In this document: positions 1-40,799 of the stretch, piece after piece | Layout of the letters: every line of letters begins with the position of its first letter | Position numbering within the stretch: position 1 is the stretch's first letter | Source of the DNA: Berkelbacteria bacterium GW2011_GWA2_35_9 | GTDB taxonomy: Bacteria > Patescibacteriota > UBA1384 > GWA2-35-9 | Direction: 5' to 3' | NCBI GenBank assembly: GCA_000991185.1 | Contig: LBRB01000009.1 | Location: 1 to 40,799 of the forward strand | Length of the DNA: 40,799 bases | Program-made: the position numbers and the translations under genes | The notes under the pieces: model-generated | Told to the model about the DNA's origin: nothing | Database searches by the model: none | What the model saw: the letters and a program-made list of their open reading frames with translations, nothing else

Positions 1-1
1 C

Positions 2-91
2 AATAATCGACCCAGAAAAGCCTTGTGTTATTTGACGCCTAATGAGATATTAGAACAAGAAATATTAAAAAGTGGTGCACTAAATTCGTGA
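2..91 (+). pseudogene. IS30-family transposase C-terminal remnant (cut by window edge)
   Basis: Frame from nt 2 reads NNRPRKALCYLTPNEILEQEILKSGALNS*, the typical IS30-family C-terminus (NNRPRK.LGY.TP.E). Confidence 0.75.
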
Positions 92-1174
92 ATTGGCTGC
101 TGACCACATCGGTAACAAATTATTATTAAGCTGTAATGTATTTAGATAATACTCAATTGGTGTTAGATAGTCTAGCGTTTGGTGTGGTCTGATAAAATTA
201 TACTCTTCTAACCAGACTGTCAAAGCTTGATTGAACTTTCTGATATCAGATGTAAAGTTACTGTCATTCAACCATTCATCTTGTAGGGTTTGATTGAATC
301 TTTCAATGATTGCGTTATCTTGAGGTGTATGATTGCGTGAAAACCAATGAGTGGCATTTAGTTGAGTAATCGCATCTTCAAATTCTGAACTGAACTCACT
401 GCCATTGTCTGTTTGGATATGTGCCAGTGGAGTATCGATTAAGTAATGTAAACGATACAGAAAGTCTTGAGCTGACCTTGATGATTTATTTTTATACATT
501 CGAGCATAACCTAGCTTACCAGTATGATCGCAAGCAGTTAGTATGTAGCGCTTGATTGATCCCCAATAAATAACAATCGTATCGATATGCAAAAGAAAGA
601 ATAATTGATTGTGCATATCGAGGTTTTGGATTCGTTTCTTATTGATCTGATTCTTAAGTTTTCTTCTGTATTTAGCTTGTTTGATGGGATTGGGATAAAG
701 ATTGTGTTTGCGGATGACTCGTTCTATCTTCCAAGTTGAAATAACTTCATTATATGTATTGAAATAGAGCTTCTTGAGTTTCTTCTTGCCATAATGAATT
801 TTATCTATGCGTAACTGTTTGATACGGCTTTCTTCAACTAAGGTAACTTCCCATTGTCTAGTTTTGTCTGGTCGTCTGGATTGTTCTTCTAATAAACGCA
901 CCTTACCGTTATCAAAACGTTTATGCCATTTATAAAATGTTTTGGGAGTAATAGAGAAATGTTGAGCTGTAGTATAAGCATTGTGATTTCCAACTGTCTC
1001 ATAAAAGATCATCCATTCAAGTCTCAAACGAGCGGAAAAAGATAGCTTAACTAGATCAGCTTGTTTACGCCAACGAACAGTCTTGTCTAATAGTTCAATT
1101 GGTTTTCTTTTGAATAATGGGTAACGAAATAATGGTTGAGTAATATTAGCTGGGCTAAGATAAATGGTTTGCAT
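80..1174 (-). CDS. IS481/IS3-like transposase with rve (DDE) integrase core
   Basis: ORF 364 aa; HTH N-terminus and DDE core (LLHIDTIVIYWG, HIQTDNGSEFSSEF, NAIIERFNQTLQDEW, YNFIRPHQTLDYLTPIEYY). Confidence 0.92.
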   Translation of the reverse strand: MQTIYLSPANITQPLFRYPLFKRKPIELLDKTVRWRKQADLVKLSFSARLRLEWMIFYETVGNHNAYTTAQHFSITPKTFYKWHKRFDNGKVRLLEEQSRRPDKTRQWEVTLVEESRIKQLRIDKIHYGKKKLKKLYFNTYNEVISTWKIERVIRKHNLYPNPIKQAKYRRKLKNQINKKRIQNLDMHNQLFFLLHIDTIVIYWGSIKRYILTACDHTGKLGYARMYKNKSSRSAQDFLYRLHYLIDTPLAHIQTDNGSEFSSEFEDAITQLNATHWFSRNHTPQDNAIIERFNQTLQDEWLNDSNFTSDIRKFNQALTVWLEEYNFIRPHQTLDYLTPIEYYLNTLQLNNNLLPMWSAANSRI

Positions 1175-1255
1175 CGATAACTCCTTTCTCTAGTTGATTA
1201 GAAAATCTAATCATACCAGATTCCTGCCAATTCGGCAGGCAGGTGTTACCGATGT
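106..1255 (-). mobile_element. Insertion sequence, 12-bp terminal inverted repeats ACATCGGTAACA / TGTTACCGATGT
   Basis: Exact 12-bp inverted repeats at 106-117 and 1244-1255 bracket the transposase; true ends could extend slightly further. Confidence 0.75.
1223..1243 (-). repeat. CCTG-type hairpin inside the IS right end
   Basis: Minus strand CCTG + CCTGCC GAATT GGCAGG, directly inside the right IR. Confidence 0.6.
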
Positions 1256-1299
1256 ATCTCAGCCTGCACATACTAAGTCGATATATTTTTTAACAAAAC

Positions 1300-1470
1300 T
1301 TATTCTTGTGGACGGTCGTGTTTTTCTACAAACTTTTTTATCACATCAATATTCTCCAAGACAAGCTTTGCTTTCTTAACGCCGAACTGAAAAGGATATT
1401 GATCCTCTTCATTGTTTTTTAAAACAATCATTGCGTTCCCTTTAAATTCTGACTCTTCTACAATTGACAT
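1300..1470 (-). CDS. Small conserved-looking protein, 56 aa (below ORF track cutoff)
   Basis: Translation MSIVEESEFKGNAMIVLKNNEEDQYPFQFGVKKAKLVLENIDVIKKFVEKHDRPQE*; aggagac upstream. Confidence 0.6.
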   Translation of the reverse strand: MSIVEESEFKGNAMIVLKNNEEDQYPFQFGVKKAKLVLENIDVIKKFVEKHDRPQE

Positions 1471-1525
1471 ATAGTCTCCTTTCTTAATATTTATTATTAC
1501 CTTATATTATTATATTAATATATTA

Positions 1526-1807
1526 TTATGAAATATCAATCGTGGAATGCCCGTTTAATGATTTATGGGGGAAATAGTTCCAAACATCCGTGAAAACTTC
1601 AATAAAATCATTCGCTTCGTCGATATCAGGTATATTTGCCAAGTGTTTTAACCATTTAGCTTGATATTCACGACTGGATTTCATTGCGTCAGGTTCATTT
1701 TCCGCGGTGACCCACCCAATTACCATATTTACATTAAGTTCTTTTTCAAGATGATATTTTATAATTAATTTTTCTAAATTTTTGATAATACTATTTTGAT
1801 CTTTCAT
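1526..1807 (-). CDS. Hypothetical protein, 93 aa
   Basis: ORF with upstream purine-rich RBS. Confidence 0.5.
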   Translation of the reverse strand: MKDQNSIIKNLEKLIIKYHLEKELNVNMVIGWVTAENEPDAMKSSREYQAKWLKHLANIPDIDEANDFIEVFTDVWNYFPHKSLNGHSTIDIS

Positions 1808-1854
1808 TTATTATCCTTTCTCTATTAATTTCTAAACTTTTCTTTTAGCTTTTC

Positions 1855-1889
1855 CCTGCCCCGTAGTGAACTCTGTTCTACTACCGGGG
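1855..1889. repeat. CCTG + imperfect REP-like hairpin
   Basis: CCTG CCCCG-TAGT-GAAC tct GTTC-T-ACTA-C-CGGGG; 13 bp with two 1-nt bulges. Confidence 0.6.
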
Positions 1890-1960
1890 TAATAATTCTT
1901 TTGATTTTTGGCGAGCGGAGTGGGATTTGCAGACTAAATCAGCGATTATTTGTTAAGTGA

Positions 1961-2125
1961 CTACAATTCCTCCACTCCGATATATTCTAAGTTTTCCTTA
2001 TATTCTGGAAAAGAATTGCCTTGTTCGTCGACAACATCAAGTAATTGAGTTTTTGGGTTTGCCCACGATTCTACATCAACAGTCCCAATTTCTCCATCTT
2101 TATTTATTATTTTAATAATTGTCAT
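1961..2125 (-). CDS. Hypothetical protein, 54 aa
   Basis: Internal start of the 95-aa ORF: MTIIKIINKDGEIGTVDVESWANPKTQLLDVVDEQGNSFPEYKENLEYIGVEEL. Confidence 0.45.
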   Translation of the reverse strand: MTIIKIINKDGEIGTVDVESWANPKTQLLDVVDEQGNSFPEYKENLEYIGVEEL

Positions 2126-2351
2126 ATAACCTCCAATAATCACTATCATGGATAGCTGATGTGTTAGATGAAGTATACATCGAAATTTCAGTATGGTTGA
2201 ATTGAGGATAATAAACTTGATTAACCCTCCGAATATATGATTCACCATTAGGATTAAACCTATTACAATACTGCTTGTGTGTAGTGCAATAATTTCCTAC
2301 AAATACACATAATGCCAAAGAACCCGCAACAACATTTACTTTATAATCCAT
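2112..2351 (-). CDS. Hypothetical protein, 79 aa
   Basis: ORF immediately downstream of hsdS; N-terminal hydrophobic stretch. Confidence 0.4.
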   Translation of the reverse strand: MDYKVNVVAGSLALCVFVGNYCTTHKQYCNRFNPNGESYIRRVNQVYYPQFNHTEISMYTSSNTSAIHDSDYWRLYDNY

Positions 2352-3570
2352 TTATTCTCCTTTATCGATTAAATCCTCAACTTTTTGTTTAGCTTCTTCT
2401 AACAATTCTTTTGATTCTTTTTGGAGTTTGTGGTGTTCTAAATATAATTTTGCAATTTTTTCTTGAATTTCCGTAGGAACAATAGGTATAATTAATTTTT
2501 CAATATCTGATGGATATAATTCTGCTTGTGCTGCGCCAGTTACCAATCTTTCTATCTGCATCTTCCCGACTAAGCTATTTATCACAAATCCAATATATAT
2601 CGGGTTATATTCTTTAATTCTTAAAATGTTAACATGGTTGCTTGCAACTGCGTTAATTTCACTTTCAATCCATGTTTGAGTTCTACCCACATATGCTCCC
2701 GTAGTATAGGTTACGATATCACCGAATTTAATATGATAATCGGTTTGTTTATTGTAAATTCTTTCAGTAATGCTAGGCAAACATTCATAGTCAATATCTT
2801 TGTCTAAAATATATTGACTAGTTAATACTTTATAGTTTGAATGCTCCATGTATTCTGGTTGAAGCCCTCTGAAATTATAAGAAGAGATTTCCTTAATTGA
2901 TTTAGTTTTAATTTTACCTAACAATGAAAATAACTTATTATATTTCGGTTGATAAAATTCCCCATCCAAACGACTCTCAAGTTGAGAGAATGGAATAGAA
3001 AATGTTTTATTGGGACCAAAATTATTATCAATCTGCAAATAATTGTTTAGTAATTTTTGTGCTTCTAGATATTTTTGCTTAGATTTGTTTTTGTACTGCA
3101 CCAATAATATTTCTTTTAAGTTGAGTCTTCCCATATTTTGACCTTAAGAAAGTCCATAAATAGTATGGATCTAAACGTTCAATTATATTTTCAAGTTTCA
3201 AAAAATCAGAAGAAATAAGGCATTTTTCCAAATCAGGATTTACCAAAATAGGCTGTCCAACAGTTCCCGATCTTGTAATCAATATTTCACCAGGCAATGC
3301 TGTATTATTTTTAACTTCGGAATTTACAGTAACATTCACAGTATTCTCAGTATTTAAGAATCCGTTGCTAATATTTGAGATTCTGAAAAAATCTAAACCA
3401 TTTTTACTATATGTTCTTTTAAATTCCTTGAGGTGTTTGATATTTGAAACTACATCAATCAATCTATCGGACGACTGTAATTTTTGCTCTACATTGATTT
3501 GATCGTCACTATAATATTCCGCATCAAAGCGGTCTTCGAGTTGTGAATATTTTATTATTGATTTAATCAT
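2352..3570 (-). pseudogene. hsdS: Type I-like restriction specificity subunit (HsdS), two TRDs, disrupted by a frameshift with apparent internal loss
   Basis: N-half (MIKSIIKYSQLEDRFDAEYY...IIGAVQKQI*) and C-half (KNKSKQKYLEAQKLL...FSQLESRLDGEFYQPKYN...TGAAQAELYPSDIEKLIIPIVP) lie in different frames. Confidence 0.8.
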
Positions 3571-3571
3571 A

Positions 3572-4180
3572 TTAAAATTTAAGTTGAGTAAGAAAATCAT
3601 ATCGAATTTGCCAACGTATCATTCTTTCCGGTTGTTTATTGTCTGACAAATCGCGTTCATATTCAAAAACAGCCCTGCGTAGCATATCTCTTAGGGCTAG
3701 AATATTTAGTACCACGGGAATATTTTTATAATTAGTGTAAATAACAATAGGGGTGTTTTCTTTGGTTATTCCCGTTCCAAATTTCGGTTGTCCTTCATGG
3801 ATGATTCCACAACGAAAGTGTTCATAGAGTACATCTGATAATCTTATATTTTTTCCAAAAGGAAGTTTGGTTTCAAAAAATTCATGTAAGTAATTTTTTG
3901 TAAAGTTTAAAAATTGCTTTTTAGATCCACTCTTTTCGAATGATTTATTGTTAATATCATAGATTTTCTTTGAACGACTCCCGCCACCAGCGGGAACATA
4001 ATATATATTATTATATTCAATTAGACCACCATAGAAACCACCTAAAGAATCAATCAAAGATAACATCGTTTTTGTAGCGGCATAGTTTGCATTGTTTGCT
4101 AGACAAATATCAATATCATCAAGATGCCATCTTTTAAATTTATTCCAGAATTCAATTTTAGTATTATCCAATTTTTCCAT
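3572..4180 (-). CDS. Putative HEPN-like protein embedded between the methylase and specificity genes
   Basis: Start MEKLDNTKIEFWNKF; contains RCGIIHEG (RX4H); overlaps the methylase stop and abuts the hsdS start. Confidence 0.45.
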   Translation of the reverse strand: MEKLDNTKIEFWNKFKRWHLDDIDICLANNANYAATKTMLSLIDSLGGFYGGLIEYNNIYYVPAGGGSRSKKIYDINNKSFEKSGSKKQFLNFTKNYLHEFFETKLPFGKNIRLSDVLYEHFRCGIIHEGQPKFGTGITKENTPIVIYTNYKNIPVVLNILALRDMLRRAVFEYERDLSDNKQPERMIRWQIRYDFLTQLKF

Positions 4181-6029
4181 GATTAAATTCCTTCCATTCT
4201 TTAACAACTTCGCTAACATCTTCATCTAATATCTGTTCGCCATCTTCATCCAAAAATGCTTCCCCATCTTCGTTTCTTTTGAATAAAGGAGTCCCTTTTT
4301 TATCGCCATCGTAACCAATTTTTTCTATTATTCCAAAAAATATTGGGTAATCTTTTTTCTTTTCTTTTTCAAGATCTTCTGGCTTTAATTTATGCAAAAA
4401 TACAACAGATGCTTTGACACCAGTTCCGTGTGGTATAAATGTTTCTTTAGGTAAACTTATAACAGCAAGAATTTTTGCTTTATCTTTAATATATTGGCGT
4501 AAATAAGAAAGTGTTGAATTAGTGATATCGCCGTCAGGCAAAACAATACCCATTCTCCCGCCGTATTTAAGAAGTTGTAAGCATCGTTCAATAAATAAAA
4601 TATCCGGAACTTGGTCGGCAATTATGTTCGTTTTTTCAAAAGTTCCAGTTTCGTTAGCTTTCCACTTGTAGGCAAGTTCGTATTGTTCAAGAATTGCTTT
4701 ACTGGTTACTTTACCTTTACTCCCAAATGGTGGATTGGTTAGCACAATATCAAAACTTCCTTGTTGGATTGCGGTTGCGTTTGATTCAATTGCTTCTTTT
4801 TGAATAGTTGGGAAAGATGCTAGTGCATCGGCAGAAAATACCCCTGTATGACCGTCGTCCTCTAGTATCATTCTCATTTTAGTAACTTTTGCCAATCTTT
4901 TTGCAATATCTATGCCTCTAATTTTATCCCGAGCATAATCTAATTTACGGCGATCTTTATCTATACTACTATCTTTACTCTCGTCTATTTGTTGCCAAAC
5001 AAATTTCATTGTCTCAACCAGAAATCCACCTGTTCCGCAAGCTGGGTCAATAATCATTTCATCTTCTTTTGGGTCAATAATATTAACGGCAAGTTTTATA
5101 ATTGGATCTGGGGTAAAAAATTGTCCTCTTTCACCACGCTGGTGAGCGTAAACAAATTTTTGAAAAGCGGCGGCTTTTATATCGCGCTCGGTATTACGAA
5201 AGCTTAGATTTTCAAATTGTGCTGCAATATACGCCAAAGTTGCAGTTTTTATTTTTATTTTTTCCGATTCATCAAATAAATCCTTATACCTTCTTTTTAC
5301 ACGGTCAAAAAGGTCCTCAATTCTTGCTCGAAAGTCATTACTTGTATTGTTGTTGATAGCTTCTTCTTCAACATCACTGATTCCAAATGATACAGAAGGG
5401 CTGGCGGTATCCTTTTCATCGGCGATTTTAGCAAACATTAGTTTGATAATTTCATCAAATATCTCTTCGGAAGAAAGCCCGCCATCGGCGTATATTTTAT
5501 GATGGATAGGTTCGAGTAGTTTATTTAAGTCAACAATTGGTTTGAGATCGGCTTTTCGTGGGAGACCTTCTTGTTCCATTGCTGTTGGGATATTTAGTAT
5601 TTCTCGCCAGTGCGGATCTTTGTCTAATATTTTGAAATATTTTGCTTCATCTCCATTAAACCAAACTCCATATTTTGCCGATTTGCAGGGAGATAAGTAA
5701 GATTTAAGTTGTTGCTCGCCGTCTTTGCTATCTTTCTTTTTACATTCAATAATAATATAAATATTTTCTTGGATATGTTCTTTACTAGAATGAAAAACAA
5801 CAATATCGGCTGGACCAATTGTATGTGATCCATGCTGAATACGGAATTCTGGCTCAATGTCAGTTTTATTATATCCGTATTCCTCAATTAATCGTTTCTC
5901 AAATGGAACTTTTGCTTCTCTGTTTTCTGGTTTATTGGGTATGGGTTTACTAGTAATGAAATCGAATAATTCACTTGCAGAGCTGGTGTCTTGAATTAAA
6001 TCTTTAGCTTTTACAATTTGATCACTCAT
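4164..6029 (-). CDS. Type I-like N6-adenine methylase fused to an N-terminal HSDR_N-like PD-(D/E)XK nuclease domain
   Basis: Methylase motifs DPACGTGGFL and NPPFGS; N-terminus PADIVVF...IIIECKKK. Confidence 0.88.
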   Translation of the reverse strand: MSDQIVKAKDLIQDTSSASELFDFITSKPIPNKPENREAKVPFEKRLIEEYGYNKTDIEPEFRIQHGSHTIGPADIVVFHSSKEHIQENIYIIIECKKKDSKDGEQQLKSYLSPCKSAKYGVWFNGDEAKYFKILDKDPHWREILNIPTAMEQEGLPRKADLKPIVDLNKLLEPIHHKIYADGGLSSEEIFDEIIKLMFAKIADEKDTASPSVSFGISDVEEEAINNNTSNDFRARIEDLFDRVKRRYKDLFDESEKIKIKTATLAYIAAQFENLSFRNTERDIKAAAFQKFVYAHQRGERGQFFTPDPIIKLAVNIIDPKEDEMIIDPACGTGGFLVETMKFVWQQIDESKDSSIDKDRRKLDYARDKIRGIDIAKRLAKVTKMRMILEDDGHTGVFSADALASFPTIQKEAIESNATAIQQGSFDIVLTNPPFGSKGKVTSKAILEQYELAYKWKANETGTFEKTNIIADQVPDILFIERCLQLLKYGGRMGIVLPDGDITNSTLSYLRQYIKDKAKILAVISLPKETFIPHGTGVKASVVFLHKLKPEDLEKEKKKDYPIFFGIIEKIGYDGDKKGTPLFKRNEDGEAFLDEDGEQILDEDVSEVVKEWKEFNHGKIG

Positions 6030-6039
6030 AAAATCTCCT

Positions 6040-6702
6040 TTATATAAACGACTTAGTTTTTGGATTAATAGGCAAAATGTTTTTGTTGATATATTTACCT
6101 ATGATGCGTGCCTGCATTTTAGTGTCGGTTTTAAATAGAATTATATCGTATTTTTTGTTTTCTGGTTTTAAGAATTTACGAGGGGAATGATTCTGCAACA
6201 TAAACCGTTTGACGGTAGTCCCACCATACATTTGTGCAACCACAATGTCTTTATTGGTAAATTCAGCAGATCTTTGCGCTACCAAAATGTCCCCGTTGTC
6301 GATTCCGGCTTCAATCATAGAATCGCCACTTATTTCTACTAAAAACATATCTTGCTTGATTTTAACTTCATCAGACAAAGTTTGCCAGTTATCGGTTATG
6401 GGGAAAGTTGCGGTCATAGCTCCAGCAAAAGAAGTGCCAAGATTAGGAATGATTGGTTGGATATTTAATATTCCAAATCCATCGTCAGTGATTTTTATTC
6501 CTCTTGCCGTGCCCTCTTCTCTTTTTATTAGCTTTTTCTTTTCCAGTGCCTTGAGGTGGTCGATGATAGCTTGATTGGAGGAGATATCCAATTTAGTTTT
6601 GAGATCATCAAAGGTGGGCGGGTAGCCCTCGTTTTTGAGTGAGTTGTATATGGCTCGGAGTATCTGTTTTTGGCGTTTAGTTATTGTAATTTCTTCTTGC
6701 AT
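6040..6702 (-). CDS. lexA: LexA repressor (S24 autoprotease)
   Basis: wHTH ITKRQKQILRAIYNSLKNEGYPPT; Ala-Gly cleavage site FAGAM; GDSMIEAG Ser; TTVKRF Lys. Confidence 0.93.
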   Translation of the reverse strand: MQEEITITKRQKQILRAIYNSLKNEGYPPTFDDLKTKLDISSNQAIIDHLKALEKKKLIKREEGTARGIKITDDGFGILNIQPIIPNLGTSFAGAMTATFPITDNWQTLSDEVKIKQDMFLVEISGDSMIEAGIDNGDILVAQRSAEFTNKDIVVAQMYGGTTVKRFMLQNHSPRKFLKPENKKYDIILFKTDTKMQARIIGKYINKNILPINPKTKSFI

Positions 6703-6737
6703 ACTCTAACTATACTGACCAAATAGTCCGTTGTCAA
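6703..6737 (-). promoter_or_regulatory. Consensus sigma70-like promoter of lexA, candidate operator, predicted leaderless
   Basis: Minus strand TTGACA (6737-6732), 17 nt, TATAGT (6714-6709), 6 nt to ATG; inverted repeat ACTAT-N9-ATAGT overlaps the -10. Confidence 0.7.
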
Positions 6738-6760
6738 GATGTGGATAGGCAACCATTTTC

Positions 6761-6795
6761 ACACCTCGCAGGAGACTACGCCACCTCCGAGGTGT
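6761..6795. repeat. Hairpin between DUF167 gene and lexA promoter
   Basis: ACACCTC-gca-GGAG actacgccac CTCC-GAGGTGT. Confidence 0.6.
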
Positions 6796-6815
6796 TCGGC
6801 TAAAAGCTTATCAAG

Positions 6816-7037
6816 TTATGAATAAATCTCAAACTTCTTAATTCGGCTTGAGAAACCGGATTTAAGAATAATTTGCGATTTGGCAATATTAAAATGCTCT
6901 GCCAATAGTTCAATTATCTTTTGATTAGCTAAGCCCTTTACTGGCGGAGCGGTGACAGAAATTTTATATTGAGTGGTGCTAATCTCTTCAATAATATTTT
7001 CTTTAGCGTTTGGTTTGGCGAATATAGTGATTATCAT
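6816..7037 (-). CDS. DUF167/YggU family protein
   Basis: IFAKPNAKENIIEE...VTAPPVKGLANQKIIELLAEHFNIAKSQIILKSG. Confidence 0.85.
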   Translation of the reverse strand: MIITIFAKPNAKENIIEEISTTQYKISVTAPPVKGLANQKIIELLAEHFNIAKSQIILKSGFSSRIKKFEIYS

Positions 7038-7049
7038 TATAATAAAATA

Positions 7050-7880
7050 TTATACACTAATATCACGCTTGTTGAACCACCAAGCTCCAATAATTGTGAA
7101 AATAATTGTAATAATTACAAATACCCAAATTGATTGCCATTCTATTTTATTTTCCAACAAGGCTTTTTGATAATCGTAGTAATAGAAAAATGATCCATAT
7201 TTTAAATCGGCTAGATTTTCTTTAAGCGATGGCATTACGTTTAATACATACATTGTGATTAATAAACCAGTAGTGATAAAATAGGTTTTGCCTTTTTCGT
7301 TGAATAAAGTTGAAAAAAACATTGACATACTCAATACTGCTAAGCCTAAGAAAAACGAAAGTAGTGATATTGTTAAAAAATTAGAAGTTTTGTAGGTAAC
7401 ATTATGTATTTCTGCCAAAGGAATAATCCCCAAAATAGAAATAACTAACAAAATCAACAATGCAATAATTCCAGCAAAATACTTAGCGAAAAAAATTTTT
7501 ATTCTTGACAATGGTTTTGAAAGTAAAAACCCAAGCGTGTTTTTATCAATTTCCCCGGCAATAGCACTACCACCCCACCCAATAAACATTGAAAACAACA
7601 AAATAGGAAAAACAATACTAAAATGTTCAATTGATATGAATTTTTCTACACTATCAAAAATTAAAGAGTTTTTGTCCATACCAAATACTTTCATAAATTC
7701 TTCTGGGTAAGCGCTAAAAAGTTCTGAGAATTGATCCGATTTACTCTGGATTGATGGGAACATCGCAACATACATTTCAGCAAAAGCTAAACCACCGATT
7801 GAATATGTAAAAATTGATGCTATGCGATCTCTAAGTGTGCGAATAATTAAAGTAGTCATATTTTTATTTATAAAATTCAA
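7050..7880 (-). CDS. ABC-2 type transporter permease
   Basis: Six hydrophobic segments; coupled to ABC ATPase gene. Confidence 0.8.
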   Translation of the reverse strand: MNFINKNMTTLIIRTLRDRIASIFTYSIGGLAFAEMYVAMFPSIQSKSDQFSELFSAYPEEFMKVFGMDKNSLIFDSVEKFISIEHFSIVFPILLFSMFIGWGGSAIAGEIDKNTLGFLLSKPLSRIKIFFAKYFAGIIALLILLVISILGIIPLAEIHNVTYKTSNFLTISLLSFFLGLAVLSMSMFFSTLFNEKGKTYFITTGLLITMYVLNVMPSLKENLADLKYGSFFYYYDYQKALLENKIEWQSIWVFVIITIIFTIIGAWWFNKRDISV

Positions 7881-8736
7881 GAAAAATATCTTCTAAACTT
7901 GCCGGTTCAATCTGTATATTTAAGACTTTTAATTTACTAATTTTACTCAGCAAATTATTGATATCGCCCTTAATTTGCAGATGAACAGTTTTATTATTCG
8001 AGGATATTAATTGAATATTTTTTTCTTCTAATTGAGCAGGATTAATTTTATCCTTAAAATGAATAATTGCACTATAAATATGTTTACTTCGTAAGCGAGC
8101 GATGCTTTCAATTGCAACCATTTTTCCATTTTTAATAATACCAACACGATCACAAACATTTTCTATTTCGGGTAAATTATGAGAGGACATAAAAATGGTG
8201 ATTCCCTTTGCTTGAAATTCTTTGATAATTTTGTAAAAAGTATTTTGCAAAAGTGGATCTAAACCGTTAGTCGGTTCATCTAAAATTAATAATTTTGGTT
8301 GGTGCATTAAGGTTAAAATTAATGCTAACTTCTTCTTATTACCAGTTGAAAGATGTTTAACCCGAAGTTTTGGATTATAATCAAGTTTATTAATTAAATC
8401 ATTAGTCAATTCAGACTTGCCATTCAATTTTTCAGAAAACTTGATATGATCATTGCCAGTCCAATTTTCATAGAGTTGATTATCGCTCGGCAAATATCCA
8501 ATCATTTTCTTTAGCCCTACTGAAAATTGTTGAGAATCTTGGTCAAATATACTTATTTTTCCACTGCTCGGGCGAATAAAATCCATCATCAATCTGATTG
8601 TAGTAGTTTTACCGGCACCGTTAGGACCCAAAAAACCAAAAATTTCAGCATTTTTAACTTTAAATGAGATCGAATTCAATGCAACAACTTTCCCAAATGA
8701 TTTTTCTAGATTTTCAATTTGGATTGCATTTGGCAT
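7864..8736 (-). CDS. ABC transporter ATP-binding protein
   Basis: Walker A GPNGAGKTT, LSTGNKKK signature, LLILDEPTNGLDP. Confidence 0.92.
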   Translation of the reverse strand: MPNAIQIENLEKSFGKVVALNSISFKVKNAEIFGFLGPNGAGKTTTIRLMMDFIRPSSGKISIFDQDSQQFSVGLKKMIGYLPSDNQLYENWTGNDHIKFSEKLNGKSELTNDLINKLDYNPKLRVKHLSTGNKKKLALILTLMHQPKLLILDEPTNGLDPLLQNTFYKIIKEFQAKGITIFMSSHNLPEIENVCDRVGIIKNGKMVAIESIARLRSKHIYSAIIHFKDKINPAQLEEKNIQLISSNNKTVHLQIKGDINNLLSKISKLKVLNIQIEPASLEDIFLEFYK

Positions 8737-8749
8737 AAATAAGTATTAA

Positions 8750-10834
8750 TTATTTTCTACGATTAGCACTTGAACGATCCTCAATTATATTTTGGGCAAT
8801 ATTTTTTGGTACTTCATTATAGTGAGCGAATTCCATTGTATAAGTGCCTCGACCTTGAGTTATCGAGCGAAGTTGGGTAGCATAACCAAACATTTCAGCC
8901 AGTGGAACATGAGCATCGATAACCTTGAGATTTGGTCGATCACTAGTGTTATCAATTTGTGCTCTTTTAGACATCAGATCACCCATCGCGTCACCAAGAA
9001 AATTATCAGGGATAATAACTTCGACTTTCATTATTGGTTCAAGTAGGACTAAATCAGCTTTTCGACAGGCTTCCTGAACTGCAATTGACGCTGCAACAGA
9101 AAAAGCCATTTCTGAGGAATCAACATCATGAAAAGATCCATCGTAAAGCGTAACTTTAGTATCAACCACCGGATAGGCAGCTAAAATACCTTTTGAAAAT
9201 GCTTCTTGCACTCCTTTATTGATAGCTGGAATATATTCTGATGGAATAGTACCACCTTTTATTTTATTAATAAATTCATAACCTTTGTCAGTATTTGTTT
9301 CCACCTCAAGCCAAACATGTCCATATTGCCCACGACCACCACTTTGACGAATGTATTTACCTTCGGCTTTAGCAGTTCCTTTAATAGTTTCTTTATAGGC
9401 AACCTGAGGTTTACCAACATTGGCTTCAACACTAAATTCTCGTTTCATACGATCAACAATAATATCTAAATGTAGCTCTCCCATACCAGCAATAATTGTT
9501 TGGTTGGTCTCTAAATCGCTAGAAACTTTAAAAGTTGGATCTTCTTGGACAAATTTTGATAAAGCAATACTCATTTTTTCTTGATCAGCCTTAGTTTTTG
9601 GTTCAATCGCCATATTGATAACAGGCTCAGGAAAAGTAATTGATTCAAAAAGAATTGATTTATTATTATCACATAAAGTATCTCCGGTAGAAGTAGATTT
9701 TAAACCAACTGCAGCTGCAATTTCACCGGCATAGACAGTATTAACATCTTCACGATGGTTAGCGTGCATTCTAACTATTCGTCCAATTCTTTCTTTTTCA
9801 TTTTTTGACGAATTTAATATATAACTATTAGCAGTCAAAACTCCTGAATACACTCTAAAAAAAGTTAGTGTCCCAACAAATGGATCGGTTGCAATTTTAA
9901 AAGCTAAGGCAGAAAATGGTTCATCAACTGACGATTTTCGAGCAATTTCTTTACTTTCGTCCTTAACATCAAAACCTTTAATTGGTTTAACTTCAGTTGG
10001 TGAAGGCAGATAATCAACAATTGCATCGAGAATAGTTTTGACTATTATTCCTCGACCGTCACCGCCCATAACTAAAAATATTTCTCCAGAAATTAATGAT
10101 TTTCTGATTGCGCTAATAAATTCTTCATTAGTTAATTCATCTCCATTAAGATATTTTTCTAACAAAACATCATCCGATTCAACAACTTTTTCAAGTAGTT
10201 GATTTCTATATTGGTTAGCTTTTTCTAGTAAATCGTTAGGAATTTCTTCCTCAACCAAATCTTTATCCATAAAATCTTTATAGGTATATGCTTTCATACT
10301 AACAACATTCACAACTCCTCGAATATCTTTTTCAAACCCGATCGGGATATGAATTGGGAAAGCATTATGAGTCAATCTTTCCTTTATTGAGTTTAAGCTT
10401 TTTTCAAAATCACCACCGGTTTGATTAATCTTATTAATAAAACAAATGCGTGGAACAGAATATTTATCGGCTTGTCTCCAAACAGTTTCTGATTGTGGTT
10501 CAACTCCCATTTTTCCATCAAAAATAACTACAGCACTGTCTAAAACTCGCAAAGATCGTTCAACTTCAACTGTAAAATCAACATGACCTGGAGTATCAAT
10601 GATATTTATTTGATGTTCTCTCCATTGGCAAGTTGTAGCCGCAGAAGTAATAGTAATACCTCTTTCTCGTTCTTGGTCCATCCAGTCCATAACCGTATTA
10701 CCTTCATGCACTTCACCAATTTTATGCGTTCTACCCGTTGTAAACAAAACACCTTCGGTAACGGTAGTTTTACCGGCATCAATATGGGCAATTATCCCAA
10801 TATTTCTGATTTTATTAATATTGTAATCAGCCAT
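8750..10834 (-). CDS. fusA: Elongation factor G
   Basis: [36 protein letters not shown]. Confidence 0.97.
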
Positions 10835-10903
10835 AAATTAATCTTGAAAATTATGAAATTAAAAAATTTAATGAAAATTAAAAATTGAAAATTGTAAATC
10901 AAG

Positions 10904-11377
10904 TTAGTATCTTGCAAAATGAGCGAAGGCTTTATTAGCTTCTGCGGCTTTATGCATATTTATTTTCATTTGATAAGCATTGCCAGTTTCTTTGTAAGCG
11001 GAAATCATTTCTTCAGCTAATTTTATATCAAACGGCTTGCCTTTAGCTTCGTTAGCGGAGTTGATCAACCAGCGATAGGCTAACATTTTTGCTCGGTTAG
11101 GCTTAATCTCAACTGGAACTTGATAGGTTGCACCACCAATTCGACGAGGTTTAACTTCAAGTTGGGGAGTAATTTTATTTACAACAGACGAAAATACCTC
11201 TAAACCAGTTAGATTTAGTTCTTTAGCGATAATGTCAAACGCAGAGTATACCATTTTAATGGCTAAATCTTTTTTACCGCTTTTCATTACTTTGTTAATG
11301 AATTTTGCCACATCTAACGATCCATAACGAGCGTCAGGTTTTAAAATATGTGATTTAAATTTTGATTTTCCTCTCAT
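10904..11377 (-). CDS. rpsG: 30S ribosomal protein S7
   Basis: Full-length S7; ATGA overlap with rpsL. Confidence 0.96.
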
Positions 11378-11802
11378 TCTTTGCTTTCTTTAGGTTTTTT
11401 TGCACCATACTTACTTCTGCCTTGTCGTTTATCAGCAACTCCTGCAACATCTAATTTCCCTCGAATAATATGGTATCTGACCCCAGGCAAATCTTTAACC
11501 CTCCCACCTCGAATCATTACGACTGAATGTTCTTGAATATTGTGACCTTCGCCAGGAATGTAAGCCGTAACTTCCTGTCCGCTGGTTAATCTAACACGGG
11601 CAATTTTACGAAGTGCCGAGTTTGGTTTTTTGGGTGTTGTGGTAGTAACCTTAATTGCAACCCCTCGGATAAATGGTTTTCCACTTGGTAAAACAACCGG
11701 TCGATTTTTTAAGAAATTAAAACTTCTTCTAAGTGCAGTGGTTTTAATTCGATTCGGTTTTGATTTTCTACCAAATTTAACTAATTGATTAACTGTTGGC
11801 AT
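11374..11802 (-). CDS. rpsL: 30S ribosomal protein S12
   Basis: [17 protein letters not shown]...[12 protein letters not shown]. Confidence 0.97.
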
Positions 11803-11807
11803 ATATA

Positions 11808-14800
11808 TTATTTTTTAAATCCTGTACCAGCTGGGATTAACCTACCTATTATAACATTTTCTTTCAATCCTTCAAGGTTATCGATTTGACCTGAGCTAGC
11901 AGCTTCAATCAAAACATTGGTTGTTTCTTGGAAAGATGCAGCCGATAAGAAGCTTTTTGTTTTAAGCGAAATTCGACTAACTCCAAGAATTACCATTTCA
12001 GACACGATTGGTTTCTTTTTATTCTTAGCCAACTCAGCGTTAATATTTTCTAGTTCGATTAAATCAATTAATTGACCGGGAATCTCTTCGCTATCGCCAG
12101 GATCAAGAATTAATCTTTTTGAAAACATTTTTCGTAGAATTATTTCGATATGTTTATCATGAATATCTTGTCCTTGGACTTGATAAATTTTTTGAACCTC
12201 ATTTATGATATATTGTTGAATTGGTTCTGATCCAATCAATCTCAAACCATCCGAAAGGTTCAAATAATCGTCGGTTAATACTTGTCCTTTTTTAACTTCT
12301 TCTCCGCCCTCAACTAATAAATTAGTATTAGGATTTACGATAGCCTCAAAAACCAAATCTTCAGTTGATGAGATTGTAACAATATTCTTATCTATCTTAA
12401 TTGTACCAGATATAGTGGCTCGAATCGCTTTTTCAGTTTTATGCGTAGCGATTGATTGTTTGGCTTTAATCTCGTCGCCATCCTTAACACAAATAGAATA
12501 ATTATCAGGAATTTCAAGGCTATTTTTTTGAGGAATTCCTGAGGAAACTTGAATTGTTGTAAAGTTTTTACTTTCAATAATCTTTACTTTTCCATCAATA
12601 TGGCTAATTACTGCTGATTTTTTTGGAGGTCGAGCTTCAAACAATTCTTCAACTCGAGGCAATCCAGTCGTAACATCACCTGAACCTTGTACTCCACCGA
12701 CATGAAAAGTCTGCATGGTTAACTGAGTACCTGGTTCCCCAATCGCTTGTGCAGCGATAATACCAACTGCTTCGCCGATATTGACAATATTACCAGTTGC
12801 CAAATCTCTACCATAACAATTTTGGCAAATACCCCATTTAGTTTGGCAATAAATAGGGCTTCGAACCTCAATTGATTCAAGATTAGCATCACAAATCAAC
12901 TTAACCGCATCTTCGTTAATAATTTCATTAGCCTTAACAACTACCCTATTAGCTATTTTTATATCTTTCAAGGCAACACGACCGAGAATTTTTTTGTCAA
13001 ATGATTGCATAAAATCTTCGCCTTCGATATTGTAGACAATCATACCTTTTTTGGTTTGACAATCTTCCTCTGAAATAACCACATCTTGGGCAACATCAAC
13101 TAATCTCCTAGTTAAATATCCGGCGTCAGATGTTTTCAGGGAAGTATCTGATTTTCCTTTTCTAGCAGCATGGGAAGAAATAAAGTATTCATAAACATCC
13201 AGTCCTTCTTTGAAGGATGATTTTACTGGATGAGTAATAATTTCTCCAGCTGGATTAACTACCAAACCTTTCATTCCACCCATCTGAATAACTTGAGCAA
13301 ACGAACCACGAGCACCAGATGAAACGGTTTGAAAAATATTATTATCATGCTTATATTCGGAAATCATTGTTTTTTCAATTTGATATCGAATATTTTGCCA
13401 ACATTCGATAATTTTATATTTTTTTTCATTTTCGGTAATCAACCCAAGTGTAAATTGATTTTCAATTTCTTCAGATTCTTTTTCCCCATTTTTTATTAAT
13501 TGATGTTTACTTTCAGGAACAATAACATCTTCAATCGCAATAGTCAGTCCTGAAATTGTGGCATATTCAAAACCTATATCTTTTAAATCATCGACAAATT
13601 TTGCAGTTTTGAGTGAGCCGTAGGCTCGATAAATTTGACTAACTATTTTTTTGAGTTTTTTACTAGTTATTTCTTCATTGATAAAGTCGATTTCTTTTGG
13701 TAGCAAATTGTTAAACAATATGCGTCCTACCGTAGTATCAATTAATTGATCATTGATTCTAGTTTTAATCAATGCTTGGAGATCGATAATATCTGATTGA
13801 TAAGCAGAGATTGTATCATTCTTTGAAGAAAATGATTTATTCTCGCCCTTAGCGTTTTCCTTGATACTGGTAATATAGAAACAACCGTAAATAATATCAT
13901 AATTTGGATGAACAGTTGGTTCTCCAGACGCAGGTTTAAGTAAATTTTTTGAGGCTAAAATAATATTTTTTGCTTCATCAACCGCTTGTTTTGATAACGG
14001 AACATGAACAGCCATTTGGTCACCATCAAAGTCAGCGTTAAAAGCATAACAGACTAATGGATGAATTCGGATTGATTTTCCTTCAACTAATTTTGGTTGA
14101 AAGGCTTCAATTCCGAGACGGTGAAGGGTTGGTGCTCGGTTGAGTAAAACATAAGAAACTTTGATAATTCTTTCTAATATATCCCAAACCTCAGGGGTAT
14201 TTTGGGAGATTAATTTTGAAGCATTTTTAACATTATGTACATAACCCTCTTCAATTAATTTTGAAATTACATAAGGTTTAAACAATTCCAGCGCCATTTT
14301 CTTAGGCAATCCGCATTCATTTAGTTGTAACTCTGGTCCAACCACAATCACACTTCTACCTGAATAATCGACTCTTTTTCCTAAAAGGTTTTGTCTAAAA
14401 CGACCTTGTTTTCCTCTCAACATATCGGAAAGGGAACGGAGCTTTCTGCCCGCAGCAGTCATTTGTGGGGATTTATCTCTTCGGTTAGTATTGTCAATTA
14501 AAGCATCGACAGCTTCCTGCAACATTCTTCGTTCGTTACGAGTAATAACTTCTGGAGCACCGGATTCATTTAGTTTTTTTAGGCGATTGTTGCGATTGAT
14601 AATTCTTCGATAAAGATCGTTCAAATCACTGGCTGCAAAACGACCACCATCGAGTTGAACCATCGGTCTTAAATCTGGCGGTAGAACTGGCAGTTTGGTA
14701 AGTATTGTCCATTCGGGTTTAATACCGGCTTTTGCCATTTTTTTAATAACTCGATAGCGACGCAATTCTTTTTTGATATAGCTATAATCATGTCGATTTT

Positions 14801-15413
14801 CAGCAATAGTGGCTTCAAGTTCTTCTAAAGCTTTAGTTAGATCAATTTTTTTCAACAATTCATAAATTGCTTCGGCACCGATACCAACTCGAACAAGATT
14901 GCCATACTTTTCACTGATGATAAAATAATCTTGCTCATTAACAAGTTGCCCAACCGACAAAGAGCAAATTTCATTTTTAGTTTTTTTGTATTCAGACTCA
15001 ATTGACATTAAACTATCTCGATTTTTTGTTTGTTTGATTTGTTCATATTCTTCATCAAGTTGTTTCATTAAGTCATTTTTTACCTCTTCATTAATCTCGA
15101 GAACAACAAACGAAGCGAAGTAGACAACTTTTTCAATATCACTCATCGACATAACTTCAACTCCACACTTATCACACACTACACCCTTATAGCGGATTTT
15201 TTTATATTTTCCACAATAACACTCATAATCTTTAGTTGGACCAAAGATTTTTTCACAAAATAGACCATCCCTTTCAGGTTTTTGGGTTCGGTAATTAATC
15301 GTTTCTGGTTTCAAAATTTCACCATTTGACCATTTGTTTATATCTTCCGGGGAAGCAATTTTGACTCTTATCTTGTCAAAATCATTTAAACTGGTTAGTG
15401 TGTTGTGTGTCAT
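11808..15413 (-). CDS. rpoC: RNA polymerase beta' subunit
   Basis: [16 protein letters not shown] catalytic motif; zinc-binding [23 protein letters not shown]. Confidence 0.97.
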
Positions 15414-15451
15414 AATTTTATCTATTTTTATTGATTAAAATTATTAATAAT

Positions 15452-18400
15452 TTACTTCTCTTGCCCTTCTTCAAATTTTGGAGGATTTTTTTCTTGACCA
15501 GCAAATATTTCAGTCAATTTTTCATCAGTACTTGGCTTTTCTGCGAAGGTAGTATTTCGATTGGTTTCACTAGTATTTTTTTGATTAATAATATCAACTG
15601 CTTGATTGTTGCGGTTTAGGGTTTCAATATTCAAACCGAGTGAACGCAATTCTGAAAGTAAGACTGAAAAAGATGCGGGGATAGACGGTTTTTGAATATC
15701 TTCATTTTTTATGATGGATTCATAAGTTTTTGATCGTCCGACCATATCATCTGATTTTATTGTTAACATTTCCTGAAGAGTATGAGCAGCTCCATAGGCT
15801 TCCAATGCCCAAACTTCCATTTCACCAAATCGTTGACCCCCAAATTGAGCTTTACCACCTAACGGTTGTTGTGTAACCATAGAATATGGTCCTGTTGATC
15901 GTGCATGAATTTTATCATCAACCATATGAACCAGTTTCATCATGTAAATAATCCCAACTGTGACTTTTTTATCGAACGGTTTTCCAGTCACACCATCATA
16001 AAGTTCAATTTTACCTGATTTTGGCAAGTTAGCTTTTTCTAATTCACTTTCTATTTTTTCTAAAGCTACCCCATTAAAAACTGGCGAGGCAATTTTAATA
16101 TTTAATTTTGAAGCTGCCCAACCTAAATGAGTTTCTAAAATTTGTCCTAAGTTCATACGAGAAACAACTCCAAGCGGATTAAGTATAATATCAACCGGAG
16201 TTCCATCGGCTAGATAAGGCATATCTTCAGCCGGTAAAATTTTCGAAATAACACCTTTATTACCGTGACGACCAGCCATTTTATCACCAGCTTGTATTTT
16301 TCTAAGTTGAGCAATAGATATTTCAACCACCTGATGAACCCCTGATGGCAACTCGTCACCTTCATCTTTAGAAAATATTTTAATACCGATTACTTTTCCG
16401 AATTCACCGTGAGGTAAACGAAGAGAAGAATCCATAACATCTTTAGCTTTTTCGCCAAAAATTGCTCTAAGAAGTTTTTCTTCAGCCGTTAATTCAGATT
16501 CACCTTTTGGAGAAATTTTACCGACTAAAATATCACCGGATTTTACAATTGCGCCAATTCGAGCTATACCATCTTCATCTAGATGAGATAGGGCTTCATC
16601 TCCGACATTTGGAATATCACGTGTAATTATTTCTGGTCCGAGTTTAGTATCTCTGACTTCAATTGAATATTTCTCAATATGGATAGAAGTCAAACAATCA
16701 TCTTTAACTAATCGATCAGAGATGATAATAGCATCCTCGTAATTAGAGCCTCGGTAGGACATGAATGCGACTAACAAATTTTTTCCCAAAGCCAATTCGC
16801 CATCTTCAATTGAATTACTTTCAGCAATAATATCACCTTTTTTAACACTTTGATTGGATGAAACTTTAATAGTTTGGTTAATACAAGTTGCTTGGTTAGA
16901 ACGAATAAATTTATTAATTGTATGAGTGATTGGTTGGGTCTGTGAATCATATTTTATCGTAACTGAATTTTCATTAATTGATTTCACAATGCCATTATCT
17001 ATTGCATAAACAATTTGACCTGAATCACGAGCCGCTTCTTTTTCAATTCCGGTACCGACATAAGGTGAATCACTTTTAACCAGCGGGACTGCTTGTTTCA
17101 TCATATTTGATCCCATTAGAGCACGAGTTGCTTCATCGTTTTCAATAAACGGAATTAGATTTGAGGTTAACGATAGGAGCTGTCGAGGAGTAATGTCAAT
17201 CAATTGAATTTTGTTGGCACTCTCAATTTTTGGTCCGTCTAAAGTTCTAGAAAGAATTTTTTTACCAATAATAAAGCCTTGATCATCAACCTCGGTCGAG
17301 GCAGGAGCAATAATAAATTTTTCTTCATCATAGGCATCTAAATAGACAACCTCATTAGTTACTTTTGGTTTTGAATTGACAAGTTTAACCTTGTAAAATG
17401 GTGATTCAATAAAACCATATTGATTGACTCGGCTATAAATTGACATTTGCCCAACTAATCCAATATTTGGACCCTCAGGAGTGTGAATTGGACAAATACG
17501 ATTATAATGTGAAGGATGAACATCACGAACTTCAAATCCAGCTCTTTCCCTCGAAAGTCCGCCTGGACCAGTTGCCGCCAATCTTCTTTTATGTTCAATT
17601 TCAGATACAGGATTAACCTGATCCATAAATTGCGATAATTGCGAAGATGCAAAAAATTCTTGCAACCAATTCTTAATCTCGACTGAACCAATTCTCCAAC
17701 AGATCGAATTCTTCTATTTTTCAAATGATCAACATCGTCAGGTTTTCCATTTGGATCATTATTAAGACGAATAATTTCCTTAACCGTTTCAATCACATCA
17801 TCGATTAACAAGATGCGATTTTCAAAATCATTTTTAACATCTAAATTCAAACGACGATTAATTTTATAACGACCAACTTTTCCAAGGTTATATCTTTTTG
17901 AATCAAAAAACATCGCTTCAATAAAACTTTTTGCAGTTTCTGCATTAACAAGATCACCTGGTCGAATTCTTTTATAAACTTCAACCAAAGCCTCATCACT
18001 ATTTTTAGATGGATCTTTTAAAAGAGTAGAAGTGATATATTGATTCTCTGGATCAGTATCAACTTTTGCAAAAATGCCTTTCAATTCTTGATCGTCAAAT
18101 CCGCCAATTGCTTTTAAAAAGGTTGTTACTGGAATTTTTCTTTTTCGGTCTATTTTTACTGAAAGTATATTTTTATTAGAAGTTTCAAATTCAAGCCACG
18201 ATCCACGAGTAGGAATTATTTTTGCGCCAAAATATTTTCGATAATTAAAATCATCTGCAGTGAAGAGAACTCCGTAAGATCGAACAATTTGGTTAACAAT
18301 TACTCTCTCAATACCATTAATTATAAATGTTCCGCAAGAAGTCATTAATGGAAAATCGCCCATAAACACATCAGATTCTTTACTTTTTCCAGTTTTTTTA

Positions 18401-18672
18401 TCTGTAAGTTTAATTCTGATTTTTAATGGAGCTTTGTAAGTTAAATTCTTAGCTTTGACAGTTTCTTCATCCACCTTTGCTTCGTCGAGTTCATAATCTA
18501 AAAATTCTAAAATATAATTTTCGCCCGTAAAATCTTCGATCGGATTAATTTCATCAAATAGTTCTTTAAGTCCTTCCTCAAACAACCAATTGTAAGAATC
18601 AATTTGTGATTGTGTTAAATTTGGCAGTTCAAATTTAACGACTGCCTTTTTATCATAATAGACTCTATCCAT
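15452..18672 (-). pseudogene. rpoB: RNA polymerase beta subunit, two frames (15452-17665 and 17455-18672): frameshift plus apparent internal deletion
   Basis: N part ends in-register at [19 protein letters not shown] part resumes at [16 protein letters not shown] in another frame; ~35 canonical residues are absent. Confidence 0.9.
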
Positions 18673-18722
18673 AATAAATTAATTATTAGTTATTATTAAA
18701 CGAGTATCAAACAACAAAAACA

Positions 18723-18746
18723 AACTTCTTCCCAAAAAAAGAAGTT
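18723..18746 (-). terminator. Hairpin + T-rich tract between hisS and rpoB
   Basis: AACTTCTT...AAGAAGTT followed on minus strand by TGTTTTTGTTGTTT. Confidence 0.55.
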
Positions 18747-18866
18747 GAAGAATGCCTTCCTTCTAAAAATTATCTACCATTATTTTAATAATTTTCGTCT
18801 GAAAATATCTACTGTATCTAGATTGTACAACAACTAATTTTCGATGTCAATAGCTAAGCTGAATTG

Positions 18867-20183
18867 TTATTTTTTAATCCTCTTTTTGATTGCTTTATCA
18901 AGTTTGGAAATTTTAACTGTTTCCTGGGAACGATCGGATAAATCTCTTAAAATTACACTTTCCTCAAAGGCTTCTTTTTGTCCAATTATTAAAGCAATTT
19001 GAGCATTGCATTTATCGGCTCGTTTCAGTTGTTCTGAAAGAGAATGTTTTCCCAAACTAACTGATACTTGATATCCTTTTTTACTTAAAGAGTTAATTAA
19101 ATTAAAGCTAACCTTTTTGGCTTTGTCGCTGATTTGGATAACAACAATTTTAGCACGAGATAAAATTGGGGGATCAATATCTCTTTCTGCCAAAGCATCA
19201 ATTAATCTTTCAACGCCAATCGCCATGCCAATCGAGGGTGTGGATCGTCCGCCAAGTTGTCTGATCAATTCATCATAGTGTCCACCACCAGCTAAACTGT
19301 TCTGTCTTCGCTCATCATTTTTTAATCTAAATTCGAAAACTGTCCGGGTATAATAATCGAGTCCACGAACAAGACGAGGATTTAAATCATAATTGACACC
19401 CATTTCATCCAGATATTCTAATAGTTCTTGGAAGTGGCTACGATCTTCATCGCTAACCATGTCAATAATTTGGGGCGCACCATCGATTATTTCTTGACAT
19501 TCTTTGGCTTTACAATCTAATACACGCAAGGGGTTAGTTTTTAATCGTTCTTTACAATCTGAGCACATGATCGATTTGTAGTTTTCAAAATATTGCAACA
19601 GAGTTGTTTTAACTTTACCCCTAGATTCACGACTACCCAATGTATTTAAGTCTAAAACAATATCTTTTTTTATATTTAGTATAGAAAATAACTGAAATGC
19701 AGTTAAGATTATTAATGCATCACTATAAGCACTTTTATCACCAATCAATTCTAAATTTAATTGATTTAATTGTCTAAATCGTCCTTTTTGTGGTCTATCA
19801 TATCTAAATACCGGACCCCAACTAGCTAATTTGATTGGGTGTTCTTTAGACTGTAAACCATTTTCCAAATAAGCTCGAATAATGCCCGGTGTAAATTCAG
19901 GTCGAAGTACAAAAGTATTTTTATATTCTTTTTTATCTTCTCCATCGTATTCTATATTTGAATTCAATCTTTTAACTTCATACAATTCTTTTTTGACAAT
20001 GTCGCTTGACGATCCAGTTCCACGTATATAAATTTCACTATTTTCAAAAATTGGTGGATTAATCAAATCAAAATTTAATCGAGAAGCAATTTTTTCAAAT
20101 GTTGCGGTAATCCAACTAAAATAGAGTGCTCTTTTTCCTAAGTAATCGATAGTTCCTCGTGGTCTTTGATAATTTTTAGCCAT
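18867..20183 (-). CDS. hisS: Histidyl-tRNA synthetase
   Basis: RPRGTIDYL, motif 2 FRYDRPQKGRFRQLNQ, LVRGLDYYTRTVFE. Confidence 0.95.
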   Translation of the reverse strand: MAKNYQRPRGTIDYLGKRALYFSWITATFEKIASRLNFDLINPPIFENSEIYIRGTGSSSDIVKKELYEVKRLNSNIEYDGEDKKEYKNTFVLRPEFTPGIIRAYLENGLQSKEHPIKLASWGPVFRYDRPQKGRFRQLNQLNLELIGDKSAYSDALIILTAFQLFSILNIKKDIVLDLNTLGSRESRGKVKTTLLQYFENYKSIMCSDCKERLKTNPLRVLDCKAKECQEIIDGAPQIIDMVSDEDRSHFQELLEYLDEMGVNYDLNPRLVRGLDYYTRTVFEFRLKNDERRQNSLAGGGHYDELIRQLGGRSTPSIGMAIGVERLIDALAERDIDPPILSRAKIVVIQISDKAKKVSFNLINSLSKKGYQVSVSLGKHSLSEQLKRADKCNAQIALIIGQKEAFEESVILRDLSDRSQETVKISKLDKAIKKRIKK

Positions 20184-20243
20184 ATATTATTTCTAAACTC
20201 TAAATTCTAATATCTAAATTCTAAACCCAGTATGCATTATATT

Positions 20244-20289
20244 GTCATTCTCGCACCTGTCCGCCTTTGGCGGGAATGCGGGAATCCAG
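20244..20289. repeat. GTCATTC(T/C)CGC...GCGGGAATCCAG palindrome with nested CCTG-hairpin
   Basis: Outer ATTCTCGCA/TGCGGGAAT; inner CCTG TCCGCC ttt GGCGGGA. Confidence 0.65.
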
Positions 20290-20355
20290 TTTGGTCAATA
20301 TTACATTTAATTAAGTTTAAGTTAATTTTATCCTGAAAATTACATTATGTCAATA

Positions 20356-20405
20356 CTTAAACCGTTTTTCCGCAACCCCGGAGGTTGCGGAAAAACGGTT
20401 AGGAA
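20356..20405. repeat. RAYT-flanking palindrome, downstream copy
   Basis: AACCGTTTTTCCGCAACC ccgga GGTTGCGGAAAAACGGTT, 18-bp perfect stem. Confidence 0.9.
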
Positions 20406-20429
20406 ATAAATATTAAGACTAAGACAAGT

Positions 20430-21086
20430 TTAGCCGGTGTAGTTGTCTATTAATTGAGATTTAATTATTGACAATTCTTTTTGATAAGATACTCTATCAT
20501 CTATAAAAATTTTGTATTCTTTTTGTTTTATATTTAAAATATTTTCAAAAACACATATTGATTCATTCGTTTTTGAATTTATATACTCATAATACGAACT
20601 ATATTCCCAATCTTCAGGTTTTTTAACCAATCCAGCTGAGCTTGGATTTAGATGTATGTAACGAGTTAGATGTAAAAGTTGTTCATCAGTTTCTATATGA
20701 ATATTTTGAAATCTACTTTCCCAAAGTGGTCCTCTCCGTTTGTAAATCGTATTAAAATACTTGGAATAACTATTTTGTACTTTAGATAAAAAAATAGATA
20801 TTCCATTATTTATGTTTTGTTTTAATATTAGATGAAAATGGGTTGGCATAATACAATAAGCGACAATATCAACAAATCTAATTCCAGAATAGCTATTAAT
20901 TAGATTTAACTTAGAAGATTCTAGAAATTTTGAATAACTTAAAATATTATTTTCGTATTGATAATAACTAATTATACTAATAAAACGATAATAATTTTCA
21001 GGATGATTGAAAATTTTGAATTTAGCTATACTACGATTGAATACATGGTAGTACTCATTATTGATTAATTCATTTTTTCTAATCAT
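20430..21086 (-). CDS. REP-associated tyrosine transposase (RAYT; Y1_Tnp/IS200-like)
   Basis: EYYHVFNRS, AYCIMPTHFHLILKQ, KRRGPLWESRF, RYIHLNPSSAGLVKKPEDWEYSSY. Confidence 0.93.
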   Translation of the reverse strand: MIRKNELINNEYYHVFNRSIAKFKIFNHPENYYRFISIISYYQYENNILSYSKFLESSKLNLINSYSGIRFVDIVAYCIMPTHFHLILKQNINNGISIFLSKVQNSYSKYFNTIYKRRGPLWESRFQNIHIETDEQLLHLTRYIHLNPSSAGLVKKPEDWEYSSYYEYINSKTNESICVFENILNIKQKEYKIFIDDRVSYQKELSIIKSQLIDNYTG

Positions 21087-21103
21087 ATATTAATAATATA
21101 TAA

Positions 21104-21152
21104 CTTAAACCATTTTTCCGCAACCTCCGGGGTTGCGGAAAAATGGTTAGGA
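21104..21152. repeat. RAYT-flanking palindrome, upstream copy
   Basis: AACCATTTTTCCGCAACC tccgg GGTTGCGGAAAAATGGTT; G-C to A-T covariation versus the other copy. Confidence 0.9.
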
Positions 21153-21159
21153 TGTGGGG

Positions 21160-21213
21160 TTGACATAATTATGGTAATGATATATTCTTAAATTGAATTT
21201 ATACTTGGAAAGG
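21160..21213 (+). promoter_or_regulatory. Promoter and TACTTGGAAAGG leader box of accessory gene
   Basis: TTGACA 21160, TATATT 21181, TACTTGGAAAGG 21202-21213. Confidence 0.5.
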
Positions 21214-21226
21214 AAGGCAAAAAACT

Positions 21227-21905
21227 ATGAAGCTAACAAAACTAAAGGAATTTTGTTACAACAACCCATTAAAAACGACAGTATGGTTTTATTTGTTATC
21301 AATTACATTAGTTTTAGCTGGCATAAGTATTCTAAACCACTTCTTAACACTAAAAGATTACGATAGTTATTTACTTGTGTTGTTGTCCGGTGTTGTTGCT
21401 TGTTGCAGTTGCAATTTATCCATCATTAGTGAACTACAATATTTATGATATGTTGTATATTGACGAAGCTGATCCAGAATTTACATATTTCTTGGAGAAA
21501 AAGAAAAATTACTTCAGGTTCGACCCGAGGATCAAGGGAAAAACCGTACATAAGATTAATTACAATATTGAGGGAAGCTTTGGGTTTAGAAACCGATACG
21601 GTGAAGTTTGTGTTCAAGCTGTGTTTCTGATTCGTCCAAATGTTCATGTTGAGATTCGCAGGGTTGAATTAGAAGGTTTTGCAAGATATATTAACGAAGA
21701 TGAGATCAAGAGACAAATCAAGACTGCTGTTTACGAGTTAAACAGAATAAGAGTTAATGATGGTCTGTTTACCGAGCTCTGTGACCCGACTAATATCGAC
21801 CAACAGAATGATGTGCGAAGCACAATTTGCGAGTTTATGAGAGCCAATCTGAACTCATTTGGATTTGATCTAGACTGGACGAGAACAAGATTTAGTCTTG
21901 GTTGA
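21227..21905 (+). pseudogene. Accessory membrane-anchored protein interrupted by a frameshift near a TM segment
   Basis: Frames 21227-21448 and 21375-21905 are continuous in content (TM then soluble domain) but out of register. Confidence 0.6.
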
Positions 21906-21937
21906 TGAATTATTAATTTTTTTTATACATACTTACG

Positions 21938-21960
21938 CCCCCGCATCCGCAGGGGTTTTC
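21938..21960 (+). terminator. Rho-independent terminator
   Basis: CCCCGC atc CGCAGGGG TTTTC. Confidence 0.6.
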
Positions 21961-22010
21961 TTATGGAAATTTTATCATTTTACCGAAACTCCCCAAAACC
22001 ATACCTGACA

Positions 22011-22037
22011 GCTCCGCAACCTCAGAGGTTGCGGAGC
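22011..22037. repeat. Third palindrome sharing the RAYT core CCGCAACC/GGTTGCGG
   Basis: GCTCCGCAACC tcaga GGTTGCGGAGC. Confidence 0.75.
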
Positions 22038-22047
22038 ATGGCAAAGA

Positions 22048-22100
22048 TTGACAGGAAGTTGATTATGATATATATTTAAGTTAATTCGTACTTGGAAAGG
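22048..22100 (+). promoter_or_regulatory. Promoter (17-bp spacer) and TACTTGGAAAGG leader box
   Basis: TTGACA 22048-22053, TATATT 22071-22076, TACTTGGAAAGG 22089-22100. Confidence 0.55.
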
Positions 22101-22112
22101 CATGTTGGACAA

Positions 22113-22603
22113 ATGAAAAAAACAAAAGGTGGTATTACAGTTGTTTTGTTATATTCGCTTGTAACTATTGGTATTTTTTTTATATCTAGTATTTGTTGCT
22201 CCGTCAATTTATCACTATCTAATAAATACTAAAGATCGTAGTCACAAAAATGCATCAGATCAAAGAGTGGCTGTAATCAAGAAAGACCTTGAAAAGAACA
22301 AAAAATCACTTGAATACTTGACGAAATATTCATGGAAAGTGATGAAAATTGGTTCTGATAGTATACTAATGAGTTTTTTTTCTAGTTGACATTAATGATA
22401 ATTCTCATTGAGAAAGATTAATAATATACACTTACTCGTCTGATGAATATGTTAATCCTTATAATTACGAATGGTCACTTATTGTTAGGGGAGATGTAAT
22501 TAAAATTAACTTTTCAATGCCACAACTAACGAAACATTTTATTGCATTCTATAAGGTGGACATAGGTGAGGATATGGTTGGCGATACTGCCCTAGTCTTG
22601 TGA
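22113..22603 (+). pseudogene. Accessory membrane protein with frameshifts
   Basis: MKKTKGGITVVLLYSLVTI then shifted frame LVFFLYLVFVAPSIYHY after a T8 run; last part (YTYSSDEYVNPYNYEWSLIVRGDVIKINF...) in a further frame. Confidence 0.6.
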
Positions 22604-22645
22604 AATCTGCAGAATTAAAATAATTACAAATACAATTTGATAACA

Positions 22646-22667
22646 CCCGCTACTTGGCGGGTTTTTT
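22646..22667 (+). terminator. Rho-independent terminator
   Basis: CCCGC tacttg GCGGG TTTTTT. Confidence 0.75.
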
Positions 22668-22725
22668 GTTTGAAATTAAATTGTGATACAATCTTATGTA
22701 AGAAGAATTAATTTAGTTTATTTTT

Positions 22726-24177
22726 ATGTTTATTAAAAAGTTAAAAAAAGAAAAAGATTCAGTGCAAGTATCAAGTCAAATCGAACAAGTAGCTGAAAAA
22801 AATAAACCAAAAAAAGATTTTATGAAAATTGATCGACCTGATTCAAAAAATGTTAAGAGAAGACGCTTTTGGTTCTATTTAATTTCTGTAATTGTAATTA
22901 TTGGCATTTTTTTTGGTGGGAGAATATTAGGCGCTATTAATTCAATGATTGTCGCAAACAAGGGATCTATTTCGCCAATTTTAAATTCATTAAAAATTAG
23001 CCCAAATTCATTAAAAGGAGAGGGAGATGGAAGAATAAATATTTTAATTATTGGTATTGGTGGAAAAAATCACAAAGGTGGATTATTGGCTGACACGGTA
23101 ATGGTTTTGAGCGTCGATTCAAAAAATAATGAAGCTGCCTATATTTCAATTCCAAGAGATTTAAAAGTTCCAATTCCTAAACCGTATGGCGGGTACGACA
23201 AAATAAACGCTGTCCATTCATATGGAGAACAAAACAAAGATTCAAAAAATAATAAGAATAATATTGATGGACCGGAATTGATGAAACAGGCAGTGTCGGA
23301 AATATTTGACTTGCCAATTCACTATTTCGTCAGAGTCGATTTTGAAGGTTTTAAAAAAATTGTTGATGCTTTTGGTGGGATAACAGTCAATGTTGAAAAA
23401 AATTTAGATGATCCATTTTATCCAGACGAACAATTAATTGGTTATGATCCATTGTTTATTAAAGCCGGTATGACAAAAATGGATGGCGATCTAGCATTGC
23501 GTTACGCCCGTTCACGGCAGACAACTTCAGATTTTGATCGGGCAAAAAGACAACAACAAATTCTTCAAATGTTAAAAGAAAAAGCGTTATCATTAAATTT
23601 TTTGACAAACCCTCAAAAAATTAATCAAGTTTTTTCAGCGGTTGGCGACCATATTAAAACTGACATGCAACTAAAAGAAATGGAGAGTTTTGCGCAGATC
23701 ATCAAAGATATAAATGGATCAAGTATTATTTCTTATGTATTAGATAATTCTGCGACCGGTCTCTTGACTAATGATAACGAAGGTGGTTACTATTTGGTGC
23801 CAAAAGATTCAAGTTGGAATGAGATACAAAAAAAGGTTCACGAAATATTTTCTGATCCATACTTGCGTCAAGAAGATGCTAAGATAGAAGTTATTAATGG
23901 CACAGGAACAAGTGGGTTAGCTTCAAAAATCGAAACAGAGCTGAGTAAATATGGATATAAAGTTGTAAAAACATCGACTGCAGAGACAGAGTCAAGCTTA
24001 AATAAGTTAGTTGTTTCAGATCAAGAAATATTCAAATTTACTGTTAATTATTTAAAAAACAGGTATGGAATATCTCAAATTACAGAGGACAGCTTGATGG
24101 AAAGTGGAATTAATGTTAAGTTAACGATTGGAAAAGAATATGAAACTAAAAAAACTACCACTTCTAAAATTAAATAA
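22726..24177 (+). CDS. LytR-CpsA-Psr (LCP) family protein with LytR_C domain
   Basis: LADTVMVLSVDSKNNEAAYISIPRDLKVPIP, RYARSRQTTSDFDRAKRQQQIL. Confidence 0.93.
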   Translation: MFIKKLKKEKDSVQVSSQIEQVAEKNKPKKDFMKIDRPDSKNVKRRRFWFYLISVIVIIGIFFGGRILGAINSMIVANKGSISPILNSLKISPNSLKGEGDGRINILIIGIGGKNHKGGLLADTVMVLSVDSKNNEAAYISIPRDLKVPIPKPYGGYDKINAVHSYGEQNKDSKNNKNNIDGPELMKQAVSEIFDLPIHYFVRVDFEGFKKIVDAFGGITVNVEKNLDDPFYPDEQLIGYDPLFIKAGMTKMDGDLALRYARSRQTTSDFDRAKRQQQILQMLKEKALSLNFLTNPQKINQVFSAVGDHIKTDMQLKEMESFAQIIKDINGSSIISYVLDNSATGLLTNDNEGGYYLVPKDSSWNEIQKKVHEIFSDPYLRQEDAKIEVINGTGTSGLASKIETELSKYGYKVVKTSTAETESSLNKLVVSDQEIFKFTVNYLKNRYGISQITEDSLMESGINVKLTIGKEYETKKTTTSKIK

Positions 24178-24754
24178 TTTCAAAGATCGTTGGTTAATTA
24201 TCCATTGGACTTACTATATAATTATTGCTCTAGCATATTATTATTTTATTACTAGCAATGAATTTACCTATTTTCATTTAACAATTACTCTGGCGTTGAT
24301 TTTTTCAATTTATCGAGCAATTGTAAAACATAATGAGTACTTAGTTTTTGTCGGTATGTTTTTGATTTTTGATGCATTTTTTATTTCTTTAGCTAGAATT
24401 ACATTAGTAAATAGTTTTTCGTCTTTAATTTTAGCCGGATTAGTTTTTTTCTTTACAACCGTTTTAAACGAACAATATATAAAAAATAAATTATTACAAG
24501 CTAAAGATTTTTGGGCATTTAATTGGTTGTTGATTTTACTAACTTTAGAATTATTTTTTACGCTTTCGTTTTTTCCGGTTAATACATTTAATAAAGCAAT
24601 ATTGTTAACTATTTTTTACTGGTTTTATACCGAAGCAATGCGGGCTCGAATCGAAACAAGATTTAATCGTAAATTTATGATATATTTAACTATAGTGTTT
24701 GTAATTGTATTTTCATTATTGGTTTTTTCGATACCATTTGAACAAAGGTTTTAA
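24140..24754 (+). CDS. Polytopic membrane protein, unknown function
   Basis: Hydrophobic ORF; likely start MKLKKLPLLKLNNFK. Confidence 0.7.
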   Translation: MKLKKLPLLKLNNFKDRWLIIHWTYYIIIALAYYYFITSNEFTYFHLTITLALIFSIYRAIVKHNEYLVFVGMFLIFDAFFISLARITLVNSFSSLILAGLVFFFTTVLNEQYIKNKLLQAKDFWAFNWLLILLTLELFFTLSFFPVNTFNKAILLTIFYWFYTEAMRARIETRFNRKFMIYLTIVFVIVFSLLVFSIPFEQRF

Positions 24755-24757
24755 AAA

Positions 24758-25696
24758 ATGGCAAAAAAATATTCACACTTATTAATACCAGCCTTAAAGG
24801 ATTGGTATAAAATAGTTTCACAAAAAAAGAGCGTAAAGATCAGCCGTAATTTTATTTTAGCCTTTTGGGCATCGGTAATAATCGTTTATGTTATTGCTGG
24901 AATTGCATTAGCTTATGCTGTATACGGGCAAAAGAAAACTACCAGTTTTGTTAAAAGTGTAACAAAAATTTATCTTTTTCCAGCTACTAGCGTCAATGGT
25001 CAAATTGTCAGTGTTAGCTCAGTATTAGATCAATTGATCTACGCCAAAAGCTTTTCACAGATAACCCAACAAGAGATACCAGCTGATTCGGATATTATTA
25101 ATAAAATCATTGATCAGAAAATTTCAGATGCGATCGTGAGAGAGCAAGTTGCTAAATATAAAATAGGGATTACCCGTGACGAAGTTAATAGTGCTATGAA
25201 ATCTATCGTTGAAAAAAATGGTGGTGAGGAAGAAGTTGAAAAAATTATTAATGGTTATTACCAAATGAGTCTTGATAATTTTAAAAACAATTTTCTATAC
25301 ATTAATTTATTAAAAGAGAAACTCGACAATGAAGTGTTAAAACAAGTTAAAATTGCTCATATTTTAATTTCAGATAAAAAAACTGCAGATAGTACTAATT
25401 CTCAAATTAATGATGGTAAGATTACTTTTGAGGAAGCAGTTACAAAATTTAGTGAAGATAGTGAAAGTAAGGAGAAAAATGGCGAACTAGACTACACATC
25501 AAAAGGAAAATTGCCAGAAGAGATTGAAAAAGAAGTTTTTGGTAAAGAAAAAGGTACAAAAATTCCCAACCCAATAAAAACTTCATTTGGATACCATATA
25601 GTTAGAATCATAGATGTTAAGGGTGATGTGGATAAAAGTATTAACGAATGGTTAGACGAACTGAAAAAAGAAGCTAAGATTAAAAAATATTTATAA
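24758..25696 (+). CDS. PpiC/parvulin-type peptidyl-prolyl isomerase, membrane anchored
   Basis: KIAHILISDK...FEEAVTKFSEDSESKEKNGELDYTSKGKLP...TSFGYHIVRI. Confidence 0.92.
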   Translation: MAKKYSHLLIPALKDWYKIVSQKKSVKISRNFILAFWASVIIVYVIAGIALAYAVYGQKKTTSFVKSVTKIYLFPATSVNGQIVSVSSVLDQLIYAKSFSQITQQEIPADSDIINKIIDQKISDAIVREQVAKYKIGITRDEVNSAMKSIVEKNGGEEEVEKIINGYYQMSLDNFKNNFLYINLLKEKLDNEVLKQVKIAHILISDKKTADSTNSQINDGKITFEEAVTKFSEDSESKEKNGELDYTSKGKLPEEIEKEVFGKEKGTKIPNPIKTSFGYHIVRIIDVKGDVDKSINEWLDELKKEAKIKKYL

Positions 25697-25700
25697 AGAA

Positions 25701-25720
25701 ACCCCGCTGAGGCGGGGCTT
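25701..25720 (+). terminator. Hairpin terminator
   Basis: CCCCGC tgag GCGGGG CTT. Confidence 0.55.
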
Positions 25721-25833
25721 ATGAAAATTATATATCTTCAAATGAGGAAGATATATTTTTATGAAAAAAATCACAAGATAAATTGCTAAATATATATTTT
25801 TAGAAATATATGTGTTCTGCTTTCGTTTTCCAT

Positions 25834-26129
25834 TTAGCATCTATCCCCCTTAAAATGAATTCTGTAATACTTATCTCCGTAAAAAAATGCCAGCGGGAAA
25901 AATATGCTAATAAATGCTGTTATGAATGTTTTTAAAAAATCTTTATATTCAATCCAACATGGAACAAACCAAATAAAATAACCAAAAATACTGGTAACTA
26001 TAATTTACTCAGAGCTTATTTTAAAATTAGAAACAAAGCCAAATATAAAATATAACAAAAAACAATATAACTAATAATATTAAATATTAAACTTAATATA
26101 AAATTGAATATCAAAGTTTGAAAAATCAT
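25834..26129 (-). pseudogene. Small membrane protein split by a frameshift
   Basis: MIFQTLIFNFILSLIFNIISYIVFCYILYLALFLILK* followed in another frame by VTSIFGYFIWFVPCWIEYKDFLKTFITAFISIFFPLAFFYGDKYYRIHFKGDRC*. Confidence 0.5.
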
Positions 26130-26205
26130 AACTATACACCACCTTTCAAAGTTCGGATAAAAGTATGATAAAATAAAATAACCAAATTGTTCAACAAAAA
26201 CAAAA

Positions 26206-27384
26206 ATGAAAAGATGTTTCAGTAGAATTATATTAAGCATTCTGTTAATTATTTTAATATTAATTAAATTTTCAGAACAAACCTTAGCAGAGAATCAAAA
26301 ATATATTGATTTTTATTACTCAAAGAATTGTAAATATTGTCAAAATGAAATCCTGTTTTTGAATGAATTAAAAGCAAAGAGTAGTAATATTACCATTCAA
26401 TATTTTGAAATTGAGTCGGACCAAAAATATGCACTCGATTTAAGTAAAGTTTTGTCGAGTTATGAAGTTAAAAATGTTTCAGTCCCAGTTACTAAAATAA
26501 ATGAAAAAATAATTATTGGGTTTGAAGACAGCACTAAGGAGAAAATAAAACAATTAATTAATTCAGAAAATAGTAGTCAAAAAGAAGTATTTACTGCATC
26601 AAGTTGTGATGTGGATAAAAAGATTTGTAAAGACGAGGATAATAGTATTAAAGTACCAATTTTAGGTGAGATCAAGACAAAGAATTTTTCGTTGCCGATT
26701 CTGACAATAATTTTAGGGTTGGCGGATGGATTTAACCCATGTGCAATGTGGGCGTTAGTTGCATTAATTTCATTACTTATATCTTTAAAATCACGAAAAA
26801 AATTGTTAATTATTGGAAGCTCTTTTCTGATAATTTCATATGTTATATATTTTCTTTATTTGTCAGCTTTTTTGAATATTATTCTTTATCTCAATTATAT
26901 TAAATATATTCAATATATTGTTGGTTTGATTGCGGTCGTGACGGGATTTTATTACTTAAAAATATTTATCCAGACCGATCCAGAAACATGTCAAATAGTT
27001 TCTGCAAAAAATGAGAATAAAATATTTAAAAAATTAGAAAAATATATTAATTCTAATTTCTTAATAATAGGAATTATGTCGGTTGGGCTATTAGCGATTG
27101 CGGTTAACACAATCGAAATGGTGTGTAGCGTTGGAATTCCCGCAATATTTTCAAGTGTATTATCTCAAAATAATTTATCTAATTTTGAAAGATATTCATA
27201 TATTGGAGTTTATAATCTGTTCTATATGTTAGATGATATTATAGTATTTTTAATTGCATTATTTACAATTAAAGTTATTAAACCAACACAAAAAATTTCT
27301 TATTGGTTGAAATTAATTGGTGGAATATTATTGATTATTTTAGGAATAATTTTTGTATTCAAACCAGAACTATTGAGTTTATAA
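26206..27384 (+). CDS. Thioredoxin-like domain fused to DsbD/CcdA-like membrane protein
   Basis: YYSKNCKYCQNEI (CXXC) plus polytopic domain with NPCAMW and EMVCSVGIP. Confidence 0.85.
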   Translation: MKRCFSRIILSILLIILILIKFSEQTLAENQKYIDFYYSKNCKYCQNEILFLNELKAKSSNITIQYFEIESDQKYALDLSKVLSSYEVKNVSVPVTKINEKIIIGFEDSTKEKIKQLINSENSSQKEVFTASSCDVDKKICKDEDNSIKVPILGEIKTKNFSLPILTIILGLADGFNPCAMWALVALISLLISLKSRKKLLIIGSSFLIISYVIYFLYLSAFLNIILYLNYIKYIQYIVGLIAVVTGFYYLKIFIQTDPETCQIVSAKNENKIFKKLEKYINSNFLIIGIMSVGLLAIAVNTIEMVCSVGIPAIFSSVLSQNNLSNFERYSYIGVYNLFYMLDDIIVFLIALFTIKVIKPTQKISYWLKLIGGILLIILGIIFVFKPELLSL

Positions 27385-27415
27385 AATAAAATCTGAATAT
27401 TTTCAGATTTTATTT

Positions 27416-27490
27416 TGGAGCGGGTAACGGGAATCGAACCCGTATCCTCTGCTTGGAAAGCAGATATAATAGCCTTTATACGATACTCGC
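27416..27490 (-). tRNA. tRNA-Gly(TCC), CCA encoded
   Basis: Cloverleaf on minus strand, anticodon loop TTTCCAA. Confidence 0.93.
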
Positions 27491-27570
27491 AATAATAATT
27501 TATATATTATCAAATAATATTAAAAAACAAAACCCCGTCTAAAAAAACGGGGAATTTTGAAGTACTTGTT

Positions 27571-28044
27571 GTGAATTATATAAACTATCCAAAAAATGCT
27601 TTCGCAGATCAAAATAGTGCAAATATTTCTTTAATGAGTGCCAAGCGTTCGGTGATTTACCGAGTAATTACTGAGATATATCGTACAAATTGGACATTAA
27701 ATTCTAGTACTGGATATACAATAAACAAAAATCAACCTTTTGTTACCGAGTTTTGTTCAATAGATGGTGGTCAAGTTTCAAGAATATATTGTCATAAAGA
27801 TCATTATATAATAACAAAAGATAATCTTGATATTTGGTATAAAAATATGGCAGATATTATGTTACTTATTTCAAGCCAAAACGAAACAAATAATTGGCTT
27901 GTGAATCAAGTAGAGCTATCTAATTGTTCAAATTTGATTGTTATAGCAACTAAAGACTGTATAAATATTTGGACTGTTCAAAACAAAGAGACAAAGATGT
28001 TAAGCATTTCATGTGTTTTTCCGATTGATATTGAATTAAAATAA
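27571..28044 (+). CDS. Hypothetical protein
   Basis: ORF with GTG start between two hairpin terminators. Confidence 0.5.
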   Translation: MNYINYPKNAFADQNSANISLMSAKRSVIYRVITEIYRTNWTLNSSTGYTINKNQPFVTEFCSIDGGQVSRIYCHKDHYIITKDNLDIWYKNMADIMLLISSQNETNNWLVNQVELSNCSNLIVIATKDCINIWTVQNKETKMLSISCVFPIDIELK

Positions 28045-28050
28045 ATATCA

Positions 28051-28076
28051 ACCCCCGCCAAGGCGGGGGTGTTTTG
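28051..28076 (+). terminator. Rho-independent terminator
   Basis: ACCCCCGCC aa GGCGGGGGT GTTTTG. Confidence 0.75.
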
Positions 28077-28107
28077 TAATACTAGATAATATAGTATTAT
28101 TGAATAT

Positions 28108-28701
28108 ATGGATAATATTAAAAAAATACTAATTGTTTCTGATTTACATGGGCAAAAATTTACCTTAGAGATTTTAAAAAAATATTTAGAAAAGAATAAA
28201 TTAGATGGAGTATTTTGTTGTGGAGATCTGTGCAATCGGCACGATCCAAATGCGTATAAATTCGCTAAAGATTTTATTGATTTAATTAAAAACATACATA
28301 AATTGCCTTTATTATTAGTCCACGGCAATCAGGAGCCACAAGATGTTTTAGAATTATTTAATCAGGAAAATATTTCGGTTCATCTGAATGAAAAAAATAT
28401 TTTTGGTTATAAAGTAGTTGGGGTTGGTTTTGGTGAAGAATTGCCCGAGGATAAAAAATATTTTAAAGATAAAATTGTTTTGACTCATGAACCACCAAGA
28501 AAAAAATTAATTGATGAAATGATTAAAATGAAATCAATAAATAATACGCCGATATTACATTTTGCCGGACATTTACATAAATATAGTATAATTTATAAAA
28601 TTGGTTCAAAAACTCAGATCGTATTAGTGCCAACTCTTCAAAGCCATCGAGCGGTTCTATTGACTCTACCAAAGCAAGAAGTAAAATTTATCCATATATA
28701 A
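28108..28701 (+). CDS. Metallophosphoesterase
   Basis: SDLHGQ, CGDLCNRHD, VHGNQE, THEPPRKK, FAGHLHKYS. Confidence 0.9.
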   Translation: MDNIKKILIVSDLHGQKFTLEILKKYLEKNKLDGVFCCGDLCNRHDPNAYKFAKDFIDLIKNIHKLPLLLVHGNQEPQDVLELFNQENISVHLNEKNIFGYKVVGVGFGEELPEDKKYFKDKIVLTHEPPRKKLIDEMIKMKSINNTPILHFAGHLHKYSIIYKIGSKTQIVLVPTLQSHRAVLLTLPKQEVKFIHI

Positions 28702-28708
28702 ATATCCA

Positions 28709-28753
28709 AACAACCAAAATGTTACACTTCGCAAGTGTAACATTTTGGTTGTT
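28709..28753. repeat. 21-bp perfect palindrome with 3-nt loop
   Basis: AACAACCAAAATGTTACACTT-type stem, loop CGC. Confidence 0.85.
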
Positions 28754-28903
28754 GTTTAAAAGAAAAAAGGTCGCGCGAAAAATTAAAGAATTGAAAAGAA
28801 AATTGCTTTGCTTTGCTCGCCGAGTTTCGGCGGGCGGAAACGCGGAGCGGAGTTAATCGAGCATTTTTCGTTCAAAATAGGTTCGAGCTTCGTTCAGCAA
28901 TTG

Positions 28904-29042
<139 letters not shown>

Positions 29043-29089
29043 AAAAATCAATTGTACAACCATTATTTATATTATATAACATTAGATCA

Positions 29090-29158
29090 CTCTACCAAGC
29101 TGTTCCGACGATCTCTGATGTCGGAATCCCGACCGAAGCGTCGGGAAGCCACTCCCCG
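29090..29158 (-). repeat. Duplicated tRNA-Pro 5' fragment interrupted by twin hairpins (insert 29103-29146)
   Basis: CGGGGAGTGGCT | TCCCGACgcttcgGTCGGGA TTCCGACatcagagatcGTCGGAA | CAGCTTGGTAGAG. Confidence 0.92.
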
Positions 29159-29205
29159 AAATTAATCACTGAACAGAAAATATTATACATTAATAATAAG
29201 ATATT

Positions 29206-30732
29206 TCAATTCTTGATAGCTACTTTATCCGAAACTTGATACTCTAAATATTTACCAAACATCAGTCTTGTCTGTGCGTCGATTGAAGCAAATGCACTTA
29301 AAAATATACTAACAATCGGAACTAAAAACCACTGTAGTACAAAGCTGGTATATTTATGCGCACGGTAATAAAATGTTGTTTCTGGCTTTGATGGAATCAA
29401 TTTTAAACTTATATAGATAGATACTATTAAACCCATCAAAGCAAAAATCAGAATCGATCGACTATAAAAAGGTAAATTAGCTCCTAAGACTGTTTTTGAA
29501 AATGCAGGATTAAAATAAGCTGGAATCCAGCTTAAAATTGTTATAAAAATCGCTCCAGTTGCCCAAGAAAAATGACTTTCTAAAAGATAAAATATTTTAT
29601 ACATTTTTTTCCACATAGAAATATTTTTATCTTCAAACGCTTTAAAAACAACATACGGAAAATCAACTATACCCCACGCCCAACGACGAAGTTGCTGGTA
29701 TTGATTTTTTATTGTTTTGAAAAAAGTATCCGATAAAACAGCGCTCATTTCTAGCGGAATGTAAAGCGGTTCAATTTTTAATTTACCCTGGTAATAAAAA
29801 AACGAATCATAATATTCACGAGAATCTTCTGGGATTGAGTCAACCGTCCAAAAATTAATATCAACCAATGTTTTAAAAATATCAACACGAGAAGAAAAGT
29901 GATGTAATTTTTTTTCTCGAAGAGTATTGTGCATAAATATTAATGTTGAACTCATCGCAACAACCCTGACGGCTGCCGGAGCCTCCCACATATTGTTAAG
30001 ATAAACATGAATTGGTTGATATGAGGTTGGTTGATTGATGTTGGTAGTCAAATATTTATATGCAACATAATGGAAAAATTGTGGACGAGTTTTAGTATCA
30101 GCGTCAAAATTATGCAATATGACTTGATCGTAATTAATCTTATTTTTATCTAAATATTTTTTTATTTCTTTCGCTCCCCAAGTAGCATTTGAAGATTTTG
30201 ATTTTATTTCACCTTTTAAATCAGCAGGGTGTACAGTTTTAAGAATAGTATGGAAATATTGTCCATATTTATTTTGTATATATCGATAAACCATTTCCCC
30301 ATGATCACCAGCTCTTTCCTCAGTTGCTAAAACTAAAATAAACTTTTCTTTATTATAGTTTGATGAAATATACGATTTAACAGATTCTTCAATTAGTTCA
30401 ATTGGTTCTTTATAAAAAATTAATAAAATAACCTGATATAGATTTTCAAATTTATATTTACTAGCAACGATATTATTATTTTTTGAGTAGTCAATACTTT
30501 TAATTTTATTAATCCAGTCAATTTTTGCATCTTTTTTCATATGATTGTAGGCGATCGAAGTATTGATCGAAAGTCTGATAGAACGATAAAACCAAAACAT
30601 ATCAAAACAAAGAATAAAAATTGCAATTGCGATCGGACTGTAAAAAGCGAGAAAAAAAGTTATTAAAAAAGCTGACCAAGTTAATAAACCAGGAATTATT
30701 TCCAATACTCGGCGATAAAAATAATTTTCCAT
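29206..30732 (-). CDS. Membrane glycosyltransferase, family 2-like
   Basis: YKEPIELIEESVKSYISSNYNKEKFILVLATEE, HNFDADTKTRPQFF, QQLRRWAWGIVDF. Confidence 0.85.
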   Translation of the reverse strand: MENYFYRRVLEIIPGLLTWSAFLITFFLAFYSPIAIAIFILCFDMFWFYRSIRLSINTSIAYNHMKKDAKIDWINKIKSIDYSKNNNIVASKYKFENLYQVILLIFYKEPIELIEESVKSYISSNYNKEKFILVLATEERAGDHGEMVYRYIQNKYGQYFHTILKTVHPADLKGEIKSKSSNATWGAKEIKKYLDKNKINYDQVILHNFDADTKTRPQFFHYVAYKYLTTNINQPTSYQPIHVYLNNMWEAPAAVRVVAMSSTLIFMHNTLREKKLHHFSSRVDIFKTLVDINFWTVDSIPEDSREYYDSFFYYQGKLKIEPLYIPLEMSAVLSDTFFKTIKNQYQQLRRWAWGIVDFPYVVFKAFEDKNISMWKKMYKIFYLLESHFSWATGAIFITILSWIPAYFNPAFSKTVLGANLPFYSRSILIFALMGLIVSIYISLKLIPSKPETTFYYRAHKYTSFVLQWFLVPIVSIFLSAFASIDAQTRLMFGKYLEYQVSDKVAIKN

Positions 30733-30733
30733 A

Positions 30734-31108
30734 CTATTGAACTGATAAAATCCCTTTTAGGAGGACATAATCTAGTATTGAGAGAAAAACAGGCATAGCT
30801 AATAGAAAATAAACTGAAAATAAAAAAAATCGGTAGGAAACTAGAGAAATAATTATATTTAGAATACTGATTACAAGTGAAAAAATTACCGGTGTTCGGT
30901 CAAACTGAAACATAAATACCCAAATATACCAGAGAACTACTTGTAAGATAATAATTAAAAAAACAAAAACAGTTAAAAGTGGATTTTTTGTGAATAGCCT
31001 CTTTATTGAACGGGGTTTAATCATAAAACGCTTATGATTATAACAGAAAATGATAATTAAATAAAGAACTATTGTACAAATTCCAGTAAACATATTATAA
31101 TTAATCAA
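30734..31108 (-). CDS. Membrane protein, unknown function
   Basis: Hydrophobic ORF abutting the glycosyltransferase gene. Confidence 0.6.
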   Translation of the reverse strand: MINYNMFTGICTIVLYLIIIFCYNHKRFMIKPRSIKRLFTKNPLLTVFVFLIIILQVVLWYIWVFMFQFDRTPVIFSLVISILNIIISLVSYRFFLFSVYFLLAMPVFLSILDYVLLKGILSVQ

Positions 31109-31500
31109 TGGAAAACAAATTATTTCGATCCAAAAGCGATAAAATTATAGCTGGAGTGTGCGGAGGTGTTGCTGAATATTTTAAGATTGATCCGATAGCG
31201 GTTCGAGTTGCGTTTGTTATTTTAGCGTTTGTAAATGGTTATGGTTTTGTTTTGTATTTAATTTTAGCTATTTTATTGCCTGAAAACGGTACGATAAAAA
31301 AAGATAATACACAAGAAATTAAAAATAAATTACCAATAAAAAAATTCGGGGATTTTAGAGATATTCTGGCGGTTGTTCTAATTTTAATTGGAGTTATATC
31401 ATTGGCTCAACAGATTTTTCCGTCATTCTGGATAAGTATTAAATTGTTTTATTCAATAATCATTATCGGTCTAGGATTGTATTTGGTAATAAAGGATTAA
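31108..31500 (+). CDS. PspC domain protein
   Basis: KLFRSKSDKIIAGVCGGVAEYFKIDPIAVRVAFV. Confidence 0.93.
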   Translation: MENKLFRSKSDKIIAGVCGGVAEYFKIDPIAVRVAFVILAFVNGYGFVLYLILAILLPENGTIKKDNTQEIKNKLPIKKFGDFRDILAVVLILIGVISLAQQIFPSFWISIKLFYSIIIIGLGLYLVIKD

Positions 31501-31501
31501 T

Positions 31502-31798
31502 ATGTTAAATTGTCATTTTTGTAAAAAAGAGATAGATAATTGTTCCTGTATTAATTTCGGAAGAATTTTTGCCGGACTATATATTATTTTACTTGGGATA
31601 GTAACCCTTTTAGATAGTTTAAATTTAATTTCAGTCAATTATGAATTGATAATTAAAAACTTTTGGTCGTTATTAATTGTATTGATTGGTCTATCGTTAC
31701 TGTCGGGTAAAAATTGGGTTTCCATTATACTTGGGTCAATATTTACAATATTTATTTTTGCGATCACAGCATTGTTAATATTTTCACAGCTATTTTAA
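31502..31798 (+). CDS. Small membrane protein with N-terminal CxxC...CxC
   Basis: MLNCHFCKKEIDNCSC plus TM segments; TAATG overlap with truB. Confidence 0.65.
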   Translation: MLNCHFCKKEIDNCSCINFGRIFAGLYIILLGIVTLLDSLNLISVNYELIIKNFWSLLIVLIGLSLLSGKNWVSIILGSIFTIFIFAITALLIFSQLF

Positions 31799-32454
31799 TG
31801 AACTCTCAAAATGATTTTATCTTGGTTAATAAACCAAAAGGGTGGACCTCTTTTGATGTAGTAAAGTATTACAAAAATAAATTAAAAGTTAAAAAGATTG
31901 GACACGGAGGGACGCTTGATCCTTTGGCGGACGGATTATTGATTTTAGCAATTAATGAAAATACTAAAAAATTATCTGAAATTTCAGGATCAGATAAAGA
32001 ATATGAATTTGAAATACTTTTTGGTTTAAAGAGTGAAACTGGGGATATGGAGGGTAGAACTCTAGATGAGGCAGAAAGTGTTGAGGTTGATAAGGAAGAT
32101 ATTGTATCTTGTATCAATAAATTGACTGGCATTATAAAACTGATTGTACCTAAATATTCAGCTGTAAAAATAAAAGGTGATAAATTATACAATTTGGCAA
32201 GAAAGGGAAAAATTGCCAATGATATGCAATTACCAATACGAAAGAGTCAAATATATAGTTTGCAACTGCAAAAACTATACAAAATTAATGAAAAACAGAT
32301 TGCAAAAATAAAAGTTGAATGTTCGAGCGGGACATATGTAAGATCGTTAGTCGAAAAAATTGGTGAATTATTAAAAATTCCAACGGTTGCTTATAGTATC
32401 AAAAGAACTAAAGTTGGAAATTTTGATTTAAAAGACGCTGAAAAATTAATTTAA
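31798..32454 (+). CDS. truB: tRNA pseudouridine(55) synthase
   Basis: LVNKPKGWTSFDVV, IGHGGTLDPLADGLL; start MNSQNDF. Confidence 0.95.
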   Translation: MNSQNDFILVNKPKGWTSFDVVKYYKNKLKVKKIGHGGTLDPLADGLLILAINENTKKLSEISGSDKEYEFEILFGLKSETGDMEGRTLDEAESVEVDKEDIVSCINKLTGIIKLIVPKYSAVKIKGDKLYNLARKGKIANDMQLPIRKSQIYSLQLQKLYKINEKQIAKIKVECSSGTYVRSLVEKIGELLKIPTVAYSIKRTKVGNFDLKDAEKLI

Positions 32455-32469
32455 TGATATTGATTATTA

Positions 32470-32545
32470 TGGGGTGAGTGACGGGAATTGAACCCGCAAC
32501 CACCAGGATCACAACCTGGAGCTCTACCATTGAGCTACACCCACC
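32470..32545 (-). tRNA. tRNA-His(GTG), CCA encoded
   Basis: Cloverleaf with extra G-1; anticodon loop TTGTGAT. Confidence 0.95.
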
Positions 32546-32577
32546 ATCATATTAATTATAAATTATAAATTATTTTT

Positions 32578-32654
32578 TGGTGCCCTTGGCAGGATTCGAA
32601 CCTGCGACCTACTCCTTAGAAGGGAGTCGCTCTAATCCACTGAGCTACAAGGGC
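32578..32654 (-). tRNA. tRNA-Arg(TCT), CCA encoded
   Basis: Cloverleaf; anticodon loop CTTCTAA. Confidence 0.95.
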
Positions 32655-32660
32655 TTTTTT

Positions 32661-32736
32661 TGGAGCCGATGGGCGGATTTAAACCGCCGACCTCTACTTT
32701 ACGAAAGTATTGCTCTATCGACTGAGCTACATCGGC
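32661..32736 (-). tRNA. tRNA-Thr(CGT), CCA encoded, atypical A19/T56
   Basis: Cloverleaf; anticodon loop TTCGTAA; D-loop AGTCGATA; T-loop TTTAAAT. Confidence 0.93.
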
Positions 32737-32790
32737 AAAATCTTAAACAACACTTTGACAAAGCTATCATATTTTAGCAAATAATTACTC

Positions 32791-32819
32791 TTGACACAAG
32801 ACAATTAATTCTATATAAT
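32791..32819 (+). promoter_or_regulatory. Consensus sigma70-like promoter
   Basis: TTGACA 32791-32796, 17 nt, TATAAT 32814-32819. Confidence 0.7.
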
Positions 32820-32847
32820 TCAATTATTCTGTTTTTGGGGGTGTAAC

Positions 32848-33486
32848 TTGAAAAAAGAAAAAGGAAATGTTTATTATTTAGTTTGTCTTTATGGTTTATA
32901 TGATCATATATTAAGAACCCCAATTGAATTGGATGGGTATACAGAATATCTGGACGCACTTGTTGAACTATATAGAAATAATATTTTTGATAAAGATGAA
33001 GTATATTTTGTTGATTTGATGTTAGAGGAAAAAATTCCATCAATAATACTCTGCGGTGGAATTACTAATAAGCAATTAGAAGTATCAGAGGCAAGGAGTG
33101 TTTTTCTTAATTACGGTATAAGAAAAAAGATTCTGAATAGGTTGGGTCTACCAGAAAATTCAGAATATGTTCAAGTTTACTTAGAAGAAAATTCAGTAAA
33201 TACTGCTCAAAATATTTATAATGGTATGAGCAGAATAATTGCAAGAGATGTAAATCCAAATAAAACAATTTATGTGATTTGTGATAAATTCAGAAAATTC
33301 AAAGTCAAAATGATTTTGAGAAGAGCATTATCATTGTTTGTAAACATTGGAACAGTAAAAGTAATTGCATTAAAAAGAAAGGATATTCACCCACATTCAA
33401 ATTATATATATCAATTTTTTGCTGGATTAAGATATTTATCTTATTGGAATTTTGTTAAAGATGCTAACTTAAGAGGAGGAAAATAA
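32848..33486 (+). CDS. DUF218/YdcF-like protein
   Basis: IILCGGITNKQLEVSEARSVFLNYG...VYLEENSVNTAQNIYNGM...IYVICDKFRKFKVKMI. Confidence 0.75.
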   Translation: MKKEKGNVYYLVCLYGLYDHILRTPIELDGYTEYLDALVELYRNNIFDKDEVYFVDLMLEEKIPSIILCGGITNKQLEVSEARSVFLNYGIRKKILNRLGLPENSEYVQVYLEENSVNTAQNIYNGMSRIIARDVNPNKTIYVICDKFRKFKVKMILRRALSLFVNIGTVKVIALKRKDIHPHSNYIYQFFAGLRYLSYWNFVKDANLRGGK

Positions 33487-33523
33487 TAGTATCAGAAAGT
33501 TAATCGATTAATTCCACACAAAT

Positions 33524-33546
33524 ACCCCGCCAATGCGGGGTTTTCT
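33524..33546 (+). terminator. Rho-independent terminator
   Basis: ACCCCGC caat GCGGGGT TTTC. Confidence 0.7.
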
Positions 33547-33548
33547 CT

Positions 33549-33625
33549 TGGCGGACTGGACGGGACTTGAACCCGCAACCTTCTGCGTGACAGGCAGATG
33601 CTCTAACCAATTGAGCTACCAGTCC
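33549..33625 (-). tRNA. tRNA-Asp(GTC), CCA encoded
   Basis: Cloverleaf; anticodon loop CTGTCAC. Confidence 0.95.
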
Positions 33626-33626
33626 A

Positions 33627-33875
33627 TTAGATATTGTCAATAATTAATTTTTTAATTTTTTTCCCAAATCCCATTTTATAAAATTTCTCACGATTTTTTG
33701 CATCATCTGAACAATAATATTGCTCAAAGTACATTAATTTAAATGGTCTATTATTTTTTGTCCATTTGTTTTTGCCTTGGTTATGCTCTTTTAGTCTTTC
33801 ATCCACTGATTTACTAGTATACCCAACATAAACTCTATTATTGGTTTCGCTTCTAATGAAATATAAACTATACAT
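33627..33875 (-). CDS. Small GIY-YIG nuclease domain protein
   Basis: MYSLYFIRSETNNRVYVGYTSKSVDERLKEHNQG...FKLMYFEQY. Confidence 0.92.
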   Translation of the reverse strand: MYSLYFIRSETNNRVYVGYTSKSVDERLKEHNQGKNKWTKNNRPFKLMYFEQYYCSDDAKNREKFYKMGFGKKIKKLIIDNI

Positions 33876-33889
33876 AACTATTCATAAGG

Positions 33890-33941
33890 TAACCAATTGT
33901 CAGCCAGAGGCTGATCGTCCTTTGGACGAAGCTACCAGTCC
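33890..33941 (-). repeat. Duplicated tRNA-Asp 5' fragment interrupted by twin hairpins (insert 33900-33929)
   Basis: GGACTGGTAGCT | TCGTCCaaaGGACGA TCAGCCtctGGCTGA | CAATTGGTTA. Confidence 0.92.
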
Positions 33942-34045
33942 AAAATAAAAAATATATTTTTGATATTTAATATGTCCTTTATTATTTTACTTATATATGA
34001 TATAAAATAAATATAATTTAATCAAGAGGAAGAAAGGTCGAAAAC

Positions 34046-34294
34046 ATGAAAGATAATTTAATTGGTCAAGTTATTCATTATTTTGGCAACATTTCGGTGG
34101 CTGTCATAAAATTGGATGACAATTTAAGCATTGGGGATTCTATCAAAATAGAAGGTGCAACTACTAATATTGATCAGACAGTTGAATCAATCCAGGTCGA
34201 TAAAAAAGATTTAGAAAATGCTGACAAGGGAGAAGAAGTTGGGATTAAGGTAGTTGATAAGGTTCGATCTGGAGATAAAGTTTACAAAATTTAA
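34046..34294 (+). CDS. Translation elongation factor-like (EF-Tu domain 2-like) small protein
   Basis: IGQVIHYFGNISVAVIKLDDNLSIGDSIKIEGATTNIDQTVESIQVDKK. Confidence 0.75.
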   Translation: MKDNLIGQVIHYFGNISVAVIKLDDNLSIGDSIKIEGATTNIDQTVESIQVDKKDLENADKGEEVGIKVVDKVRSGDKVYKI

Positions 34295-34299
34295 CTCAA

Positions 34300-34374
34300 G
34301 CGGGTGTAGTTCAGTGGTAGAATGTTTCCTTCCCAAGGAAAAGGTCGTGGGTTCGAACCCCATCACCCGCTCCA
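34300..34374 (+). tRNA. tRNA-Gly(CCC), CCA encoded
   Basis: Cloverleaf; anticodon loop TTCCCAA. Confidence 0.95.
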
Positions 34375-34379
34375 TTTTT

Positions 34380-35582
34380 ATGTTGATGAAAAAGAAATTT
34401 TTTACAGTTCTCAAAAATGATAAAAAAACCATTGCTAGAATTGGAAAATTATCTACTGATCATGGGGATATAGACACTCCTTTTTTTTCTGTTGTCGGAA
34501 CTAGTGCAACGGTTAGAACTTTAAGTAGTGAAGAAATATTAGAAACTGACACCCAATTAGTTTTAGCAAATACATACCATTTGCATTTGCGACCGAATGA
34601 AAAAGTTATTAAAAAACTTGGTGGACTTTCAAAATTCATGAATTTAAATTTACCCACTATGACAGATAGTGGTGGCTTTCAAGCGATGAGCTTAGGTGCC
34701 GGTAGGGAACATGGAATTGGTAAAATAGGTTTTTTCCCTAATGGAAAAAAACTTGAAAATACAGAAGATAGAAGTTTAGTCAATATTACGGAAAGTGGAA
34801 TTGAATTTAGATCACACCATGATGGAAGCAGGCACTTTTTTTCACCGGAAATTTCAATGCAAATACAGAGCGATCTCGGCGCTGATATTATTTTTGCTTT
34901 TGATGAATGCACATCTCCATTACATAATTTTGAATATACAAAAAAATCAATGGAAAGAACCCATCGTTGGGCTGTTAGATCATTGGAGTCATATAATAAA
35001 AAACAAAAAATCTATGGTATTATTCAGGGCGGGGTTTTTAAAGACTTGAGATTAATCTCGGCTAAATTCATTGATAAATTGAATTTTGATGGCATTGCAA
35101 TCGGTGGAGCTTTAGGAGATACAAAAGACAGTAAAAATGAAATCACTGAATATATTGTTAGTAACTTATCTAATAAAAAACCACGCCATATGTTAGGTAT
35201 TGGAGATGTTGATGATATTTTTGAAGCAGTTGAAAGAGGTATTGATAGTTTAGATTGCGTTTGGTTTACCCGACTAGCTAGAAGAAATATGTATTTTATT
35301 TATCCGGAAGACGGAGGTAACAAAATAAATCGTTGGCGAAAAAATATTCGTTCAGTGAAATTAATTTTAGAAAATCCATTGTCGGAATATTGCAAATGCA
35401 ATATATGTAGTAATTATTCCGCAACTTACATTAAACATTTAGTTGTTGCTAACGAAATGCTAGGTATGAGATTAATTACTTATCATAATATATTTTTTGT
35501 TAACAATTTAATGAAACAAATTAGAGAATCAATTCAGAATAGTAAATTTTTAGAGTTAAAATCATATTGGTACGGAAAATAA
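34380..35582 (+). CDS. tgt: tRNA-guanine transglycosylase
   Basis: LANTYHLHLRP, TDSGGFQAMSL, FDECTSP, YGIIQGG, CKCNIC...YIKHL; start set after tRNA-Gly. Confidence 0.93.
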   Translation: MLMKKKFFTVLKNDKKTIARIGKLSTDHGDIDTPFFSVVGTSATVRTLSSEEILETDTQLVLANTYHLHLRPNEKVIKKLGGLSKFMNLNLPTMTDSGGFQAMSLGAGREHGIGKIGFFPNGKKLENTEDRSLVNITESGIEFRSHHDGSRHFFSPEISMQIQSDLGADIIFAFDECTSPLHNFEYTKKSMERTHRWAVRSLESYNKKQKIYGIIQGGVFKDLRLISAKFIDKLNFDGIAIGGALGDTKDSKNEITEYIVSNLSNKKPRHMLGIGDVDDIFEAVERGIDSLDCVWFTRLARRNMYFIYPEDGGNKINRWRKNIRSVKLILENPLSEYCKCNICSNYSATYIKHLVVANEMLGMRLITYHNIFFVNNLMKQIRESIQNSKFLELKSYWYGK

Positions 35583-35636
35583 GGCTAGAAATTTCAATTA
35601 CTCTATGCTATACTACAATTTGTAATTGTTCATTAA

Positions 35637-35713
35637 GCCCCCTTAGCTCAGTGGATTAGAGCGCCACGCTTCGGACGTGGAAGTCGGGGGTTCGAATCCC
35701 TCAGGGGGCACCA
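35637..35713 (+). tRNA. tRNA-Arg(TCG), CCA encoded
   Basis: Cloverleaf; anticodon loop CTTCGGA. Confidence 0.95.
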
Positions 35714-35721
35714 TTATTATA

Positions 35722-35798
35722 GGGCGATTAGCTCAGTTGGTTAGAGCGTCTCGTTTACACCGAGAAGGTCGGGGGTTCGAGCCCCTCATCGCCTACCA
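35722..35798 (+). tRNA. tRNA-Val(TAC), CCA encoded
   Basis: Cloverleaf; anticodon loop TTTACAC. Confidence 0.95.
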
Positions 35799-35799
35799 C

Positions 35800-35874
35800 G
35801 CCGAGGTAGCTCAGTGGTAGAGCAGGTGCCTGAAGAGCATCGTGTCGTCAGTTCGATTCTGACCCTTGGCACCA
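35800..35874 (+). tRNA. tRNA-Phe(GAA), CCA encoded
   Basis: Cloverleaf; anticodon loop CTGAAGA. Confidence 0.93.
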
Positions 35875-35973
35875 TACAAAAGAAAAGATTAAAGATTAAA
35901 GATTAAAGATTTAAAAAATTTATTTCTGGATTTAAATCAACCATTTTCAAAAAGCGATGAGAAAACGCTTTAT

Positions 35974-36297
35974 TTGGTTGCTGGAATTTCATTTGGAATA
36001 TTATTATTAAATATAATTTTTCAACTGTTTTTTTTAAGCAATAATCAAGCGAAAGAAAAATTACAAAAGAAAATAATATCTTTTCTCTACACTTGCACAA
36101 TTTCTTACCTTATGTTAACATTTTTTAGGTGGCAAGATCTTCCACTTCTTAATTATCAAATAGTTTGGTATTTATTAACAATATTTTTATTTATTTGGTT
36201 AATTAATATTTTCATCTATTTTTTAATTAACTATAAGAAAGACATTAAAAAAATTAAACAAGAAATAAATTTTCAAAAATATTTAGGAAAAAAATAG
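35974..36297 (+). CDS. Small membrane protein, start uncertain
   Basis: Hydrophobic ORF; frame stays open upstream without ATG (RLKIKDLKNLFLDLNQPFSKSDEKTLY...). Confidence 0.5.
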   Translation: MVAGISFGILLLNIIFQLFFLSNNQAKEKLQKKIISFLYTCTISYLMLTFFRWQDLPLLNYQIVWYLLTIFLFIWLINIFIYFLINYKKDIKKIKQEINFQKYLGKK

Positions 36298-36298
36298 T

Positions 36299-37474
36299 AT
36301 GGCAACAAAAACCAAAAAAACTGTCAGTATGGATGAATTAGTTGAAAAATATGGACAAGATATTGTTCCAATTTCAGTTGGAGATTCGGTTGAGGTAGAA
36401 GTTTTGACTAAATCAAAAAATAAAATTACTGTTGATGTGAGCGGATTAGCTAGCGGAGTTATACCAGAAAAAGAATTTTCATATAGTTGTAACGATATTA
36501 AACCAGGGGATATTATTACAGCCAGCGTACTTCTTGCAGAAAATGAAAATGGTTTTGTGATTTTATCATTAAAACAAGCTGACAATGATCGAGCTTGGGA
36601 CATTTTAGAAGAAAAAAAGAAAAACAAAGAAAATATTCAAGTCAAAATTAAGTCTGCAAATCGTGGTGGGTTGATTGCTGAGTATAAAGACACTGAAGGA
36701 TTTATTCCGGTCTCTCAATTAGCGCCTAACAATTATCCAAAAGTTGAAGGTGGCAATCAAAGTTTAATCTTGAAAAAATTACAGAGTTTCGTCGGAGAAT
36801 TAATGGATGTGAAGGTAATGTCGGTGGATAAAAATTCAGAAAAATTAATTTTTTCAGAAAAAATTGCTGTTGGATCGATCAAGGATGAAGATGTAAAAAA
36901 TCTTAAATTAGGCAAAGAAGTCGAGGCATTAATTACATCGATTGTAGATTTTGGATTGTTTGTTAAAATAAATATTGAAAAAAAAGAATATGATGGTTTG
37001 ATTCATTATAGCGAGATAACTTGGGACAAACAGGTTGATTGGAAAAAAAATTACAAAGAAGGTCAAAAAGTTAAAGCAGTGATTATTTCATTAAAAGATG
37101 GCAGATTAGCTCTTTCAATCAAAGCTCTTGAAAAAAATCCATGGGAGAAGGCAGAAGGAAAAATTAAGAAAGGGGATACAATCGAGGGAAAAATTACTAG
37201 CATTACTCCATATGGAGCATTCGTAGAAGTTATGAAAAATGTCGAAGGTATGGTGCATATTTCAAATTTAGGTAAGAAAATAACCGACCCGAACAAAGTT
37301 TTAGAAAAAGATAAAAAATATAAATTTGAAATATTAGATTTAGATTTAAAAAATAAAAAAATTTCTCTTAAATTAATTAAATCTGAGAAAAAAAATAAAA
37401 CAAAAAAAATAGAAAAAAAAGTTACCAAAAATAAAACTAAAGCAACTAAAAGTAAAATTAAAAATAAAAAATGA
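36299..37474 (+). CDS. rpsA: 30S ribosomal protein S1-like, multiple S1 domains, Lys-rich tail
   Basis: GLFVKINIEKKEYDGLIHYSEITWDK; TPYGAFVEVMKNVEGMVHISNLG. Confidence 0.9.
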   Translation: MATKTKKTVSMDELVEKYGQDIVPISVGDSVEVEVLTKSKNKITVDVSGLASGVIPEKEFSYSCNDIKPGDIITASVLLAENENGFVILSLKQADNDRAWDILEEKKKNKENIQVKIKSANRGGLIAEYKDTEGFIPVSQLAPNNYPKVEGGNQSLILKKLQSFVGELMDVKVMSVDKNSEKLIFSEKIAVGSIKDEDVKNLKLGKEVEALITSIVDFGLFVKINIEKKEYDGLIHYSEITWDKQVDWKKNYKEGQKVKAVIISLKDGRLALSIKALEKNPWEKAEGKIKKGDTIEGKITSITPYGAFVEVMKNVEGMVHISNLGKKITDPNKVLEKDKKYKFEILDLDLKNKKISLKLIKSEKKNKTKKIEKKVTKNKTKATKSKIKNKK

Positions 37475-37941
37475 TTATTACCAAAAAAGAGGGGAAGCTG
37501 ATCGTAAAAAATAAAAATTCTGCCGTAAAGTTTATTAGTGAAAGTGTTAAAATAAATGATTTCAAACTACCCGGACCCGGCGAGTATGAAGTTGGTGGAA
37601 TTTTGGCTTATGGATTAAGCGAAGGTGGTTATGTTTTTAAAGATGATGAATTTGGATTTGGATATTTAGATGGAATTAATAAAGTTCTTGATGAGAAAAA
37701 ATTAGAAGATTTACCAGATGTTGAAATACTTTTTGTTAATTTTTCTGATGATAATAAAATATCTGCAACTGAAAAAAATATTAAGATTTTTGATCCTAGA
37801 ATCGTAATTGCATTTGGGGATGGAGATAAAATAGAAACTAATATTGCAAATATTGGAAGATATGAAGAAATTGAAGGAGTGTTAAAATTGAAGAAATCTG
37901 ATTTGCCATTTGAAGGGCAAAAGATATACTTCATTAAATGA
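37471..37941 (+). CDS. Truncated metallo-beta-lactamase-fold-like protein
   Basis: LPGPGEYEVGGI motif; no HxHxDH motif. Confidence 0.5.
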   Translation: MIITKKEGKLIVKNKNSAVKFISESVKINDFKLPGPGEYEVGGILAYGLSEGGYVFKDDEFGFGYLDGINKVLDEKKLEDLPDVEILFVNFSDDNKISATEKNIKIFDPRIVIAFGDGDKIETNIANIGRYEEIEGVLKLKKSDLPFEGQKIYFIK

Positions 37942-38846
37942 AATCAATTGCTAATTTTTATAAGGTCATCTCTTCTTACGAAGAAATCGCTGTTGTTATC
38001 CATAAAAACCCAGACGGTGATGCTGTCGGCTCATCGTTGGCATTAAGAGATCTACTAAAATATTTTGGTAAAAAAGTTAAAATATATAGTTTTGATGAGT
38101 TGCCCGAAATGTTTTTGGTGTTGCAAGACGGATATCTAAAACTAATGGATAATCCAATTGTTGAGAAATTAATATTTTTAGTTGATTGTGCAGATTTTAA
38201 TTTAACAGGATTAATAAATACTGATATTCTTAATAAAATAATATTTAGCATTGACCATCATAATCGAACAAAAATTAAAAAAGTATCAAAATATTTAATT
38301 TATGCTGATAAATCCTCGACAGCAGAAATTATTTATAATATATTTCAATATTTTAATGTTGATATTGAAAGTAAAACAGCCGACTATTTATTGTTAGGTA
38401 TATATTCAGATACTGGAGGAATGCTTCATTCTAATGTTAATGAAAAAACATTAGAAGTGGTTTCAAATTTACTCCTGTACGGAGGAAAACTTAAATTAGC
38501 TATGAGCTGTTTGAAGGAAAGAAAAAAATTTAATCGGATTAAGCTTTGGGGATATGCAATAGAAAGATTGAAGTTTAACCAAAAATATGGTATTCTTTAT
38601 TCCGTAATTACTAATTTAGAACTTGAAAAATATGGATGTGACCAGAATGATGTTTCGGGTTTAGTTAATTTCATTAACTCAGATAAAAATATTAATGTCT
38701 TTGCTGTTTTTATTCAACAAAATAATAAAATAAAAGGCTCGATGAGATCTGAAAATAAGTTAATTGATGTTGGAAAAATTGCTGAGATATTTAGTGGCGG
38801 AGGGCACAAAAAAGCAGCTGGTTTCGTATACAAGATTGAAGGTTAG
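37938..38846 (+). CDS. DHH/DHHA1 family phosphoesterase (NrnA-like)
   Basis: IHKNPDGDAVGSSLAL, FLVDCADFN, SIDHHNRTK, SGGGHKKAAGF. Confidence 0.93.
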   Translation: MKSIANFYKVISSYEEIAVVIHKNPDGDAVGSSLALRDLLKYFGKKVKIYSFDELPEMFLVLQDGYLKLMDNPIVEKLIFLVDCADFNLTGLINTDILNKIIFSIDHHNRTKIKKVSKYLIYADKSSTAEIIYNIFQYFNVDIESKTADYLLLGIYSDTGGMLHSNVNEKTLEVVSNLLLYGGKLKLAMSCLKERKKFNRIKLWGYAIERLKFNQKYGILYSVITNLELEKYGCDQNDVSGLVNFINSDKNINVFAVFIQQNNKIKGSMRSENKLIDVGKIAEIFSGGGHKKAAGFVYKIEG

Positions 38847-38889
38847 TATTCTAAAATCTAAAATCTATATTCGAAATTCTAAATTTATT

Positions 38890-38975
38890 GCCCGGGTGGT
38901 GGAATGGTAGACACGCAGGACTCAAAATCCTGTGCTCGTAAGAGTGTGAGAGTTCAAATCTCTCCCCGGGTACCA
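38890..38975 (+). tRNA. tRNA-Leu(CAA), CCA encoded
   Basis: Type II cloverleaf; anticodon loop CTCAAAA. Confidence 0.93.
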
Positions 38976-38980
38976 TAAAT

Positions 38981-39023
38981 GCCGAGGTGGTGCCTGCCCT
39001 GCGAATGCAGGGAAATTGGCAGA
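38981..39023 (+). repeat. Duplicated tRNA-Leu 5' fragment interrupted by CCTG-hairpin (insert 38993-39012)
   Basis: GCCGAGGTGGTG | CCTG CCCTGCgaatGCAGGG | AAATTGGCAGA. Confidence 0.92.
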
Positions 39024-39065
39024 ATAAGTAAATGATAATATTAGAATAGGTAAGATTATAATTAT

Positions 39066-39152
39066 GCCGAGGTGGTGAAATTGGCAGACACGCTAGATTT
39101 AGGATCTAGTGCCTGAAAAGGCTTGCGAGTTCAAATCTCGCCCTCGGTACCA
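39066..39152 (+). tRNA. tRNA-Leu(TAG), CCA encoded
   Basis: Type II cloverleaf; anticodon loop TTTAGGA. Confidence 0.95.
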
Positions 39153-39206
39153 TATAAAACTTGTACTTGTAAATTAGTTCCGAGTACAGTTAACCGTCAG
39201 GCAGAA

Positions 39207-39227
39207 ACCCGCAAATGCGGGTTTTAT
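39207..39227 (+). terminator. Hairpin terminator
   Basis: ACCCGC aaat GCGGGT TTTA. Confidence 0.6.
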
Positions 39228-39229
39228 TG

Positions 39230-39285
39230 TTGACATTTTGTCGATCAATATATATAATTGGTTGGTGATTAGTACTTGGACAAGG
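39230..39285 (+). promoter_or_regulatory. Promoter (17-bp spacer) and TACTTGGACAAGG leader box
   Basis: TTGACA 39230-39235, TATAAT 39253-39258, TACTTGGACAAGG 39273-39285. Confidence 0.6.
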
Positions 39286-39295
39286 GAGGTCAGAA

Positions 39296-39874
39296 TTGAA
39301 AAAAACAATGATTGCGACAGATATTGATGGAGTTATTGTTGATTGGTTTGGTAATTTTTTAAATTTTGCAAATTTAATAATGGGTACTAATTATCAATAT
39401 GAAAATATGCATGATCATGATTTTTCTACAAATTTTAATATATCAAGAGAAATAATTATAATACTTGATAGAATAAGGTCATGTCAGTATGGTCTTGTTA
39501 AATTACCAATAATAAAAGGAGCATTAAGAGCTATAGAGAAATTAAGAGAAAAGTATATTATTGTAATAATTACAAGCCGAAGAGATGAATTCAAAGAAGA
39601 AACAAGTATTTGGAGAGATATGTATTTACCAAATATACCATTATTTTATTCAAATGGTGCCAACAATCCGTATGCGGGAGGGGAAAGAAGGCAAAGCAAA
39701 GAAGAAATCGCTAATGATATAGGTGCTTCATACCTAATAGAAGATAATCCTAATGAATTTGAAAATTGGAAAAGTAAAAACATTGAACCAATTTGTTATG
39801 CACAGCCATGGAATTTAGGAGTAACTAATTATAAAAGATATAATTGGGATCAAATTTTAAAGTACTTATTATAG
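39296..39874 (+). CDS. HAD-like 5'-nucleotidase (NT5C-like)
   Basis: MIATDIDGVIVDWFGNF; IITSRRDEF; YLIEDNPNE; TTG start. Confidence 0.75.
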   Translation: MKKTMIATDIDGVIVDWFGNFLNFANLIMGTNYQYENMHDHDFSTNFNISREIIIILDRIRSCQYGLVKLPIIKGALRAIEKLREKYIIVIITSRRDEFKEETSIWRDMYLPNIPLFYSNGANNPYAGGERRQSKEEIANDIGASYLIEDNPNEFENWKSKNIEPICYAQPWNLGVTNYKRYNWDQILKYLL

Positions 39875-39881
39875 CTAAAAT

Positions 39882-39901
39882 GGACGGTTTAATACCCGTC
39901 C
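39882..39901 (+). terminator. Hairpin downstream of HAD gene
   Basis: GGACGGtttaataccCGTCC. Confidence 0.4.
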
Positions 39902-39954
39902 AATATTTATAAAAGTATGTTAATATATTTCTATACAGCAAAGAATGAAGTTAT

Positions 39955-40030
39955 GGACCAGTAGCTCAGTGGTTAGAGCAATTGCCTCTTAAGCAATGGG
40001 TCGTGGGTTCGAACCCCACCTGGTCCTCCA
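39955..40030 (+). tRNA. tRNA-Lys(CTT), CCA encoded
   Basis: Cloverleaf; anticodon loop CTCTTAA. Confidence 0.95.
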
Positions 40031-40076
40031 TAAATTATTTTACAATTTACAGTTTTCAATTTACAATAACTATTAT

Positions 40077-40151
40077 GGCGCCATCGTCTAGTGGTTAGGA
40101 CAGCAGGTTTTTCACGCCAAAAGCGTGATCCAGCATTTGGCTGGACATCCT
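40077..40151 (+). repeat. tRNA-Glu 5' half interrupted in the anticodon loop by twin hairpins (insert 40112-40145)
   Basis: GGCGCCATCGTCTAGTGGTTAGGACAGCAGGTTTT | TCACGCcaaaaGCGTGA TCCAGCatttgGCTGGA | CATCCT. Confidence 0.92.
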
Positions 40152-40180
40152 ATGGATTTTAAGTATGTTAAAATTAGTTA

Positions 40181-40435
40181 ATGTATTATGTGTATTTGTT
40201 AAAGAATAGTATCGCCGGCAAAGTATATATTGGATATACTGCTGATTTAAAAGAGCGAATAAAACAACATAATCACAATAAAACTAAATCAACAAAAAAT
40301 AGAGGAAAACATCAATTAATTTATTACGAAGCTTTCAAGTCAAAAACGGATGCCCGAAAGAGAGAGATAGCACTTAAAAAACAAAGCAGACAAAAAGAGT
40401 TTTTATTGAATAATTTAGAGGATTCGTTAAAATAA
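40181..40435 (+). CDS. Small GIY-YIG nuclease domain protein
   Basis: MYYVYLLKNSIAGKVYIGYTADLKERIKQHN...HQLIYYEAFKSKTDARKREIALKK. Confidence 0.94.
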   Translation: MYYVYLLKNSIAGKVYIGYTADLKERIKQHNHNKTKSTKNRGKHQLIYYEAFKSKTDARKREIALKKQSRQKEFLLNNLEDSLK

Positions 40436-40439
40436 TTTC

Positions 40440-40514
40440 GGCCTGTTCATCTAGCGGTCAGGATACCAGGTTTTCATCCTGGAAACAGGGGTTCGACTCC
40501 CCTACAGGCTACCA
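40440..40514 (+). tRNA. tRNA-Glu(TTC), CCA encoded
   Basis: Cloverleaf; anticodon loop TTTTCAT. Confidence 0.95.
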
Positions 40515-40552
40515 CTGAGTTATTAATAAAGATGGCTCTAGACTAAATATTT

Positions 40553-40799
40553 ATGGAATCAGAACGCGAAATAATAAATAATAGATCGGTTGATTCGGGA
40601 ATGGATTTATTACCAGAAAATTTGTTACTAAATGAATTCTGCCAAAACCCAGAATTTCTTAATCGCTTAAAAGAATTGACAGAATATTTCCGCAAGTATC
40701 CTGAAGCAAACGGTTTTTTAGCTTTTCATGTTAGCGAACACGATGAATATATTTTTTTTAGAAATTATCCTCCCCGTAACATTAACATTGATTTAAATA
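40553..40799 (+). CDS. Hypothetical protein, truncated by window end
   Basis: Open frame MESEREIINNRSVDSGMDLLPENLLLNEFCQNPEFLNRLKELTEYFRKYPEANGFLAFHV... Confidence 0.5.
   Translation, partial: MESEREIINNRSVDSGMDLLPENLLLNEFCQNPEFLNRLKELTEYFRKYPEANGFLAFHVSEHDEYIFFRNYPPRNINIDLN

Follow-up and report, generated by a model that had tools for sequence, protein, structure and literature searches.

Twin hairpins in tRNA remnants of a Berkelbacteria genome as probable cognate palindromes of GIY-YIG nuclease elements that invade tRNA genes

What kind of DNA splits the start of a tRNA gene with two adjacent hairpins and leaves an intact tRNA of the same isotype beside it? This question is raised by three short inserts, in tRNA-Pro, tRNA-Asp and tRNA-Glu sequences, of a 40,799-nt stretch of DNA (hereafter the window) that is contig 9 of the genome of Berkelbacteria bacterium GW2011_GWA2_35_9 (619 kb, 85.6% complete). 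An initial annotation had described them as twin hairpins of constant architecture but unrelated stems, inserted at T|CA in interrupted tRNAs, unlike MITE or REP copies and suggestive of snap-back or template-switch synthesis or of structural selection.

Using a loose setting (perfect hairpins, stems of at least 6, gap of 0), the Pro, Asp and Glu twins were the only directly adjacent perfect pairs in the window. Since Markov-shuffled windows yielded ~0.75 adjacent hairpin pairs per window at this setting, a single such pair means little. Using a strict setting (GC-rich stems of at least 6, loops of at most 8), no twin hairpin was detected in 546 kb of shuffled sequence and ~12 were detected at real loci, nearly all of them inside tRNA remnants. 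We confirmed that the three twins are real and correctly placed, chance being excluded. An Rfam scan of 12 loci returned matches to tRNA and RNase P only, leaving the hairpins without a family.

Table 1. Positions of the tRNA copies, remnants, inserts and associated genes in the window
Feature	Position	Strand	Remarks
RAYT-like gene	20430..21086
Intact tRNA-Pro (TGG)	28966..29042	-	ARAGORN
tRNA-Pro remnant, positions 13-25	29090..29102	-
Twin-hairpin insert (Pro)	29103..29146	-	CCGAC family (7,6,7,10), common to L078 and L134; stems 7+7, loops 10/6
tRNA-Pro remnant, positions 1-12	29147..29158	-	identical to intact tRNA-Pro
Intact tRNA-Asp (GTC)	33549..33625	-
GIY-YIG nuclease ORF, 82 aa	33627..33875	-	PF01541, E=6e-16; GIY-YIG motif residues kept
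tRNA-Asp remnant, positions 13-22	33890..33899	-
Twin-hairpin insert (Asp)	33900..33929	-	30-nt (6,3,6,3) family; stems 6+6, loops 3/3; joined flanks match tRNA-Asp 22/22
tRNA-Asp remnant, positions 1-12	33930..33941	-
tRNA-Leu remnant	38981..39023	+	single-hairpin insert CCTGCCCTGCGAATGCAGGG at 38993-39012
Intact tRNA-Leu (TAG)	39066..39152	+
Native tRNA-Glu remnant, positions 1-35	40077..40111	+	locus alignment to G001
Twin-hairpin insert (Glu)	40112..40145	+	(6,5,6,5), adjacent perfect hairpins; stems 6+6, loops 5/5
tRNA-Glu remnant CATCCT, 3' of insert	40146..40151	+
GIY-YIG nuclease ORF, 84 aa	40181..40435	+	PF01541, E=4.5e-17
Intact tRNA-Glu (TTC)	40440..40514	+	foreign-looking acceptor stem

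Each twin splits a 5' tRNA remnant, and an intact tRNA of that isotype lies downstream (Table 1). The inserts do interrupt tRNA sequence, as had been proposed, but what they interrupt is in each case a truncated 5' remnant beside an intact tRNA. Deleting the insert regenerates the tRNA sequence as GGCT|CAGC for Pro and AGCT|CAAT for Asp (12|13 in tRNA numbering in both cases) and as TTTT|CATC, in the anticodon loop, for Glu. At the Asp and Glu loci, a GIY-YIG ORF lies between the remnant and the intact tRNA; the Pro and Leu-TAG cases are without a nuclease gene, and at Pro 47 nt separate the remnant from the intact tRNA. The catalytic residues of the GIY-YIG ORFs are an invariant Y, Y-x-G, R, H and E. 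The expectation that the same genome would hold further copies was borne out by the single hairpin at Leu-TAG, by a fifth insert at Leu-GAG on contig C27 (locus L003, with remnant, palindrome, GIY-YIG ORF and then intact tRNA) and by three more copies of the 30-nt family.

Uninterrupted targets, which the initial annotation had proposed to look for in relatives, were found in G001, a genome of the same genus: it carries one uninterrupted tRNA at each of four loci (Asp, Glu, Pro and Leu-TAG), with gene order as in the window, and the region upstream of this single tRNA matches the sequence that precedes the window remnant. At Pro, for example, the promoter region leading into the remnant is the one found ahead of the lone tRNA-Pro of G001, and positions 39955-40111 of the window align at 89% with the native Lys-Glu locus of that genome. 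The acceptor strand reads GGCGCCA in the Glu remnant, which is of the native type, versus GGCCTGT in the intact Glu copy, whose acceptor stem is self-consistent (GGCCTGT/ACAGGCT); the element therefore appears to have brought a complete replacement tRNA with it.

We surveyed 55 genomes of the class, mostly metagenome assemblies, in which 110 GIY-YIG ORFs were scorable. A same-strand tRNA was found within ~120 nt downstream of 46 of these 110 ORFs, and many of the tRNA-linked ORFs run into the tRNA, ending at its own TAG or TAA. Judged by reading, about two thirds of the tRNA-linked ORFs have a palindrome-interrupted tRNA remnant upstream; the other third or so are without a clear palindrome, the remnant being very short or absent. 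In the 80 nt upstream, tRNA-linked ORFs had higher best palindrome scores than the remaining GIY-YIG ORFs (p=0.00017). The common layout consists of the native tRNA promoter region, a palindrome-interrupted 5' remnant, the GIY-YIG ORF and an intact tRNA of matching isotype, which in many cases overlaps the end of the ORF. A mirror layout was also found, with an intact tRNA, the GIY-YIG ORF and then a palindrome-bearing 3' remnant. Very short remnants (tRNA positions 1-7 or 1-10) carry no palindrome, and four long ones (L079, L111, L122 and L132) have a collapsed anticodon arm in its place. The letters from palindrome to ORF are the current tRNA's own sequence, so that palindrome and ORF do not form one contiguous segment.

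Comparing the inserts showed that structure is kept while stem letters change, in line with the constant architecture noticed at the start. The stems of the three window twins do differ completely, because these twins belong to three different families, each of which has a consensus. The families comprise 30-nt (6,3,6,3) twins, (7,4,7,4) twins with loops ATNC/GNAT, (7,6,7,n) CCGAC twins (window Pro, L078 and L134), twins with five-nt loops (window Glu and L006) and the long palindromes CCTGCCTGCCGGCAGGCAGG, CCCGTCTCGGCT and CCYGCCCGC. One consensus, for example, reads TCNGCC AAA GGCNGA TCNGCC TNT GGCNGA, the base pairs inside the stem varying freely.

The 30-nt family turned out to be a dispersed repeat, contrary to the view that these inserts are unlike MITE or REP copies: 74 forward matches were found in 21 of the 55 genomes, versus 3 for the reversed control. 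Some genomes (G020, G014) hold many copies, and no cognate nuclease was detected in them. The dispersed copies are mostly intergenic, with TT preferred before and A or G after (TT|R; 26 of 50 follow TT), and the copies in tRNA mostly follow T as well. About 13 of the 63 copies fetched lie in tRNA remnants, which is far above the chance expectation given the tiny total length of these remnants. T|CA did not hold up as a general target, since sites differ by family: the (7,4,7,4) twins are found at TCG| and the CCTGCCTG palindromes after GGTA or GGTAGA.

What, then, does the identity of the palindrome follow? In a tree of 105 GIY-YIG proteins, nucleases whose loci share a palindrome family group together despite differing hosts and tRNAs. 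The Gln loci L020 and L070 and the Ser locus L024, all with (7,4,7,4) twins, form one such group (support 100/99), and the window Asp locus and the Ala loci L123, L124 and L126, all with 30-nt twins, form another (100/98). Using inserts delimited by hand, Mantel tests of palindrome family against nuclease phylogeny gave r=0.494 (p=1e-4), and r=0.413 (p=1e-4) when restricted to pairs that share neither host family nor isotype; the value for host family was r=-0.01. The palindrome family thus follows the nuclease lineage and not the host.

Predictions made for three nuclease lineages were borne out in other classes of the phylum. Homologs of L020 have (7,4,7-9,4) twins in the anticodon loop, T-loop or D-arm, nearly always preceded by TCG and with CG repeated around each hairpin. 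Homologs of L123 have 30-nt TC..CC/GG..GA twins in 6 of 8 new tRNA-linked loci, at Asp, Pro, Ala and Asn tRNAs, and at least seven further newly found twin loci in named Patescibacteria genomes (Moranbacteria, Shapirobacteria, Gottesmanbacteria, Curtissbacteria, Woesebacteria and Berkelbacteria). Homologs of L112 have CCTGCCTGCCGGCAGGCAGG at Leu, Lys, Asn and His tRNAs, in addition to the already known Met locus. Exceptions are L309 and L310, two distant L123 homologs with other palindrome types, and the mirror-layout loci, which have no upstream remnant.

We consider it probable that mobile elements with a GIY-YIG nuclease invade tRNA genes and that the twin hairpins are their cognate palindromes. 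The insertion is precise, and empty sites, a replacement tRNA, co-inheritance and lineage-specific sites accompany it; insertion of the palindromes by the nuclease itself is what we infer. According to this model, the predicted nuclease would recognise a short, lineage-specific site in a tRNA gene (D-arm, anticodon loop or T-loop) and would cut there, and the nuclease, or the repair that it starts, would place the palindrome at that site during invasion. The nuclease gene would settle beside the palindrome and use the tRNA promoter for its expression; the cell would survive on an intact copy of the tRNA, in some cases a foreign one. By removing the nuclease site, the palindrome would protect the remnant. 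The Pro and Leu-TAG cases may be elements whose nuclease gene was lost, and some palindrome families may be propagated as short repeats that are not autonomous, much like REPs with their RAYT transposases. GIY-YIG homing enzymes cut with a 2-nt stagger, which the repeated CG around the hairpins of the L020 lineage would fit.

The main rival is that the palindromes are ordinary REP or MITE repeats moved by host RAYT (Y1) transposases, the remnants being tolerant landing sites. The 30-nt family is indeed dispersed, RAYT-like genes are present in 16 of 18 genomes with 30-nt copies versus 13 of 37 without, and the window itself has such a gene. However, the RAYT loci of genomes with 30-nt copies (17, plus that of the window) never have a 30-nt twin nearby, but other palindromes or none. 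In addition, the palindrome family tracks the GIY-YIG lineage instead of the host, remnants of ~25 nt are struck far too often for random landing, and dispersed copies of the (7,4,7,4) family are lacking throughout the class, so that no host pool can supply it. The role of RAYT transposases as mobilisers of the 30-nt family is lowered accordingly, and we regard this explanation as unlikely. Another view takes the palindrome for an immunity plug: the nuclease, not being a mobiliser, would recut the remnant until the break takes up a hairpin. That inserts occur only in the remnant and at lineage-specific sites would agree with it, as would the bare shortest remnants and the collapsed anticodon arms of some long ones. 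It nevertheless leaves unexplained why palindrome family and nuclease lineage travel together across hosts and tRNAs, point mutations or deletions would be simpler protection, and the same site is retained in the intact copy, as in CGA anticodons, all of which makes a plug quite unlikely.

The hairpins could also serve the GIY-YIG transcript as a 5'-UTR or RNA-processing device, controlling translation or blocking misfolding between remnant and tRNA. They do lie ~10-38 nt upstream of the nuclease start codon in the common layout, with compensating changes that preserve structure, but in the mirror layout the interrupted remnant is downstream of the nuclease gene, dispersed copies have no nuclease-gene context, and the gene is absent at Pro and Leu-TAG; we judge such a device very improbable. 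De novo formation of each twin by snap-back or template-switch synthesis, as the initial annotation had suggested, seems hardly credible. The stems are perfect and the paired stems of one twin are often alike (TCCCGAC/TTCCGAC, for instance), but families of shared sequence recur throughout the phylum and track the neighbouring GIY-YIG lineage whatever the host or tRNA, a pattern that synthesis de novo would not generate; among the palindrome copies, none was seen to be templated by local flanking letters.

The elements with GIY-YIG nucleases that we favour resemble REP/REPIN sequences and their RAYT (TnpA-REP) transposases in being short, often paired palindromes, dispersed intergenically, with a cognate nuclease gene beside some copies. 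They differ in that the cognate enzyme is a GIY-YIG nuclease and not a Y1 HUH transposase, that tRNA genes are targeted and that RAYTs in the same genomes carry other palindromes; the GTAG/CGTC tag found at the foot of REP palindromes is absent from the 30-nt consensus and its flanks. They also resemble homing endonuclease elements, having an ORF of a homing superfamily (PF01541) with catalytic residues and an empty site in G001. Some homing endonuclease elements replace the end of their host gene, as in Allomyces atp6, where the ORF was inserted with a replacement of the displaced part; here, in contrast, a tRNA gene is targeted, the replacement is a whole tRNA, and the remnant is marked by a palindrome.

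Double-hairpin elements of Allomyces and fission-yeast mitochondria (Paquin 2000) are, in a later account (PMC10085805), GC-rich tandem hairpins of ~30-40 nt that are presumed mobile; those of fission yeasts are described there as mostly at intergenic or rRNA sites, some being sequence-identical between species. On that description, the likeness is one of architecture, namely two adjacent GC-rich hairpins in non-coding or RNA-gene positions, whereas the present elements are bacterial and tied to a nuclease lineage. The nearest literature concerns GIY-YIG insertion sequences in rRNA genes of CPR bacteria (PMC11270868), thus the same bacterial group and GIY-YIG ORFs in structured RNA genes; neither tRNA nor hairpins are mentioned there. 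No description of a bacterial GIY-YIG gene with tRNA remnant and palindrome was found in the open-access literature. As far as that literature goes, our observations point to mobile DNA of a little-known kind, one by which tRNA genes are broken and replaced.

More tentatively, small GIY-YIG nucleases may mobilise whole families of bacterial palindromic repeats and would themselves spread by breaking and replacing essential tRNA genes. If so, bacterial palindromic repeats would gain a second, unrelated family of cognate enzymes, as a counterpart of REP/RAYT, and mobile DNA would be seen to live off the breakage and replacement of essential tRNA genes, including swaps for foreign tRNAs. The lineage-matched pairs of nuclease and palindrome make the mechanism directly testable. 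It would also account for the abundance of small GIY-YIG genes in Patescibacteria, to which almost all relatives of this genome's nucleases in named public records belong.

GIY-YIG ORFs were also found inserted in 16S rRNA genes and in apparent RNase P RNA genes. At L012, L121 and L129 the interrupted gene, with GAGGAAAGTCC as the context, is apparently that for RNase P RNA; the insertion point is a helix loop of the putative RNA, and both orientations occur. At L007 and L076 the ORF interrupts a stem-loop of the V1 region, close to the 5' end of the gene for 16S rRNA. At four loci with long tRNA remnants (L079, L111, L122 and L132), the anticodon loop has been replaced or deleted, which leaves the anticodon arm as a palindrome.

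One GIY-YIG lineage (L109, L120, L022, L100 and L017) lies directly 3' of tRNA-Ser, with a conserved hairpin, GTACCGCGG...GGTAC, ahead of the GIY-YIG start codon. The array of tRNA-Ser remnants at another locus (Table) looks like the outcome of repeated invasion. Short imperfect inverted repeats lie on both sides of other GIY-YIG ORFs: CCAGGTAGT... at L082, L108 and L092, and CCCCCACACCAAAT... at L005 and L101.

In the window, the palindrome at the RAYT-like gene differs from the tRNA inserts, and the inverted repeat near tRNA-Pro is perhaps a terminator or a member of another repeat family.

Table. Positions of features in the window and at locus L031
Feature	Location	Strand	Description
RAYT-like gene	window 20430-21086	-	Y1 transposase, 218 aa; NF047646 match below cut-off
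Long palindrome	window 20361-20399		ACCGTTTTTCCGCAACCCCGGAGGTTGCGGAAAAACGGT; adjoins RAYT-like gene
Long inverted repeat	window 28902-28970		downstream of tRNA-Pro; CCTGAGCGAAGTCGAAGG at its middle
tRNA-Ser remnant array	L031 1730-1960		several 5' remnants in succession, upstream of single intact tRNA-Ser
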